Assembly: GCA_017444825.1 (NCBI GenBank) | Contig: JAFSVU010000013.1 | Span: forward strand, 1-64,000 | Length of the DNA: 64,000 nucleotides | Source: Clostridia bacterium | Lineage (GTDB): Bacteria > Bacillota > Clostridia > UBA1212 | Direction of reading: 5' to 3' | Shown: in pieces, positions 1 to 64,000 of the stretch | How the letters are laid out: every line of letters begins with the position of its first letter | Numbering within the stretch: the stretch's first letter is position 1 | Made by a program: the position numbers and the translations under genes | Notes under the pieces: generated by a model | What the model was told of the DNA's origin: nothing | Seen by the model: the letters and a program-made list of their open reading frames with translations, nothing else | Databases searched by the model: none

Positions 1-150
1 CAGGTTCTCGTCGCCGCAAGCGCCGACGATTCCGTCTTCCAAGGAATTCTTATCTTTTTCCCTTGAAAGACTCCATTCCCGTCGCTGCGGCTCCTCTCCC
101 CGCAAGTGCAAGCACTTGCAGGGCCCCTGGTTCCTTCTTCCCCCGTTTTA
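1..150. other. Non-coding edge with a dispersed repeat copy
   Basis: I see no convincing gene here. Positions about 70-128 hold a GC-rich segment centred on the palindrome GCAAGTGCAAGCACTTGC. On the opposite strand it resembles 49201-49250, sharing the AAGTGCTTGCACTT core, the GGGG run and GGAGCCGCAG. The short minus-strand reading frame across it looks like a by-product of this repeat. Confidence 0.5.
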
Positions 151-152
151 AC

Positions 153-193
153 AAAAAATTGGGAGTAACCTTTCCGGTCACTCCCAATTTTTT
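153..193 (-). terminator. Intrinsic terminator of tRNA-Gln
   Basis: Perfect 14-bp inverted repeat: AAAAAATTGGGAGT at 153-166 and ACTCCCAATTTTTT at 180-193. Both ends carry A/T runs, so it could stop transcription on either strand. It begins exactly at the CCA end of the tRNA. Confidence 0.85.
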
Positions 194-266
194 GGCAGCG
201 GAAGAAGGATTTGAACCCTCACATACGGAGTCAGAGTCCGCTGTGCTACCATTACACAATTCCGCT
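193..266 (-). tRNA. tRNA-Gln (anticodon CTG)
   Basis: Read on the minus strand, the cloverleaf is complete. The 7-bp acceptor stem is AGCGGAA/TTCCGCT, the discriminator is G, and CCA is encoded at 193-195. The anticodon loop is CTCTGAC, giving anticodon CTG. The T-loop reads GGGTTCAAATCC with one mismatch. The length is 74 nt with CCA. Confidence 0.9.
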
Positions 267-320
267 AAATATTGATGTCCAAGGGCCGAACAAACAGCGG
301 CTCGAAACGGGACAAACGCA

Positions 321-348
321 AGTATACCACATTTTTAAAAACAATCAA
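321..348 (-). promoter_or_regulatory. Probable sigma-A promoter for tRNA-Gln
   Basis: On the minus strand, TTGATT (348-343) is followed by a 16-bp spacer and TATACT (326-321). This would start the transcript roughly 48 nt before the tRNA 5' end. Nothing else on that strand in the 267-503 gap would need it. Confidence 0.6.
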
Positions 349-524
349 GTGGTTTTTTATCGGTTTTGCATATAAACTGATTTTGTACATGACTTCCTGA
401 CCTGATAATGATTTGCATCAGATTGAAAACGTATGCGAAATGAAGTATCATTAGTGTCGGTGAAAACGAGGGTCCGGACCGCAGAAACCGTTGATGATTC
501 TCCATGCCGGGCCAAACAGACGAT

Positions 525-2015
525 ATGGTATTTTCAAGCCTGCCTTTTTTATTCATATTCCTTCCTGTCTGTCTGATCCTCTACTACGCAGTTCCCGGGT
601 GGGTCCCGGAAAAGAGAGGAGTCGTTCGGGAAAAGAGCGGAGACGGGACCGGCACATGCGCTAAGCGTAAAAAGAAGGATCTGCGGTTCAAAAACGCTGT
701 CCTGCTCCTGATGTCCCTTGTGTTTTACACTGCCGGCGAGCCGGTCTACGTTATTTTGCTTGTTCTTTGCGCGCTGGCAGGCTGGCTGAGCGGTTTCTTT
801 ATCGAAAAATACAGGGATCGATCGCCTAAAAAAGCAAAGGCTGCCGCGGTGATCTGTGTCGCGATATGCCTTTCATTGCTTTTTGTTTTCAAGTATCTCG
901 GCTTTTTCATAGATACGCTGAGACTGCTGCCTTTCGTCGACCTCCCGTCGGTGAAACTGACGCTCCCCATTGGCATTTCCTTCTACACTTTCCAGACGAT
1001 CTCCTACGACATTGATCTTTTGAAGGGCAAGGCGGGGCTTCAAAGAAACTTCGGCAGATTTTTGCTGTTCGTGTCTCTCTTTCCCCAGCTGATCGCGGGG
1101 CCTATCCTCCGGTATAAAGACATCGAAGCCCAGCTTACCGACCGTACCGCGACGAAGGAAAAATTCTGCGAGGGCATCACGAGGTTTCTCTGCGGCTGCG
1201 CAAAGAAGGTGCTTATCGCCAATACCCTCGGCGAGCTTGTGGATTTCACTTTTTCGGCGGGGGCTGAGGGCGTTGCGAGGGCGAACGTGTGGTTTGGCGT
1301 ATTGGCGTTTTCACTGCAGATTTACTACGATTTTTCGGGCTATTCCGACATGGCGATCGGCCTCGGAAAGATGTTCGGTTTCGACTACGCGGAAAACTTC
1401 AACTATCCTTACGTGTCCCGCTCGATTACAGAATTCTGGCGGCGCTGGCACATCTCGCTGGGCTCATTCTTCCGGGACTACGTGTATATTCCTCTTGGCG
1501 GAAACAGACGGCATCAGGTGCTCAATCTGCTGGTGGTGTGGCTTCTGACGGGGCTGTGGCACGGTGCGGGCTGGAATTTTGTGCTCTGGGGGCTCTTTTT
1601 CTTCGTTCTGCTTATCATTGAGAAGTTCATCCTTAAGGGCAGACTTGAGAAGATCCCCGTGCTTTCAAACGTTGTGACATTGCCGCTGCTGGCTGTCGGG
1701 TGGGCGGTTTTCTACTTTGAGGACATACGCCAATGCCTCACTGCCCTGGGATCGATGTTCGGTTTTGGCAACGCGCCGCTTTGGGACACTGTCGGCGCCA
1801 ATATGTTTCTTGCAAAACTGCCGGTGATACTGATCGCCGTGGCGGGCTGCCTGCCGCTCGGAAAGATCGTCGGTAAAAAGATCGCGGCCCGGAGGACCCG
1901 CAGACCCGTGCTGTGGTTTACCCTGATGCTTCTTTACTCTGCGACAATGCTTTTCCTCTGCGTATGTTCGCTGGTAAGCTCGACGTACAATCCTTTCCTT
2001 TATTTCAGGTTTTGA
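525..2015 (+). CDS. MBOAT-family O-acyltransferase (AlgI/DltB-like)
   Basis: A polytopic membrane protein of 496 aa. The family moves acyl groups from a cytoplasmic donor across the membrane onto extracellular polysaccharide or teichoic acid. Family signatures are visible: RRWHISLGSFFRDYVYIPLG near residue 305 and GLWHGAGWNFVLWG near 345, which carries the invariant His. I chose the ATG at 525 because the AlgI family normally opens with MVFSS; an in-frame ATG at 504 would add seven residues, and neither has a strong ribosome site. The neighbouring DHHW protein 16 bp downstream is the typical partner. The acylated polymer cannot be read from the sequence. Confidence 0.88.
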   Translation: MVFSSLPFLFIFLPVCLILYYAVPGWVPEKRGVVREKSGDGTGTCAKRKKKDLRFKNAVLLLMSLVFYTAGEPVYVILLVLCALAGWLSGFFIEKYRDRSPKKAKAAAVICVAICLSLLFVFKYLGFFIDTLRLLPFVDLPSVKLTLPIGISFYTFQTISYDIDLLKGKAGLQRNFGRFLLFVSLFPQLIAGPILRYKDIEAQLTDRTATKEKFCEGITRFLCGCAKKVLIANTLGELVDFTFSAGAEGVARANVWFGVLAFSLQIYYDFSGYSDMAIGLGKMFGFDYAENFNYPYVSRSITEFWRRWHISLGSFFRDYVYIPLGGNRRHQVLNLLVVWLLTGLWHGAGWNFVLWGLFFFVLLIIEKFILKGRLEKIPVLSNVVTLPLLAVGWAVFYFEDIRQCLTALGSMFGFGNAPLWDTVGANMFLAKLPVILIAVAGCLPLGKIVGKKIAARRTRRPVLWFTLMLLYSATMLFLCVCSLVSSTYNPFLYFRF

Positions 2016-2031
2016 CGAAACAGGTGACTTT

Positions 2032-3546
2032 ATGAAAAAAGACGAACGGTCAAAGAGAATAGCGGAGCTTCTCAGCACGGTCATCATATCCCTTTTTATC
2101 TCGGTCCTTGCCGTGGGAGGGGTTGCAAGCCTGCTGGTCAAAAGCGGCGACGTATCCGAAAAAGAGCAGCGGAACCTGAAAAAGTACCCCGAGTTTTCCT
2201 GGAGCTCCTTCTTTGACGGCAGCTTTTTCAAGGAGATCGAGGAGGCTTACAACGACCGTTTCCCGCTGAGGGACCTGTTTATCGACACTGCCGAAAGCAT
2301 TCGCGAGGTCGTTACGATAAAGACAGGCCCGGAGTTTATTCCCATCGCCAATGAAGACGACGACTTTTTCAATCAGGAGGAATACGGCACACCGGTTCCG
2401 TGGGAGGACCAAACTGCTTCACCTTCTCCCGACTCGGGCGACCGGGAGACTGAAGCGCCGACTCCCGAGCCCACACCTGAGGACCGGGGTACCGCATCGC
2501 CCGGCAAGACCGAAGGCATTGAAGAGACACCTTCTTATACCCCGACTCTCTTGCCCACTCCCACGCCAACGCCTGCTCCTACGGCTCCGCCGTCTTCCCC
2601 CGCTCCTTTTGACATCTCCGGCTACGAGGTGTTCACGGGCGGCCGCCGGCTAAGCGGTGTAGTTATTGAGGGCGGCCGCGGCATGGAGGTCTTTAACGGA
2701 ACCGCAGAGGCTGCGGAGGGCTACACGCTTTACATGCAGCGCCTCGCATTGAAGTATTCCGGAAAGAGAGTGGTGTCCGTGGTGACGCCCAACGCCTGCG
2801 CGTTTTATTCTTCAAGCGAGTACAGGACCGAGAACCACGACCAGAAGGCATGGCTGGAGCTTGCCGCGAAAAACATGCAGGGAGTGGTTGTTCCGGACAT
2901 ATACGGTGCATTGGCGTCGCACAAAGATGAGTACATTTTCTTCAAGACCGACCACCACTGGACCGCACTTGGCGCGTACTACGCGTACAGAGAGATCTGC
3001 ACGGAGCTCGGCATGGATCCTGTTGACATTGGCGAGCTTGAGACCCGGAAGATCGAAGGGTTCCTGGGCTCGATCTACAACAAGACCAACAGCAAGACCC
3101 TTGAGTCCTCGCCCGACACCATCTACTGCTATATGCCTAAGGTGAGAACGATCGCCCGGTGCAACCAGAGCAGATCCGCGCTTAACCTGAGCAGCCTTAA
3201 GATGATAGACACGGTGAATCCGAACTACAGAGGTAGCAATCTGTACGTTTGCTTTATCGCCGGCGACAACCCCTACACCGAGATTACGACCTCAGCGGGA
3301 ACGGGCAAGTCCTGCTTCATAATCAAGAATTCGTACGCCAATTGCCTCGTGCCCTGGCTCTGCCACAATTACGACACGCTGTACATTCTTGACCCGCGCC
3401 ACGTCAATACCACAGGCGATAATCGGTTCAGTCTTGAAGGCTTCCTCGGTAGCCACGAGGTCGACGATATAATAGTTGTTTCACACACGCTTTTTGCCGC
3501 CACCACCGACAATATATTCTACGCGGGGCTCATGCGGCTGTCTTAA
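2032..3546 (+). CDS. DHHW-type SGNH-like protein, AlgX/AlgJ-like acylation partner
   Basis: A 504-aa protein with one N-terminal membrane anchor (about residues 15-37), then a conserved NLKKYPEFSW segment typical of DHHW proteins. A low-complexity Pro/Thr/Ser-rich linker spans about residues 125-195. The C-terminal SGNH-like domain carries TDHHWTALGAYYAY near residue 306, the Asp-His pair of the AlgJ/AlgX esterase/acyltransferase active site. It follows the MBOAT gene by 16 bp with AGGTGAC before ATG 2032. The inferred role is the extracytoplasmic step that passes acetyl groups to a surface glycan. The long PT linker is an unusual insertion for this family. Confidence 0.85.
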   Translation: MKKDERSKRIAELLSTVIISLFISVLAVGGVASLLVKSGDVSEKEQRNLKKYPEFSWSSFFDGSFFKEIEEAYNDRFPLRDLFIDTAESIREVVTIKTGPEFIPIANEDDDFFNQEEYGTPVPWEDQTASPSPDSGDRETEAPTPEPTPEDRGTASPGKTEGIEETPSYTPTLLPTPTPTPAPTAPPSSPAPFDISGYEVFTGGRRLSGVVIEGGRGMEVFNGTAEAAEGYTLYMQRLALKYSGKRVVSVVTPNACAFYSSSEYRTENHDQKAWLELAAKNMQGVVVPDIYGALASHKDEYIFFKTDHHWTALGAYYAYREICTELGMDPVDIGELETRKIEGFLGSIYNKTNSKTLESSPDTIYCYMPKVRTIARCNQSRSALNLSSLKMIDTVNPNYRGSNLYVCFIAGDNPYTEITTSAGTGKSCFIIKNSYANCLVPWLCHNYDTLYILDPRHVNTTGDNRFSLEGFLGSHEVDDIIVVSHTLFAATTDNIFYAGLMRLS

Positions 3547-3561
3547 GGGGGTACAAAAACT

Positions 3562-4326
3562 ATGGCAGGGAAAAAGAACCGCAACGGACATATGAAGATC
3601 AAAAACCTGATCGTTTTCTTTTTGGTCTGCGTAATTGCAGTTTGCTTTGCGGGCTGCAGACCTGCCTCGGTATTTGTGCCGGACGACGCATTAAATGTCA
3701 AATGGAATTACAAGTGGTTCCCTGGTCAGCAAAGTACGTTTTTCTATAACAACGTTGAATACGAATTGCTGGATAGAATTTGGAGGATCGACTGGTCTGC
3801 GACTGAGCCCGTCGGAAGCCTTCTGTTATTGGGACCCGCCGGATGTGACGCGCCTATGGTATTGTTTGGAATTCCGGTACTCAGTAATTATGTTAATGCT
3901 GAGTCCTGTGTTTCGGAGGGCGGAGAGCTGAAATTCATTGGCACTGTTTATTCTATCTGGCTCGATTCCCGGATAGACCTTAATGACAAAGAAAACGTGC
4001 TTTTTAACAGGATCCATTTAAATAAACCCGGAGAAAGTGACGATGAAGACAGTGATATTGTTTTTGACGATGCGTTTACTTTCGGCGAAATGATAGACGT
4101 AACCAATGTTATAGACGGTATAGATGAAACAACAATGACATGCTATATTGAGACTTTCCCGCAGGAGGTTGAAGGCCTGTACTGCTTCATCGATTTTGTA
4201 AATATAGACGGGTCTTTTTATACGCCGCTTGAAATGTGTGGGGATGCGAATTACACGGAACAGCAGTTTGTTTTATTGACAGATGAATGGCAGGAGATCA
4301 TTTCCGGCCTTGTCGCCAAAAACTGA
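3562..4326 (+). CDS. Putative lipoprotein, function unknown
   Basis: A 254-aa protein with a type II signal peptide: basic start (KKNRNGHMKIK), hydrophobic stretch, and lipobox CFAGC placing the lipidated Cys near residue 32. The mature part is acidic and contains no domain I recognise. AAGGGGG precedes ATG 3562, and it lies 15 bp after the DHHW gene, so it probably shares that transcript and may act on the same surface polymer. The second in-frame ATG (residue 11) would also leave a good signal peptide. Confidence 0.7.
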   Translation: MAGKKNRNGHMKIKNLIVFFLVCVIAVCFAGCRPASVFVPDDALNVKWNYKWFPGQQSTFFYNNVEYELLDRIWRIDWSATEPVGSLLLLGPAGCDAPMVLFGIPVLSNYVNAESCVSEGGELKFIGTVYSIWLDSRIDLNDKENVLFNRIHLNKPGESDDEDSDIVFDDAFTFGEMIDVTNVIDGIDETTMTCYIETFPQEVEGLYCFIDFVNIDGSFYTPLEMCGDANYTEQQFVLLTDEWQEIISGLVAKN

Positions 4327-4355
4327 GTTAGATCAAAAGGGACGACGCGTCAAAA

Positions 4356-4427
4356 CGAAACTAAAACGAAATTGAAACGAAATTTGCGCGAAATTAAAAC
4401 GAAATCGATGCGAAATGGCGCGAAATT
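4356..4427 (+). repeat. Seven-copy 11-bp phased CGAAA repeat array
   Basis: CGAAA cores start at 4356, 4367, 4378, 4389, 4400, 4411 and 4421. That is a period of 11 bp five times and then 10 bp, about one helical turn each. The consensus is roughly AAAACGAAATT. The array ends 4 bp before the -35 box of the downstream ATPase gene, the layout of a cooperative operator. Confidence 0.85.
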
Positions 4428-4430
4428 GCA

Positions 4431-4459
4431 TTGGCGTTTTTCGTTTTATATGGTATAAT
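4431..4459 (+). promoter_or_regulatory. Sigma-A promoter of the AAA-ATPase/PDDEXK gene
   Basis: TTGGCG at 4431-4436, a 17-bp spacer and a perfect TATAAT at 4454-4459. The -35 box is part of a CATTGGCG octamer. A start near 4466 rules out translation from the upstream ATG at 4415 and supports ATG 4490. Confidence 0.8.
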
Positions 4460-4489
4460 GATGCCGTAAAACCGGTTTGGAGGTTTCTT

Positions 4490-6298
4490 ATGGAATATCT
4501 TTATATTGCCGACGCGGCTGAAAAAATGAATATTTCTCTCAGAAGACTTCAGCAGAAATGCGCCGATGGGGAGATACCCGGAGCTAAGAAAAAAGGAGGG
4601 CGCTGGATCGTCCCACAGGATGTCGTTGATTATCAAAGCGACGCAAAAAAGCCGTTGCCCATCGGTATTTCCGACTACAAAATTGCATCATCGGAGTATT
4701 ACTACGTTGATAAAACATTGCTGATCAGGGATTTTCTTGACAGGAAACCTCTTGTTTCTCTTTTCACGCGCCCGCGCAGGTTCGGTAAAACCCTGAACAT
4801 GGATATGCTCCGCGTGTTCCTCGAGAAGACCGAAGAAGATAACTCGATATATTTTAAAGACAAGGCCATATGGGCCTGCGGAAAGGCATACACATCCCAT
4901 CAGGGACAGTATCCTGTCATTTTTCTTTCGTTTAAGGACGTAAAGTGCGACGAATGGAAGGAAACCTATGAAATCATCACGAAGCTGATCTCTGCAGAGT
5001 TCAGACGACACGCCGAGCTCGGGAAAAGCAACCAGCTGAGTGATTTTGAAAAGATGCAGTATTCGCAACTTTCGGAGGGCAATGCGGATTCCGCTGAATA
5101 CCAGCTTTCGCTGAAAACACTTTCCATGTTTCTGCACAGACATTTCGGCAAGGAAGCAGTTATAATCATTGACGAGTATGACACGCCGATCCAGCAGGGC
5201 CACACGATGGGATTTTACAAAGATATTATCGCATTTATGCGAAATTTCTTCTCGGGAGGGCTCAAGGATAATTCGCACCTTGCTTTCGGGTTTCTTACAG
5301 GGATTCTACGTGTGGCGAAGGAAAGCATTTTCAGCGGACTAAATAACCTTACGATCAACTCGATCCTCGATGAGCAGTACAGCTCCTATTTTGGCTTCAC
5401 GAAAGGGGAAGTACGCCGGATGCTTGAGTATTACGGGCAGGGCGATAAGTTTGATGAAGTCTGCGAGTGGTATGACGGATACCTCTTCGGCAGCACCGAG
5501 ATCTTCAACCCATGGTCTGTGATCAATTACATTTCCGAAAACTGTTTCCCGAAGGCATTCTGGCAATCCACCGGCAGCAACGACATCATTGGCGAGATCG
5601 TAGGCGAAGCGACTGACGAGATCAAGGAGAATCTCTATAAGCTGCTCTCCGGTGAAACCGTAACATCCTACGTTGATACGGGAGTCATCTATCCCGAGGT
5701 TCAAAACAATCCGTACAGCATTTACAGTTTTCTGCTCGTTGCCGGGTATCTGAAGGTTGCTAAGGTCTATCCGCAGCACGACGGAAACTACATGTGCGAG
5801 GTGGCTGTCCCCAATAAGGAAATTGCCTTTGTTTACAGTAAAGAGGTGCTGAATAAGACCGGCAAAACCAATGCGGCAATATCCATCAGGCAGGCTCTGT
5901 TTTCAAATAATACCGGAAAACTGCAGGATCTCCTAGAGGAGTTTCTCCTGAACTCGGTCTCGGTTTTCGACGGTACGAGCGAAAGCTTTTACCATGGCAT
6001 GATGCTCGGACTTTGCGCTGTGCTGAGCAACCGGTACAGGATCAAATCGAATATTGAATCCGGATACGGGCGCTTTGATATTGCTCTCATCCCTTTAGAC
6101 AAAACAGACCCCGGCTTCATTTTTGAATTCAAGTACGCCGGCAGGGAAAACGACGACCTCGACACACTTGCGGAAAAGGCGCTTTCACAAATAGAGGAAA
6201 AGAATTACGCATGCGACCTGATCGACAGTGGCGTTTCGAAGATCAACAAGATCGGAATTGCGTTTAAAGGCAAAAAAGCGTCGGTAAAACAGTCGTGA
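4490..6298 (+). CDS. AAA-ATPase-like protein with N-terminal HTH and C-terminal PDDEXK nuclease domain
   Basis: A 602-aa protein. Residues 1-50 resemble an excisionase/MerR-type helix-turn-helix (YIADAAEKMNISLRRLQQKC). An AAA-ATPase-like domain follows, with a Walker-A-like RPRRFGKT near residue 95 and Walker B VIIIDEYD near 224. The C-terminus has a PD-(D/E)XK-like FDIAL...FIFEFKYA near 530-545. This matches the family Pfam groups as AAA-ATPase_like plus PDDEXK_9. The family is expanded in gut Clostridia and Bacteroidota and its role is not established. GGAGG lies 6 nt before ATG 4490. The fused HTH may bind the phased repeat just upstream, which is an inference. Confidence 0.85.
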   Translation: MEYLYIADAAEKMNISLRRLQQKCADGEIPGAKKKGGRWIVPQDVVDYQSDAKKPLPIGISDYKIASSEYYYVDKTLLIRDFLDRKPLVSLFTRPRRFGKTLNMDMLRVFLEKTEEDNSIYFKDKAIWACGKAYTSHQGQYPVIFLSFKDVKCDEWKETYEIITKLISAEFRRHAELGKSNQLSDFEKMQYSQLSEGNADSAEYQLSLKTLSMFLHRHFGKEAVIIIDEYDTPIQQGHTMGFYKDIIAFMRNFFSGGLKDNSHLAFGFLTGILRVAKESIFSGLNNLTINSILDEQYSSYFGFTKGEVRRMLEYYGQGDKFDEVCEWYDGYLFGSTEIFNPWSVINYISENCFPKAFWQSTGSNDIIGEIVGEATDEIKENLYKLLSGETVTSYVDTGVIYPEVQNNPYSIYSFLLVAGYLKVAKVYPQHDGNYMCEVAVPNKEIAFVYSKEVLNKTGKTNAAISIRQALFSNNTGKLQDLLEEFLLNSVSVFDGTSESFYHGMMLGLCAVLSNRYRIKSNIESGYGRFDIALIPLDKTDPGFIFEFKYAGRENDDLDTLAEKALSQIEEKNYACDLIDSGVSKINKIGIAFKGKKASVKQS

Positions 6299-6361
6299 AC
6301 TGAGAGCGGATTTGATACGACTGCATTGGGAACAATGCGACCAATACATTGATTTAGATCG

Positions 6362-6418
6362 CTTATTCAGCGGTGAACGTGAAAAAAATCGTTTCGCCGC
6401 TGAATAAGTTTGTTTTTT
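6362..6418 (+). terminator. Intrinsic terminator after the AAA-ATPase gene
   Basis: A 12-bp inverted repeat, CTTATTCAGCGG (6362-6373) and CCGCTGAATAAG (6397-6408), is followed by a T-rich tract TTTGTTTTTT. The remaining gap to 6545 has only a 23-codon open stretch (from ATG 6430) without a ribosome site, which I do not call a gene. Confidence 0.75.
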
Positions 6419-6545
6419 GCGTCAAAACCATGAAATTAACCGGCGGGGAAAAAGCCAAGGTAATCGAGGCGCTTCAGGCGGTGATTCGGTGAAATCTGTT
6501 TGACTTCTGAGCAGAACACCCCCCTAAGCCCGTCATATACACCTA

Positions 6546-6575
6546 TTGACATAGTAGGTTAGTGAAAAGTATAAT
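6546..6575 (+). promoter_or_regulatory. Sigma-A promoter of mnmA
   Basis: Perfect TTGACA (6546-6551), an 18-bp spacer and perfect TATAAT (6570-6575). The CTATTGACATAGTAGGTTAG context resembles promoters controlled by Rrf2-type (IscR/CymR) repressors, but I cannot confirm an operator. Confidence 0.8.
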
Positions 6576-6622
6576 ATGCCGATCTTTTCAAGGAGAGCCG
6601 CTTAGGGCGGGCCCGTGCGTCC

Positions 6623-7711
6623 ATGGTCGATCGGAAAAAAAGCAAAGTAATAGTCGGAATGTCCGGAGGGGTGGACAGCGCCGTTGCGGCGTACATTCTC
6701 AAAAGTGAGGGATATGATGTCATTGGCGTGACTTTGAGGGTCTGGCAGTCGGAAGACGGCTCGGACGGGCGGTGCTGCGACATTGACGACGCAAGGCTCG
6801 TTGCCTATAAGCTCGGGATCGCTTATTACCCGATCAACTGCACACTCGATTTCAGAAGCAAGGTCGTTGAGCCTTTCACAGAGGACTACATCGCCGGGAG
6901 GACCCCGAACCCCTGTATCTTGTGCAACAGATACGTGAAATTGGAGAAAATGCTCTATTACAAAAATGTGCTGGGCGCGGACTTCATTGCCACGGGACAT
7001 TACGCCAATGTCGTAAGGCTTGAAAACGGCAGATACACCGTTAAGAAGGCTCTGCACGCGGATAAGGACCAGGCTTACATGCTTTATGACCTTACCCAGG
7101 AGCAGCTTGGCGCGACACTGATGCCTTTGGGAAATCTCAGCAAGAGCGAGGTCAGAAGGATCGCAGAAGAGGCTGAGCTCCCGGTTGCGTCAAAGCCGGA
7201 TTCCCAGGAGGTCTGTTTCGTGACGGATGGGAGCTACGGAGATTTTATCCGGAAAAATGCGGGAGAAAAAGCACCGGAAAGCGGTTTTTTCGTAGACGTG
7301 GACGGCAATGTCATCGGCCGCCATGAAGGGATCATAAACTATACTGTTGGTCAGAGAAAAGGTCTTGGGATCGCCCTTGGTTACCCGGCATATGTGAAAG
7401 AAATACGGAAGGAAACAAACGAGGTTGTCATCGGAAGAGAGGATGAGCTTTTTTCGTCTGCAATCATCTGCAGGGACGTTAATTTCATGAGTATTGAGGG
7501 ACTTCGGGAAAACGAAAAGCTTTCCTGCAGCGCGAAGATACGGTACCGTCACCCGGGTCAGGCGGCTTTCATCGAGCCTGCGGATGGCGGAACGGTCAAA
7601 GTAACTTTCAAGGAACCGGTGAGAGCTGCGGCGCCGGGACAGTCGGCGGTGTTTTATGACGGCGAAGGATGTGTGATCGGCGGAGGTGTTATATCTGCAG
7701 TTTTGAGATGA
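6623..7711 (+). CDS. mnmA: tRNA-specific 2-thiouridylase MnmA
   Basis: A 362-aa cytoplasmic enzyme that activates U34 of tRNA-Lys, -Glu and -Gln with ATP and inserts sulfur to make the 2-thio group. The PP-loop SGGVDSA sits at residues 14-20. The two catalytic cysteines are both present: Cys98 in NPCILCN and Cys198 in DSQEVCFV. Length and domain order are normal. AAGGAGAG is about 25 nt before ATG 6623, farther than usual; there is no in-frame alternative between them. It has its own promoter and stops 16 bp before the next gene. Confidence 0.95.
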   Translation: MVDRKKSKVIVGMSGGVDSAVAAYILKSEGYDVIGVTLRVWQSEDGSDGRCCDIDDARLVAYKLGIAYYPINCTLDFRSKVVEPFTEDYIAGRTPNPCILCNRYVKLEKMLYYKNVLGADFIATGHYANVVRLENGRYTVKKALHADKDQAYMLYDLTQEQLGATLMPLGNLSKSEVRRIAEEAELPVASKPDSQEVCFVTDGSYGDFIRKNAGEKAPESGFFVDVDGNVIGRHEGIINYTVGQRKGLGIALGYPAYVKEIRKETNEVVIGREDELFSSAIICRDVNFMSIEGLRENEKLSCSAKIRYRHPGQAAFIEPADGGTVKVTFKEPVRAAAPGQSAVFYDGEGCVIGGGVISAVLR

Positions 7712-7727
7712 CGGAGGAACATTGGTT

Positions 7728-10100
7728 ATGAAAAAAGCTGCGTTGATCGGCGGCAGCGAGCTCTATCCTGTCAGGATCGGTGTTGATGATGATTTGGTAA
7801 ACGAGCCTTACAAAGCTCTCGAAGGCGGGAGTTTTTGCGGGCAAAAAATAAAATGGTCTCCGGACCCGTTGGTTTCGTACAGATTTGGCAACGTTCAGGC
7901 AAGCGACGGCCTGCAGCTTTTCTGCGCCTACCCGGCCTCCTACAAAACCTCCCGGCAGGAGAGTTTTCTCAACGCGGATTCGATCCTTACGCCACAAACC
8001 AATATAACCGTGAAAGGCGACGGAGACATACTCTTTGATTTCGGGGTGGAATTTGCGGCCTGGCTTGAGATCGAAAGTCCGGACCTTGTTCAGGATGGGA
8101 GCATATTGCTCAGTGTGAGCGAATACAACATGCCCGAAGCGGTAAACAAGGGCGCGGAATCGCCTCGAAAAACCGCCGTTCCGAAGCAAATATCGGGAAC
8201 AGTCTTTAGGCTTGAGCTGAACCGTGAGCTCTACGAAGGTGTGAGATTCGGCTTTATTCACGTGAGAGGCCTTAAAAAAGAGTTTCATATCACAGGCGTG
8301 AGGCTTGTGTGTCAGGTAAAGCCCGCAAATTACAACGGAAGCTTTGAATGCGACAATGAGCTCTTAAACAGGATCTGGTACACCGCGGCTTACGATGTGC
8401 GGGTGAACTTGAAAAAGGACTATATTTCCGCGATCCTCGTAGACAGAGGGGACCGGCACTCATGGACGGGGGATGCTTATACCGCTCAGGCGGCATCGCT
8501 TACGGCGTTTGCAAACTATGATTTTGTGCTGAACAATCTTCGGTACACATCCGCCCATCCCAACGGAATAGAAAGCTTTGAACTGTACTGGGTGCTTAGC
8601 CTCATTGATTATTTTGATCACACCGGAGACAGGGACGGCGTGCTTGGCCTTCTTCCTGAAGCGTTGGCGAGGCTTGAGCATGCGATCGAGGTGTGGGACA
8701 ATGTGCCGGATCTGTCGTTTCTCGGATGGGACGAGAGGCTTGGCGCAGGGTTTGAGGACCCGAACACAGCGGGAAACAAGCTTTCGTACAAGGCTCTTTC
8801 AATAGAATGCTTCAGGAGATTTGCCAATGTGCTTGACTGCCTGGGAAACAGCGGTGAGGCGGCGCGACTCAGGCGCATTGCGGACGAAAAAACACGGGAA
8901 CTTAACTTGGATCCGGAGCTTTTCAAAGACTGCGGCATCCATGCATTGGCGGACGCTGTGAACGCAGGCGTATTAAGTGACAATATCACGGGGAAGCTGT
9001 TTGAAAAATACTTATCCGACCGCGCCAACCGCATATCATATTCACCCTTTAGCGAATACTTTATCTTGAAAGCTCTGGCAAAGGCCGGAAAATATGACGA
9101 CGCCATCTCTTCGGTGATCGATCTATGGGGAAGCCAGATCAGGTACGGCGGGACCTGCTTTTTTGAAGTCTGGAGGCCGGACTGGGCGGAGGAACTTCGT
9201 AAAAACGGCCCAATGGTAAACGATCAGGCGGGTTACACCAGCCTTGCCCACCCCTGGAGCGCGGGTGTGCTTCCCTGGATGTCTTCGGAGCTCCTTGGCA
9301 TAAAGCCTCTCGTTCCCGGATTCTCGAGATTTTCGGTCACGCCCCATCCCGGCTCGTTCCTTAAGCGGGTAAAAGGCGAAATGCCTACAAAATACGGTAA
9401 CATAAAAGTATCCTTTGACTTCCTGTCAGGCAGGCATAGCGTCTCCGTTCCGAAAAATACCGTGGCAGTTATCGGGATCCCAAAGGCGGGAAGGACTGTG
9501 ACGGGCCTGAAACCGGGAGGTATTGCCGCAGCACCGGACCGGGAGGATGACGGGTTTTACTATTTTGACAACGTGCAGGAAGGGGATTACACCTTCACCG
9601 GGGATCATTCGGGCGCTACGGGAAAATACAGGGCTCCGACGTATAAATACCCGGCAAGGTTTCTTGGAAGAGGCCTTGAAACCAATGACCTCCCCGGAAA
9701 GGAGGGAAGGTACATTTGCGGAAATGAGGAGGAAAGCCGGCTTCCGGAATATGTCGAGAGTATTGGTCTGTCAAACGGGATCGTCATTGGCGAGGGAGAA
9801 ACGGCGCAGTACGCCACAAACTACGACAACGTATGCTCGCAAACGTTCACATTGGATATAAAACTGAAATACAGGCGAAGGTACATGGTGTCGCTTTTTT
9901 TTCCTTCCGGGGATGATGAAAAGAGTCTGGCGGTCGAGATGTTCGACGGAAGAACGCGAGAGCTTATTGCGCCTGTGAAAGTGCTTTCGGACTACAAGGG
10001 CGGCGAATATATGGTGTATGAATACGACCGGTCCGCAAGGTTCAGGATAGATCACGTGAGGGGCGATTTTGTTTCGCTGAGGGAGATATGCTTCGGCTAA
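7728..10100 (+). CDS. GH78-like (alpha-L-rhamnosidase family) glycoside hydrolase
   Basis: A 790-aa protein without a signal peptide, so probably cytoplasmic. An N-terminal beta-sandwich is followed by an (alpha/alpha)6-barrel segment (about residues 205-560), then a C-terminal beta domain. The barrel contains WTGDA in VDRGDRHSWTGDA near residue 245, the site of the GH78 catalytic-acid motif (usually RDE..GWTGDA). The end of the barrel reads HPWSAGVLPWMSSELLGIKP, typical of GH78. The expected Glu of the RDE motif aligns with Asp. GGAGG lies 10 nt before ATG 7728, favouring it over TTG 7722. Specificity is unknown. Confidence 0.75.
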   Translation: MKKAALIGGSELYPVRIGVDDDLVNEPYKALEGGSFCGQKIKWSPDPLVSYRFGNVQASDGLQLFCAYPASYKTSRQESFLNADSILTPQTNITVKGDGDILFDFGVEFAAWLEIESPDLVQDGSILLSVSEYNMPEAVNKGAESPRKTAVPKQISGTVFRLELNRELYEGVRFGFIHVRGLKKEFHITGVRLVCQVKPANYNGSFECDNELLNRIWYTAAYDVRVNLKKDYISAILVDRGDRHSWTGDAYTAQAASLTAFANYDFVLNNLRYTSAHPNGIESFELYWVLSLIDYFDHTGDRDGVLGLLPEALARLEHAIEVWDNVPDLSFLGWDERLGAGFEDPNTAGNKLSYKALSIECFRRFANVLDCLGNSGEAARLRRIADEKTRELNLDPELFKDCGIHALADAVNAGVLSDNITGKLFEKYLSDRANRISYSPFSEYFILKALAKAGKYDDAISSVIDLWGSQIRYGGTCFFEVWRPDWAEELRKNGPMVNDQAGYTSLAHPWSAGVLPWMSSELLGIKPLVPGFSRFSVTPHPGSFLKRVKGEMPTKYGNIKVSFDFLSGRHSVSVPKNTVAVIGIPKAGRTVTGLKPGGIAAAPDREDDGFYYFDNVQEGDYTFTGDHSGATGKYRAPTYKYPARFLGRGLETNDLPGKEGRYICGNEEESRLPEYVESIGLSNGIVIGEGETAQYATNYDNVCSQTFTLDIKLKYRRRYMVSLFFPSGDDEKSLAVEMFDGRTRELIAPVKVLSDYKGGEYMVYEYDRSARFRIDHVRGDFVSLREICFG

Positions 10101-10241
10101 ATGTTTCCTGCGTAGGTGGCCTCAAGAAACCTTGAAAAACCCTTAATTCAAGGCCTTTAATGTAAACCTGCTGCGGGGTATGTTATAATTGTCTCATAAA
10201 TCATCAGAAAGGGCCTCAATTAGTGATAAAGGAGTTTGCTT

Positions 10242-12083
10242 ATGGGACGAATTACTGTTAATAAAAAAGAGAAAAAACCGAAGCCTAAGTACAATATGTT
10301 TCAAAACGTCGGTTTCATGCTGAAAACCGCGGCGGAAGCAAAAGAAAAGAAGATCTTTGCCATAACAGCGGCCTTGATCCTGTTGTCGGTCGGAAACGGA
10401 CTGCTCTCGATCTACGCCGCTCCTCTTGTAATTAGAGGCCTTCAGGAGAATGCTTCGCTTCAGTCCCTTCTTCTCACTGTTTTGTGGGTGTTTTCATCGA
10501 TGGCGCTTATCGACACTGCCTATACCTACATCAACGTCAATGCACCTTACCCGAAAATCTCCGTACGCATGCATATCCTGAAGAAGGTGAACGAGAAGGC
10601 ATGCATCGTATCGTTCCAGAGCAGGCTCGAGACCAGGTACAGGGAACTCTCCCGTGGCGCATACTCGTACTGCAGCAATAACAACTCTGCGACGGAGGCC
10701 ATCTGGAACACGTTGTTCTCACTTGGAAGCAGTATTATTGGTTTTGTTGTTTTTGTGGTGATGCTCACCGCCGTTCAGCCTGTCCTGCTGGCGATCGTGG
10801 TCGTGACGTCACTGATCGGCTATTTTTCCACGAATTACATAAACGGCTACGGGTACAGACACAGGGAGGAGCGGGACAAGACCGAAAACCGCCGGTGGTA
10901 CGTAAACGACGTCACCGAATCCCTGGAGGCCGCAAAGGATATACGCATTTTCAATATGCAGCCCTGGCTGACGGCATTGGCGAGGGAGGCGGACGAGGTT
11001 ATGACCGCTTTTCACAGAAAAGCTGCTTCGGTGTACATCTGGTCAAAGATCATCGATCTGGTGCTGACGTTTCTTCAGAACGGTGCGGCATATGTATATC
11101 TGATCGGCGCTGTGGTGCTTGGCAGGATGGACGTGGCTACATTCACCCTTTGCTTTGCGGTGGTGGGCAATTTCACAGGCAGGTTCACGGAGATCCTGGG
11201 AGGGTTCAACACGCTTTACCGCCAAAGCCTCGATATTTCCGCGCTCAGGGAGTTTCTCGAATATCCGGAGCCATTCAGGTTTGAGGGAGGCGTCATACCG
11301 GAACATATCGGGACCGTGGAACTTCGGAATGTGAGCTACCGTTATCCGGGGACTGAAAAAGACGTGCTCTCGGGGATCGATCTTACGCTGAGACCCGGTG
11401 AGAGGCTTGCCATCGTCGGCCTCAACGGGGCGGGGAAAACAACTCTTGCGAGAATAGTATGCGGGCTTCTTGACCCGACTGAGGGGACGGTCCTCGTAAA
11501 CGGCGTTGATCTGAAGGAATACAACAGAGGTGCCTATTACAAGTGTTTTTCCGCAGTTTTTCAGGACTTCAGCATACTGGCAGAGACAATTGCCCGGAAC
11601 ATATCCCAGACTGACGGGGAGCAGGACATGACCAAGGTCATCAGCTGCGCAAAGCAGGCAGGCATTGACGAAAAGATATCAAGCCTCAAGGATGGCTATG
11701 AAACACATTTAAACAGGAGCGTATACGATGACGCAATAGATCTTTCGGGAGGCGAGAAACAGAGGCTCATGCTGGCAAGGGCACTCTATAAGGATGGGGA
11801 GTTCCTGCTGCTTGACGAGCCGACTGCCGCATTAGATCCTCTGGCTGAGGCTGATATTTACAACAAATACAACGAGATCACTGCCGGGAAAACGGCGATA
11901 TACATATCACACCGACTCGCATCCACGCGTTTTTGCGACAGGATAATACTGCTGGACGGCGCTGTGATAGCCGAGGAGGGGACCCACGAGGAACTGATAT
12001 CAATTGGCGGGAAATATGCGGAGTTTTTTGAGGTCCAGAGCAGGTATTACAGAGAGGAGGGCGGAAAAAATGAAGAAGAATGA
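10242..12083 (+). CDS. ABC exporter subunit A (membrane plus ATPase half-transporter)
   Basis: A 613-aa type IV half-transporter with an N-terminal transmembrane domain of about six helices (residues 45-330) and a C-terminal nucleotide-binding domain. It carries Walker A GLNGAGKTT, signature LSGGEKQR and Walker B LLLDEPTAALD, all canonical. GGAG lies 7 nt before ATG 10242; TTG 10236 is too close to it. The gene overlaps the next half-transporter by 14 bp, indicating a translationally coupled heterodimer. A TATAAT at 10184-10189 could be its -10 box. No accessory gene reveals the substrate. Confidence 0.88.
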   Translation: MGRITVNKKEKKPKPKYNMFQNVGFMLKTAAEAKEKKIFAITAALILLSVGNGLLSIYAAPLVIRGLQENASLQSLLLTVLWVFSSMALIDTAYTYINVNAPYPKISVRMHILKKVNEKACIVSFQSRLETRYRELSRGAYSYCSNNNSATEAIWNTLFSLGSSIIGFVVFVVMLTAVQPVLLAIVVVTSLIGYFSTNYINGYGYRHREERDKTENRRWYVNDVTESLEAAKDIRIFNMQPWLTALAREADEVMTAFHRKAASVYIWSKIIDLVLTFLQNGAAYVYLIGAVVLGRMDVATFTLCFAVVGNFTGRFTEILGGFNTLYRQSLDISALREFLEYPEPFRFEGGVIPEHIGTVELRNVSYRYPGTEKDVLSGIDLTLRPGERLAIVGLNGAGKTTLARIVCGLLDPTEGTVLVNGVDLKEYNRGAYYKCFSAVFQDFSILAETIARNISQTDGEQDMTKVISCAKQAGIDEKISSLKDGYETHLNRSVYDDAIDLSGGEKQRLMLARALYKDGEFLLLDEPTAALDPLAEADIYNKYNEITAGKTAIYISHRLASTRFCDRIILLDGAVIAEEGTHEELISIGGKYAEFFEVQSRYYREEGGKNEEE

Positions 12084-13938
12084 AGAGAAGGTATCATTCG
12101 GGGAGGCTCTGAAACTCAATTGGCGTGGATTTATGCTGGTTTATAAGCAGAGACCTCAGATGATCGTTTCGAGACTTGTGGCTCCCATCTGGGATACCGT
12201 TGTTTCCTATCTGGTCATCTGGCTTTCCGCCCGGGTAATAGACGAACTGGCCGGGAACCGTGATGTGGAACGGCTTAAATTTCTTGTCATAATGACATTG
12301 GCGGTGACCGCGGTCTCAGCCCTCATTTCAGCCTTCATCAGGAGATGGAGGGATATCGAAAACGTGGCGACCTGGTTTGAGGTCATCAGGATATTTATCA
12401 ATAAAAAAGCGTCTCTTGACTATGCGGACCTGGACAATCCAAAGACACACGAGCTCATTTCGGCCATCGAGATGAACCGCAGATTCACGGGAGGAGGCTT
12501 GTTCCGGGTGGTAGGTTATTTCGAGAACATATTCAGGAGCCTGTTTCAAATCGGGGGCGGCCTTTTGCTGACGATCTCCTTCTTCACAAGCAGATCCACA
12601 GTGAACACCGGATCTGTGATATCTCCCGACAGCCCGCTCATTACAATAGCCGTCGCAATTGCGCTGATCGTGGCAGTTTTCCTCAGTTCACATATGAAAA
12701 ACAAGGCCGATGGAATATGGGCGAGCAAAGCCAAGACCCGCGTCTACGGCAACAGGGCCTTTGGCCATTACGGCTGGCTGGGTTGCGATGACGGCGCCGC
12801 GGCGGATGTGCGCCTTTATGAGCAGTGGAAGATCTGCGGTAAGTACGTGGCGAACAAGGTCTCGACCTTTGAATCCAAGGGCCTCTATGCCAAACTGTGC
12901 AGATACCCCGTGGGTGTCTACTACGCAATTTCAAACGGTATAAGCATCCTTTTCAGCGCAGTGGTCAATGCGTTCATATGCGTAAAAGCTTTGGCAGGGG
13001 CCTTTGGCGTCGGCATGGTGGCCCAGTACACCACGTCCACCACCAGGGTCTTCTTCGGCATAGGCAGCCTCATTCAGCTCTACGGCTCGCTTAAGAACAA
13101 CGTTCCCTACCTGAAGCTTGAGTTTGAGCTCCTTGACATGAAGAATACATTGGCGAGGGGCACCCGTCACGTGGAACCCGCACGGGAGGATGAGGGCATA
13201 GAATTCAGGAACGTTTCCTTTAAGTACCCGGGCTCAGACGAATACGTGCTTAAGGATGTTAACATAAAGTTCAGGACAGGCTCGAGGCTTGCGGCTGTGG
13301 GCATGAACGGCTCGGGAAAGACCACCTTTATAAAGCTCCTCTGCAGGCTCTACGACCCAACCGAGGGTGAGATACTCTATAACGGCGTCAATATCAAGGA
13401 ATACGATTACGACGAATATCTGAATATGTTCGGAGTGGTCTTCCAGGATTTTTACATCACCGATTTCAAGCTGGGAGAGAACGTTTCGGCGGGGCCAATA
13501 ACGGATCCGGAAAAAGTGATGGAATGTCTCGAGGAGGCGGGCTTCGGAGACAAGCTCCGGGAGTACAAGGACGGCATCGATACCTACATCGGCAAAGGCT
13601 ACGGCTGGGAAGGCGTGGACGTCTCGGGCGGCGAGAACCAGAAGATAGCTATAGCGAGAGCTCTTTACAAGGACGCTCCATTCATAATACTCGATGAGCC
13701 CACCGCATCCCTTGACCCGCTTGCCGAAGCTGATATATACTCTAAATTCAATGAAATAGCCAAAAACAAGTCGGCTATTTACATAAGTCACAGGCTTTCA
13801 AGCTGTAAATTCTGCGACGAGATCGCCGTGTTCCACGAGGGCAGGATAATAGAGCAGGGGACCCATGAGGCTTTGCTTTCCAACGAACAGGGCAAATATT
13901 ACGAGCTGTGGCACGCTCAGGCCCGGTACTACACATGA
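12070..13938 (+). CDS. ABC exporter subunit B (membrane plus ATPase half-transporter)
   Basis: A 622-aa partner of the preceding gene. The transmembrane domain covers about residues 20-350. The ATPase domain has Walker A GMNGSGKTT, Walker B IILDEPTASLD and a signature VSGGENQK in place of LSGGQ. GAGGAGG sits 9 nt before ATG 12070, inside the end of the first gene. Both subunits keep a D-loop SLDPLAEAD or ALDPLAEAD, showing recent common ancestry. Export of a peptide, lipid or drug is likely but unassigned. Confidence 0.88.
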   Translation: MKKNEEKVSFGEALKLNWRGFMLVYKQRPQMIVSRLVAPIWDTVVSYLVIWLSARVIDELAGNRDVERLKFLVIMTLAVTAVSALISAFIRRWRDIENVATWFEVIRIFINKKASLDYADLDNPKTHELISAIEMNRRFTGGGLFRVVGYFENIFRSLFQIGGGLLLTISFFTSRSTVNTGSVISPDSPLITIAVAIALIVAVFLSSHMKNKADGIWASKAKTRVYGNRAFGHYGWLGCDDGAAADVRLYEQWKICGKYVANKVSTFESKGLYAKLCRYPVGVYYAISNGISILFSAVVNAFICVKALAGAFGVGMVAQYTTSTTRVFFGIGSLIQLYGSLKNNVPYLKLEFELLDMKNTLARGTRHVEPAREDEGIEFRNVSFKYPGSDEYVLKDVNIKFRTGSRLAAVGMNGSGKTTFIKLLCRLYDPTEGEILYNGVNIKEYDYDEYLNMFGVVFQDFYITDFKLGENVSAGPITDPEKVMECLEEAGFGDKLREYKDGIDTYIGKGYGWEGVDVSGGENQKIAIARALYKDAPFIILDEPTASLDPLAEADIYSKFNEIAKNKSAIYISHRLSSCKFCDEIAVFHEGRIIEQGTHEALLSNEQGKYYELWHAQARYYT

Positions 13939-13973
13939 CGTTTTGCTGATAACGGTCTGCAAAAGGAGATGGC

Positions 13974-14417
13974 ATGAAAAACATCGTATTTATGAGAGCA
14001 TCGGAGGAGTGGCAGCGCGCGGGCGCATATTCCGTCCGCATACAGGGCATGAACCGCCGGTACCACATTTCCCTCAGGGATGAATTTGACGGGCACGACG
14101 GGGACGGCACCTTGTACATTGTCGCCCTTGACGACGGCTACCCGGTGGCCACCTGCAGGTTCTACGAAATAACCAATGACACCGCCTCCCTTGGACGGGT
14201 GGTGGTGCTCCCGGAGTACAGGGGAGCGGGGCTCGGCAGCAGGGTGGTCGAAGAGGCGGAGACCTGGATCGGCGAGCTTGGTTATAAAAGGATAGTCATC
14301 GACAGCCGCGTGGAGGTTGTTCCATTTTATGAAAAATTAGGTTACAATATGGAAGCAGGCGCGGAGGCCGAAATGAACGGCGTGTTCGAGTGCGTAAAAA
14401 TGACGAAGACGCTTTAA
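13974..14417 (+). CDS. GNAT-family N-acetyltransferase
   Basis: A 147-aa protein with the GNAT core. The beta4 strand and pyrophosphate-binding loop read GRVVVLPEYRGAGLGSRVVEE, matching the R/QxxGxG/A acetyl-CoA motif. The C-terminal KIGY-like segment is FYEKLGYNMEAG. AAGGAG precedes ATG 13974. Close relatives include ElaA-like and YjdJ-like acetyltransferases, but the substrate cannot be inferred. It lies 35 bp after the ABC pair and could be cotranscribed. Confidence 0.82.
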   Translation: MKNIVFMRASEEWQRAGAYSVRIQGMNRRYHISLRDEFDGHDGDGTLYIVALDDGYPVATCRFYEITNDTASLGRVVVLPEYRGAGLGSRVVEEAETWIGELGYKRIVIDSRVEVVPFYEKLGYNMEAGAEAEMNGVFECVKMTKTL

Positions 14418-14471
14418 AAAAGGATTCCGGCGGCGCTGCTTTTTAAGACTGCGTAAAGAGGTGACTTCCCC

Positions 14472-14870
14472 ATGACCTGGATCCTTATGATGATCTCAGA
14501 CCTTGTAATACCGGTCATACTGCTGGTTTTCGGCAGGCTGTTTACGAAGGAATCGCCGGGAAAGATCAACAAGATCTACGGCTACAGGACGAAAAGATCA
14601 ATGGCGAATGACAAGACCTGGGAGTTTGCCCACAAATACAGCGGGAGAATAATGCTCGCGCTGGGGCTGGGACTCCTTGCGGTGTCGTGGCTGCCATTGG
14701 TTTTTGTGTTCGGGAAGGAGGACTCTGTGGTCGGGCTCACCGGTGTGCTGGTGATGATACCGCAGGTTCTTTCCATATCTCTTGTAATCATATTTACGGA
14801 GCGGGCCCTCAAAAAGAATTTCGACGAAGAGGGAAACCGGATCACGGAGGATCGGCATGGAAAACTATGA
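14472..14870 (+). CDS. SdpI/YhfL-family integral membrane protein
   Basis: A 132-aa membrane protein with about three hydrophobic helices. It carries the family signature KINKIYGYRTKRSMANDKTW followed by AHKYSGRI. SdpI of Bacillus subtilis confers immunity to the SdpC killing factor, but most homologues are uncharacterised and no toxin gene is adjacent. AGAGGTGAC precedes ATG 14472. The 3' end overlaps the next start by 14 bp, so translation is probably coupled. Confidence 0.8.
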   Translation: MTWILMMISDLVIPVILLVFGRLFTKESPGKINKIYGYRTKRSMANDKTWEFAHKYSGRIMLALGLGLLAVSWLPLVFVFGKEDSVVGLTGVLVMIPQVLSISLVIIFTERALKKNFDEEGNRITEDRHGKL

Positions 14871-15336
14871 AGAACTGACGGCTATGGCCTCTGCTCTGGC
14901 AGACGGGGACCTCTGGGACATGTCTGTTTACGCGAATATCAGCGCATTGCTGTACGGGAATCTGCCGGACGTGAGCTGGGCGGGGTTCTACATCGCAAAA
15001 AGTCACGCAGACAATAACCGATGCGACCCGGGCCAAGACACCCTTCTCCTCGGCCCGTTCTGCGGAAAGCCCGCCTGCGTCGTTATCCCCTTCGGCAAGG
15101 GGGTCTGCGGCACCGCGGCGCTGAAAAAGGAGACCCTGGTGGTGGAGGACGTGGAGAAATTTCCGGGGCACATCGCCTGCGACCCTGACAGCAGGTCTGA
15201 GATAGTCGTCCCCCTCATGAAGGACGGCAGGGTCATTGGCGTTCTCGACATTGACAGCGATAAAAAAGGCAGGTTCGGCGGGGCCGACAAAGAGGGTCTC
15301 GAGAAGGTCTGCAGGATGCTGGAAACAAAGATCTGA
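14857..15336 (+). CDS. msrC: Free methionine-(R)-sulfoxide reductase (GAF-type fRMsr)
   Basis: A 159-aa GAF-domain enzyme that reduces free L-methionine-(R)-sulfoxide. The three cysteines of the family are in place: GKPACVVIP, GVCGTAA and HIACD. The core motif PFGKGVCGTAA and the ending VPLMKDGRVIGVLDID are typical. The extra Cys in GPFCGK is not part of the usual set. GGAGG lies upstream of ATG 14857 inside the preceding gene. It is followed 31 bp later by msrA, giving a small methionine-oxidation repair cluster. Confidence 0.92.
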   Translation: MENYEELTAMASALADGDLWDMSVYANISALLYGNLPDVSWAGFYIAKSHADNNRCDPGQDTLLLGPFCGKPACVVIPFGKGVCGTAALKKETLVVEDVEKFPGHIACDPDSRSEIVVPLMKDGRVIGVLDIDSDKKGRFGGADKEGLEKVCRMLETKI

Positions 15337-15367
15337 CAGACATGTATAGATCTGACGGGCGTGTATT

Positions 15368-15862
15368 ATGAAAGAGGCTTATTTTGCGGGCGGGTGCTTC
15401 TGGTGCATCGGCGGCTTTTTCGAACAGATGGAGGGCGTGATCTCAGTCACCAGCGGCTACAGCGGAGGCGACGAGAAGGATCCTTCCTACGAGGACGTGA
15501 AAGCCCAGAAAACGGGGCACCGCGAGACCATAAAGATCACCTATGACGAGGGAAAGATCGGATATAAGGATCTGCTTGATTTCTTCCTCGCCAATGTAGA
15601 CCCCTTCGACGGCGGAGGCCAGTTTATCGACCGGGGCAGGTCGTATACATTGGCGATATATTACACCTGTGAGGAGGATAAAAAAGCTGCCGAAGAGGCG
15701 GTGGAAAAGATAGAGAGGGACAGCGGAAGGGCTGTGTTCGTGCCGGTGGAGGCGTTCAAGAGCTTTTACGGCGCGGAGGACTATCACCAGCATTTCAGCC
15801 TGAAGCATCCTAAGGAATACGAAGAGGAACTGATCGAATCAGGGAGAAAAGGGAGACAGTGA
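15368..15862 (+). CDS. msrA: Peptide methionine-(S)-sulfoxide reductase MsrA
   Basis: A 164-aa enzyme that repairs methionine-S-sulfoxide in proteins. The catalytic motif GGCFWC is at residues 8-13 and GYSGG follows at about 36. The substrate-site segment GGGQFIDRGRSY and the YHQHF motif are present. The catalytic residue is encoded as Cys, not selenocysteine. The C-terminus has no resolving-Cys tail, so recycling partners are unclear. It ends 1 bp before pepT. Confidence 0.93.
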   Translation: MKEAYFAGGCFWCIGGFFEQMEGVISVTSGYSGGDEKDPSYEDVKAQKTGHRETIKITYDEGKIGYKDLLDFFLANVDPFDGGGQFIDRGRSYTLAIYYTCEEDKKAAEEAVEKIERDSGRAVFVPVEAFKSFYGAEDYHQHFSLKHPKEYEEELIESGRKGRQ

Positions 15863-15863
15863 C

Positions 15864-17081
15864 ATGACTGTAGTTGAAAGATTTCTGGGCTATGTAAAAA
15901 CGTATACCACCAGCGACGAGAACAGCGGGACGACGCCCTCCACGGATAGGCAGTTTGCGCTGGCAGACAGACTTGTGAAGGAGCTTAAAGAAGCGGGCGT
16001 TGCGGATGCCGCAAGGGACGATAAGTGCTACGTTTACGGGCATATTCCGGCCACCCCGGGGCTTGAGAAGGCGCCGGCCATTGGGTTCATTGCCCATATG
16101 GACACGGCCCCGGACTTCTGCGGCGAGAACGTGGACCCAAGAATAATAGAAAACTACGACGGGCAGGACATTCCTCTCGGCACCTCCGGCAGGACCATCG
16201 CAAACAAGGACTTTCCACACCTTGCCTCGCTGAAGGGTAAGAGCCTGATAGTGACAGACGGAAGGACGCTGCTTGGCGGAGACGACAAGGCGGGCTGCGC
16301 AGAGATCGTTGCCGCGGCTGAGGAACTCATAAAGAGCGGCCGGCCCCACGGGAAGGTCTGCATCGGTTTTACTCCCGACGAGGAGATCGGAAGAGGCGCT
16401 GACTTTTTCTCCGTTGAGAAGCTTGGCGCGGATTTTGCGTACACTGTGGACGGAGGCCCGGTGAACGAGGTGGAATACGAGACCTTCAACGCCGCAAAGG
16501 CCATCTTTGAGATCAACGGCTTCAACGTCCATCCGGGCGCCGCCAAGGACATCATGATCAATGCCCAGCTGGTGGCAATGGAGATCGACGGTCTTCTCCC
16601 CAAGGGCGAAACGCCAAGGGACACGTCCGGGTACGAGGGCTTCTACCACCTCTGCCACATGGAGGGGGACGTGGAAAAGGCCACCCTTTACTACATCATC
16701 AGGGACCACGACAGCGAGAAATTTGAGCTCAGAAAAGCCATCATGAAATCTGCGGCCATGAGAATGAACTCAAAGTACGGCGAGGGCACCGTCAACGTGA
16801 CCGTGACCGACCAGTACAGAAACATGTCGGAGGTCATAAAAAAGAACTTCCACCTCATCGAAAATGCCATTGACGTGATAAAGTCCCAGGGCCTGGAACC
16901 CGGGACCGAACCCGTAAGAGGCGGCACCGACGGTTCAAGGCTCTCGTTCATGGGGCTTCCCTGCCCGAACCTGGGCACCGGCACGTATGCGATGCACGGC
17001 CCCTACGAGCACACCTGCATAGAGGAAATGGAGACGTCTGTAAAAATAATTCTCGGAATTATAGGCAAATACGCAAAATAA
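15864..17081 (+). CDS. pepT: Peptidase T (tripeptide aminopeptidase)
   Basis: A 405-aa cytoplasmic M20-family zinc peptidase that removes the N-terminal residue from tripeptides. Metal and catalytic motifs are visible: FIAHMDTAPD, LLGGDDKAG, TPDEEIGRGAD and the PVRGGTDGSRLSFMGLPCPN segment near the C-terminus, followed by HGPYE. Length is normal for PepT. GGAGACAGTGAC precedes ATG 15864, and it is tightly packed after msrA, consistent with cotranscription. Confidence 0.95.
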   Translation: MTVVERFLGYVKTYTTSDENSGTTPSTDRQFALADRLVKELKEAGVADAARDDKCYVYGHIPATPGLEKAPAIGFIAHMDTAPDFCGENVDPRIIENYDGQDIPLGTSGRTIANKDFPHLASLKGKSLIVTDGRTLLGGDDKAGCAEIVAAAEELIKSGRPHGKVCIGFTPDEEIGRGADFFSVEKLGADFAYTVDGGPVNEVEYETFNAAKAIFEINGFNVHPGAAKDIMINAQLVAMEIDGLLPKGETPRDTSGYEGFYHLCHMEGDVEKATLYYIIRDHDSEKFELRKAIMKSAAMRMNSKYGEGTVNVTVTDQYRNMSEVIKKNFHLIENAIDVIKSQGLEPGTEPVRGGTDGSRLSFMGLPCPNLGTGTYAMHGPYEHTCIEEMETSVKIILGIIGKYAK

Positions 17082-17092
17082 CGGTCCGTAAC

Positions 17093-18070
17093 GTGGTCAG
17101 AGAATACATTCACGAAATCAATATCGGCGTCGTCGTCATAAAAACCAATGTGTTCCTGGCGCCTCTTGCCGGAGTGGCCGACAGCGCATTCAGGGCAGTC
17201 TGCATGGAGCAGGGTGCCGGTCTTTGCTATTCCGAGATGATCAGCGCCAAGGGCCTTCACTACGGAAGCGAAGGGAGCAGGCGGCTGGCGTACCACCTTG
17301 AGGCCGAGAACCCCTTTGCGGTCCAGATATTCGGAAGAGAGCCTGACCTGATGGCGGACGCCGCTTCGTATTTCGCCGATGAGCAGGGTGCTGCGATAAT
17401 AGATATAAACATGGGCTGCCCGGTTCCGAAGGTCTGCAGCAACCGTGAAGGCAGCTTCCTCATGACGGAGCCGGAGCTTGTCGGAAAGATAGTAAGAGCC
17501 GTCTCGGACGCCGCGGGAGTCCCGGTGACCGTAAAGATGCGGCGGGGCTACAAAAAGGATGTTGAGTGCGCTCCCGAGATCGCAAAGGTGTGCGAGGCAA
17601 ACGGAGCCTCCGCTGTCACCGTCCACGGAAGGTTCCGGGACCAGATGTATTCCGGGAGGAGCGACAGAGGCGTAATAAAAAGAGTGAAGGATGCGGTATC
17701 AGTGCCTGTCATCGCAAGCGGCGACGTCTGTACCCGTGAGGACGCGGCGGACGTTTTTAAAGAGACCGGCTGTGACGGCATAATGATCGGCCGCGGCGCA
17801 TTGGGAAATCCCTGGATATTCCGCTCCATCGTATCCGACACCGACGTGGTGCCCACCGCTGCCATGATAAAGGAACTGTCCCGAAGGCAGCTTGACCTTG
17901 AAATATGCGAAAAGGGCGAGGTGGTGGCTGTAAGGGAGATGAAAAAGCATTTTGCCTGGTACATGAAGGGCCGGAGAAATGCCGCGGCGCTGAGGAACCT
18001 TGCGTTTACGGCGGAGAGCATTGGCGAGTTTGAGGCGATACTTGACAGCCTCGAGGACGAACCGGTGTGA
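17093..18070 (+). CDS. dusB: tRNA-dihydrouridine synthase (DusB-like)
   Basis: A 325-aa flavoprotein that reduces uridines in the tRNA D-loop. Motifs include NVFLAPLAGVADSAFR at the FMN-binding start, NMGCPVPKVCSN with the catalytic Cys, KMRRG, TVHGR and GDV..GCDGIMIGRGALGNPW. The start is probably the GTG at 17093, because the upstream INIGVVVIKTN segment corresponds to the conserved dusB N-terminus. It follows pepT by 11 bp. Confidence 0.9.
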   Translation: MVREYIHEINIGVVVIKTNVFLAPLAGVADSAFRAVCMEQGAGLCYSEMISAKGLHYGSEGSRRLAYHLEAENPFAVQIFGREPDLMADAASYFADEQGAAIIDINMGCPVPKVCSNREGSFLMTEPELVGKIVRAVSDAAGVPVTVKMRRGYKKDVECAPEIAKVCEANGASAVTVHGRFRDQMYSGRSDRGVIKRVKDAVSVPVIASGDVCTREDAADVFKETGCDGIMIGRGALGNPWIFRSIVSDTDVVPTAAMIKELSRRQLDLEICEKGEVVAVREMKKHFAWYMKGRRNAAALRNLAFTAESIGEFEAILDSLEDEPV

Positions 18071-18099
18071 TCTACAAGTTTTTTGGACAAAAGAGGGCT

Positions 18100-18135
18100 G
18101 CCGCCTTGAAAAAGGGCGGCATTTTGTGTTATACT
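18100..18135 (+). promoter_or_regulatory. Overlapping terminator hairpin and sigma-A promoter
   Basis: GCCGCCTT (18100-18107) pairs with AAGGGCGGC (18112-18120, one bulged G) and is followed by ATTTTGTGTT, a terminator-like hairpin for the dus operon. The loop of the same hairpin carries TTGAAA (18106-18111), which lies 18 bp from TATACT (18130-18135), a promoter for the next gene. Confidence 0.6.
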
Positions 18136-18177
18136 GAAACCAATGAATTACTATTTTTCTCGAAAGGAGAGATACTA

Positions 18178-18549
18178 ATGGGAAAATTTGTAATAATCGT
18201 AAATGAGAAGGGTGATCCTCATTTCAATCTTCTTGCAACCAACGGACAGATCATCGGAACCAGCGAGATCTACAAGACTATGTCTGCATGCAAGAACGGC
18301 ATTGATTCCGTAAAAAGATGTGTTGAGGGCGGAATCGAGGATCAGACGGTCGAAGGCTTTGAGGAGCTTAAGCACCCCAAATTCATCGTATCTCAGGACA
18401 AGGCCGGCAAATTCCGCTTTAATCTTAAGGCGAAAAACGGCGAGATAATCCTCTCCTCACAGGGATATGTCACAAAAGATTCCTGCATAAACGGCATTAA
18501 CAGCGTTAAGAACAACGCTCCCGATGCGGCTGTCGTTGATGCGGAATAA
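18178..18549 (+). CDS. DUF1508 (YegP-like) tandem-repeat protein
   Basis: A 123-aa protein made of two DUF1508 repeats. The first includes HFNLLATNGQIIGTSEIY with SACKNGIDSVK; the second includes RFNLKAKNGEIILSSQGY with SCINGINSVK. AAAGGAG precedes ATG 18178, which I chose over an upstream ATG with no ribosome site. Proteins of this family are small and abundant in many bacteria; their function is not established. It has its own promoter and is followed by a GC-rich terminator. Confidence 0.88.
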   Translation: MGKFVIIVNEKGDPHFNLLATNGQIIGTSEIYKTMSACKNGIDSVKRCVEGGIEDQTVEGFEELKHPKFIVSQDKAGKFRFNLKAKNGEIILSSQGYVTKDSCINGINSVKNNAPDAAVVDAE

Positions 18550-18608
18550 CCCCCGAAAACCGGCCCCCGGCCGGACATAATTTATTATTTCCCGGTACCG
18601 GCCAAATT

Positions 18609-18634
18609 CCCGGCGCCGGGTTCTTCTTTTTTGG
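18609..18634 (+). terminator. Probable intrinsic terminator
   Basis: The palindrome CCCGGCGCCGGG (18609-18620) is followed by TTCTTCTTTTTT. A further set of CCGG-rich inverted repeats lies at 18557-18605. Together they close the DUF1508 transcript. Confidence 0.6.
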
Positions 18635-18715
18635 GGATCATTTTATTTTCCGGGGCTGCGGAAATATCATAGCGCTTCGTAACGGGAAGGCAAGGTGGTA
18701 TAATCGGGACAGGGG

Positions 18716-20476
18716 GTGACGGCTATCGACATCTTTAAAAAGAAACTGGGCGGTGAGCTGTCGTCGCTCACAAAGGACCAGCTATCCGCGGTCATGCACG
18801 ACCGCGGAGGGGCTCTTTGCATCGCGGGTCCCGGCAGCGGAAAGACCAGGGTCATATCCCTTCGGGCCGCAAGGCTGTGGGCTCTCTACGGAGGCTTGGA
18901 AAACGACGGAGGTTCCGGAAGCCGCGGCCGGGATGACGGCTGCAGTGGCGTGGTCCTCACGCTATCCTTCAACAAGCCTGCCTGTGAGGAGATGAAGGCG
19001 AGGGGCCTTGAATACATTAAACGCCTCGGCGGCAGCGAAGATACGAAGGCTGCGGCCTTTTACACCGTCCATGCGTACTGCTACAGGCTGGTGAGAGAAT
19101 ATCTTAAGCTTAAGGGCTTGCCGATTCCGAGGGTGCTTGATCCCGGCGAAACCTCGGAAATCATCGAGAAACTTTACAGCGAGATGACCTGCGGCGGAAG
19201 GCTTCCCCAAAGCGAGATGAAGATGCTCAAAAACTACATAGTCACCGAGAACATGGAGGCAGACTTTGATTTCGGCGGCCTGGGAAAAGACCTTGCAAAG
19301 GAGATCCGCAAAAACTACGGCTTAAGGAAAGAGCGCATGGGTGTAATTGATTTTGGCGACATGCTGGGGCTCTCGCTTAAGTACCTCCGGTCCGACCGCA
19401 CCTTCCTCGAAAAGACCAGAAACGCATACATGTTTACCCAGGTGGACGAGGCCCAGGACCTTTCGACGATGCAGGCTGAGGTGGTGAAGCTGATCTCAAA
19501 CGGCAATGTTTTCTACGTGGCGGACGACGACCAGTCCATATACGGCTTCAGAGGAGCAAATCCCGGCACGGTGAGATCCCTTCGTGAGAGCGGAGGGCAG
19601 TTTAAAACCTACATGCTGGAGAAAAACTTCAGGTCCACAGGCGACATCGTAAACCTTTCCTCCTGGTTTATACGCGCCAATGAAGACCGCTTCGATAAGC
19701 GGATCTCCGCTTCAAGGGAACGGGGCGGTAAGGTCAGCCTACGCTATTTCAGCGACACAACGGCCCAGGCGCTGTTTTGCGCGGAGCTCATCAAAAAGCG
19801 GGCAAAGCAGAAGCGCAGTATCTGTGTGCTCTACAGGAACAACGCCAGCGGCCTTCCGGTGGGAACGGCATTGTTTCTGAGCCTCGGAAAGAGAGACGAT
19901 ATAAGGCCACTGGTCAAGGGCGAAAAGATATTGTTCGGGGAGCTTGACTATACGAGATTTCTCTACAGGGCCCTCAAGGAAAAAGAGAGCGGCAGGCCAT
20001 TGGCGAGACTGTTTTCAAAGCTTCCGGGGGATATTTACAGGGATATGAAAAAGACCGGTGAGGCGGATATGATCGCGGCGAGAGCCTTTGGCGGCAGGAG
20101 ACCTTTCTTTAGGGAGTCGGCTGTAACAGCGGCGGAATATTTGCTTGAGAAGGCGGTGTCGGCGGATGATTTTCTCAGATTTACAGAGGGTGTGGACAGT
20201 TTTTTGGAATCGGGGGACGACCCATCCGTCAGTTTCAGCACGGTCCACTCAGCCAAGGGCCTCGAGTACGATACTGTGGTCATTGTCGACTGCGTGGAGG
20301 GGGAGTTTCCCTTTGGCGATATAAGGAGAGAGGAGCAGGTGCGGGAGGAAAGGCGGCTCATGTACGTGGCACTCACCAGGGCTAAAAACGAGGTGGTGCT
20401 GACCCATCCCGGAAAGTGCGGAAAACTGGAGCTTACAGCGAGCAGATTCATTGACGAGATCGAAGACTTTCGTTGA
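18716..20476 (+). CDS. UvrD/PcrA-like superfamily 1 DNA helicase
   Basis: A 586-aa ATP-dependent 3'-5' helicase with all SF1A motifs: Q-motif LTKDQLSAV, Walker A AGPGSGKTR near residue 40, motif II VDEAQDLS, motif III ADDDQSIYGFRGA, motif IV LEKNFRST, motif V TVHSAKGLEYDTV and motif VI RRLMYVALTRAK. It is shorter than PcrA (about 720 aa), with reduced 1B/2B subdomains and no long C-terminal tail. The start is a GTG at 18716. A TATAAT at 18699-18704 suggests a transcript beginning only a few bases before the start codon. Confidence 0.9.
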   Translation: MTAIDIFKKKLGGELSSLTKDQLSAVMHDRGGALCIAGPGSGKTRVISLRAARLWALYGGLENDGGSGSRGRDDGCSGVVLTLSFNKPACEEMKARGLEYIKRLGGSEDTKAAAFYTVHAYCYRLVREYLKLKGLPIPRVLDPGETSEIIEKLYSEMTCGGRLPQSEMKMLKNYIVTENMEADFDFGGLGKDLAKEIRKNYGLRKERMGVIDFGDMLGLSLKYLRSDRTFLEKTRNAYMFTQVDEAQDLSTMQAEVVKLISNGNVFYVADDDQSIYGFRGANPGTVRSLRESGGQFKTYMLEKNFRSTGDIVNLSSWFIRANEDRFDKRISASRERGGKVSLRYFSDTTAQALFCAELIKKRAKQKRSICVLYRNNASGLPVGTALFLSLGKRDDIRPLVKGEKILFGELDYTRFLYRALKEKESGRPLARLFSKLPGDIYRDMKKTGEADMIAARAFGGRRPFFRESAVTAAEYLLEKAVSADDFLRFTEGVDSFLESGDDPSVSFSTVHSAKGLEYDTVVIVDCVEGEFPFGDIRREEQVREERRLMYVALTRAKNEVVLTHPGKCGKLELTASRFIDEIEDFR

Positions 20477-20501
20477 CTTCGGCAGCCGCAAATGTTAAAA
20501 T
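20473..20501 (+). promoter_or_regulatory. Sigma-A promoter before the ftsQ-like gene
   Basis: TTGACT (20473-20478), a 17-bp spacer and TAAAAT (20496-20501). The -35 box overlaps the helicase stop codon, so the division block starts a new transcription unit here. Confidence 0.65.
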
Positions 20502-20561
20502 TTACATGTATGTTTTTTAATACAAATGAGAAAAGCTCTCGCAAGGAGCGCAAAATAACCA

Positions 20562-21950
20562 ATGTATAAGGATAAAGTAGTTTCAAAAAAACAGGAAAAA
20601 GTTAAGAAAGCAAAGAGACGCCGGTCAGTCAAGCGTACGGTGATTTTTTTGCTTGTTCTTGTTTTAGCGGTGGGCATTGCCGTGGCCGTGTACTTTTTCG
20701 CAAAACCCTTCAAGATCTCCGCACTGAGATTTGAATCCGACGATCCGGAATTTGAGAGTTATGCAAGGCCGCTGGTGGAGGAATACCTCGGACAGGATGC
20801 CCTCGGAATCATGCTGAAATACGGCGGACTTAAGAACCTGGGCTCGGTCTTTGAAGGAAAGATGACAAAGATCGAACAGGAGCTGGCGTTCGCACTGCCT
20901 CAATATAAAAACATAACCGCAACGTTTGGGAAGAACCGCTTCCTTAAGATCACAGGAGAACCAAGGGGCTCCTACGTCATACTCAGCGAAAACGGCGAGA
21001 TGGTGGTGACGGACAGGACCGGAGAGGTGGTCCTGGTGTGCGACAGGGACAGCCTGGCGGGAGAGGCTAAAAATTTTGCGGGCATCGATACGGAGGGGCC
21101 CGTGGTCAGCGGCCTCGGCATCGAAGGGTATGCCATCGGCCTGCCTGTGGAGTACAGCGCCGACGTGCCATGGAAAGAGGTCATGGGCATATATTTTGCG
21201 GTGCTCTCTGACGAGGCCCTTTCGGAGAACGTCACGTTCATATATCTGCCGGGCCTTAAATCACCCTATTTTTACTGCAATAAAAACATAGTTGTCAAAC
21301 TCGGGGACGCCTCGGACGAGAAAAAAATTTATTCACGTCTCGAGCGTCTTTCTGCCATATTCCGCAGCAATAACGAACAGATTCACGACGGTACGTTGAC
21401 GCTTTCGGACACAGGAGGCGACGTGTTCAGACCCGACGCGGAGGAAGCCTACCCGGTGACTCCGTCGCCGGCCCCAACCGCCACGCCTACACCCACACCG
21501 GATCCGGACAATGATACTCCGGCTCCCACTGAGGAGGAAACTTCCACTCCCACGGAAGCTCCGGTGACGGCAAGGCCAACGAACAGGCCCACGCCCACAA
21601 GAACTCCGACACCAACTCCAACTCCAACTCCCACGGAAGTAGAGGAGACGCCCGCGGAGGAAACACCCACGCCGACTCCCGAAGGAGAGACGCCGACGCC
21701 TGTACCGGGTGATGATACACCTACGCCGACGCCTGTGCCGGGAGACGAGACGCCTACACCTACTCCCGTACCGGGAGACGAAACACCAACGCCCACGCCT
21801 CCGCCCGGTGACGAGACACCAACGCCCACACCGGTACCGGACGACGAGACACCTACGCCAACGCCGGTGCCTGACGATGAAACGCCTACGCCGACTCCGG
21901 TACCTGACGACGAAACTCCCACTCCCGTCCCGGACGGCGGTTCGGAATAA
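20562..21950 (+). CDS. FtsQ/DivIB-like division protein with long Pro/Thr repeat tail
   Basis: A 462-aa bitopic protein: basic cytoplasmic N-terminus (KKQEKVKKAKRRRSVKR), one membrane helix (about residues 27-47), then an extracellular POTRA/FtsQ-like region to about 280. The rest, about 160 residues, is low-complexity. It ends in tandem copies of a 12-residue unit of the type GDETPTPTPVP or DDETPTPTPVP. The assignment to FtsQ/DivIB rests on topology and position just before ftsA and ftsZ, since sequence conservation is weak. FtsQ would scaffold the divisome with FtsB/FtsL. The repeat tail is unusual and may span or bind the wall. Confidence 0.65.
   Translation: MYKDKVVSKKQEKVKKAKRRRSVKRTVIFLLVLVLAVGIAVAVYFFAKPFKISALRFESDDPEFESYARPLVEEYLGQDALGIMLKYGGLKNLGSVFEGKMTKIEQELAFALPQYKNITATFGKNRFLKITGEPRGSYVILSENGEMVVTDRTGEVVLVCDRDSLAGEAKNFAGIDTEGPVVSGLGIEGYAIGLPVEYSADVPWKEVMGIYFAVLSDEALSENVTFIYLPGLKSPYFYCNKNIVVKLGDASDEKKIYSRLERLSAIFRSNNEQIHDGTLTLSDTGGDVFRPDAEEAYPVTPSPAPTATPTPTPDPDNDTPAPTEEETSTPTEAPVTARPTNRPTPTRTPTPTPTPTPTEVEETPAEETPTPTPEGETPTPVPGDDTPTPTPVPGDETPTPTPVPGDETPTPTPPPGDETPTPTPVPDDETPTPTPVPDDETPTPTPVPDDETPTPVPDGGSE
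21480..21945 (+). repeat. Coding minisatellite (Pro/Thr repeat tract)
   Basis: Inside the ftsQ-like gene, the motif ACACC(G/T)ACGCC(G/T) recurs, and the last 240 bp are organised in units of about 36 bp encoding (G/D)DETPTPTPVP. Such tracts readily change copy number by slippage or recombination. Confidence 0.8.
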
Positions 21951-22226
21951 GAGTCTCAGCCGCAGACTGACGGGCGGCCCCGAAATATGCACCGGAGTGG
22001 ATTTTTCACGAAAAACCCGTGTAATTTCGAAAAATATGGGAAACGGGCCGCGATACCTATTGCAAAACAGTTTTCTTTTTAATATTATATATAGTTGACA
22101 AATAGTCTCGCAATCTGCCGGATATTCCGGGATACGGTGAATTTTGTTTCATTGGTTATCGCTGCGGGGGTATTGATCAAATGATTTACGCGAATCATTG
22201 GTTCGTGCATGATTGGAGATTGAGTA
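21951..22226. other. Gap between ftsQ-like gene and ftsA
   Basis: I see no gene in these 276 bp. There is a TTGACA at 22095-22100 with only a poorly placed GATATT after it. An 18-bp inverted repeat, ATGATTTACGCGAATCAT at 22181-22198, lies 29 bp before the ftsA start, and a further ATGATT half-site lies at about 22209. This could be an operator for ftsA expression, but the evidence is thin. Confidence 0.4.
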
Positions 22227-23558
22227 ATGAGTAACCTAAAACTCGCAGTTGCCGTAATGGATATCGGGACCTCAGGCGTAAGGATCCTCGTAGGAAGGAT
22301 CACGGACAAAGGGACCCCTAAGATCATCGCAAAATCCGAGTGTGTGGTCGACGAGCCCATAAACGTGCTGGCTCCGGACCTCATCGCTACGCCCCTCAGA
22401 GATTGCGTTGAGAAGGCTGTTGACACCATACTCGCAAAAACAGGCATAGAGATCACATCCTGCTACGTGAGCATTTCGAATGACTACATCGAGCAGATCT
22501 ACAGCACGGGTGAGATATTCCTCGTACCCCAGGCGCCCATCACAGGCCTTGACGTCGGAAAGGTTCTGAACAGAGCTTCTGAGGTAAATTACGACGACAG
22601 TCAGATGCTGGTCGACATCGTACCGCTGGCATATTTTGCCGACGGTGAGCTCTTAAAGGACAAGCCGGAGGGCACAGTCTGCAGCAGGCTCTCTCTTGAA
22701 GCCAATGCAGTCGTTGCCAGAGCCGACGTTTGCTCAAATATCACGAAGCTGCTGGCTGATTGCGGCATTAAGACGGATGGATTCGTTCCTTCATTCTTTG
22801 CCAGCCAGAAGGTGTTTGATTCATCCTCATTCTTCTCGTCAAAGGGCGGCGGTTGCTTCACAGTCATTGCCGACGTGGGCGGGACCACCACAGACATCTC
22901 CATTTACTACAACGGAATTCCTTTCGCATTCGACACCATAAAGGTCGGCGGAAACAATATAACGAGAGACATTGAAGTCGTTCTCTCGGTGCCTTACAAC
23001 CAGGCCGCACGCCTCAAGATGAGCTATAACTACGCATCCCGCTCGCAGGTCACCGCCACCGCACCCATCACTCTCGAAAGAGCTGAGGTGGAGACGGAGC
23101 AGGACATCGAGGCTACCTACCTTGCAGACATAATCAATGCCCGCATCGTGGACATTGCCGAAAAGGTCAGCAGACAGGCCGGTGTTCTCATGGAGAGCAG
23201 AGGCGTCAGCAGAACGAAGATCAACAGGTTCTATTTCATTGGCGACGGTATAGTTCAGTACAGAGGCCTCAAAGAGGTGCTGGAGTCTGTTATCAGGAAT
23301 GCGGACGTGGAGGCCGTTGACAAGGGCAAGGATCTCGGAATCAAGACCTCGTTCACCACAGCTCTCGGAATGCTCATTTACATATCGTCAAAGATCAAAT
23401 ACGGACGCCGTCCCTCGACTGTCATCAACCACAACGAGGCGGACAACAGAAGGCCCGAGGAGACTCCCGCTCAGGACAGCTTCGGCGAGAAGGCAAAGGT
23501 TGCGTTCACAAAGCTGGGCCACAAGGCGAAGGATTTCTTCGGAAGGCTGAAAAGCTGA
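22227..23558 (+). CDS. ftsA: Cell division protein FtsA
   Basis: A 443-aa actin-like ATPase that anchors FtsZ filaments to the membrane. The N-terminal phosphate-1 motif is VMDIGTSGVRILVG, and the phosphate-2 motif is VIADVGGTTTDISIYY. The C-terminal amphipathic helix KLGHKAKDFFGRLK is the membrane-targeting element. GGAGATTGAG precedes ATG 22227. The two ftsZ genes follow 102 bp later under a separate promoter. Confidence 0.88.
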   Translation: MSNLKLAVAVMDIGTSGVRILVGRITDKGTPKIIAKSECVVDEPINVLAPDLIATPLRDCVEKAVDTILAKTGIEITSCYVSISNDYIEQIYSTGEIFLVPQAPITGLDVGKVLNRASEVNYDDSQMLVDIVPLAYFADGELLKDKPEGTVCSRLSLEANAVVARADVCSNITKLLADCGIKTDGFVPSFFASQKVFDSSSFFSSKGGGCFTVIADVGGTTTDISIYYNGIPFAFDTIKVGGNNITRDIEVVLSVPYNQAARLKMSYNYASRSQVTATAPITLERAEVETEQDIEATYLADIINARIVDIAEKVSRQAGVLMESRGVSRTKINRFYFIGDGIVQYRGLKEVLESVIRNADVEAVDKGKDLGIKTSFTTALGMLIYISSKIKYGRRPSTVINHNEADNRRPEETPAQDSFGEKAKVAFTKLGHKAKDFFGRLKS

Positions 23559-23599
23559 CCGGGAAGGCCGGTTTGGAGTAAAAACACCGCTGCCGCATC

Positions 23600-23628
23600 T
23601 TGAAAAAAACAGGGCGCAGAAATATAAT
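23600..23628 (+). promoter_or_regulatory. Sigma-A promoter of the ftsZ pair
   Basis: TTGAAA (23600-23605), a 17-bp spacer and perfect TATAAT (23623-23628), 33 bp before the first ftsZ start codon. Confidence 0.8.
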
Positions 23629-23660
23629 ACATACAAAGAAACTCTTTAGGAGGAATAGTT

Positions 23661-24740
23661 GTGTCTGTGAATAATGAAATTGAATCGATCAGAGAAGCCA
23701 GAGTTGCGATCATTGGTATTGGTGGCGGCGGAAATAACGCAGTAAACAGAATAATCGAGGATACAGTCGGTGACAAGGACATGGAAAAGGTTACTTTCAT
23801 TGCCATGAACACCGATTTCCGTGTTCTTCAGAACTCTAAAGCCAAGCTCGTGATTCCCATCGGTGAGAAAGTCACAAGAGGTGTGGGTTGCGGAGCAAAG
23901 CCTGAGGTAGGCAGAATGGCAGCCGAGGAATCCACCGAGATGATCAGGCAGACCCTTGAGAACATCGATATGGTGTTCATTACCGCAGGCATGGGCGGCG
24001 GCACAGGTACGGGCGCAGCTCCTTACGTGGCGGCACTTGCCCAGGAGAAGGGAATTCTCACCATTGGCGTCGTTACGAAGCCTTTCGGTTTTGAGGGCAG
24101 GAAAAAGACACTTACCGCTGAGGAAGGCATCGAAAGACTCAAGGAGCACGTGGACTCCCTGGTGGTCATCCCCAACGACAGAGTTTATAACGTGATAAGA
24201 GAAAAAGGAACTCTTCGCGAGGCTTTCAGGCGTGTGGATACGGTGCTCTCCAGCAGTGTTAAAGGTATCTGCGAGATCATCACAAAGCGCGGCGAGGTCA
24301 ATATAGACTTTGCGGACCTGAAGACAGTCATGACGGGCCGCGGCATCATCCACATGGGTGTGGGCTACGGAAAGGGCGAGACCAGGTTCATGGACGCTCT
24401 CAACATGGCCATCAAGAATCCGTTGCTCGACACATCCGTCAACGGCGCGAAAGAGGTCGTGCTCAACTTCTATGGCGATAACATCGGTATTTTCCAGATG
24501 AACGAGTGCTCGGAATACGTGGCACGGGCTGTCCATCCGGACGCGGAGATCATCTGGGGCTACAGAGAGCCGGAGGGCGAGCTTCCCGAGAAGGACGTTG
24601 TTCAGGTCACGGTCATTGCCGCGGACTTCATACAGATAGACAGGGACGAGATACCGCTGGTCGACAGCGACACCACCCCCAAGGGACCGGCATCGGGCGC
24701 AAACAAGTCCGATTTCGGATGGAAGCCGATAGGATTCTGA
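23661..24740 (+). CDS. ftsZ: FtsZ paralogue 1, lacking the C-terminal conserved peptide
   Basis: A 359-aa tubulin-like GTPase starting at GTG 23661, with AGGAGGAAT upstream. Nucleotide-binding elements are intact: GIGGGGNNAVNR, MNTD, and the tubulin signature GGGTGTGAAP near residue 113. The T7 synergy loop is NIDFADLK. It therefore looks able to bind and hydrolyse GTP. Unlike the next gene, it ends shortly after the folded core (SDFGWKPIGF) with no acidic D(I/V)PxFLR peptide, the part that normally binds FtsA and SepF. It may copolymerise with, or modulate, the second FtsZ. Confidence 0.9.
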   Translation: MSVNNEIESIREARVAIIGIGGGGNNAVNRIIEDTVGDKDMEKVTFIAMNTDFRVLQNSKAKLVIPIGEKVTRGVGCGAKPEVGRMAAEESTEMIRQTLENIDMVFITAGMGGGTGTGAAPYVAALAQEKGILTIGVVTKPFGFEGRKKTLTAEEGIERLKEHVDSLVVIPNDRVYNVIREKGTLREAFRRVDTVLSSSVKGICEIITKRGEVNIDFADLKTVMTGRGIIHMGVGYGKGETRFMDALNMAIKNPLLDTSVNGAKEVVLNFYGDNIGIFQMNECSEYVARAVHPDAEIIWGYREPEGELPEKDVVQVTVIAADFIQIDRDEIPLVDSDTTPKGPASGANKSDFGWKPIGF

Positions 24741-24772
24741 CCGGTTATTGATTAAATATACGAATGAAAAAA

Positions 24773-24792
24773 TGTCCGGATGCCACCGGACA
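24773..24792 (+). promoter_or_regulatory. Short hairpin between the ftsZ genes
   Basis: TGTCCGG (24773-24779) pairs with CCGGACA (24786-24792), just before AGAGGAGG of the second ftsZ. There is no T-run, so it is more likely an mRNA processing or stabilising element than a terminator. Confidence 0.5.
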
Positions 24793-24807
24793 CAGAGGAG
24801 GTTTACA

Positions 24808-26001
24808 ATGGCTAACGAATATGATGATAAAAATGGATACTTCGCAGGTACCGAATTTGTTGATGCAAGAATAGTTATCCTTGGCGTCGGCGGCGGCGGA
24901 AACAATGCAGTTGACAGAATGATCGAGGACAATAACTTCGCTGACGTTACTTTTGTGGCGGTCAACACCGATGTTAACGTGCTGAACGCATGCAAGGCTC
25001 CGATCAAGGTTCAGATCGGTAAGAAAGAAACCAAGGGCCTCGGCGCGGGCGCAAAACCGGAAGTCGGCGCAAAATCAGCCCAGGAAAATCTCGAGGACAT
25101 CTCCAAGGTCCTTGACGACTGCGACGTGGTATTCATCACAGCAGGCATGGGCGGCGGCACAGGTACAGGTGCAGCTCCGATCATTGCAAAATGCGCAAAA
25201 GAGAAGGGCATCCTCACCATCGCGGTAGTCTCCAAACCTTTCGTGTTTGAGGGCGCACGCAAGATGAAGGTCGCTGAGGCAGGCATCGAAGAGCTCAAAG
25301 CCAACGTAGACTCCATGCTCATCGTTCCCAACAACAATATATTCAAGGTATTCAAGGATCAGCGCATTCCGATCAAGGAAGCCTTCAAGAAGGCTGATGA
25401 GATCCTCACCCAGTCCGTTGCAGGCATCTACGACATCATTAAGAAGTGCGGCGACATCAATATCGACTTCGCCGACATCAAGACCACGATGAGCAACCGC
25501 GGCATTATTCACATGGGCGTTGGCTTCGGCAAGGGCGAAGACAGATTCAAGCAGGCCCTCGCAAGAGCTACCCAGAACCAGCTCCTTGAGACCACCATTG
25601 ACGGCGCAAGGATCATCCTGGTGCAGTATTTCGGCGACACCCTCGACATGGGCGCCATCTCGATGTGCGGAAACGAGATCTGCGAGAAGGCCGATCCGAA
25701 CGTTGACATCATCTTCGGTACAAGAGAGCCTGAAGTCGAGAACGAGGATCTCCGCGATTTCGTGTACATCACCATCATCGCCGCAGACTTCGCTCCGAAG
25801 GAGTCAGTCCCCGAGGTGACATTCACCCCCGGAACGGCAGAGAGCTTCTCAAGACCGGTCTCTTCCTCCTCACAGAGCACATTCGGACCTGCATCCGCTC
25901 CCGTACCCCAGCCTGTGGCTCCTCAGCCCGCTCCTGCGGAAGTTCCCCTTGCCCATGACGACGATGACGACGTCCCCCCGTTCCTGAGAGCAAGAAGCTA
26001 A
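24808..26001 (+). CDS. ftsZ: FtsZ paralogue 2 (complete, with C-terminal peptide)
   Basis: A 397-aa tubulin-like GTPase that forms the Z-ring. It has GVGGGGNNAVDR, VNTD, GGGTGTGAAP and the T7 loop NIDFADIK. After the core come a variable Pro/Ser-rich linker (about residues 330-383) and the conserved C-terminal peptide DDDDVPPFLRARS, which matches the FtsA/SepF-binding consensus. GAGGAGG lies 8 nt before ATG 24808. Codon use is strongly biased, as in highly expressed genes. This is probably the main FtsZ. It follows FtsZ 1 by 67 bp. Confidence 0.95.
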   Translation: MANEYDDKNGYFAGTEFVDARIVILGVGGGGNNAVDRMIEDNNFADVTFVAVNTDVNVLNACKAPIKVQIGKKETKGLGAGAKPEVGAKSAQENLEDISKVLDDCDVVFITAGMGGGTGTGAAPIIAKCAKEKGILTIAVVSKPFVFEGARKMKVAEAGIEELKANVDSMLIVPNNNIFKVFKDQRIPIKEAFKKADEILTQSVAGIYDIIKKCGDINIDFADIKTTMSNRGIIHMGVGFGKGEDRFKQALARATQNQLLETTIDGARIILVQYFGDTLDMGAISMCGNEICEKADPNVDIIFGTREPEVENEDLRDFVYITIIAADFAPKESVPEVTFTPGTAESFSRPVSSSSQSTFGPASAPVPQPVAPQPAPAEVPLAHDDDDDVPPFLRARS

Positions 26002-26032
26002 TTAATATTGTAAACCTTATATAAATAACATG

Positions 26033-26076
26033 TGCGGCACCGGGGCCTTGATGGTTTCGGTGCCGCATTGGTTTTT
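26033..26076 (+). terminator. Intrinsic terminator of the ftsZ operon
   Basis: TGCGGCACCG (26033-26042) pairs with CGGTGCCGCA (26058-26067), followed by TTGGTTTTT. A second strong hairpin, CGCCGGGCA (26111-26119) with TGCCCGGCG (26127-26135), follows and may insulate ftsZ from the region to its right on both strands. Confidence 0.8.
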
Positions 26077-26162
26077 CATATATATTTTGTGAATTATATT
26101 TTAAAAGACGCGCCGGGCATTGTTTTTGCCCGGCGAAATGCACGAAAGAGAGCTTTTATATT

Positions 26163-26380
26163 ACATAATAAGAGTTATGTTTACCACTTCTTTTGTCCAA
26201 GATACAACGATATTACCATTATTTTGTAAAAAATGTCAATAGGTTTTTAGGCTCTAATGCCATTTTTGTCCTATTTTTATATTAACTATTGACGCTGATT
26301 CCAGAGGACAGGTGCGATTATTTTTGGATTCCAAACAATTTGTGAGTTCTGCGGAGTATCTCACATAACTCTTATTATGT
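26163..26380. promoter_or_regulatory. Candidate invertible promoter flanked by 18-bp inverted repeats
   Basis: ACATAATAAGAGTTATGT (26163-26180) is the exact reverse complement of ACATAACTCTTATTATGT (26363-26380), and the repeats start 200 bp apart. Each is itself a 6-bp palindrome arm pair (ACATAA and TTATGT) around a 6-bp spacer, and the spacers are in opposite orientation, as tyrosine-recombinase inversion sites require. The only good promoter inside reads leftward: TTGACA (26239-26234 on the minus strand), 18 bp, TAATAT. Inversion would turn it toward the prepilin-like genes. No recombinase gene is in the window. Confidence 0.6.
26210..26239 (-). promoter_or_regulatory. Leftward promoter within the inverted-repeat segment
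   Basis: On the minus strand: perfect TTGACA at 26239-26234, an 18-bp spacer and TAATAT (4 of 6 matches to TATAAT). In the present orientation it points to the hairpins at 26135-26033 and to no gene. A TTGACG on the plus strand at 26289 has no usable -10 box. Confidence 0.5.
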
Positions 26381-26472
26381 TTACAGACAAAAAAACGGAA
26401 CAAAACATGATGAACTGCATTGGTTATAGTGTTTTAAATCAGATAACAATCTGTGGAAAAGGAGTACAAGTA

Positions 26473-28464
26473 ATGAAAACGAGAAACAAAAAAGCGTTTA
26501 CTGTCGTCGAACTCGTGATAGTAATTGCTATTATTGCTATCCTGGCGGCAATACTTATCCCGACATTCGCAAGTCTTGTTAAAAAGGCGAACGTTTCGGC
26601 GGATGAACAACTTATTCGGAATCTTAACACCGCGCTTGCCTCAAGCCGTGCTGAGCACAATAACAAACCTCATTCAAATATGTTTGAAGCACTTGAAGCT
26701 GCAGAAAAGTTTGGCTATACAGTTGGGAAGATCAATGCATCCCAAACCGATAACGAGATTCTTTGGGATCAAAAAAATGACGTGTTCTGCTATCTTGATG
26801 GTGATACTGTTAGATACTTGCCAAACAGTGTTGTCGAAAACGAAAAGTTATCCAAAGATGACTACAGGCTTTGGAAAATCTACAACGATTCCGACATAGA
26901 TCCTACAAATGATACGCAAACGTACTCGATTTACTGGAACAGATCAGATACCCCTGCTTCATCTAATATTTCAGTTGGATTTGATGCAGGAAGATCAGAC
27001 AAAATTATGCTGCTTAATTATGTTAATACCACGGGTACTCCCAAAAAAGAAGTGATTATCCGTACTAATAATGGGTCTTTGACTATTGACGCCGAAGATG
27101 ATACGGTAAGGCACTATGGCTCATTAGAGGATTTGACTATCCAATCTGTTGCAATAAAGAGCTATCACGAGTATGGAAATGTGGTTTTTGTTGCAATCAA
27201 AGCAGGCCATATCTCATTTGAATCAGGTTCATCTGTCAAAGCATTGCATATTATCGCCAATGATCAGAAGGTGTTTGATAAGATCATTCTATCATACAAA
27301 GACGGGGTTGAACAACCGGACTATTCCCGTGATTATTGTGTGATAGGTGATGAAGGCACGCTAATCTGCACTTTGGTTCTACCGGAAGAAACAAACAATA
27401 TCTTTTTGTTTAAAAACGGTATCTATGAACAAATCAAATTACAACCTACGACTTTGGAAGTTGAACAGAATTCAACATCGTCTGATGCTAAGATTTGGAT
27501 TACCGATGATGAAACAGCAACTACAAAAACAAGAATTGCTTCAGACCAGTTGGCTAATAGATTTGGTAATCGCACATCGGCGTTGGTTGAAGTTGAGGGG
27601 CAGGACAAACCAGTCTTCTTAGATAATGAGAAAAACTTGGATTCTGCACAACAAGCAAAAGTGGTTACAGAAAAACCATCCCTCGAAGAAAAGAAGGAAG
27701 AAGCATTGGCGTCTGTTTATGTACGGGCACAAGTGGATCACATTGATCTTGATAAACTATCTGTGTTGTATAGTCTGCTTGAATATTACAATATCACAAA
27801 CCAAGCGTATCTGGACCAAGCTTACAATTTCAAAGGTTTTACAGATGCTGAATTTGAATTAATGGCTAAATTTATTGAAGCCAAAGATAGTGATGGCAAT
27901 GACATTTTCAGTATAAACAACATTGATATTTCTTCTTTAAGTCCGGAGAATATCGAAAAAGCCCTAAGCTATGTTAAAACCGAATATGGCGAGGAAACAA
28001 GTGCGGCTATTGAGAAAATAATTAATCAAAAAACACCATACTTTGATTGGATGTGTGACTTTGAAGTTTCATTTGACCGTGATATAGAAGAAGGTAGTGT
28101 GGCTTTAGCAGGTCACTATGGTGCTTTTGCTGACAATTATTACAATGGTCAGTGGTTGGGGTTTGGACTGCCTAACATAAAAGCTACTGATGAGCCGGTT
28201 AGATTGTTGAAAACCATGTTTGAAATGTATAATAATCCAGATTTTAATATGCCGTACATTGCAATTTTAGCAATTGTTCAGGAGTTTGGCTGTGGTGTTA
28301 CTAACTTAAGTAATGATAATGTTGGAACAACGATTACAGTTGAGTTATGTATCTATGATTATGATGATCAAGGAAAGCAAATCGATCGTATTGTTTGTGG
28401 TACATACCAGTATACATTAGGTGAGGTTTCACAGGCTAATCTGAATCTTATTAATGGCAATTGA
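26473..28464 (+). CDS. Large prepilin-like surface protein
   Basis: A 663-aa protein with a class III signal. NKKAFTVVELVIVIAII puts the prepilin peptidase site after Ala8 (instead of the usual Gly), with mature Phe1 and Glu5 in place, then a hydrophobic helix to about residue 32. The remainder has no domain I recognise and no repeats, Cys pairs or C-terminal anchor. GGAG lies 8 nt before ATG 26473. The base composition is AT-richer than the flanking ftsZ and transporter genes, suggesting transfer or a distinct selective history. A sister gene follows 88 bp later, and a candidate phase-variable promoter precedes it. A surface pseudopilin/adhesin role is inferred. Confidence 0.75.
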   Translation: MKTRNKKAFTVVELVIVIAIIAILAAILIPTFASLVKKANVSADEQLIRNLNTALASSRAEHNNKPHSNMFEALEAAEKFGYTVGKINASQTDNEILWDQKNDVFCYLDGDTVRYLPNSVVENEKLSKDDYRLWKIYNDSDIDPTNDTQTYSIYWNRSDTPASSNISVGFDAGRSDKIMLLNYVNTTGTPKKEVIIRTNNGSLTIDAEDDTVRHYGSLEDLTIQSVAIKSYHEYGNVVFVAIKAGHISFESGSSVKALHIIANDQKVFDKIILSYKDGVEQPDYSRDYCVIGDEGTLICTLVLPEETNNIFLFKNGIYEQIKLQPTTLEVEQNSTSSDAKIWITDDETATTKTRIASDQLANRFGNRTSALVEVEGQDKPVFLDNEKNLDSAQQAKVVTEKPSLEEKKEEALASVYVRAQVDHIDLDKLSVLYSLLEYYNITNQAYLDQAYNFKGFTDAEFELMAKFIEAKDSDGNDIFSINNIDISSLSPENIEKALSYVKTEYGEETSAAIEKIINQKTPYFDWMCDFEVSFDRDIEEGSVALAGHYGAFADNYYNGQWLGFGLPNIKATDEPVRLLKTMFEMYNNPDFNMPYIAILAIVQEFGCGVTNLSNDNVGTTITVELCIYDYDDQGKQIDRIVCGTYQYTLGEVSQANLNLINGN

Positions 28465-28552
28465 TTATTAAACATATATAGCAAAAAAGAAATATGAAAT
28501 ATACCGACAGTTTTTAACTCTTGTCGGTATATTTCTATTAGGGGAAACAAAA

Positions 28553-31500
28553 ATGAGAAGGTCAAAGAAAGGTTTTTCTATAGTTGAATTAATAATAGTT
28601 ATTGCTGTGATCGCTGTTCTGGCGGCAGTGCTTATACCGGTTTTTTTCTCGATGGTGAAAAATGCCAGGATATCTGCTGACAACACCACGGTAACCAACC
28701 TCAACAAAGCAGTTGCAACTAAGGAGAGTATTGGTTCGTTTCAGGAATTGACATCGGCGATTGAGGATGTTTACGGGCTTGCGTATCTTCAGTCATTGGC
28801 GCCGGTTTCCGCAGTCTACGGGAACCATTTCTGGTTTGATAATTCGCTGAAAAAAGTTATCCTGTCCACAATCGAAGACCTGGAAGACAAGGGCGATGAG
28901 GCGGTTTGGTTTAATTGCCCGAATTCGAATATTGTTGACGGATATACTCTTCTTGATGCCGGTGGAAGCGACCTTGCGGATCTTCTCAGCGGAGTTTCCA
29001 ACATTTGTTCAAAGACCGAACTGAATTCATTGGCGAACAAGGCATTGTCAATGTACAACAACGGTGAAACCTATCTGGAAAACCTGATAGATTATTTAAG
29101 CCATACAGTCATTATTAATTCAAACGGAAGCTTCAGGTTTGAAAACCTTGAGAATGTTTTCAATGTCTATTTTCCGAGCGATTATGTTTCCCTCGGGACA
29201 CAGATACTATATACATACGACATAAATACAAATACGACAAATATTCATAAAACGTCGCTGGGGTATCCGCTCGTAGGTGACGGAATGTACGGTGCAGGTA
29301 TTGAGATCAAAAAGACTATGTACTTCGGCACCAGGACGTTTTTGGTCGAAGAAGACTGCAATATCGTTCTGATCTGCGATGTGGATTCGGTTGAAGACTT
29401 GAAAACTGTTTTTGCTGCGGCTGCGACAAACGCTTATGTTGCATTGGCGAGTGCACCTGAAAAGAGGTATGTTATTGTCGGGGACGTTATTCAGGAAGCT
29501 GAATCAGGCGATGTGGTCGCGGACAAACTGGAATATAGTGTCAGCGAGGACGTTATAAACTATTCCTTCCCCTATACAGAGGCTGTGACTTATCCGATTC
29601 ACGTTGAGAGGAGCTGGCTTACAGGTAAGACCACTTCTGATACGTTTATTGCCATCGAGAATTCAAGAGTGTCGATATTTATTCCGAAGGGCGTGAAGGT
29701 GGATTCGAGCGATCTGACGCTCACGATTACGCCGCTTGAGATCAGTGAGAGCAATTTTGTGGTGACGGGTTTTGCAACTGCCTCAATCGACGTACATGTG
29801 GAAGGTGTGTCAAAAAGCAATCAGGTTCCGCTGATAATAAGCCTCGGTGCAGTACTTCCAAAAGGACTCAACCGCGGAGCAGTAAAGCTTTATCATATAG
29901 AAGACGGGTTGCCGCAACCTATGACCATGGTAAACAGCTTTGCGTCTGAGACGAGACATAACATGCATACTTACGATGCAAATACAGGTGAGGTAACAGT
30001 TGCGTTAAAGTCTTTCTCTGAACTGCTTATGCAGGCGGGTACTGAGAATAAATGGAACGGGGACATTGCTGAAGATTTTGGCGGCGGTGAAGGAACTGAA
30101 GAGAGTCCGTATCTTATCAGCACAGTGGACCAACTGGCTTATCTTGCTCAGGAGGTCAATAAAGGAAAGAACTATTACGGCAAGTATTTTAGACTTGAGG
30201 CAGATCTTGTAATAAACTCCTGGGATCTTACGGAAAAAGATATAGTTGGAATGACATATTCAAAAGCGCAGGAGTATTGTGCAAAGGATTTTAAATCTTC
30301 TGCGACGAATGACCCCGCTTTTGAGCAATACAACAAGGCGTATAAACCGTGGACGCCGATTGGAGACGGCTCTAATGAATTCAGCGGTATTTTTGACGGA
30401 AACAACCATACTGTTTCGGGATTGTATAAACTACATTATACAGACCCAATGGATAAAAACCCGATGGGATTGTTTGGATGGGTCCATGACGCGACTATCA
30501 GGAATCTGATTATTGCGGATTCATTTATATATACGTATGGCGGGACTGTGGGTCTTGTTACGGGTTACGCCAGCGGAAATACAACGATTGAGAACGTTAC
30601 GGTCACAGACAACTTTGTGACCTCGTATAACTATCCACTTGGCGGAATCGTAGGCTACATGTGGGGCTCCGGCGTTGAAACCGGAGACAAGTTAATTCTG
30701 AAAGACGTTACTATAAATAGCTCCAACCTGATTGAGGCTCTGTGGGAAACATATGATTCCCAGGTGGGTGGATTGGTCGGACGCGCTTCTGCAAATACTA
30801 CTGTTATTTTTGAGAATTGCGAGGTCTGGCCCGAGCTTAGTCTGTATAATGATTGCTGCGCGAATTATCAATGGTTTGCATACAGGTACAGCGGTATGCT
30901 CATTGGTTATGTAGCTGCCGGCGACAGAGCGGATTATCTAACCAATAATGTCAACTGCACAAATGTTCTGGTCAAATACGGTGAGTGGACTGACCAATAC
31001 TACTGCGAGCTTAAATCTCTCGGGAAAGGTTCTTATAACGGAGAACATGAGTGGAAATATACCCGCATAGGAAAAGATCAGGTCGTTAGGGATGAACAGG
31101 GCCATGTCACAGGCTGCGATGTTTCGAAAACATGGCACACTTCACATGAATTATACCCTGATGATGAAGATCATTGCGGTACGAATATCACTTTTAACCA
31201 GCTGTTCGGAGGCGGTCAGGGTGTTTACGGCGAAACTCCCGATCAGTTTGAGGCCTTAAAGTCTGCCGCAGGAATGACATCTGGCGTAACAGTTAAGAGA
31301 TATACCATGCCCGTTGGCGAAGAACCGGAAACGCCGGATTACTCAAACAGTTTTGAATTAAAGTTTAAGAACACCGATAAATATCTTTACAGAGTCGGCA
31401 ATGCAAACGATGTGTCTCTCTCCAGCCTTTTTGAAGCTGTGGATGGAACCAACATCGACAGCACACAAATCAATGTGACGTTTGAAAACAAGCAGGGCAC

Positions 31501-34500
31501 CGACGCAACGTACACCCCCAATAATACTACGTGGACCTCCGGCACAATAAGGTTCAGCGGCGCGGGTGTTATCATGGTCGAACTGGTTTATTATGGGCAG
31601 GTTGTTGAAACGCTGAATTTGGAGGTTATTGATGCAGTCAATTTAACCAGCATTGCAAACGTTGAAAATCTGGATGCAGTTTTGTTGAACGACTGCGGCA
31701 TGGGTGAAACAAGTTATACTGTTAAAAATGGTCACACGTTGTACGGAAATGGTTTTACCATTTCAAGTATGAATGTCGGACTTGGTCTCAATGCAGGCTT
31801 AATGAGCGCAGGATATATATCGCTTGATAATGGTAATATAGAGAATACCAATATCGTTTGCGCACTTTATCCAAGAGGCTATTTATACAGCAGCTCAACA
31901 AGCTACGGAGAAGCTGTCCAGGACGATAATAATTTGAATAAGTTACGGTCAGACAAAGACGGAAACGGTAACTTTACTAAAAAGAGGTACAACTATCAAT
32001 ATTCTGCTTTGACAACAACAGGTAAATGTTCAATTTCAAATTGCTATATTGAAGGTGCAAGAAATAATATATTGATTAAGGCAGGAAGTGATGGGACGAC
32101 TATTTATAACACCACACTGGCGTATGGCAGTCTTGCGAATATTCATATTACCGATAACGAAGGCACTATAGTATTTAAGGATCTGACCACGATCCAAAAT
32201 GTTATCAAAACAAATTTGCCTGACTCTGTGCTGCAAGATGGAAACCATAATAGTGACATCGACAAGACTGTTTTCGGACTTGGAATACTGGTTGGAGATA
32301 ATGAATCTTCGAGTTATCCGACGATAAGAATAGAAGGCAACTTCACCCAGTATAACTGGATTAAGGAAGGAACTACTGTTTCCAGCGCAATATCGAATCA
32401 GATAATTAATTCAGTCTTTAATGGAAACAATAGTTTTATTAAGACAATTGACGGTTCCAAATATGTTAATCTTGGCATTGTGTATATGACGACCAAAACG
32501 CCAAGCATCGACGACAATGATTTTATTGATAGAGATTCATATGATTTAGGTAATGTATCTTTATCATTTGGCAGTGGGAAAACATATTCTTTTGTTGGAA
32601 GCGCTGATAGCAGCAGACTAATTGCTCCTGAATATCAATATTCAGCGAATAATGAAGCAGAGAAGCACGTTGATAAAGTTAAGCTGGTATATGTAGGTTC
32701 TAATGATTTTACAGTAAATGAGGAATTCGATATACAGTCATCAAAGCTTATCCCTACCATTAGGGCTGGAATTGATGCGGGCGAAACAGCATTATTGGAT
32801 GTTAAAGACATTATTTCAAAACGCATGGGAAAAACGTATAGCCCGACATCTTATACTGTTAACGGCGAAGCGGTTGACAGTTCATACATAATAAGCTCTG
32901 ATGGATCAGGCTTGTTTGAAATTGAAGCAAGAGGAAATACTTCAGGATATTACGATGAGAACGGTGAGTTCATATCTGACCCTCAAGATTATCGGTTGAC
33001 ATTTAGATTTATTGTTATTTCGAATGCAATTCCTGACCCGGTACTGATATTTAACAGTAATTATGATTCATACAATAACAAGTTTGCAACAAGTACCAGC
33101 AGTGAATGGACAGGAGTATGGAACGTATTAAATGATGTTGAGTTACAATACTATAGTAAATCCAGGGGGGCAGTCTTAACTGTTCCGTTAAGCTACTTCA
33201 TTTCGGGAAGCAACACAAAGGGCTCTGACCATGCTTCATGGGTTGGTACTTATGATGATTGTACTTTAACTTTAACAAGTACTTCGAAAATACATGACGG
33301 TCAAAGCCAATATGGTTACTTCATTATCTCGAATGGAGATTTATATATTACAAATGACAAGAAAGTCAGCACCGGAACTTCAGATAGGAAGGCTACAATA
33401 AAATATGAAATTGCTGATTGCAACATGAAGACAACATCTGCAACCAAATCCCGCACTGTGGAAAGGACAAAGGCAAAAGCTAAATCTGTTTCTACCGGTT
33501 CTAATTATATACTAAGGTTAGATCCGGGATTGGGAAGCATTTCTCAGTATTCTTATGGGCCAAACGCTAAGAATACAATTATTACACTAAAAAATACACC
33601 ATCTTTAGATAATCACGAGTTCTTAGGGTGGTATGATGCGCCTGTCGGTGGAACGAGGAAAGACAGTAATCTATCATATGTAACTACTGCAGGAAACGTT
33701 GTGCTTTTCGCACATTGGCGTGAGCTGATCAACTACACTGTTCTCTTCGATGCTGATGGCGGGTATATGGATTCAAACAGCTATAGTAATTATTCCGGAA
33801 CAGAATGTGATTTACCCGGAGCGTCAAGAGACGGTTACTGGTTAGTAGGCTGGTTTGATGGCGATACCAATAGGGGCAAAGCCGGCGACAACTACACGAT
33901 TCCCGAAAGAAACGTCACATTAACTGCCCATTGGTCTCCTATCTATACAGTCACATATGATATGACAAACGGTGGAACGGTATCGCCTGCAAGTTCAACG
34001 TACGAAGGAACTGCAATTATGCTACCTACTCCAACTCCCGGTTCTCAACCGACATTTGAAGGTTGGTTTACAGCCGCAAGCGGCGGAACAAAAACAGGCA
34101 TAGCAGGTGATAGTTATACCCCGAGTGAAAATGTTACGCTATATGCACAGTGGTCAAATAATATACCAGTTATGTATAACGAAAACGGTGGCTCGTGCGA
34201 TACGAGTAGAGACACATATGACGGTATGACACCAATTACTCTACCCCATGCGACACGTGCCGGATATCAGTTCAATGGTTGGTATACTGCCGCAAGCGGC
34301 GGAACAAAAGTCGGAGATGCAGGTGCCACGTACACTCCCGATAGAGCTATCACCCTTTACGCACGGTGGACTGCATACACGGTAACATACGACGCAAATG
34401 GCGGCTCGGTATCTCCCTCAAGTGCGAGCGGGATGGTAACTTTACCAACGCCGACACGAACAGGCTATACGTTCAATGGCTGGTATACTGCCACAAGCGG

Positions 34501-35530
34501 CGGCACTAAGATAGGTAACGGCGGTGCATCATATACACCAACAGAAGATATTACCTTATATGCTCAGTGGACAGTAAATAGCTATAAAGTAACTATTACA
34601 ACATCTAATAGTTCAACAGCTGTTACAGTTAATGGTACAACTGTTAGTAGTGGTGGTTCAGTTGCATATAATAGTGTAGTTAAAGTTGTTTTATCTTATA
34701 CGCAATCTAATTCATTAACATTCACTATTAAACAAGGCAACACAACTGTAACGCGTTTCAGTAATGAAGCTTGTACATCTACCACAACCTCAATAGCTGC
34801 AGGAACTTATTACTTCAAGATGCCAGCAGGTGATGTTACGATTAATTCTTCGTCAACCGGTAGTTGTCTTGCCCCCGACACCATGATCCTCATGGCTGAC
34901 GGCACCGAGAAGCAGGTTCAGTACGTTATCCCGGGTGACGAACTTCTGGTGTTCAACCATGAAACGGGAGAGATTGAGACTTCATTCGTCCTCTTCAACG
35001 ACACAGAAGAAGAGCAGGAGTTTGAGATCATCAACCTCGATTTCAGTAACGGCAAGCGGGTGAGGGTCATCAGCGAGCACGGGTTCTTTGATCTGGACCT
35101 CATGAAATATGTTTACATTGACGGAGACAACTATGAAGCTTTTGTTGGCCATCGGTTCTACGGAATTGAAGGGGAATACACTCTTGACCGGGCGTTCATC
35201 ACTTACGAGGCGATGGCTGTCTACTCACCTGTAACCTATTCGACCCTCAACTACTTCACTGAGGGTATGCTCTCAATGCCGGGCGGTATAACAGGTCTTT
35301 TCAATATCTTTGATTACGATAACGACCTTAGGTACGATCAGGCGGCAATGAACCGGGATATCGAAACATATGGACTGTTTACGGCTGAGGAGATGGAGGG
35401 CATTGGCGTCACAGAGATTATGTTCAACGCTTACAACGGCAAATATCTCAAGATCGCGCTGGGCAAGGGCATCCTCACAGAGGAACACCTTATGTACATG
35501 ATTGAGCGCTACGGAGGCTTTACGGAGTGA
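28553..35530 (+). CDS. Giant prepilin-like protein with Listeria-Bacteroides repeats and C-terminal Hint domain
   Basis: A 2325-aa protein. Residues 1-30 form a prepilin signal: cleavage after Gly7 of KKGFSIVELIIVIAVI, with Glu5 of the mature form present. A segment near 510-620 (GTEESPYLISTVDQLAYLAQ, FSGIFDGNNHTVSGLY) resembles GLUG/ZmpA-like surface modules. Residues about 1650-2007 hold five Listeria-Bacteroides repeats, each ending in a xxxAxW motif such as ITLYAQW. The last 221 residues are a Hint fold: Cys2105 in GSCLAPDTMILMADG, PGDELLVFN, VISEHGFFD and TYSTLNYFTEGML. The usual His-Asn end is replaced by SMPGG, and about 100 residues follow. I infer secretion, autoprocessing and perhaps covalent attachment. 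Confidence 0.82.
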   Translation: MRRSKKGFSIVELIIVIAVIAVLAAVLIPVFFSMVKNARISADNTTVTNLNKAVATKESIGSFQELTSAIEDVYGLAYLQSLAPVSAVYGNHFWFDNSLKKVILSTIEDLEDKGDEAVWFNCPNSNIVDGYTLLDAGGSDLADLLSGVSNICSKTELNSLANKALSMYNNGETYLENLIDYLSHTVIINSNGSFRFENLENVFNVYFPSDYVSLGTQILYTYDINTNTTNIHKTSLGYPLVGDGMYGAGIEIKKTMYFGTRTFLVEEDCNIVLICDVDSVEDLKTVFAAAATNAYVALASAPEKRYVIVGDVIQEAESGDVVADKLEYSVSEDVINYSFPYTEAVTYPIHVERSWLTGKTTSDTFIAIENSRVSIFIPKGVKVDSSDLTLTITPLEISESNFVVTGFATASIDVHVEGVSKSNQVPLIISLGAVLPKGLNRGAVKLYHIEDGLPQPMTMVNSFASETRHNMHTYDANTGEVTVALKSFSELLMQAGTENKWNGDIAEDFGGGEGTEESPYLISTVDQLAYLAQEVNKGKNYYGKYFRLEADLVINSWDLTEKDIVGMTYSKAQEYCAKDFKSSATNDPAFEQYNKAYKPWTPIGDGSNEFSGIFDGNNHTVSGLYKLHYTDPMDKNPMGLFGWVHDATIRNLIIADSFIYTYGGTVGLVTGYASGNTTIENVTVTDNFVTSYNYPLGGIVGYMWGSGVETGDKLILKDVTINSSNLIEALWETYDSQVGGLVGRASANTTVIFENCEVWPELSLYNDCCANYQWFAYRYSGMLIGYVAAGDRADYLTNNVNCTNVLVKYGEWTDQYYCELKSLGKGSYNGEHEWKYTRIGKDQVVRDEQGHVTGCDVSKTWHTSHELYPDDEDHCGTNITFNQLFGGGQGVYGETPDQFEALKSAAGMTSGVTVKRYTMPVGEEPETPDYSNSFELKFKNTDKYLYRVGNANDVSLSSLFEAVDGTNIDSTQINVTFENKQGTDATYTPNNTTWTSGTIRFSGAGVIMVELVYYGQVVETLNLEVIDAVNLTSIANVENLDAVLLNDCGMGETSYTVKNGHTLYGNGFTISSMNVGLGLNAGLMSAGYISLDNGNIENTNIVCALYPRGYLYSSSTSYGEAVQDDNNLNKLRSDKDGNGNFTKKRYNYQYSALTTTGKCSISNCYIEGARNNILIKAGSDGTTIYNTTLAYGSLANIHITDNEGTIVFKDLTTIQNVIKTNLPDSVLQDGNHNSDIDKTVFGLGILVGDNESSSYPTIRIEGNFTQYNWIKEGTTVSSAISNQIINSVFNGNNSFIKTIDGSKYVNLGIVYMTTKTPSIDDNDFIDRDSYDLGNVSLSFGSGKTYSFVGSADSSRLIAPEYQYSANNEAEKHVDKVKLVYVGSNDFTVNEEFDIQSSKLIPTIRAGIDAGETALLDVKDIISKRMGKTYSPTSYTVNGEAVDSSYIISSDGSGLFEIEARGNTSGYYDENGEFISDPQDYRLTFRFIVISNAIPDPVLIFNSNYDSYNNKFATSTSSEWTGVWNVLNDVELQYYSKSRGAVLTVPLSYFISGSNTKGSDHASWVGTYDDCTLTLTSTSKIHDGQSQYGYFIISNGDLYITNDKKVSTGTSDRKATIKYEIADCNMKTTSATKSRTVERTKAKAKSVSTGSNYILRLDPGLGSISQYSYGPNAKNTIITLKNTPSLDNHEFLGWYDAPVGGTRKDSNLSYVTTAGNVVLFAHWRELINYTVLFDADGGYMDSNSYSNYSGTECDLPGASRDGYWLVGWFDGDTNRGKAGDNYTIPERNVTLTAHWSPIYTVTYDMTNGGTVSPASSTYEGTAIMLPTPTPGSQPTFEGWFTAASGGTKTGIAGDSYTPSENVTLYAQWSNNIPVMYNENGGSCDTSRDTYDGMTPITLPHATRAGYQFNGWYTAASGGTKVGDAGATYTPDRAITLYARWTAYTVTYDANGGSVSPSSASGMVTLPTPTRTGYTFNGWYTATSGGTKIGNGGASYTPTEDITLYAQWTVNSYKVTITTSNSSTAVTVNGTTVSSGGSVAYNSVVKVVLSYTQSNSLTFTIKQGNTTVTRFSNEACTSTTTSIAAGTYYFKMPAGDVTINSSSTGSCLAPDTMILMADGTEKQVQYVIPGDELLVFNHETGEIETSFVLFNDTEEEQEFEIINLDFSNGKRVRVISEHGFFDLDLMKYVYIDGDNYEAFVGHRFYGIEGEYTLDRAFITYEAMAVYSPVTYSTLNYFTEGMLSMPGGITGLFNIFDYDNDLRYDQAAMNRDIETYGLFTAEEMEGIGVTEIMFNAYNGKYLKIALGKGILTEEHLMYMIERYGGFTE
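33505..34575 (+). repeat. Five tandem Listeria-Bacteroides (Flg_new) repeats inside the giant gene
   Basis: Repeated units of about 65-75 codons share (Y)TVTYDxNGG, GYxFNGWYTAASGGTK and ITLYAxW. They begin near 33505, 33740, 33945, 34165 and 34375. Copies 3-5 are the closest to each other at DNA level, so recombination between them could change copy number. Confidence 0.85.
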
Positions 35531-35561
35531 TTCCATATTTAACGAAGGGATAGGCCTTGAC

Positions 35562-35705
35562 AAATCGAGAAAACGTGGTATACATAGTGGCGTAGACAAA
35601 GGTCTATTCAAATGCTTGTTGCTGCTCGATATGCAACTGAAACAAGGTCGAGCTCAAATGTTTGTCGCTACTCGATATGCGACTCACAAAAGATCGAGTT
35701 CAAAT
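35562..35705 (+). repeat. 46-bp tandem repeats forming covarying hairpins
   Basis: TCAAAT marks unit starts at 35608, 35654 and 35700, exactly 46 bp apart; a degenerate unit seems to precede them from about 35562. Each full unit can fold: CTTGTTGC with GCAAC..ACAAG in the first, and TTTGTCGC with GCGAC..ACAAA in the second. Base changes on one arm are matched on the other. The GCTCGA/TCGAGC and ACTCGA/TCGAGT arms also change together. Confidence 0.65.
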
Positions 35706-35709
35706 AGTT

Positions 35710-35740
35710 AAAGCTCTATTCGTATGGATAGGGCTTTTTG
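35710..35740 (+). terminator. Intrinsic terminator after the giant gene
   Basis: AAAGCTCTAT (35710-35719) pairs with ATAGGGCTTT (35728-35737), including one G-T pair, and ends in TTTTTG. It follows the 46-bp hairpin repeats. Confidence 0.7.
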
Positions 35741-35801
35741 CTTTAAAATACGGTACTGACGTCAGAAAGGTGCTTGAGTTGATTAATAAGAGGTAGTTAA
35801 C

Positions 35802-36287
35802 TCAAACCGGCAGCGGAGGCGTATCTGGATTGGACGTTAGAACGATCTTATCCGGAGCTATACCCTTGTCCAGCTGAGCTTCAAGTTCCTCAACGTAGAG
35901 CGAGATTGTCTTGAGGCTGTCGCGGCACCTGAGATAGTGACTTTCGTTCGGACGAAAATAATCAGGACCGGGATAGCGGGTCGTAAAATAAAAACCGTTT
36001 ATTGCCAACACAGCCCATTGCAGATCGTTTGTTACGGGCAAGCCTGACTTTACGATGCAATCGACTATTTGCAGCAGGTTGTGGGAGCGCAATGCGTTTC
36101 TTATCTCGGGGACATCATTGGTTTCGTTGGGTAAGGCGTAATTGTCGAGGACATCCTTGAGAAACTTTTCCGCTATCTCTTGAGCTTTAGCCGTAAGGCT
36201 CGGGTAGCGATTTCCGTTTTCGATGTCCTTTAACCAGAATGAGTATTCCTCGGCGGCTATAGCTCTATAAGTTACGCTTTCTGCCAT
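35802..36287 (-). CDS. HEPN-domain protein, probable RNase toxin of a HEPN/MNT pair
   Basis: A 161-aa all-alpha protein. The HEPN catalytic motif Rx4-6H is present as R63-NALRS-H69, with the usual polar Asn after the Arg, so the RNase activity may be intact. The upstream partner encodes a minimal nucleotidyltransferase and overlaps it by 16 bp, the standard arrangement of HEPN/MNT toxin-antitoxin loci. In characterised MntA-HepT systems the antitoxin AMPylates a Tyr near the HEPN site; no Tyr directly follows the motif here. The AGGGGG before ATG 36287 is a weak ribosome site consistent with coupling. Confidence 0.75.
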   Translation of the reverse strand: MAESVTYRAIAAEEYSFWLKDIENGNRYPSLTAKAQEIAEKFLKDVLDNYALPNETNDVPEIRNALRSHNLLQIVDCIVKSGLPVTNDLQWAVLAINGFYFTTRYPGPDYFRPNESHYLRCRDSLKTISLYVEELEAQLDKGIAPDKIVLTSNPDTPPLPV

Positions 36288-36643
36288 AAAACGACCCCCT
36301 CGTTACGAATATCTCTGTAAAACAACTGTTTGGATTCTTTATAAGTGTCTTCCTGCGAAAAAACAATATCTGCGGTATCGGTCCACTTGCCGCGAATCGG
36401 GAGAATTTGGTCGAGGGTCAGGTCATCGCCAACGACCAAAACGTCGACGTCGCTTTTCCAGCTGTCTTCGCTTCTGGCGCAGCTTCCGAAAAGAACAATG
36501 GAGGAAGGACCAAGGGGTAACACATCTTTAATGATCTCGTTGATCTGGTCAAAATGAGTCAAAAGCACGTCGCAATTCCGGCCGTTGAGCCCTGCAATGC
36601 GCCTGCGGCATGCATATTTGTTTACTGCGCAGGATGTGTTCAT
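36272..36643 (-). CDS. Minimal nucleotidyltransferase (MNT), probable antitoxin
   Basis: A 123-aa protein of the polymerase-beta nucleotidyltransferase superfamily. The motif GSx10DxD is exact: G53-S54, then D65-V-D67 within LFGSCARSEDSWKSDVDVLV. A third acidic residue appears in TADIVFS. GAGGAGG lies upstream of ATG 36643. It would neutralise the HEPN toxin encoded downstream by AMP transfer, as known for MntA. The pair lies between the giant surface gene and a divergent DUF4143 ATPase, in an accessory-looking stretch. Confidence 0.82.
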   Translation of the reverse strand: MNTSCAVNKYACRRRIAGLNGRNCDVLLTHFDQINEIIKDVLPLGPSSIVLFGSCARSEDSWKSDVDVLVVGDDLTLDQILPIRGKWTDTADIVFSQEDTYKESKQLFYRDIRNEGVVLWQKA

Positions 36644-36738
36644 TAAGACCTGTCCTCCTCTTCATACAAATAATTATAGTTTAGAAAACTGAAAAAATCA
36701 ATCCGAAGCCACGAAACACCCCAAAACATGCAGAAACC

Positions 36739-36785
36739 TGCGTTTTCGTGCAAAATCCGCCACTTTGAACTTGCGTTTTCGTGCA
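36739..36785 (+). repeat. Two phased TGCGTTTTCGTGCA repeats
   Basis: TGCGTTTTCGTGCA occurs at 36739-36752 and 36772-36785, 33 bp apart (about three helical turns). An inverted half-match CACGAAAC lies at about 36710. The second copy supplies the -35 box of the DUF4143 gene. Confidence 0.8.
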
Positions 36786-36799
36786 GAAAGTGTTTTAAT
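36771..36799 (+). promoter_or_regulatory. Promoter of the first DUF4143 ATPase, embedded in the repeat
   Basis: TTGCGT (36771-36776), a 17-bp spacer and TTTAAT (36794-36799). The -35 box lies within the second phased repeat, the same arrangement as at 56500-56528. Confidence 0.65.
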
Positions 36800-36830
36800 T
36801 GCATTGTAACTAAAACCCGGAGGACGAAAA

Positions 36831-38171
36831 ATGCTGAAACGGAAGATCTATGACGAGCTCGTTTCCTGGAAGAATACAAGCCGTGGAAAGACCGCGATCC
36901 TTATCGACGGGGCAAGACGTGTGGGAAAGAGTTTTGTCGCCGAGGAGTTTGCCAAAAACGAATATGACAGCTATATCATGATCGATTTCGGTAATGCGCC
37001 GTCAGAAATAAAGGATCTGATCCTTCATGAAAGCTATAACCTTGACCTGTTTTTTGCAAAGCTGTCCTCCTTTTACGCCAGGCCTCTGTTCAAGCGGAGA
37101 TCATTGGTTATTTTTGATGAGGTCCAGCAGTTCCCGTTTGCCCGCCAACTGATAAAATACCTTGTCGCAGACGGCCGTTACGATTATCTTGAAACAGGAT
37201 CTCTCATAAGGCTGAAAAAGAATACCGAAAATATCATCATTCCTTCCGAAGAGGAATACGTCGAAATGTTTCCTATGGATTTTGAGGAATTTCTTTGGGC
37301 CATGGGCGATGAGACCACCGTTCCTGTGCTGAAAATGTGTTTCGAGGAGAAAAAACCTCTGGGACAGGCCCTTCACAGAAAGATAATGAACGACTTTCGC
37401 CAATACATACTGGTCGGAGGGATGCCGCAAGCGGTCCTTGCATATTTAGAGGACAGAAATTTTGAGGCTGCGGACAGAGCCAAGAGAAATATACTCAACC
37501 TCTACCGTGAGGATATTTCAAAATTTGCGTCCGGGTATGAGGACAAGGTGTATGCGATGTTCGACAATATTCCGGGACAACTCTCAAAAAAAGAAAAAAA
37601 GTACAAGTTGGCATCGATTTCAAAGGATGCCCGCTACCGCACCTACGAAGACTCTTTTATATGGCTTCATGAAGCGATGGTGATCAATGCATGCTTTAAC
37701 GCCACAGACCCCAACGTCGGCCTTGCACTCAGCAAGGACTATTCCACAAGAAAGTGTTATCTTGCGGACACCGGGCTTCTTGTGACCCAGGCACTCATGA
37801 ACGGCATTCTCACGGGAAATGAGATATATAAGGCGATCCTTTTTGGAAAGTTAAACATTAACGAGGGAATGTTTATGGAGAATATTGTCGCCCAGACCCT
37901 CCGAAGAAACGGCCACAGCCTGTATTTCTACTCGAGAAACGACAATAAAAACCGTGAGAATCACATGGAGATCGACTTTTTAACGGTCGAAAACAAAAAG
38001 ATCTCACCGATTGAAGTAAAGAGCAGCGATTACCGCACCCATTCCTCTCTTGACAAGTTCAGAAGAAAGTTTTCAAGATCGATAGGAACGCCGTACATTC
38101 TGTACACCAAGGATGTTATGTTAAAAGATGGTGTGTGGCATTTGCCGATCTATATGGCAATGTTCCTCTGA
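36831..38171 (+). CDS. AAA_14/DUF4143 ATPase with C-terminal PDDEXK-like domain
   Basis: A 446-aa protein. Walker A GARRVGKS near residue 27 and Walker B LVIFDEVQ near 90 define the AAA_14 domain. LVGGMPQAV near 200 opens the DUF4143 part. The C-terminus has MEIDFLT...ISPIEVKS near 385-400, the acidic and Glu-x-Lys residues of a PDDEXK nuclease fold. CCGGAGGA precedes ATG 36831. These proteins are multicopy in gut anaerobes, with no settled function. It is similar in motifs to the protein at 56548, and both sit behind TTTCG repeats. Confidence 0.85.
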   Translation: MLKRKIYDELVSWKNTSRGKTAILIDGARRVGKSFVAEEFAKNEYDSYIMIDFGNAPSEIKDLILHESYNLDLFFAKLSSFYARPLFKRRSLVIFDEVQQFPFARQLIKYLVADGRYDYLETGSLIRLKKNTENIIIPSEEEYVEMFPMDFEEFLWAMGDETTVPVLKMCFEEKKPLGQALHRKIMNDFRQYILVGGMPQAVLAYLEDRNFEAADRAKRNILNLYREDISKFASGYEDKVYAMFDNIPGQLSKKEKKYKLASISKDARYRTYEDSFIWLHEAMVINACFNATDPNVGLALSKDYSTRKCYLADTGLLVTQALMNGILTGNEIYKAILFGKLNINEGMFMENIVAQTLRRNGHSLYFYSRNDNKNRENHMEIDFLTVENKKISPIEVKSSDYRTHSSLDKFRRKFSRSIGTPYILYTKDVMLKDGVWHLPIYMAMFL

Positions 38172-38204
38172 CTGATGACCGCTGCGAAAGGAGGCCCCAA
38201 AACA

Positions 38205-39329
38205 ATGAAAAAGCTACGTACGTTAACCGCTTTTCTGATGGTCATGGCGCTCATTATGCCTCTTTTTGCGGTAAGGACGAATGCCGACGGGGCGGGGCGT
38301 CCTGAAAGCTACGGCACCGACGAATTTCCCCAAAAGTACGGGAGACTTGTGGGAGACATCAATGTGAATACCATTGGCGAGGACCTCAAGATAACGATGA
38401 CGCCGGACAAAAAAGTCCTCAGCGGGGGCAGGATCAGCTTCACCTTGACGGTGCAGGGCGGGGAGAACGGCGTGGCGATAAACGCTCTCGGGATCATCCC
38501 GGTGTACAGCACGAAGCTTTTTGACCCGGTTACGACCGCGGGAAGTGCGCCGCAGGACGTAAGCCTTAAGGGCAAATTCCTTTTTGATTCATCGCCAATG
38601 GTCGAAAGCTCCCTGTGGACGGAGAACATGAATGCCTTTACGGTGGTGGCGGCGTGGCAGATGAGCGATCCGGCGATATTGCCGTCAAAGACCGACACGG
38701 ATATATACACCTTCAGCCTTGTGCCGAAGGAGGATGCGGCGGGGCCTACGGAGGTCTCTGCATACGTAACGCTGAAGCGGGGAGAGCTTGAGTTCTCAAA
38801 GCTTGTTTCGGTGACTGTGGGGACTGATGAGAGGGCTATAAGGTCTGCATCAGTTACGGTGGGAAGCGACCTTTCGCTGAAGGTGAGGGCGAAGCTGCCC
38901 GAATCTGCGGCCACTCCTGTGATGCGTTTTGAGATGGAAAACAGTGAAGCTGCTATGGTTTCCGGCGTAAAGGACGGGGATGCATGGCTGTTTGTCCTTG
39001 GGGGCATCGGCTGGCACCGGATAACAGACGTGATATCATTCAGGCTTTTCAGCGGCATTGACGTCATCGACTCGAGGGCGGGCTTCACCGTGAAGACCTA
39101 CGCAGAGACTCTTCTTGAGAGGGGCGGAAGCGAAAACGCGGAGAAGGCGGCAGCCTGCCTTTTAGCGTACGGGGCATTGGCGCAGAAGACCCTTGGTTAT
39201 AAAACGGATGAGCTTGCCACGGCGGGCTTTGAGGACGTCATCGAACAGGCGGGCTTTGCGGACACCGGAGAGCTGCAAAGGAAGGGCGTTTTGAAGGTGC
39301 TTTCGGAACTTTTCCCTGCGAACCGGTAA
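38205..39329 (+). CDS. Secreted beta-sandwich (cohesin-like) protein, unknown function
   Basis: A 374-aa protein with a Sec signal peptide (MKKLRTLTAFLMVMALIMPL, cleavage probably after VRTNA). Residues about 45-200 look like a cohesin or carbohydrate-binding-type beta-sandwich (GGRISFTLTVQGG, then strands to VSVTVG). The C-terminus contains LLAYGALAQKTLGYKTDELA, a pattern I have seen at the end of many secreted Clostridia proteins of unknown role. AAGGAGG precedes ATG 38205. No sorting signal or membrane anchor is visible. An IS element lies 15-30 bp after its stop, so any terminator may have been displaced. Confidence 0.65.
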   Translation: MKKLRTLTAFLMVMALIMPLFAVRTNADGAGRPESYGTDEFPQKYGRLVGDINVNTIGEDLKITMTPDKKVLSGGRISFTLTVQGGENGVAINALGIIPVYSTKLFDPVTTAGSAPQDVSLKGKFLFDSSPMVESSLWTENMNAFTVVAAWQMSDPAILPSKTDTDIYTFSLVPKEDAAGPTEVSAYVTLKRGELEFSKLVSVTVGTDERAIRSASVTVGSDLSLKVRAKLPESAATPVMRFEMENSEAAMVSGVKDGDAWLFVLGGIGWHRITDVISFRLFSGIDVIDSRAGFTVKTYAETLLERGGSENAEKAAACLLAYGALAQKTLGYKTDELATAGFEDVIEQAGFADTGELQRKGVLKVLSELFPANR

Positions 39330-39344
39330 CCGGCGGAGGCTCGT

Positions 39345-39358
39345 GAATACACGGGCGG
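39345..39358 (+). repeat. Left target-site duplication of the IS element
   Basis: GAATACACGGGCGG at 39345-39358 abuts the left terminal repeat, and the identical 14-mer abuts the right end at 41073-41086. This marks the insertion and shows it is recent enough to be unmutated. Confidence 0.85.
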
Positions 39359-41072
39359 CGTGAAGTGAAAAGTTAACTTCCACTTCCAGGCTTGCTGCCG
39401 CGAGTTTGGAATTTACTCTTGCAAATTGATTTCTTTTTTAGGATAATAGCGTTGCAAGTAGAAATAGCCTTTACAAAGTCGTACTCAATTACGATGTCGT
39501 ATAGGTTCCCTGAGTCTTTTGAAGGCATAGTTATGCAAAGTGAAAAATAGTCATTTTTTTTAGGAGTAAGACTAAATTCCACTTGGAAATGTGCGTTATT
39601 TTGACTTAGCTCTGCCGGCTCTCGGGATAGTTTTTTACTTTTGATCTTTAAGGAGATAAGGCTTTAGCACGACCTCATCTTCCGGGATCAGCTTTATTCC
39701 AAATGCTTCAAGTTTTTGGAACAGCTCTTTTGACAGGAAAGCTGTGAAGGTCAGGGGTGATTTTCCTTCCAGCTTTTCTGTTATTTGAGAGTTAACATGG
39801 CTAATCGCAAGATTTAGCTTATCCTGTGAGGTAAGCCCAAGCTCATACAAATCGGTTCCCTTCGGACAGATATATCTGAGCAACTCATGATTGTTTTCAA
39901 GACTCCCTTTTTGACATGAGGCCATCGGGTCACAGTAGAACACACGTGTACGTAGCATGCTATCGCTGCCATGCTCCATTTCATCAGCATACGTAAATTC
40001 AGAACCCCTGTCTGTTAGTATTACCTGCACGTATTTTCTGAATAGTTCAGGGCCTATTATTGATTCCAAGAGATTTACCCCGTCCAGCATACTCTGAGCA
40101 GTCTTCTTTTCATGAAGTAAAGCAAACAGTAGATTGAACTTCATAAACTTGAATGTCTGAATGAACGGTCCGTTTGTTTCGTCATTGTACACAGTATCCA
40201 TCTGCAGAACATTAAGATCTGGATTTGCTTCCATGAAGGCAAGGTAATCATCGTAGGTACGTCCTTGAAGATACTTTCTATCCTGCCTTTTCTTCAGCCT
40301 GTTTTCTCTTTCCTGATGCTTTTTGGAGACACGACGCCCAGGCTTTCTCCTTAGATGAAAGATGTTCGGACCGGGATTAAAGGCAAACACCTGTCGGTCA
40401 ATGTAGTTGTACAAGGTCTTCTCGCAGATATCCAGCTCCGGGTGAGTTTTAAGGACATGAAAAGGTGACTGGCCATTTTCCATTAAAGGGACAACAGTAT
40501 CGCTGATACGCTTGAGCTCTTCTGCGGTGAGGCTTATCCCTAATCTGGATTCGGTTCGCAGCTCTTCATATTCATTTTGTGCCTTGTTAGCATCATAGTA
40601 GTACTTATCGAACCTGCAATGAGTATAGTTGCTGCACCCGTTACAGGCGCCCGGACTACGGTCACGCCGACTGCAGGTGAATTCGACAAACCCCGGACAA
40701 TTCATTTCACAGGCATGTTTATACTTGCAATGGGCATAATTTGCGCAAGGTCTCTTTAAAGTAGTCCTGAACTTTAATTTACGATGTTCTTTAATTTCTT
40801 TTCCGATAGTTGATTTCTCCTTTCCTAACGTCTCTGCAATTGCAGATTTGGTTGAACCGTTTCTGATTCCGGTTTCGATAATTACACGCTCTTCTTTGGT
40901 AAGATGTTTTCCGATATTTGTTTTTTTCATCGCGATCACCTCGAAAAGAGAGCCGGCGCCGTATTATCAAACAATTTGAATGATTTGTAAAACAAAAATC
41001 CAAATGGAACTTCCTGTAAGAGAAAAATCCACTTGGCGCCCCCTGAAGTGGAAGTTAACTTTTCACTTCACG
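39359..41072. mobile_element. IS30-family insertion sequence, intact
   Basis: A 1714-bp element bounded by perfect 28-bp terminal inverted repeats (39359-39386 and 41045-41072), outer end CGTGAAGTGAAAAG. It is flanked by the 14-bp direct repeat GAATACACGGGCGG and carries one transposase gene on the minus strand. About 250 bp between the transposase stop and the left end holds a 69-codon minus-strand frame starting at GTG 39582 with no ribosome site, which I do not call. Confidence 0.9.
39635..40930 (-). CDS. IS30-family transposase
   Basis: A 431-aa DDE transposase. The N-terminal HTH is LTKEERVIIETGIRNGSTKSA with KSTIGKEI. A Cys-rich insert (CANYAHCKYKHAC, CNGCSNYTHC) may bind zinc. The catalytic triad is visible: Asp in VLQMDTVYN, Asp in VILTDRGSEF and Glu in GSLENNHELLRYICPKGTD, the last being the IS30 hallmark. 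ATG 40930 follows GAGGTGA; a GTG three codons earlier overlaps that ribosome site. The frame is uninterrupted, so the element is probably active. Confidence 0.93.
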   Translation of the reverse strand: MKKTNIGKHLTKEERVIIETGIRNGSTKSAIAETLGKEKSTIGKEIKEHRKLKFRTTLKRPCANYAHCKYKHACEMNCPGFVEFTCSRRDRSPGACNGCSNYTHCRFDKYYYDANKAQNEYEELRTESRLGISLTAEELKRISDTVVPLMENGQSPFHVLKTHPELDICEKTLYNYIDRQVFAFNPGPNIFHLRRKPGRRVSKKHQERENRLKKRQDRKYLQGRTYDDYLAFMEANPDLNVLQMDTVYNDETNGPFIQTFKFMKFNLLFALLHEKKTAQSMLDGVNLLESIIGPELFRKYVQVILTDRGSEFTYADEMEHGSDSMLRTRVFYCDPMASCQKGSLENNHELLRYICPKGTDLYELGLTSQDKLNLAISHVNSQITEKLEGKSPLTFTAFLSKELFQKLEAFGIKLIPEDEVVLKPYLLKDQK

Positions 41073-41086
41073 GAATACACGGGCGG
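41073..41086 (+). repeat. Right target-site duplication of the IS element
   Basis: GAATACACGGGCGG, identical to 39345-39358. It ends 2 bp before the -35 box of the following ABC exporter promoter. Confidence 0.85.
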
Positions 41087-41088
41087 TA

Positions 41089-41117
41089 TTGAAAACCGGG
41101 CAGAATTGGATTATACT
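41089..41117 (+). promoter_or_regulatory. Sigma-A promoter of the second ABC exporter operon
   Basis: TTGAAA (41089-41094), a 17-bp spacer and TATACT (41112-41117). The IS insertion lies directly upstream and would have separated this promoter from any upstream operator. Confidence 0.7.
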
Positions 41118-41234
41118 AAAAGGGTCTGTGCGGCTGTGAAAAAGTCGGGTTAAAACGGCTTTTGGCAGGCCGCTTTTCGCAGGCAATCAAAAGATAGAAA
41201 GCGCTTTTTCTTATAGGCGCCTGACGGAGATTTC

Positions 41235-42977
41235 ATGTTCAGAAAACTTCTTAAATGTTTGAGGGAATACAAGAAGGTCTCGATACTGACGCCTGTGTTC
41301 GTTGGTTTTGAGGTCGTTCTTGAGTGCATCATTCCTTTCCTCACGGCGGAGCTGGTGGGACAGATCGAAAAGGGCTGCGGCATGGATGTGATCGTGAAAT
41401 ACAGTATCATCCTGCTTGTTATGGCATTGGCGTCCCTTGCCTTCGGAGCTGTCGCGGGCAGGACCTGCGCCATCGCCACGGCGGGTTTTGCAAAGAACCT
41501 GAGGAAGGACATCTTTTACAGGGTCCAGGATTTTTCTTTTGAAAATATAGACAAATTTTCCACCTCATCCCTTGTGACGAGACTCACCACGGACGTGCAG
41601 TTTGCATCCATGGCCTTCAGCCTTATCATCAGGGTGGCGGTCAGGTCCCCCTTCATGCTCATATTCGCCTTCGTTATGGCGTTTACCATGGGCGGAAACC
41701 TGGCGTGGGTGTTTGCCGTGGTGGTGCCTTTCCTTGGCGTTGGTCTGTTTGCGATCATCAAGATCGTAATGCCCATATTCAAAAAGGTGTTTAAAAAGTA
41801 CGATGCGCTGAACGAGTCGGTGCAGGAAAACGTCAAGGCGATCAGGGTCGTGAAGTCGTTCGTGAGAGAGGATTACGAGCAGAAGAAGTTCGAGAAGGCC
41901 TCCGAGGACGTAAGGGCGGATTTCACGAGGGCCGAGAGGATATTGGCGTTCAACAACCCGCTTATGCAGGTGTGCCTCCACATAAATATGATCTTCGTGA
42001 TGACTGCGGGCTCCGCCGTGGTGGTGAATTCCATGGGTGCGCAGCTTCAGGTGGCTCAGCTTTCGGCATTGCTCACGTACAGCTTTATGATCCTCAACAG
42101 CCTTATGATGATATCGATGATATTCGTCATGATCACGATCTCCATTGAGTCCTGCAGGCGCTGCGTCGAGGTGCTTGACGAAGAGTCCACCATTATCTCT
42201 CCCGAGAACGGTGCGAAAGAGATAAAGGACGGCTCTGTTGACTTTAACGACGTGACGTTCAGGTACCCGGGCAACAACAAGGTCGACGCTCTGGACCACA
42301 TCGATCTTCACATTCCAAGCGGGGCCACGGTGGGCATAATCGGAAGTACAGGCTCCTCCAAGACCACGCTCATTCAGCTGATATGCAGGCTCTACGATGC
42401 CACAAGCGGCGACGTGAAGGTGGGCGGAAGGAACGTAAAGGAATACGATCTTGAGTCCCTGAGAACCGGCGTGGCGGTGGTGCTTCAGAAGAACATACTT
42501 TTCTCCGGCACCATAAAGGAAAACCTACGCTGGGGCGATCCCGATGCCACCGATGAGGAACTGGAGGAGGCCGCAAGGCTTGCATGCGCAGACGAGTTCA
42601 TTAACCAATTCCCTGAGGGCTATGACACCTACATCGAGCAGGGCGGCGTGAACGTCTCCGGAGGCCAGAAGCAGAGGATATGCATCGCAAGAGCGCTCCT
42701 TAAGAAGCCCGCAATACTCATCCTTGACGACTCCACCAGCGCCGTGGACACCAGGACCGACGCGAAGATCCGAAAGGCCATGAGGGAATACATCCCTTCG
42801 ACCACTAAGATAATCATCGCCCAGAGGACTGCATCCGTTGAGGACGCGGACTTCATCGTGGTCATGGACGGCGGCAGGATAAATGCGGTGGGCAGCCACA
42901 AAGAGCTCATGCAAACCAATGAGATCTACCGCGACATATACATTTCCCAGAACAAGGCAGGTGCTGACGATGAGTAA
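41235..42977 (+). CDS. ABC exporter half-transporter, first subunit of the second pair
   Basis: A 580-aa type IV half-transporter with six predicted helices in residues 1-310. The ATPase domain contains GSTGSSKTT as Walker A (Ser in place of the last Gly, common in this subfamily), signature VSGGQKQR and Walker B ILILDDSTSAVD. The Walker B carboxylate is followed by Asp, not Glu, so this is probably the degenerate catalytic site of a heterodimer. The gene starts at ATG 41235 and overlaps the next by 8 bp. The substrate is unassigned. Confidence 0.88.
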   Translation: MFRKLLKCLREYKKVSILTPVFVGFEVVLECIIPFLTAELVGQIEKGCGMDVIVKYSIILLVMALASLAFGAVAGRTCAIATAGFAKNLRKDIFYRVQDFSFENIDKFSTSSLVTRLTTDVQFASMAFSLIIRVAVRSPFMLIFAFVMAFTMGGNLAWVFAVVVPFLGVGLFAIIKIVMPIFKKVFKKYDALNESVQENVKAIRVVKSFVREDYEQKKFEKASEDVRADFTRAERILAFNNPLMQVCLHINMIFVMTAGSAVVVNSMGAQLQVAQLSALLTYSFMILNSLMMISMIFVMITISIESCRRCVEVLDEESTIISPENGAKEIKDGSVDFNDVTFRYPGNNKVDALDHIDLHIPSGATVGIIGSTGSSKTTLIQLICRLYDATSGDVKVGGRNVKEYDLESLRTGVAVVLQKNILFSGTIKENLRWGDPDATDEELEEAARLACADEFINQFPEGYDTYIEQGGVNVSGGQKQRICIARALLKKPAILILDDSTSAVDTRTDAKIRKAMREYIPSTTKIIIAQRTASVEDADFIVVMDGGRINAVGSHKELMQTNEIYRDIYISQNKAGADDE

Positions 42978-44901
42978 AAAACACAGTGTTTACCCGGACG
43001 TGCCTAAGAGGGAGAAAGCCAGAAAAGGCACAATTTGGAGAGTTATAAAGACGATATTTAAGGGTTACCCGGTGGGGGCGTCGGTGGCATTGGTTTGTGT
43101 CATCATAAACGCCGTGGTCGCTGCCACCCCTGCGATATACATTCAGAAGGTCATTGCGATAGTCGAAGAGGCTATAACGAACAAGAGCGCCTGGGACGAC
43201 GTGAAGGGGAACGTGTTCCTGACCATAGGAATACTTGCGGCCACTTACGTGGTGTCGGTGCTTTCCTCCTTTGCGTTTTACAGGCTCATGGCGGTGATCA
43301 CCCAGGGCACGCTGAAGAATCTCAGATGTGAGATGTTCGCGAAGATGGAGACCTATCCGCTGAGGTTTTTTGACAGCAACAGCGACGGCGACATAATGAG
43401 CCACTACACGAACGACGTGGACACCCTTAGGGAGCTTATTTCCGAGTGCCTGCCCCAGATCATGATCTCAGGCATTATTGTATCGACGCTCATTGGCGTT
43501 ATGCTCTATTTCAGCCTCTGGATGACTCTCGTGGTCATCGGAAGCGTTGTGGTGATGTTCCTGGTCACCCGCAAGGTGGGCGGCATGTCCGCAAAGCATT
43601 TTATGAGGCAGCGGAAGACCATTGGCAAGGCTGAGGGCTTCATGGAGGAAATGATGCACGGCCAGAAGGTGGTCAAGGTGTTCTGCCACGAGGATGCGGC
43701 CAAGGCGGATTTCGATAAGATCAACGAGGAGCTTTTCAAGGACACCGAGCGGGCGAACAGTTACGGAAACGTGCTGGCACCGATCCTCAACAACATCGGC
43801 AACGTCCTCTACGTGGTACTGGCCTTCGTCTCCGGCGTTTTCCTGATCACCCATGCGAAGAACGTCAGTTTCTCGGGCCTTGCGTTCGACATCAGCGTCG
43901 CGGTCCCCTTCCTCAACATCGCCAAGCAGTTCGCGGGCAACATAAACCGTGTTTCCAACCAGGTCACCGCGGTGGTCATGGGCCTTGCGGGCGCAGACAG
44001 GATATTTGAGCTCATTGACCAGGAACCCGAGCAGGACAGCGGATACGTCACATTGGTCAATGCGAAAGTGGACGAAAAGGGCGAGCTCACCGAGACGAGC
44101 GAGCACACGGGTATTTGGGCATGGAAGCATCCCCACAGCGCAGAAAGTACAGTCACCTACGAGCGGCTCATGGGCGACGTGAGGCTGTTCAACGTTGATT
44201 TCGAGTACGTCGAGGGCAAGCCTGTTCTCCACGATATTTCGCTTTACGCAAAACCGGGCCAGAAGGTGGCTTTTGTGGGTGCGACAGGCGCCGGCAAGAC
44301 CACCATAACCAATCTCTTAAACCGCTTCTACGACATCGCAGACGGCAAGATCCGCTACGACGGCATCAATATCAACAAGATCAAAAAATCAGACCTCAGG
44401 CGGTCCCTCGGCATAGTTCTTCAGGACACCAACCTGTTCACGGGCACGGTGCTTGAAAACATTCGCTACGGAAAGCTTGACGCGACGGACGAGGAGTGCA
44501 TTGAGGCAGCCAAGCTCACGGGCGCGGACGAGTTCATCGAGAGACTTCCCGACGGCTACAACACGTGGATCACGGGAGGCGGTGCCAGCCTTTCTCAGGG
44601 CCAGCGTCAGCTCATCTCCATCGCAAGGGCCGCAGTGGCAAATCCGCCTGTTATGATACTTGACGAGGCCACGTCGTCCATAGACACCCGTACGGAGGCA
44701 ATAGTCCAGCGGGGCATGGATGCGCTTATGAAGGGCCGCACGGTGTTCGTAATCGCCCACAGGCTCTCCACGGTCAAAAACGCCAATGTCATCATCGTTC
44801 TCGACCACGGCCGCAGCATCGAGCGTGGCTCCCATGACGAGCTTATCGCAATGAAGGGCCAGTACTACAGCCTCTACACCGGCGCATTCGAACTTGAGTG
44901 A
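42970..44901 (+). CDS. ABC exporter half-transporter, second subunit of the second pair
   Basis: A 643-aa partner of the preceding gene. Walker A is GATGAGKTT, the signature is LSQGQRQ and Walker B is MILDEATSSID with the catalytic Glu. An insert of about 40 residues between the transmembrane and ATPase domains (ELTETSEHTGIWAWKHPHS) is typical of this subfamily. ATG 42970 overlaps the upstream stop, implying coupled translation and a heterodimer with one strong ATP site. murD follows after 12 bp. Confidence 0.88.
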   Translation: MSKKHSVYPDVPKREKARKGTIWRVIKTIFKGYPVGASVALVCVIINAVVAATPAIYIQKVIAIVEEAITNKSAWDDVKGNVFLTIGILAATYVVSVLSSFAFYRLMAVITQGTLKNLRCEMFAKMETYPLRFFDSNSDGDIMSHYTNDVDTLRELISECLPQIMISGIIVSTLIGVMLYFSLWMTLVVIGSVVVMFLVTRKVGGMSAKHFMRQRKTIGKAEGFMEEMMHGQKVVKVFCHEDAAKADFDKINEELFKDTERANSYGNVLAPILNNIGNVLYVVLAFVSGVFLITHAKNVSFSGLAFDISVAVPFLNIAKQFAGNINRVSNQVTAVVMGLAGADRIFELIDQEPEQDSGYVTLVNAKVDEKGELTETSEHTGIWAWKHPHSAESTVTYERLMGDVRLFNVDFEYVEGKPVLHDISLYAKPGQKVAFVGATGAGKTTITNLLNRFYDIADGKIRYDGININKIKKSDLRRSLGIVLQDTNLFTGTVLENIRYGKLDATDEECIEAAKLTGADEFIERLPDGYNTWITGGGASLSQGQRQLISIARAAVANPPVMILDEATSSIDTRTEAIVQRGMDALMKGRTVFVIAHRLSTVKNANVIIVLDHGRSIERGSHDELIAMKGQYYSLYTGAFELE

Positions 44902-44913
44902 TTTTAAACGGGG

Positions 44914-46371
44914 ATGAAAGATTTGAAGAAGAACGATTCAACCTGTATCGACAGCCATTTTGAGTCCCTCAGGGCGTCAAGGATCCTGATCGCGGGCTTC
45001 GGCATCAGCAATCAGCCTCTCATTGGTTTGTTCCAAAAAGAGGGGATCTCCGACGTGTGGGTCGCGGACAGCGGCGGCAGGACCGAAAAGGACCGCCTCA
45101 GGATCACAAGAAAGCTGAAAAAACTGGTAAAAGAAGGTCTGATCAAGGGCTTCACCGTGGGGGTTGACTACCTTTCCTGCGCGAAGGATTTTGACGTCAT
45201 TTACAAGTCCCCCGGCATCCGTCCCGATGCAAGCGGCCTCCCCGAAGCTATCGCGAGTGGCACACTTGTCACGTCCGAGATGGAGCAGTTTGTTAAGCAC
45301 TGCCCCTGCAAAGTTTACGCAGTCACCGGAAGCGACGGCAAGACCACCACCACCACCCTGATCTACAAAATGCTTTCCTCGGTCCGCGGCGACTCGAAGG
45401 TCTACGTGGGAGGCAACATCGGCCATCCCCTTTACCCGCTCCTCCGCGAGATCAAGCCGGAAGACACCGTGGTGCTGGAGCTCTCCAGCTTCCAGCTGAT
45501 GAATATGGACACCTCGGGCATCGACGTGGCCGTCATAACCAATGTGTCCCCCAACCACCTTGACTACCATAAGGACTATCAGGAATACATTGACGCAAAG
45601 AAAAACGTTTTTAAAGGCGGGGCTCTTGCGGTTTTAAACGGCGACAATGCCATCACCTCGTCAATGGTGAGCGATGTCCCGGGGCCCGTAAGGCTGTTTT
45701 CCCGTCTCACGCCTCCGGCTAATGGCACTTTCGAAAAAGAAGGCAAAATATATGTGTCAGAGAAGGGCTCCTGCGGGTTTGTGATGGACTCTTCCTCCAT
45801 CAGGATCCCCGGAGGGCACAACGTCGAGAACTACCTTGCAGCCATCGCAGCGGTCTCGGATACGGTCCCCGCTGCGAATATAAGGCGCATCGCAAAACGC
45901 TTCAACGGCGTCGCCCACAGGATCGAGCTGTTCCTTGAGCGGGACGGTGTAAAGTATTACGACAGCTCCATAGACAGTTCTCCGAAGCGCTCCATTGCGA
46001 CATTGGCGGTGTTTGCTCCGTGCTCCGTTGTGATGGTGGCAGGCGGCAAGGACAAAAACCTGGACTACGCAGAGCTCGGCGGGCCCGTGTGCGACAAGGT
46101 AAGAGTGCTGGTGCTTTCCGGCCCAACATCCAACAAGATAGAAGAGTCTGTGCGGGACGAGCTTTCGAAAAGAGGCTCCGGCGAGACCGTCAGGATCATC
46201 CGTGCGGAATCCTTCGAAGCTGCAGTCGCAATCGCCTCAGAAAATGCCTCACCCGGCGACAACGTCATTCTCTCCCCTGCCAGCACCAGCTTTGACAGGT
46301 TCAGAAATTTTGAGGAGAGAGGAAAATATTTCAAGAAACTGGCACGGCAATGGCGCAAGGAGGACACATGA
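44914..46371 (+). CDS. murD: UDP-N-acetylmuramoyl-alanine--D-glutamate ligase MurD
   Basis: A 485-aa cytoplasmic Mur ligase that adds D-glutamate to the peptidoglycan precursor. The ATP loop TGSDGKTTTT is near residue 140, followed by GGNIGHPL, ELSSFQL, NVSPNHLDYH and the NGVAHRIE and DSSIDSSPKRS segments of the C-terminal domains. It is somewhat longer than typical MurD (about 450 aa), from an N-terminal extension. It is not in a dcw cluster here but follows an ABC exporter. The stop codon overlaps the start of the flavodoxin gene (ATGA). Confidence 0.92.
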   Translation: MKDLKKNDSTCIDSHFESLRASRILIAGFGISNQPLIGLFQKEGISDVWVADSGGRTEKDRLRITRKLKKLVKEGLIKGFTVGVDYLSCAKDFDVIYKSPGIRPDASGLPEAIASGTLVTSEMEQFVKHCPCKVYAVTGSDGKTTTTTLIYKMLSSVRGDSKVYVGGNIGHPLYPLLREIKPEDTVVLELSSFQLMNMDTSGIDVAVITNVSPNHLDYHKDYQEYIDAKKNVFKGGALAVLNGDNAITSSMVSDVPGPVRLFSRLTPPANGTFEKEGKIYVSEKGSCGFVMDSSSIRIPGGHNVENYLAAIAAVSDTVPAANIRRIAKRFNGVAHRIELFLERDGVKYYDSSIDSSPKRSIATLAVFAPCSVVMVAGGKDKNLDYAELGGPVCDKVRVLVLSGPTSNKIEESVRDELSKRGSGETVRIIRAESFEAAVAIASENASPGDNVILSPASTSFDRFRNFEERGKYFKKLARQWRKEDT

Positions 46372-46820
46372 AAAAACTGTTCATTTACTACAGCAATACC
46401 GGCAACGGCGATGCGGTAAGCGGATTCTTTGAGAGCAAAGGTTACGATATCAGGAAGGTCATTCCGAAGAAAGAATTGCCCAAAAGCTTCTTCTTTAAGA
46501 TCATGACGGGCGGCTTCCTGGCGGGACTTCACGTCAAGTCAAAGCTCAAGGACTTCGATCCCGACGTGTCTGCCTATGATGAGATTGTGATCGGCTCGCC
46601 AATATGGAACGGCCTTCCGGCCAGCCCGATAAATACTGTGCTGAGAGACGTGGATCTAACTCAAAAGAAAGTTTATTTCGTTTTGTACAGCGGCAGCGGG
46701 AGTGCGCCAAAGGCGGTACAGCTTCTTAAGGACAAGTACAACGCGGAGGTTGTTGAGCTTAGGGAGCCGAAACAGGATCCGGAGTTTGGAAAGAAGCTTG
46801 CGGCAAAGTTTGCGGATTAA
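46368..46820 (+). CDS. Flavodoxin-like protein
   Basis: A 150-aa FMN-binding-type protein. The N-terminal phosphate loop is YYSNTGNGDAV, in place of the canonical T/SxTGxT. The central segment EIVIGSPIWNGLPASP contributes the aromatic that stacks on the flavin. AAGGAGG lies before ATG 46368. The gene overlaps murD by 4 bp. It may serve as an electron carrier or an NAD(P)H-linked flavoprotein; the partner is unknown. Confidence 0.8.
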   Translation: MKKLFIYYSNTGNGDAVSGFFESKGYDIRKVIPKKELPKSFFFKIMTGGFLAGLHVKSKLKDFDPDVSAYDEIVIGSPIWNGLPASPINTVLRDVDLTQKKVYFVLYSGSGSAPKAVQLLKDKYNAEVVELREPKQDPEFGKKLAAKFAD

Positions 46821-46831
46821 AAGTTTGAGGG

Positions 46832-46899
46832 GTGCCGCTAAAGTTAAAGCGGTGCCGGACAAAGTAATAAGTAAAAGGTAAAAGGTGGCTGGCGCCAGG
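46832..46899 (+). repeat. 68-bp dispersed intergenic repeat, copy 1
   Basis: Identical over 68 bp to 63234-63301. It begins GTGCCGCTAAAG and ends CTGGCGCCAGG. Related shorter units, GGGGTGCCGCTCAAGGTAAT and variants, follow at about 46919 and 47055. All lie directly after gene stops or in gaps. I see no gene between 46821 and 47208. Confidence 0.85.
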
Positions 46900-46918
46900 G
46901 GGTGCCGCATCAGGTTTA

Positions 46919-47095
46919 AGGGGTGCCGCTCAAGGTAATAAGTAAAAGGTAAGAAGTAAGAGGCGCTCTACGGGCCCACGTCGACCACGTTTCATCGAGG
47001 AGCGATCAAGCACGAAGTGCAGCCAAGTGACGAGATGCAAGGTGCGAGATGCAAGGGGTGCCGCTCAAGGTAATAGGTAAGAGGTAAAAGAAAAG
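46919..47095 (+). repeat. Degenerate copies of the GGTGCCGC repeat
   Basis: GGGGTGCCGCTCAAGGTAAT occurs at about 46919 and about 47055, each followed by a purine-rich AAGTAAAAGGTAAGAAG-type tract. Between them is a segment with several GCGAGATGCAAGG-like direct repeats. The region is non-coding. Confidence 0.6.
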
Positions 47096-47167
47096 AGTTG
47101 CCTGCGGAAGCGGCTGATAAGCCTGCTGTTAAGACTCGCAACGTGCGCACTTCTGTTAAGAAAAGAT

Positions 47168-47197
47168 TTGACAAAAGCTCCTGCAAAAGACTATAAT
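47168..47197 (+). promoter_or_regulatory. Sigma-A promoter of tRNA-Val
   Basis: Perfect TTGACA (47168-47173), an 18-bp spacer and perfect TATAAT (47192-47197), 12 bp before the tRNA. Confidence 0.88.
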
Positions 47198-47208
47198 GTA
47201 CGAGCTTT

Positions 47209-47285
47209 GGAGGCGTAGCTCAGCTGGTTAGAGCGTTCGGTTCACATCCGAGAGGTCGAGGGTTCGAACCCCCCCGTCTCCACCA
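47209..47285 (+). tRNA. tRNA-Val (anticodon CAC)
   Basis: A 77-nt cloverleaf. The acceptor stem is GGAGGCG/CGTCTCC with one G-T pair. The anticodon loop is TTCACAT, giving CAC. The T-arm is GAGGGTTCGAACCCCC-like, the discriminator is A, and CCA is encoded at 47283-47285. Confidence 0.93.
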
Positions 47286-47325
47286 CAGACAAGGGGACAC
47301 TAGAAATGGTGTCCCCTTGTCTGTG
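47284..47325. repeat. Perfect 17-bp palindromic hairpin, dispersed repeat
   Basis: CACAGACAAGGGGACAC (47284-47300) and GTGTCCCCTTGTCTGTG (47309-47325) enclose TAGAAATG. A degenerate copy lies at 49138-49181. It begins inside the tRNA CCA and may act as its terminator, although no T-run follows. It could be the abutting ends of a deleted mobile element. Confidence 0.7.
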
Positions 47326-47477
47326 GTTAAATTAAGCGGGGGTTCGAACCCGTGAGGGTCGAGGCGTTAAACGAATCGTTCACGGTTGCGTTTTGTCCAT
47401 TGGCGAAAATCCGATAATAGTTTACAATAACCTTGCACGTGCGGAACACTTACAATTTTGGTTAGAGGAGAGCTTTC

Positions 47478-47942
47478 GTGGATCTGGGGAAAAGGATTGC
47501 CGGGCTGAGGGTCGGCGCGAATATGTCGCAGGAGGAGCTTGCCGGGAGGCTTTTTGTCTCGAACGATCCTGTGTCGAAGTGGGAGACGGGCAAGAGGCGG
47601 CCGGATTGGGCGATGATCGAAGCGCTGGCGGCGGCTCTGGGCGTGACGGCGGACAGCATTGTCGACAGGAACGAACTGATGCTGGAGGACCTGGAGGGGT
47701 GCCTGCCCGAAGATTTTCCGGATGACAATCTTAGCGGCGTTCTTAACGATTTTTTGAGGCTTTTGCGGAGGGACGAGGCGGACATTTTTATGCGCAGGTA
47801 CTATTTCCTGCGGTCCGTCAAGGAGATTGCCGCAGACTATAGGCTCGGGGAGAATCACGTGAGAAACATTCTTTCCAGAACCAGGCGGAAGCTGAGAAAT
47901 TATCTGAAAGAGGTGCAAAATGGGCAAAACGAGGTTGTTTGA
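47478..47942 (+). CDS. XRE HTH fused to sigma-70 region-4-like domain
   Basis: A 154-aa regulator starting at GTG 47478 behind AGAGGAGAG. Residues 4-60 are an XRE/HTH_3 domain (MSQEELAGRLFVSNDPVSKWETGKRRP). Residues about 90-148 resemble sigma region 4 (ADIFMRRYYFLRSVKEIAADY, then RTRRKLRNYLKE). The next gene encodes a single-span membrane protein and overlaps by 23 bp, the usual layout for a sigma-like factor with its anti-sigma partner. Its own membrane partner is interrupted by a stop codon. Confidence 0.75.
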   Translation: MDLGKRIAGLRVGANMSQEELAGRLFVSNDPVSKWETGKRRPDWAMIEALAAALGVTADSIVDRNELMLEDLEGCLPEDFPDDNLSGVLNDFLRLLRRDEADIFMRRYYFLRSVKEIAADYRLGENHVRNILSRTRRKLRNYLKEVQNGQNEVV

Positions 47943-48999
47943 CGCCTTGTCGAAGGTGGACGAGGAACATATAGAGAGCTCGCTTAAGAGAACTGAAAAT
48001 GCGGAAAAAGCGGAGAATTCGGGGCATTCGGAGAATGAGACGCCAATGCGGAGATCATTTTTTAAGAGGCCTGTTGGGGTAGCACTGTCTGTCGCGGCGG
48101 CAATCGTGCTGACTTTTGCGGTCATTGCCGCTGTTATTATCGGTACGATCGGATCGAATAATCAAAACATAAGCGGGGGAGGTCCTTCTGACAAGGTCCT
48201 TTTGGTGAATACTCCTTCGCCTGGAGATTTAGACATCTCTATTACAGACGTTACTGATTCTTCGTCTCTCATTGGAGTTGAGATCAACTGCTCTCAAATT
48301 CATTCTTCACCGTCACACGATAAGAATCCGATGGGTGAAAGGTCTTTTACTTTTGGCTCTTTATCTTTTGATGGGAGCCCTGTTGAAGGCCCCTTTGGAT
48401 ATGTGATTAGGCGTGGGTACAACACATACGATGAATATGCGTATATGGATAAAAAAACCGGAGCTTTTTTCGATGTAGATATAGCTGGTTAGCTGGGATC
48501 ATATATGCATTCTGATGACGGAAGTTGGGAAAACATAGTTTTAGATTATATGGACGACGAAAGAGCCGTAACTATCGCCAAAGAATTCGCGGGATCATTC
48601 AGGGATATTACCCGATATGAGGTATCTGCAATTAAAGAGAATTCTCCCAAAATCAAAACAGTTTATTTTCAGAAAAGGGTAAACGGAATTCTTACGACTG
48701 ACAGGTTTCAGGTTGACGTATCATATGACGCTATTGTTTTAGGTTATTCTTCTTATATGACTGACAAGATTCCTGTAGAGATTAGAACGGATGATATCAA
48801 TATTGAAGAGATAGATATAGAAGTATCAAATTACTTGAAGGACATCCTTGAGAGTAATAACATCGCAGAAATCAATAAAGCAATAACTATGCTGAGTTTA
48901 TTGGAAGACGGTAAAAGAATCATCATAGAACAGTATGACATGAGAGTTGGTGATGATGGACACTCTGAGTGCATAGAGCTTATGATTGTTATTGATTAA
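47920..48999 (+). pseudogene. Single-span membrane protein (anti-sigma-like) interrupted by an in-frame TAG
   Basis: One reading frame of 359 codons is broken by TAG at 48490-48492 (codon 191) and continues in the same frame to 48999. Residues 1-50 are cytoplasmic, 52-77 a membrane helix, and the rest extracellular with no domain I know. AGAGGTG lies before ATG 47920, overlapping the regulator gene. Restart at ATG 48505 is possible but has no good ribosome site. The layout suggests an anti-sigma or signalling partner of the upstream XRE/sigma protein. A recent nonsense mutation, amber readthrough or assembly error would each explain the break. Confidence 0.7.
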
Positions 49000-49029
49000 A
49001 CACTTGTTGGCTCGTTATTATTCATTAAA

Positions 49030-49073
49030 ACAAATCTAAATAGAATGTACAACAAATCTAAATAGAATGTACA
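49030..49073 (+). repeat. 22-bp direct repeat, two copies
   Basis: CAAATCTAAATAGAATGTAC occurs at 49031 and again at 49053, period 22 bp. No adjacent gene gives it meaning. Confidence 0.75.
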
Positions 49074-49137
49074 GTACCGGCGAAAACCCTTAAAAGCCTG
49101 GAAAATACCGCCGAGAAATCTAAAACGGCTACACACG

Positions 49138-49181
49138 ACACAGACAAGGGGATACTAGAAATGGTGTCCCATTGTCTGTGT
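49138..49181. repeat. Degenerate copy of the tRNA-Val-adjacent palindrome
   Basis: ACACAGACAAGGGGATAC, TAGAAATG and GTGTCCCATTGTCTGTGT match 47284-47325 except for a few changes that break the pairing. The 49000-49598 gap has no gene. Confidence 0.7.
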
Positions 49182-49200
49182 TTAAATAAATAATGAAAAT

Positions 49201-49260
49201 GGGACCCCGAAAGTGCTTGCACTTTTGGGGAAAAGGAGCCGCAGAGACGCAAACGAAGTG
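49201..49260 (+). repeat. Dispersed GC-rich repeat, second copy
   Basis: The AAGTGCTTGCACTT palindrome followed by GGGG and AGGAGCCGCAG matches the complement of about 70-128. Both copies lie in gene-free DNA near tRNA genes or terminators. Confidence 0.5.
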
Positions 49261-49359
49261 GTCCAAGCGAATACAATCTTATAATGCTTGAAACACGCAG
49301 TCGGCGTCTCTTGCGGTGACGCATTCGGACGCTATTGAGGCTTTTTAAACAATGATTCT

Positions 49360-49382
49360 AAGACTGAAAAACAGTCTTTTTT
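49360..49382 (+). terminator. Intrinsic terminator
   Basis: AAGACTG (49360-49366) and CAGTCTT (49372-49378) followed by TTTTT. No intact gene ends immediately before it; it may belong to the interrupted operon at 47478-48999. Confidence 0.6.
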
Positions 49383-49598
49383 ACAAGTTTTTCTTAAGAT
49401 TTTTTACCGAAATCAATGACCGGTTTTCGGGGAATCCGAGACCGGAATCAAGATTAATTACAACGATATGATGCCGACTGAGTGATAAAACTTCAGCCGG
49501 CTTTTTGGTTTGTTCGACTTGTTTGCTTTTTGGCGTCGTTTATAGTAAGATAGTTTTGAAATCTAACAGTTCGACAAACTGGGATTTGTGAGGATGTT

Positions 49599-50072
49599 AT
49601 GATCATCAGAAGAATCGAGCCAGAAGATGCAGAAAAGGTATCTGCTTTGATCTCCAAGACGCTTAGAGAAGTCAACATCAAAGACTATTCGAGCGAATAC
49701 ATCGAAAAGATTGTTCAGGAATTACAGCCGAAAGACATTCTGGAACGTGCGAAATGGACTCATTTTTATGTAGTATGTGATGAGGACAGAATTGTGGGCT
49801 GCGGGGCAATCGGTCCGTACTTGGGCAAGGTGGACGAAAGCAGTTTCTTCACGATCTTCGTTTTGCCCGAGTATCAGGGGCAGGGAATCGGAAGAAAGAT
49901 CATAGAAACTCTGGAAAAAGACGATTTCTTCCTGCGTGCGAACAGAATTGAAATACCTGCCTCGATCACCGCTGCTTCTTTTTATAGTAAAATGGGGTAC
50001 ACATACAAAAACGGAATCAGCGTACCGGATGAGGAAGGCCTTTTGCGCCTGGAAAAGCATACAGTTACATAA
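49599..50072 (+). CDS. GNAT-family N-acetyltransferase
   Basis: A 157-aa GNAT protein. The core strand and acetyl-CoA loop are IFVLPEYQGQGIGRKIIETL, with canonical QGQGIG. The C-terminal ASFYSKMGYTYKNG segment is typical. The N-terminus (MIIRRIEPEDAEKVSALI) supports ATG 49599, with a weak GAGG upstream. Substrate unknown. It is distinct from the GNAT at 13974. Confidence 0.85.
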   Translation: MIIRRIEPEDAEKVSALISKTLREVNIKDYSSEYIEKIVQELQPKDILERAKWTHFYVVCDEDRIVGCGAIGPYLGKVDESSFFTIFVLPEYQGQGIGRKIIETLEKDDFFLRANRIEIPASITAASFYSKMGYTYKNGISVPDEEGLLRLEKHTVT

Positions 50073-50091
50073 AGGAAATGGGGAAACAATA

Positions 50092-50514
50092 ATGAAAGAA
50101 AAAAGTCAGTGGAATACAATAAACAAGCTTATAAAGTCTTATCAGTTTCCCGATGCGTATCTTGAAGTGACAAAACTCGACGATGGATTTTCATTTGATG
50201 TCTTGTGTTCTCATTTAAGAAATGTAAAAACCGAAACAATGGTATTGTTCCTGATCTACGCCAATACAATCGACGAGGATATTTCCAAGTATTTGTGCAT
50301 ACTAAACTATTTGTATTTTGTCGCGCCATACGTTGTTGGCGATGACATTGTCATTTCACACTTTGTAAAAGAAGCGCTTGCTTTCTCTCCTAACGATCCT
50401 CGAATTCTTTCGTGGGTTTTAAGTGTATACGGGGGGAATCCAGACTGTCCATTTAATGAACATGATATGACTGAGTTTAAGAAGGCAATGTTGTCGTCAG
50501 ATCAGAGTTTTTAA
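50092..50514 (+). CDS. Hypothetical protein, 140 aa
   Basis: I do not recognise this protein. It starts at ATG 50092 behind AAAGGAAATGGGG, 19 bp after the GNAT gene, so it is probably cotranscribed. It looks alpha-helical with a hydrophobic middle (ILNYLYFVAPYVVGDDIVIS) and no signal peptide. The FSPNDPRILSWVL segment resembles a single TPR-like turn. An immunity-type or regulatory role is possible but unsupported. Confidence 0.6.
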   Translation: MKEKSQWNTINKLIKSYQFPDAYLEVTKLDDGFSFDVLCSHLRNVKTETMVLFLIYANTIDEDISKYLCILNYLYFVAPYVVGDDIVISHFVKEALAFSPNDPRILSWVLSVYGGNPDCPFNEHDMTEFKKAMLSSDQSF

Positions 50515-50717
50515 CACTTTTCACAACACTTAAATAGTGGTTTCCAAATCATGGCCCAGGCTTTTTCTCCAGCAGAATTGAATCTATTTGGTTGATAAGC
50601 ATCCGGTGATGAGTAGGCGCAACTTGCGCCGACGCAGTCCCTGAAGGCGCACCAATATGAAAAACAGAAATGCTGAGAGACATTGGCGTCATATTGCCGA
50701 CTGCTGCCTTCCGTCAT
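50511..50717 (-). CDS. Small Cys-rich open reading frame, uncertain
   Basis: A 68-codon frame whose ATG overlaps the stop of the FGGY kinase (ATGA), which would permit coupled translation. It has seven Cys residues, including HFCFSYWC and KCCEKC, but no homology I recognise. It contains a CATTGGCG octamer and a GGCGCAACTTGCGCC palindrome. It could equally be non-coding 3' sequence. Confidence 0.25.
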   Translation of the reverse strand: MTEGSSRQYDANVSQHFCFSYWCAFRDCVGASCAYSSPDAYQPNRFNSAGEKAWAMIWKPLFKCCEKC

Positions 50718-52306
50718 GAATTCAACTTTTTGAAATTCGCGGCATTGGACTTATAGAGGCTTTTGAATACGCTGTAATTGCGCTCGTAAACTTCTTTATT
50801 CTTCGTATCCGGAACGTAAACACGGTTTGTTTTAACGAGCCGACGCGCAAGTTCAAGCACGTCCTCGCCTTTTATACCGGCGGCAACGACAAGGGCGGCG
50901 CCGATCGCGCCAGCCTCCTGTGCATTGCTTATCGTTTCGATCCTCCGTCCCGTGATGTCAGCCAGCATTTGGCTGATAACCGGTGACAGCGCCCCGCCGC
51001 CGACAAACCGAATCGTTTCTGATGTTTTGACTTTTTTCTGAACACTTTCCAAAAGCCAGCGAAGATGAAAGCAAATACCTTCAAGCACCGCGCGGATCAT
51101 ATCTCTCTTGCTGTTTTCGATCCTGATATTGAAAAACATCCCGCCCGCATTTGAATCCTCGTAAGGTCAGCGGTTGCCGTGTAGCCAAGGAGTAAAGATC
51201 ACGCCGTTTGCCCCCGGCGGCACCTTTTCGACTTGCGAGGACACATAATCGTAGAGACTTGTGAATCTGCTCTCGTAATCATCTGTGACCTTTGCATTGT
51301 TCAGGTAAACGCCAATCTCGTCAATTACGAGATGGTTCAGCGTCCATTCGTAACACTTTCCCGCCGTTTCGAGCTCCGCGTAATAATTGAAATACCCGTG
51401 CTTCGCGGAAAGAACGCCGGTTATCATGGCGTCGATATCGACGGTTTGTCGATCCATGAACGTCGACACCCACCCCGATGTCCCAACGTAGATATGCGTA
51501 TCTCCCGGTCTTGTGCATCCCGCACCGATGTTGACGAATGTCGTATCGCCGCCTCCGCCGAATACCGGGATGCCTTCGACGAGCCCAATCTCCTGCGCCG
51601 CTTTCGCCGTGAGCGTGCCGGCTTGGTCTGTGCAATCGATGAGCTCAGGCATATGATTGGGGTTAACTTTGTACATCTTCAGAAGACCTTTGTTCCAGCC
51701 TTCCTTGCCTTTGCGCGTGTCGTAAAGAAATGTGGCAAACGCCGTGTCGACGGTCCGTGCGATCCTGCCCGTACAGCGCGAGGTAAGATAATCACCTATA
51801 TCCAGCCACTTATATATTTTTTTGAAAACCTCCGGCTCGTTGTTTTCTACCCACTTGTATTTCCAAACGGGATCCTTGGCGCTTGTCGAGCCGGCGTAAT
51901 TGACGATCAGATTGCGGACGAGCTTATAAAGACTGCATCCGGAGACTTTTATTATCCCGCGACCCATGCAGTCCTTGTATTCTTTGAAGCCCTTCTGATC
52001 CAGGTAGTTCATCGGGCGGCGAAGAGCGTTTCCTTCTTCGTCAACGAAGACCGCTCCCTGCATTTGCGAGCAGAACGCCATTCCCTCTATTTCTTCGGGC
52101 TTTACGTCCGTTTTTGAAAACAGCTCGCGCGTGGTCGAGCAAATCGCCGCCCACCATTCTTCAGTATCCTGTTCCGAGCCGCCGTCGTCGGAAATATACA
52201 GACCGTATCCGGCGGAAGAGCCTGCGATAAGTCGTATTTCCGAACTTATCTCAAACAGACAGGTCTTTACGCTGCTGGTTCCGAAATCGTAGATAATAAT
52301 GTACAT
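50714..52306 (-). pseudogene. FGGY-family carbohydrate kinase with in-frame UGA at codon 380
   Basis: One frame of 530 codons is broken by a TGA at 51169-51167 and resumes in frame with PYEDSNAGGMFFNI. The N-terminal FGGY domain has YDFGTSSVKTCLF (ATP-binding DxGTxSxK) and the sugar-binding segments AFCSQMQGAVFVD and GGGGDTTFVNIGAG. The C-terminal domain has GGGALSPVISQMLADITGR and AQEAGAIGAALVAA-like motifs. The stop falls in WLHGNR-UGA-PYED, a site where related kinases, as I recall, carry Cys (GNRCPFED). So it may be a nonsense mutation of a Cys codon or a selenocysteine. Start ATG 52306 overlaps the upstream remnant. Confidence 0.75.
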
Positions 52307-52308
52307 CC

Positions 52309-52440
52309 TCAATCACTCTTTTTTCTTTTCGCCAATTCTTCCTTTATGATATTGAATCTGTTCCTTCCCATATTGGCGGAAAAATCCCCAAGGCCGTAGA
52401 AGACCTTTTCTTTCCCCGGTATGTTAACGTTGTTATCCAT
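52309..52440 (-). pseudogene. Deleted GPH/MFS sugar transporter remnant
   Basis: A 43-codon frame. Its first half, GKEKVFYGLGDFSANMG, is the N-terminus of a GPH-type sugar:cation symporter. Its second half, FNIIKEELAKRKK, is like the cytoplasmic C-terminal tail of the same family. The roughly 400 residues between are missing, so the transporter was probably lost by an in-frame deletion. It sits between the HAD phosphatase and the kinase, where a sugar uptake gene would make sense. Confidence 0.6.
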
Positions 52441-52447
52441 GCTTCAC

Positions 52448-53086
52448 TCACTCATCCTCTTTCAGATGGATGTTCCAACCCGTGTCGATCTTCTTTTTGA
52501 CTTTTTCCACGGTCTCCTTATCAAGCTCAGGCCAGTCGATTACGGTACTTGCCTTTTTGGTGACCAGATGAGCTTTCTCGGCGCACAGGGCAAGCGGCGT
52601 ATCGGCAAGAGAATCGGAATAGAAATTATCGATCACCGGAAAACCATGGTCTATGATGTATTTTGCCTTTTCTTTCGCGTACATCATGTTGTTCAAATAC
52701 ACCCCGAATTCGCGGTCGTATTCCGTAGCCATGTAGTTCACTCCGAGCCTTTTTGCGATCGGTCCGATGATGCAGTCGGGCGACGCACTGATGATAAGAT
52801 CGTCGGACCTCTTTTGAGCGAGGTACCAAGGGGCGATTTTCTTTTCGTTTTTATCCCAATAGCGTTCGATCTGTTTGTCGAAATCGTCAATCAGTGTAAG
52901 ATATCCGAAAAACTTGCGCTGCATCGTGGCTTCCGACATTTTCCCTTTCTTTTTCAGTATCACGTTTTTTATCGCCTTCGGGGCAAATGTGAACCACAGT
53001 TTGGGATGGCGGTTCATGCACCAGATGCAGAAACCTACAGAACAGTCCGACGGGAATATCGTTCCGTCAAAATCATATACGTTCAT
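52448..53086 (-). CDS. HAD-superfamily phosphatase (HAD-IB-like)
   Basis: A 212-aa hydrolase. The nucleophile motif DFDGT is at residues 5-9, IISASPD (motif II Ser) near 98, Lys in AKEKAKYI near 140, and FYSDSLADTPL (motif IV Asp) near 155. It resembles phosphoserine phosphatase-like HADs with a helical cap. The frame overlaps the MATE gene by 14 bp. In an operon with an FGGY kinase and a transporter remnant, it probably dephosphorylates a sugar phosphate or polyol phosphate. Confidence 0.85.
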   Translation of the reverse strand: MNVYDFDGTIFPSDCSVGFCIWCMNRHPKLWFTFAPKAIKNVILKKKGKMSEATMQRKFFGYLTLIDDFDKQIERYWDKNEKKIAPWYLAQKRSDDLIISASPDCIIGPIAKRLGVNYMATEYDREFGVYLNNMMYAKEKAKYIIDHGFPVIDNFYSDSLADTPLALCAEKAHLVTKKASTVIDWPELDKETVEKVKKKIDTGWNIHLKEDE

Positions 53087-54815
53087 AACGCTTTCCCTCC
53101 AATTCCGTCCGAGAGAAACGGATCATATTCCGGTTATATCCGGTGGTCACGAGATACGCTTTTTCATCGTGTGTTTCCATCAGACGGCTTAATAAGAATC
53201 CGCTCAGTCCCTTGATTTCAGCGTCCGGATCGGTCAGATCGAACAGTTTTCCGGAATCACGCTCTATAATCAGAACGTGATCGTCTTCAAACAAAAGCGA
53301 AAGTTCAACCAACACCGGTTTTTTCGACTGTTTGTTGACGTCAAGAACGGTCAGCCCGATCTCTTCGGTAAACAGCGCCGCACGATTGGCGACGTCTTTC
53401 GGATACTGATGCGAAAGCAGACTTTCCGCAACTCTCTCGGATAATGCAGACGCAGTCGCAGGCGTAAGGACGTCGTCTAAAATGACGATCTCTGACTTCA
53501 TGTCTTTAAGTAAAAACGGGAAATTGTCCTTGCCAAAACGCTTATACACAAACAAAAATGCGCAGAGGAGCGTCAGCACCGGAGCGACTGCAAAGCCTGC
53601 CCACAATCCGTTTATACCGAAAAGAAGGGATCCTGCTATCGGAAGGAGAATGTACAGCAAACCATTCTGGAAGCAGGCGATGCAGGTTGCCATGCCGATG
53701 CGGTCTATAAGCATATAGTAGGAGGTGGTAAGAGACACTGTACTGCAGAATATGAACCCGAGACATACGATGCGGATAGCCGTTACCGCTGAAGCAAGCG
53801 CTTCGCCTTCTGTCACGCCGAACAGACCGCAGAACTGAGGAGCAAAGATCATTATAAGCAGGGTCGCCACGGCACCTTCTATCACGGCAGCCTTTAAGCC
53901 GGAACGCATGACTCTTTTGATCAACATGTGATTCTTTTCGCCGAAATAGGTGCCGATCAGCGGCTGCATCGCCATTCCCACGCCGTCCATGACGACTCCA
54001 AACTCGATAAGACTTACGACTACTGCGAGCGCGATCAGACCGGAATCGCCGTAATTACGCGAAATAAAGCCGATCATAACGTAGTCCATGATCCCCCAGC
54101 AGATATAAACGGAAGAATCCACGATACTGTATCTCGAAGTCAGCAGAAAATCCTTAAAGGACAGATGCCACACAAAGTGCAGAGTGTTTTTCTTCCGGAA
54201 AAAGTGAACAATGCAGGTAAGGATACCGAGCGTGTTTCCAATCACGGAACCGAGGATGATACCCGTCATTCCGAAAAATTTAGTAAGAATGATTGAGCAG
54301 AGTATGTTCCCGCCGATCTGAAAACCGTAGCAGATATTGTTGATAAGCTCGTCTCCGTCGCTGTAAACCATCTGTTCAAGATAGAAGATAACGATGGTAA
54401 GAAACGCGTTAATAGGGAGAAAACGGTAATACTCCAGCGCTTTGTCCAGAATTTCTCCCGTAACGCCGCTCACGCTGAAATAGATGTTTTGGAAAAAGAA
54501 GACCAACAGCGCGGAGATCAGTCCGATCCCGATGCTGATAATGAGGCCTTGCCCGAAGATCTCATTTGCCCGGCGCTTTTTCATCGCGCCGACCTCGCGG
54601 GTGAAAACGATCCCGACGCCGGTCGAAACCAGATCCCCAAAGAAGGTGACAATGGCAGTCAGCGGTGTGATTGCGTTGATGCCGGCAACACCCGACTTGC
54701 CAATGAAGTAGCCGGCAATGATGCTATCACTGAGCAGCATCAGATACATCACCGCTTTGGTGAATGTGCCGGATATAAGCATAGAAGTGAATTTCTTTTC
54801 GCAAAAGCTTTTCAT
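53073..54815 (-). CDS. MATE-family transporter fused to C-terminal HATPase-like domain
   Basis: A 580-aa protein. Residues 1-450 are a 12-helix MATE efflux domain (ISGTFTKAVMYLMLLSDSII at the start). After KDMKSEIVILDD, residues about 460-580 form a soluble domain with TEEIGLTVLDVNKQS, a degenerate N-box of the GHKL/anti-sigma-type HATPase, followed by LLFEDDHVLIIERDSGKLFD. The HATPase fusion is unusual for MATE proteins and may sense nucleotide or act as a regulator. ATG 54815 opens the operon, and a TATAAT at 54857-54852 could be its -10 box. Confidence 0.8.
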   Translation of the reverse strand: MKSFCEKKFTSMLISGTFTKAVMYLMLLSDSIIAGYFIGKSGVAGINAITPLTAIVTFFGDLVSTGVGIVFTREVGAMKKRRANEIFGQGLIISIGIGLISALLVFFFQNIYFSVSGVTGEILDKALEYYRFLPINAFLTIVIFYLEQMVYSDGDELINNICYGFQIGGNILCSIILTKFFGMTGIILGSVIGNTLGILTCIVHFFRKKNTLHFVWHLSFKDFLLTSRYSIVDSSVYICWGIMDYVMIGFISRNYGDSGLIALAVVVSLIEFGVVMDGVGMAMQPLIGTYFGEKNHMLIKRVMRSGLKAAVIEGAVATLLIMIFAPQFCGLFGVTEGEALASAVTAIRIVCLGFIFCSTVSLTTSYYMLIDRIGMATCIACFQNGLLYILLPIAGSLLFGINGLWAGFAVAPVLTLLCAFLFVYKRFGKDNFPFLLKDMKSEIVILDDVLTPATASALSERVAESLLSHQYPKDVANRAALFTEEIGLTVLDVNKQSKKPVLVELSLLFEDDHVLIIERDSGKLFDLTDPDAEIKGLSGFLLSRLMETHDEKAYLVTTGYNRNMIRFSRTELEGKRYERI

Positions 54816-55092
54816 AACATCTCCCGTTGGAGTAAATAATATTGTTATCCCATTATAACAAAATCACCGGAAAAATAATAGTATATCATGCAAAAAACGC
54901 TCATAACCAAACAGACTCAGTAGGTCTGCTCACTTCATCGCACTTGTCAGCAAATCACAACACAATTTTTAAAACTCGCTTATCAGGCGAAAAAAACTCT
55001 AAAAACGCGTTATTAAAATACTTATAAGACTTTGATATACTATTGGCGGAAGCGGTGCACGGCTCTAGATTAACTGTTAAAGAGGAACTATT
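54816..55092. other. Divergent intergenic region
   Basis: The region has a TATAAT on the minus strand (54857-54852) for the MATE operon and a TATACT on the plus strand (55036-55041) for the XRE gene, each with a poor -35. Both operons may be controlled from here, perhaps by the XRE protein. No gene is seen. Confidence 0.45.
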
Positions 55093-56256
55093 ATGAACAA
55101 TATCGGAACTAAAATTAAGGAACTGCGAAAACGCGCTGACCTGACGCAGGAACAACTTGCGGACATTTTAGGTGTTGCATATCAGACGGTCAGCAAATGG
55201 GAGTGCGGAACCACCGCTCCTGATATTTCTATGATCGCACCTATTGCGAGATTCTTCAAAATATCTGCCGACGAGCTTTTTGGCCTGTCTGAGTCGGAAA
55301 ATGATGAAAGACAGCGTGAATTGCGCGAGCGCTGGGGGAACTCTTGGGACACCGGAGATGTTGCCGAAAGATATGCTGCCGCGAAAGAAGCCCATGCGGA
55401 ATTTCCGGATAATTACGAGTTTCTCAGTTGGCTTGCAGATGCAGAAATATACTACGCTGACTACAATTTTGAGGAGCATTCCGAAGAATGGACGTCACTT
55501 TATGAAAGCTCTGTTAAGCACTATGAAACGCTTCTGGAAAACTGCACGGATATAGATCGCAAAAACGAAGCACTGCAAGGTCTTGCAATGAATCTTCCGA
55601 TGCTCGGAAGAAATGACGAAGCATTCAAATACGCAAAGATGCACCCGAGTTCCACGAAACAAAGGGAACTTCTAATGTGGTGTCTGAAAGGTGAAGCAGC
55701 GGAAAAAAACATTCAAGAAATTGTGTTAAACGATCTTTTCAATATAGTCTATGATCTTGAATGGAGACAAAACAACCTGGTGTGTTTGAAAGCCGCGGAA
55801 ACGATCATAAAAACTGTTATCGATGACGGCAATTTCGTGAATTATCACGGCTTCTTGATGACGAATTATGTATTTCAGGCACACTGTTATACGGTCTCCG
55901 GTCAGTTTGAAGAAGCCATTGAATATCTGAAAAAATCCTATTATCACGCCGTTGCGATGGATGAGATAGAAGAAATGAAGAAGGGCTCAAAGGTGCCATT
56001 TACCTGCGAAATCCTGAACAGGACCGTATTTGATCTCGAAGATACATGCCGGAGCGGGATGTCGACTTTTACACAGGATTTCAAAGAGTATCTGTCCAGG
56101 GATTGGTTTGATTCGCTTCGAGATCGTGAGGATTTTAAGCAGCTGCTTGCACTGAACACATTAGACATGTTGATGCAGAAAGGACATGATGAAGCTCAAG
56201 CTGGAATCGGCCTATCGGTGGACGATGCTTTCAAAAAAGTTCGCGAGGTCATTTAA
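55093..56256 (+). CDS. XRE-family regulator with helical repeat C-terminus
   Basis: A 387-aa protein. Residues 5-65 are an HTH_3 domain (IKELRKRADLTQEQLADILG, then QTVSKWECGTTAP), followed by a stretch of about 300 residues rich in paired helices (EEAIEYLKKSYYHA, NEALQGLAMNLPML) like TPR units. This layout is shared with many Clostridia XRE regulators that sense peptides or metabolites. AAAGAGG precedes ATG 55093. It is divergent from the MATE/HAD/kinase operon, which it may control. Confidence 0.88.
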   Translation: MNNIGTKIKELRKRADLTQEQLADILGVAYQTVSKWECGTTAPDISMIAPIARFFKISADELFGLSESENDERQRELRERWGNSWDTGDVAERYAAAKEAHAEFPDNYEFLSWLADAEIYYADYNFEEHSEEWTSLYESSVKHYETLLENCTDIDRKNEALQGLAMNLPMLGRNDEAFKYAKMHPSSTKQRELLMWCLKGEAAEKNIQEIVLNDLFNIVYDLEWRQNNLVCLKAAETIIKTVIDDGNFVNYHGFLMTNYVFQAHCYTVSGQFEEAIEYLKKSYYHAVAMDEIEEMKKGSKVPFTCEILNRTVFDLEDTCRSGMSTFTQDFKEYLSRDWFDSLRDREDFKQLLALNTLDMLMQKGHDEAQAGIGLSVDDAFKKVREVI

Positions 56257-56340
56257 GTATGGATTATTCTGTAAAACTGACGCCAAACTGACTAAGATAT
56301 TGATTGCACGCCACTAACAAAATATATTTATTTCACGATC

Positions 56341-56383
56341 ACACCGCCATGGCCGTCCATGGCGGTGTGCTATCTTTTTTTCT
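56341..56383 (+). terminator. Intrinsic terminator
   Basis: ACACCGCCATGG (56341-56352) pairs with CCATGGCGGTGT (56357-56368), followed by TATCTTTTTTTCTTTG. It closes the XRE gene. Confidence 0.85.
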
Positions 56384-56404
56384 TTGTCAGCAGCAGATTT
56401 CATT

Positions 56405-56516
56405 TGCTATTTCGTGGAAATTCGCGATTATCAGTTTGCTATTTCGTGGAAATCAACACTTATAACATTGCTATTTCGTGAAATTTAGCACTAAGAACCT
56501 TGCTATTTCGTGGAAG
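56405..56516 (+). repeat. Four 32-bp-phased TTGCTATTTCGTGGAAAT repeats
   Basis: TTGCTATTTCGTG occurs four times, with TTTCG cores at 56410, 56442, 56474 and 56506, exactly 32 bp apart. Three copies extend into GAAAT, giving the palindrome ATTTCGTGGAAAT. The last copy contains the -35 box of the DUF4143 gene. Confidence 0.9.
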
Positions 56517-56528
56517 AAGGTGTATAAT
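56500..56528 (+). promoter_or_regulatory. Promoter of the second DUF4143 ATPase, embedded in the repeat
   Basis: TTGCTA (56500-56505), a 17-bp spacer and perfect TATAAT (56523-56528). The spacer is the TTTCGTGG core of the fourth repeat. Confidence 0.8.
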
Positions 56529-56547
56529 TGGCCCGGAGGTAGATGTT

Positions 56548-57945
56548 ATGTCCAATGTTTATAAGGATGAATATGAGATTGCTCTTGAAAAAGGCTGCTA
56601 TATTGAAAGAGATTGTTATGAAAAACTGTTAGACTGGAAAAACAGGAAAGCCAGGAATCATAATGCACTTTTTTTAAGGGGAGCAAGACGTGTCGGCAAA
56701 TCTGTGCTGGCACTGGAATTTGCTCATAAAGAATATAGGTCTTTTGTTAAAATATCGTTTGACAGAGTGGGCAACGATTTAAAAAATCTGTTTTTGAACG
56801 AATTGAATGACTTAGATTATTTTTATTCTGTTTTGGAGACGACCTTTTCGACAAAACTTTTTCAAGGTGAGTCATTGGTCATTCTTGATGAGATACAGCT
56901 TTTTAAACCTGCCAGACAGGCGATAAAAACACTGCTTCTCGATGGAAGATATGATATTATCGAAACCGGATCATTGGCATCGATCGTCAAATCAAATGAT
57001 GAAGAGGACTATTTGCTTCCGAGTGAGGAAACAAAAATAGATGTCAATCCAATTTCGTTCACAGAGTATTTGAAAGCGTGCGGAGATGACCTGTCACTTG
57101 AATTAATGGATAAATGCTTTGAGAAGATGAAGCCACTTGGCGCCGCTTATCGAAAGATCTTTTTGAAATTCAGAGAATACCTGTTTGTCGGCGGAATGCC
57201 TGCACCTTTGTCTGCTTACATCAAAACCAAAAGTCTGATCGAAGCAGAAGAGATCAAACGGGAAATAGTTGAATTGTACCGTGATGATTTTGCCAAACAA
57301 AAAAATGAAAACCCGATCTACGTTTCATCGATTTTTGACATGATCCCAAGCGAACTGTCAAACCATGATAAACGATTTAAGTATACTCATATCAATAAAC
57401 AGGCGAGGGAAAGAGATTATAACGGTGCCTTTAATTGGCTTGTTAAAGCATATATTGTCAATCCTTGCTATAATTCTACCGATCCGTCCGTTTTGCCCAC
57501 ATTGACAATGAACGGGTTTGATTTCAAAGCATATTTGATCGATACCGGGTTGCTATATACGCTGTCTTTTATGGACGCCAATCAGGACGAACTGTTTTAC
57601 AAATCTTTAGTTTTGGATAAACTGCACTTAAATGAAGGCATGTTTGCAGAAAACTACGTCTCTCAGGCCTTGAAAAATCAGGGGAAAAGGCTGTTTTACT
57701 ATGAAAGAAGAGATGAATCAAGCCATAAAACGGTAATTGAAATTGACTTTCTAACGATTCAAAACAGAAAAATAACGCCTATCGAAGTAAAATCAGGCGA
57801 AAGCATCACAACAAAATCGCTTAACAAGTTTAAAGAACTGTTTAAAAACAGAGTAAACAGCGGCATAGTATTATACGATGGTGATCTAAAATCTGAAGAT
57901 GATATTCTGTATCTGCCGATGTTTATGATCGACTATCTGAAATAA
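56548..57945 (+). CDS. AAA_14/DUF4143 ATPase with C-terminal PDDEXK-like domain
   Basis: A 465-aa protein. Walker A is GARRVGKS near residue 48, Walker B is LVILDEIQLF near 110, and FVGGMPAPL opens the DUF4143 domain near 215. The C-terminus has VIEIDFLTI...ITPIEVKSG near 400-420 (PDDEXK). GGAGGT lies 7 nt before ATG 56548, favouring it over earlier starts. It is clearly related to the protein at 36831 but diverged. It is convergent with the YfhO-like gene and overlaps its 3' end by 23 bp. Confidence 0.85.
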   Translation: MSNVYKDEYEIALEKGCYIERDCYEKLLDWKNRKARNHNALFLRGARRVGKSVLALEFAHKEYRSFVKISFDRVGNDLKNLFLNELNDLDYFYSVLETTFSTKLFQGESLVILDEIQLFKPARQAIKTLLLDGRYDIIETGSLASIVKSNDEEDYLLPSEETKIDVNPISFTEYLKACGDDLSLELMDKCFEKMKPLGAAYRKIFLKFREYLFVGGMPAPLSAYIKTKSLIEAEEIKREIVELYRDDFAKQKNENPIYVSSIFDMIPSELSNHDKRFKYTHINKQARERDYNGAFNWLVKAYIVNPCYNSTDPSVLPTLTMNGFDFKAYLIDTGLLYTLSFMDANQDELFYKSLVLDKLHLNEGMFAENYVSQALKNQGKRLFYYERRDESSHKTVIEIDFLTIQNRKITPIEVKSGESITTKSLNKFKELFKNRVNSGIVLYDGDLKSEDDILYLPMFMIDYLK

Positions 57946-60763
57946 CCTGCAGTTGATCCGGGGCGTCCTCATTGGGGACGTCTTTTTTGTCAGGCGCGTC
58001 TTCCGCGGCGGGCTCTTTACATGAAGCCTCTTCGCCAATGGTTTTGTTTTTTGATCTCTTCCTGACCGTCCAAACCGTCATAAATACCGCAAATCCCACG
58101 AGTGCCGCGGCGCTGATGCCGATGCCGCAGTTCATGAGGGCGGGGAAGAATCTGAGCTCGTAGGTGTGGGTCCCGGAGGGGGCGGCCACAGACATAAACA
58201 GGCCGAATGTTTTTTCTACGGGGACTTCCTTGCCGTCAATGTAGCATTTCCAGCCCTCATCCCAGGGAAGCGTGAACAGTATCCTGCGGTCCTCATCCGA
58301 GGAATACGTACCTTTTAAGATGCGCTCCTTCTCCGCAGAGAGGGTGATGTCGCGGCCATTCAGCTTTTCCGCATATTCGGAAAGAAGCTCGCTGTCCGCG
58401 TAGGCGTAGACCAGACTGCCGCAGATCTTCTGCAGCTCAGCTTTCGACATTGTTTCGCCGGCTGTGATGTAGTGGACCACCTCGTCGCCTTCCTCATAAT
58501 AACCAACGCACTCTCCCGAGGGTGTGGAGCGCCCGCTTGAAGACTCGGGCACGGAGGTGTCGAACATGTAGATGGTGCCGCTCTTTGCGGCAATGAACCT
58601 GCACTCTATGTAGGCAGAGTCCGGTGGCGTTTTCTCGGAGGACTTTTCAGACGATGCGGAATCAAACTCGGAGGCAGACTCCGAAGCAGACTCGGAAGCA
58701 GATTCAGAAGCGATCCTGGCTGAAACGATCTCTTCTGCAGTCACTGTGAGATTCCCCGCGGCGTGGAACGTGAACACCATATTATCCGCTTCGGTGAAAA
58801 TGTCCCGGTCATCGCCTGTCAGCTTTTTCCAGATGTCGTTGAGGTTAACGAAGGGGTCGCTGCGGAGGGACGAGTCCGGATCAAAGTCATCCGAGAGGAT
58901 CGAAAGGGAGAGGGCATTTGCGTTTGTGTAGGCGGAGCAGCCCTCCAGCACTGCAAAAAGCTTCTCGTAGCCCTTTTCGGTCTCAAGATCGCTCAGCGAA
59001 ACGATGTATTTCAGCCCCATGAGCGCGTCAAAGGCAGGCGTTGCGCCGTCAGAGTACCAATGCCTCATGTCGTACCAGTTTGCCCCGAGGCGGTTCAGTT
59101 CCTTGTGGACGAACATCCTGATGGCCGGGCCAGAGGCACTGATGCCGTTGTAGTCGTAGAGGGCGGCGTCAACACCCACGGAACTGCTCTCTGAAAAGCC
59201 TTTTTCCATGCGGTAGAAGCCGTTGTCCTTTAGCTTTATGGCATTGATTATGGCGCCGGAGCGCATCGTATTGTCGCGGTAGCTCGTAAGATCCAGCCCC
59301 CACCCGGAGTTCAGCAGATTGCCGACGGAAAAATAAAAGTTCGCGAACAGATTCAAAGACACCGCAAGGGCCAGAAGAAGGGCGAAAACCTTGAGAGGAA
59401 TCTTCTCCGCTTTTTTCTTGTACAGCCAGAACAGCCCGCAAAGACCTGCCAGCAGCGCGATATCGATCAGTATCTGCCCGCCGGTGATGTAGTCGTAGGA
59501 CGTCGAAAAGACGATAAGCGCCGAAATCACGATGACGGCGAAGCACTTTTTAACCTCGCCAATGCCAATATTTTTAATATGCGTGAACTCCTCCGCTGCC
59601 ACGGCAATGAGCAAAAACGTGAAAACATAGGAATATCTGAAGGGGAACCAATTGGTGTGGGTCCCGCCGTGCATGAGAAGGGTGAACGCCTTGATATAAA
59701 ACGTCAAGAGGTAAAAGATCAGAAGCGCCGCCGCTCCGGCCTTTTTTCTCTTGGTTATGTCCTTGTTGATAAAGAAGAGCACTACAAGCGCGACAACGAG
59801 AATGCCGCAGAATATATTGGGAAGTCCGTTCACCTCTTCGCCCGTGGAATTTGCGCCGGTAAAAAGCTTCGAGAACATCTTAATGAAGGGCATATTCTCG
59901 CGGAAGGTGTATTCGGAGGTCACAGTTTGATCGAGCCGCCCGCCCCCGGAGTAGGAATTGAGAGTCGGAAGCCACACCATCGCAGCCATAAGTCCCGCAG
60001 TTATAGAGGAAATCGAATAGACCGTGACCAGCTTTTTCCTCTCGCCCCGAAGCTCCTTCCCCTTCACGAAATTGTACACGATGAAGACCGCGAGCGATGC
60101 GATGCAGAGCATGAAACCAAAGTAAAAATTGAGGATTATGCAGGAAAACAGCGCCAATGTATAAAGCGCCGGCGACTTCCCCTTGAAGATCATGTAAAGA
60201 CCCAGCATGACCAATGGCAAAAGCTGCGGCCCGATATAGAAGAGAAGCTGGAAGCAGTTCACAGCGTTAAAGCCCATTAAGGCGTAGGCTGTGGAGAAGA
60301 GAAGGTGGCTGTATTTGTGGCCGAACACCCCGGAAAGGAAGATGTACATGGTGAGGCCGCAGACGCACATGTTGACGACGCAGACCCAGGTAAATATGTG
60401 GGGAGCGCTGTCGATGTTCGCAAGGAGGCTCATGAGCTTCACGGGATTCAGCTCGCCCCAGGCGGTGACTGCCAGCTTACTGTTGTAAAAGCCCTCCAGG
60501 GAATAGAAAAAACCCTCTTCGCCTTGGAGCATCCTGGAGTGACTGACAAGGCCGTTTATGTAGAACTGACCGTCGGATATGGCGAGTGTGTTATCGCCAA
60601 AGGGTGTCACGTTAAGCGCCACCAGCGCAACGACAAGTATCAGAAAAGGAATAAAAAAGGAAAATGCGATGTTTGCGGCTGCGCGCAAATGCTTTCCCTG
60701 AGGTTTTTTTACTGCGCCTTCAAGAGACGATCCACTTTTAGTATCAATAATCAAACCGGTCAT
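57923..60763 (-). CDS. YfhO-family polytopic membrane protein
   Basis: A 946-aa protein with about 14 transmembrane helices in residues 25-500 and near the C-terminus, and a large extracellular part between. It starts with ISDGQFYINGLVSHSRMLQG and contains STAYALMGFN and THTNWFPFRYSYVFTFLL, typical of YfhO proteins. Bacillus YfhO participates in teichoic-acid glycosylation. An unusual Ser/Glu repeat (SESASESASE) lies near 700, and the C-terminus is Asp/Lys-rich. AGGAAAGG precedes ATG 60763. Its likely substrates are surface polymers. Confidence 0.85.
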   Translation of the reverse strand: MTGLIIDTKSGSSLEGAVKKPQGKHLRAAANIAFSFFIPFLILVVALVALNVTPFGDNTLAISDGQFYINGLVSHSRMLQGEEGFFYSLEGFYNSKLAVTAWGELNPVKLMSLLANIDSAPHIFTWVCVVNMCVCGLTMYIFLSGVFGHKYSHLLFSTAYALMGFNAVNCFQLLFYIGPQLLPLVMLGLYMIFKGKSPALYTLALFSCIILNFYFGFMLCIASLAVFIVYNFVKGKELRGERKKLVTVYSISSITAGLMAAMVWLPTLNSYSGGGRLDQTVTSEYTFRENMPFIKMFSKLFTGANSTGEEVNGLPNIFCGILVVALVVLFFINKDITKRKKAGAAALLIFYLLTFYIKAFTLLMHGGTHTNWFPFRYSYVFTFLLIAVAAEEFTHIKNIGIGEVKKCFAVIVISALIVFSTSYDYITGGQILIDIALLAGLCGLFWLYKKKAEKIPLKVFALLLALAVSLNLFANFYFSVGNLLNSGWGLDLTSYRDNTMRSGAIINAIKLKDNGFYRMEKGFSESSSVGVDAALYDYNGISASGPAIRMFVHKELNRLGANWYDMRHWYSDGATPAFDALMGLKYIVSLSDLETEKGYEKLFAVLEGCSAYTNANALSLSILSDDFDPDSSLRSDPFVNLNDIWKKLTGDDRDIFTEADNMVFTFHAAGNLTVTAEEIVSARIASESASESASESASEFDSASSEKSSEKTPPDSAYIECRFIAAKSGTIYMFDTSVPESSSGRSTPSGECVGYYEEGDEVVHYITAGETMSKAELQKICGSLVYAYADSELLSEYAEKLNGRDITLSAEKERILKGTYSSDEDRRILFTLPWDEGWKCYIDGKEVPVEKTFGLFMSVAAPSGTHTYELRFFPALMNCGIGISAAALVGFAVFMTVWTVRKRSKNKTIGEEASCKEPAAEDAPDKKDVPNEDAPDQLQVISDSRS

Positions 60764-60817
60764 CCTTTCCTGAAGGCTCACGTGCCGTTTTGTCGCATTT
60801 TTCGGGGTCAAAAGAAT

Positions 60818-60854
60818 CCGGGGGAACAAGGCCGGAATGACCGTGTTCCCCCGG
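60818..60854 (-). terminator. Terminator after the 122-aa pilin gene
   Basis: CCGGGGGAACA (60818-60828) pairs with TGTTCCCCCGG (60844-60854). On the minus strand the downstream sequence is GATTCTTTTG. It lies between the pilin and the YfhO gene. Confidence 0.65.
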
Positions 60855-60921
60855 GTAATTATAGCTTGATGCCGGTCTTAAGTCAACGGGCAGAAGCTAT
60901 GTTGGGTTTTGAATGTTAGAT

Positions 60922-61290
60922 TCAGTTGGTTGATGCAATCTCTCCGGAAGAAGTGACTTTGATTCCTGTAAGGGTTCCATCCGAGATGGTTGCAATGACG
61001 CCGGTGTAGGTGGTTTCAGGAGTTGAACTGAACTGACCATTAGATACTACAAAATAAAGATTGTTGTTTTGGATTGCAAACTTGTAGCTTGCACCGAGGG
61101 TCTTTGCGTTGTCAGCGTCTGCAAGCCAGGTGGTGAAAGCGTTTCTTGCAGCCTGCATAGCGGCACTCTTGTTGGCGTTCTCGATAACTTTCGAAAAAGT
61201 CGGGATAAGAACTGCTGCGAGGATAGCGATGACTGCGATCACTATTACGAGCTCAACGATGGTGAAGCCTTTTTTGTTAAGTTTTTTCAT
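60922..61290 (-). CDS. Type IV pilin-like protein
   Basis: A 122-aa prepilin. KKGFTIVELVIVIAVIAILA carries the processing site after Gly8 and Glu5 of the mature protein, then a helix to about residue 33. The remainder is a small beta-rich globular domain (FVVSNGQF, GVIATISDG). AAGGAG precedes ATG 61290. There is no Cys pair for a disulphide loop. It lies next to a second pilin and divergent from pilT, so it is probably a minor or major subunit of a Gram-positive type IV pilus. Confidence 0.92.
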   Translation of the reverse strand: MKKLNKKGFTIVELVIVIAVIAILAAVLIPTFSKVIENANKSAAMQAARNAFTTWLADADNAKTLGASYKFAIQNNNLYFVVSNGQFSSTPETTYTGVIATISDGTLTGIKVTSSGEIASTN

Positions 61291-61404
61291 TTTGAAATCT
61301 CCTTACTAAGACATGTATTTCCGGGCCTTTTGAAGGGCCCGAATTTTTCAAACAGGGGAGATTCTACCATTTCAAATCAGAAAATACAACCGCCTTTTTA
61401 ACAA

Positions 61405-61436
61405 AAAGACGGGCCGGCGTGACCGCAGACCCGTGA
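61405..61436 (-). terminator. Terminator after the 170-aa pilin gene
   Basis: On the minus strand, CACGGGTC pairs approximately with GCCCGTC and is followed by TTTTTG. It sits between the two pilin genes. Confidence 0.5.
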
Positions 61437-61464
61437 GAAGATTAGTTAAAATATGACGCTGCCA

Positions 61465-61977
61465 TTAAGGTATTATGACATATACGTCCACGCCCTCGAA
61501 ACGTCCGTAATAGTAATATTTGTCGTTTCCTTCGGTGATATAGCTGCCTTCGGTTGCTCCAAGCTTTATTCCGCTTCCGGCTGTTGTAACAGTCATAATT
61601 ACATAGTGATTGCCCGATTTGACGAGTTCTTGGTCGTCTACTTCAAGCGAATCAGTTCCTGTTAGTACGGTGCTGGGTTTAAGCGCCGCGTTTTCATCTA
61701 CCTGAACGTGCGCGGGCTGGATCTCCAGTTCGTTTCCGGGGAAAACGCCCTTGTAGCCATTGGTTATTAGAACTACAGCTTTGCGGTTTACCACGTTGTC
61801 AGAATCCTCCGAAAGGTAGGAGGTGTAGGCATTGGCGATGTTGGAGGTTGCGGCGGAGTGCTTTGCTTTTTGGATGACATTGGCGAATGTCGGGATGAGG
61901 ACTGCCGCGAGGATGGATACGACCGCAATCACGATTACAAGCTCGACGATGGTGAAGCCTTTATTGGATTTTTTCAT
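61465..61977 (-). CDS. Type IV pilin-like protein
   Basis: A 170-aa prepilin with NKGFTIVELVIVIAVVSILA, cleavage after Gly7 and Glu5 conserved. The globular part contains NGYKGVFPGNELEIQPAHVQ and a Tyr-rich C-terminus (DKYYYYGRFEGVDVYVIIP). AAGGAG lies before ATG 61977. The two CATTGGCG octamers in this gene are in the antisense orientation and fall within the N-terminal part. Its pilus role is inferred from the signal and the neighbouring pilT. Confidence 0.9.
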   Translation of the reverse strand: MKKSNKGFTIVELVIVIAVVSILAAVLIPTFANVIQKAKHSAATSNIANAYTSYLSEDSDNVVNRKAVVLITNGYKGVFPGNELEIQPAHVQVDENAALKPSTVLTGTDSLEVDDQELVKSGNHYVIMTVTTAGSGIKLGATEGSYITEGNDKYYYYGRFEGVDVYVIIP

Positions 61978-62104
61978 TTTTAGCTCCTTGACTTTTGTAT
62001 ATGGTTTCGGGCTTTCTTTGACTTTACGAGCGGATGGTAGCATTTTTGACCTTTATTTGCAAACAATTTTACAATTCCGGGAAAACCGGGGGGAGTGGGC
62101 CTGC

Positions 62105-62134
62105 TTGACTTGGGGCATTGGTTTGTGATATATT
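62105..62134 (+). promoter_or_regulatory. Sigma-A promoter of pilT
   Basis: TTGACT (62105-62110), an 18-bp spacer and TATATT (62129-62134). The spacer contains CATTGGT, the T variant of the frequent octamer core. Confidence 0.65.
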
Positions 62135-62188
62135 GCTGACTGCCTATGAAGGAATTCTCGCACTTTTGCGGAAAGTTGAGGAAACGTT

Positions 62189-63229
62189 ATGCCACTTGAT
62201 CCGGGGATGAGCCCAACCATTGAAAAAGTTATCAACCTTGCGGTCGCGAACCATGCGTCCGACGTGCATTTCAAAGCGAAGCAGGTGCCTGCCATCAGGA
62301 TCAACGGCGAGATCATGCGTCTGAATTTCCCTGTTTTGACGGAAGAAGAGATAGTTGCTTTTACGAACTTTATGTGCCCGCGGCATGACGAGAGAAGTCC
62401 TCTCGAGGCCAGAGACTTTTCCTGGGTACACAACGGGGCCCGCTTCCGTGTGAACGTTTTCCTTGACGGCAACGGCCTCTGCATCTCCATGCGCTACCTC
62501 TACATCCCCACCACCGACTTTGCGACCCTCGGCATTCCCGAAATCTTGAAGAAGATGGCTGAGCGGAAGAGCGGCATGATCCTAATCACAGGGCCAACGG
62601 GCTCCGGCAAGACCACTACGCTTACGTGCCTCATTGACTATATCAACAACACTTATCCCATGCACATCGTGACGCTGGAGGACCCTATCGAGTACGTTCA
62701 CGAGTCGAAGCGCAGTATTATTTCCCAGCGTGAGATAGGCGTTACGGCTTTAAGCTACGAGCACGCCATCGTTGAGGCTCTTCGTGAGGACCCGGACATT
62801 ATTTTCGTGGGCGAGATGAGAGACAGGGACAGTATAAGAGGAGCGCTGAGAGCCGCCGAGACGGGCCATCTGGTCCTTTCGACACTACACACCAAGGGCG
62901 CCGCCAATACCGTCACCAGAGTCGTCGACATTTTCACCGCTGAGGAGCAAAACCAGGTCCGCATGCAGCTTTCGATGTGCCTCCTGGGCGTCGTGTCACA
63001 GCAGCTGGTGCCGAGAGCCGACCATTGCGGCCGTGTCCTTGCCACTGAGGTCATGATGGGAACCATTCCGGTCCAGAACCTCATCCGCCAGCAGAAGATT
63101 CACATGATCAATTCAACGCTGGATCTCTCCAGCAGCGAAGGTATGCATACCATGAAGCACTCGCTGCAGGAGCTGTTGGATATCGGGCTGATAGGGCAGA
63201 AGGAATATGATGCGTATCAGATAGTTTAA
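62189..63229 (+). CDS. pilT: Type IV pilus retraction ATPase PilT
   Basis: A 346-aa hexameric ATPase that powers pilus retraction, hence twitching and DNA import in species that do so. It has Walker A GPTGSGKTTT near residue 135, Asp box TLEDPIEYVHE, Walker B DIIFVGEMRD and His box GHLVLSTLHT. The C-terminal NLIRQQKIHMI matches the PilT AIRNLIRE-type motif, separating it from PilB. GAGGAAA precedes ATG 62189. The expected pilB, pilC and pilD genes are not in the window. It is divergent from the pilin genes. Confidence 0.92.
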   Translation: MPLDPGMSPTIEKVINLAVANHASDVHFKAKQVPAIRINGEIMRLNFPVLTEEEIVAFTNFMCPRHDERSPLEARDFSWVHNGARFRVNVFLDGNGLCISMRYLYIPTTDFATLGIPEILKKMAERKSGMILITGPTGSGKTTTLTCLIDYINNTYPMHIVTLEDPIEYVHESKRSIISQREIGVTALSYEHAIVEALREDPDIIFVGEMRDRDSIRGALRAAETGHLVLSTLHTKGAANTVTRVVDIFTAEEQNQVRMQLSMCLLGVVSQQLVPRADHCGRVLATEVMMGTIPVQNLIRQQKIHMINSTLDLSSSEGMHTMKHSLQELLDIGLIGQKEYDAYQIV

Positions 63230-63233
63230 GGGA

Positions 63234-63301
63234 GTGCCGCTAAAGTTAAAGCGGTGCCGGACAAAGTAATAAGTAAAAGGTAAAAGGTGGCTGGCGCCAG
63301 G
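63234..63301 (+). repeat. 68-bp dispersed intergenic repeat, copy 2
   Basis: Identical to 46832-46899 and, like it, within about 15 bp of a gene stop. A shorter degenerate unit (GGTGCCGCTAAAAGTAAT) follows at about 63300. Confidence 0.85.
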
Positions 63302-63355
63302 TGCCGCTAAAAGTAATAAGTCAAAGGTAAATAAGTACCAAGTAAGAATAAAAAG

Positions 63356-63396
63356 CGAGCCCGGGAGGTGTGATCCTGAGCTCGTTTGTGTTTTAA
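63356..63396. terminator. Probable bidirectional terminator
   Basis: CGAGC (about 63356) and GCTCG (about 63383) enclose GGGAGG and CCT, followed by TTTGTGTTTT. It separates pilT from the convergent mannosidase. Confidence 0.5.
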
Positions 63397-63423
63397 GAAT
63401 TATGCGGGTTTAAGGCCGGGGCC

Positions 63424-64000
63424 TCAGTTACTGCGCAAGAAGATCTTTAGCGTCATGATCGCATGGGGCCTTATTTCCGCCCTGACCTTATTCTCGGAGA
63501 ATGTCACTTTGCCGGAAATATTATCGGGGTCAGACAGCTCGTTTCCGAAGAAGTCTGCGGCGAATGCACGAATGACGGGTGTGCCAGCGGTCAGCTCAAC
63601 CAAGGCATCATCGTCGCTCTGGGAGAAGGCTCTCACCAGAATTGCGCTATCCTCTGAAGGCTGCACAGATGAAACGGTGGCGTTTTTAACGTCAATGCCA
63701 AACAGGCTGGCGGTAGCGGGAAGGGCGCCCTTGTGGGAAGCCGCGGCCACGTACGTGAGCTTTCTGCAGACCGCTTCCGCATATGCTGCGGCGGCAGTGG
63801 GGTCGTCGTCAAGCGCGGCCAGGGACATGGTGAACTTATGGATGCCACGTTCCGGGTACTTGTCCGGTGATACCGAGCTGTTGATAAATGTGGAAATCAA
63901 TGTGCCGTCCCTGCGGGCTCTGTAGCCGTATTTGCTGTCGTTGATTATTGCGGCGCCGCGGCCGTCGCCTGCGGGTGCTAAGGCGTAGGTGAGGGCGGGA
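63424..64000 (-). CDS. GH38 alpha-mannosidase, C-terminal part (cut by window edge)
   Basis: The minus-strand frame runs from the window edge to the stop at 63424, about 192 codons. It contains GAAIINDSKYGYRA, LISTFINSSVSPDKYPERG and IHKFTMSLA, the C-terminal beta-domain signature of GH38 family enzymes (GVALLNDCKYGY-like). The C-terminus IRPHAIMTLKIFL is typical of the family. The catalytic (alpha/beta) domain is outside the window. GH38 enzymes cleave alpha-mannosides in N-glycans or related glycans. Confidence 0.75.
   Translation of the reverse strand, partial: PALTYALAPAGDGRGAAIINDSKYGYRARRDGTLISTFINSSVSPDKYPERGIHKFTMSLAALDDDPTAAAAYAEAVCRKLTYVAAASHKGALPATASLFGIDVKNATVSSVQPSEDSAILVRAFSQSDDDALVELTAGTPVIRAFAADFFGNELSDPDNISGKVTFSENKVRAEIRPHAIMTLKIFLRSN

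Follow-up and report, generated by a model that had tools for sequence, protein, structure and literature searches.

A putative promoter-inversion switch upstream of two prepilin-like genes in a Clostridia bacterium, one of at least 13 probably operated by a single tyrosine recombinase

The region 26163-26380 of the window (the whole stretch of 64,000 nucleotides that was analysed) can be interpreted, with a probability of about 0.92, as a phase-variation switch in which a promoter segment would be inverted by a tyrosine recombinase. Counting this one, the genome has at least 13 such loci, all of them probably served by a single recombinase acting in trans. The preliminary description had proposed an invertible promoter pointing away from two prepilin-like genes, a proposal now supported by 12 further site pairs, a matching recombinase and both orientations found elsewhere. 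The locus comprises the following features.

26032..26068, plus strand: second terminator-like hairpin, downstream of ftsZ (fold z -4.9)
26111..26135, minus strand: terminator-like hairpin (fold -19.4 kcal/mol, z -3.3) whose T-run is turned toward the leftward transcript of the OFF state
26163..26180, plus strand: left recombination site (IRL), arms ACATAA and TTATGT (common to 13 inverted pairs of the genome) around TAAGAG
26181..26362, no strand: putative 182-bp invertible segment, bounded by the two sites, with paralogous homologous segments in both orientations
26210..26239, minus strand: putative promoter TTGACA-18-(TG)TAATAT, leftward (OFF), from its consensus match
26363..26380, minus strand: right recombination site (IRR), reverse complement of IRL by direct sequence match
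26457..26464, plus strand: ribosome-binding-site-like AAAAGGAG ahead of the ATG at 26473, read from the sequence
26473..28464, plus strand: target gene 1, prepilin-like protein of 663 aa (PF07963, 25.0 bits, above cut-off)
28553..35530, plus strand: target gene 2, prepilin-like protein of 2325 aa (PF07963 prepilin motif)

The sequence ACATAATAAGAGTTATGT occurs at 26163-26180 (+) and 26363-26380 (-) with zero mismatches, the two starts being 200 bp apart, so that a sequence search recovered both exact 18-bp inverted repeats at the positions previously given. Each site carries 6-bp arms, ACATAA and TTATGT, flanking a 6-bp spacer that reads TAAGAG in one and CTCTTA in the other; the palindromic arms and oppositely oriented spacers of the preliminary description are therefore real. 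The window contains no further copy at 3 mismatches or fewer (0.04 expected), and two copies were obtained in 0 of 100 shuffles. Both sites are followed by TTAC in direct orientation.

The strongest promoter between the sites is the TTGACA-18-TAATAT element on the minus strand (26239-26210), with TG preceding its -10 box; the number of consensus promoters in the switch region (3 found, 2.0 expected by chance) is not significant alone. To its left are two terminator-like hairpins, where 0.3 would be expected, and ftsZ, which reads toward the switch. The earlier claim of a sole strong promoter pointing leftward into two hairpins thus stands, as does that of two giant prepilin-like genes downstream, the first at 26473. 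On the sequence, the window switch is OFF in this assembly, its putative promoter pointing left into a terminator hairpin. After inversion, this promoter would occupy approximately 26304-26333 (+), according to mirror coordinates derived from the site positions, and would read into 26473.

A search of the genome (2.45 Mb, 97% complete) found 20 exact ACATAA-N6-TTATGT sites, versus 0 in a backward control, and 29 versus 12 when one arm mismatch was allowed. With 2 arm mismatches, genome matches roughly equal those of the control (115 versus 118), and more degenerate sites could therefore not be counted. Pairing, which demanded exactly matching spacers, yields 13 pairs with sites 82-242 bp apart, plus one site on contig C46 that is cut off by the contig edge. 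An exact-spacer partner exists for all sites with no more than one arm mismatch, except C46:187, C28:399 and C43:22167; given the backward-control counts, the last two, both isolated, are likely chance matches, and the C46 site probably marks a 14th switch interrupted by the assembly. The switches are numbered S1 (window), S2 and S3 (C18), S4 (C19), S5 and S6 (C27), S7 (C29), S8 (C36), S9 and S10 (C42), S11 and S12 (C44) and S13 (C49). As expected of invertons, at all 13 loci, that of the window included, short inverted repeats bound an intergenic segment with a promoter-like site.

The orientation is inverted in all 13 pairs and direct in none. Tyrosine recombinase sites consist of arms used for binding and a spacer within which strands are exchanged, and the pairs conform to this organization: the spacers are reverse-complementary within 13 of 13 pairs, the entire strand-exchange region being identical between partners, and they differ between pairs, with single arms free to carry mismatches. 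Conservation among the sites is restricted to ACATAA(T)N4(A)TTATGT. The spacers of all 14 switches are distinct, but chance alone would give this with a probability of about 0.54, and it does not demonstrate selection for distinctness.

The genome encodes two tyrosine recombinases, one of XerC/D type (C8:77580) and one of 281 aa (G000 contig C8:37796-38641), the gene of the latter lying between thrS and nagA, neighbours named from their translations. The 281-aa protein carries PF00589 and PF02899, and its R-K-H-R-H-Y residues, R139, K163 (or K161), H226, R229, H252 and Y261, are invariant across 10 homologues. The preliminary description had suggested looking elsewhere in the genome for a recombinase with matching sites, and this single gene, for at least 13 switches, answers to it. 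No switch site is found near the gene, adjacency being usual but not obligatory and observed in the relatives. As the gene is not adjacent, we infer from the site and the family that its product acts on the window site.

Enzyme and site co-occur among related genomes. Close homologues are present in 10 of 38, the window genome included, and exact paired sites in 9 of these 10 versus 0 of the 28 without the recombinase (Fisher p = 6e-8); the tenth (G005) has a variant-arm pair (ACATTA/TAATGT) adjoining its recombinase gene. A scan of GTDB representatives returned at least 596 stretches, and in 57 of the best 80 loci, which were those examined, the recombinase gene has a pair immediately 3' of it; most of the others among these 80 reach a contig edge there. 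The relatives from other Clostridia are about 45-63% identical and in almost all cases have a pair of the same site 5-85 bp away, with one recombinase per switch. Where a genome has several switches of this family, it also has several recombinases: in G134, four recombinase genes, each adjoining a pair, accompany four exact pairs, and in G132 each of four exact pairs adjoins one of six recombinase genes. Among the genomes examined, only the window genome combines many switches with one unlinked recombinase gene, and it also ranks highest for strict sites in a 291-genome sample of the class (9; next 8). It is quite likely that this enzyme, whose relatives each serve one neighbouring switch, has in the present lineage become a master recombinase, unlinked to the prepilin promoters (at least 13) that it would invert, with the spacer as an address by which each switch recombines with itself and is kept apart from the others.

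It is unlikely that the switch is invertible but is operated by another enzyme, either the XerC/D-like C8:77580 or one of the three large serine recombinases (open frames of 515-827 aa), although all these genes are present in the genome. XerC/D-like proteins also occur in genomes without paired sites, linkage to these sites is seen only in the 281-aa family, and none of the large serine recombinases was found linked to a site. As a matter of general mechanism, identity over the whole 6-bp spacer suits a tyrosine enzyme better than a serine one, and the usual role of large serine recombinases is to integrate and excise elements.

The action proposed for the 281-aa recombinase can be outlined as follows. 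The enzyme would bind the arms of both sites and exchange strands within the identical 6-bp spacer, thereby inverting the 182-bp segment. As the spacer would be the strand-exchange region, only sites with the same spacer would recombine productively. In the flipped state, the promoter would read through IRR into 26473 and 28553, and in the present state its transcript would run into the hairpin at 26111-26135. Both the activity of the window promoter and the arrival of the target proteins at the surface are presumed. As one distant recombinase probably drives the 13 switches in trans, each pilin operon would be turned ON or OFF independently.

Each of the 13 segments carries a promoter-like site, which is clear in 11. 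By this measure S1, S2, S3, S8, S9, S12 and S13 are OFF, S4, S7, S10 and S11 are ON, and S5 and S6 are ambiguous. Segment orientation was assessed by aligning segments among paralogues that share similar downstream flanks. The segments of S7 and S10 have the same orientation, as do those of S3 and S8, and among these four all the pairs combining an ON and an OFF switch align better when flipped (flipped versus unflipped: S3-S10, 55 versus 26; S7-S8, 44 versus 18; S8-S10, 36 versus 22; S3-S7, 30 versus 17); S11 and S12 are also flipped, more weakly (28 versus 14). These orientations match the states predicted from the promoters (S3 and S8 OFF, S7 and S10 ON). Furthermore, in S3, S7 and S10 the gene-side outer flank ctgaaaatgta is fixed and the inner ends agcttaat and tgtacgatttt are swapped, a combination that reads as a trace of inversion independent of the promoter calls. 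Both orientations are therefore found between paralogues (S3 and S8 versus S7 and S10), and also between species, since cis cassettes that are orthologous and share a TetR target have flipped segments (L150 and L172 versus L168). The opposite arrangement that the preliminary description had proposed to seek in relatives is thus present in paralogous as well as orthologous switches, with fixed flanks.

These traces bear on a reading in which nothing is inverted and the repeats are operators for a dimeric regulator, which would either repress the promoter or form a DNA loop. The sites are near-palindromic, as operators of a dimer would be, and they flank a promoter-like sequence. However, such a regulator needs no identical spacer specific to each pair, yet 13 of 13 pairs have one; it would tolerate direct orientation, yet 0 of 13 pairs are direct; and it explains neither the segments flipped between paralogues and between orthologues nor the co-occurrence of the sites with a tyrosine recombinase gene. 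This makes it very improbable. Terminal repeats of a small non-autonomous (MITE-like) mobile element inserted before several genes are hardly credible, for although one genome does contain, at several loci, short inverted repeats separated by about 80-240 bp, their inner 6 bp vary between loci and match within each, most segments are dissimilar and the spacing ranges from 82 to 242 bp, all the targets are prepilin operons, and the relatives link the sites to a tyrosine recombinase and not to a transposase.

Two further observations concern individual loci of the putative switch family. S13, which has prepilin genes on both sides, was considered as an either/or switch; this was rejected because its right-hand gene is separated from the switch by a terminator hairpin and by another promoter-like site. 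The lone contig-end site (L040:187-204, on G000 contig C46) adjoins a terminator hairpin that resembles the one of S9.

All 13 switches face operons of type IV prepilin-like genes. The target proteins are mostly of 660-2325 aa, both C27 ones being small (134-142 aa). The genome has 25 prepilin-like genes above cut-off, 14 or 15 of which follow a switch. Many target operons are headed by a gene for a small membrane protein of about 150-160 aa, often with a C-terminal C-R-M/L-N-C (members include L033:14498-14977, L037:8635-9114, L035:4101-4553 and L212:9444-9896); no Pfam family was found for the two members scanned. A PilT-type ATPase gene at 62189-63229 indicates that the genome encodes a type IV pilus apparatus, at least in part. 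In the window, the 2325-aa protein contains 5 Flg_new repeats together with a divergent InlB B-repeat, and its C-terminus gives a weak match to Hint, below the Pfam cut-off. Self-cleavage of this product (28553-35530), in which the intein-like match lies C-terminal to the InlB-type repeats, might be conceivable.

Several known systems invite comparison. DNA inversion also changes type IV pilin expression in Moraxella, where Piv, an unrelated enzyme, inverts coding segments behind one promoter (tfpQ-tfpI); here, the predicted inversions concern promoters. In Clostridioides difficile, the master tyrosine recombinase RecV acts on several unlinked promoter switches of 154-230 bp (cwpV, flg and others), and the inverted repeats of these are reported to bear, for the most part, no relation to each other (PMC5903667). 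By its description, RecV resembles the enzyme proposed here as a Clostridia tyrosine recombinase serving several unlinked promoter-region switches of surface and signalling genes; in contrast, the at least 13 switches described here have common arms and all their targets are prepilins. In Bacteroides fragilis, Mpi is an unlinked master enzyme that controls the cell surface through at least 13 invertible regions (PMC5903667), a likeness in both the proposed arrangement and the number. Mpi is, however, a serine recombinase whose best-known targets are polysaccharide loci, and the system proposed here involves a tyrosine recombinase, prepilins and pair-specific 6-bp spacers. If this is correct, it would be a Clostridia counterpart of Mpi, with pilins for capsules and a tyrosine for a serine recombinase. 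One enzyme would then control an independently switchable set of giant pilin genes with 2^13 states or more, which appears to give cells of this uncultured gut-type bacterium a large combinatorial surface repertoire.

A study of gut communities groups Firmicutes_A invertons by inverted-repeat motif (IR groups 125 and 139; PMC11892184). The likeness lies in Clostridia switches sharing an IR motif, and the ACATAA-N6-TTATGT site may already be catalogued among those groups. A literature search on the site sequence returned nothing relevant.

Comparable too are the cis cassettes found in this analysis, for example those of Hungatella effluvii (L180), Monoglobus (L229) and viral contigs (L213-L222), which have the same recombinase family, at about 45-63% identity, and the same 18-bp site. 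They carry a recombinase beside each switch and target LRR/dockerin proteins, collagen-like proteins, CpsB, TetR or SPFH, whereas here one unlinked recombinase probably serves at least 13 prepilin switches. If this is correct, cis and trans control could be compared, as they occur in nature, inside one recombinase family, and the roughly 80 spacers known from nature for so compact an 18-bp site would be useful for tests of how the spacer sets partner choice.

Some members of the family show further variations. The recombinase and paired-site cassette is found on viral-classed IMG/VR contigs (L213, L214, L217-L222 and L226), so that phages or mobile elements may carry it. In Pusillibacter faecalis pMM59_01 (L228:3833-4152), a 47%-identical recombinase precedes an S-layer-homology gene, and the inverted repeat in the same place has a different sequence (26 nt), which suggests that site specificity evolved alongside the enzyme. 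Lastly, the cis cassettes L140, L178 and L182 have three or four site copies with the same spacer, so that more than one inversion, or a deletion, would be possible.
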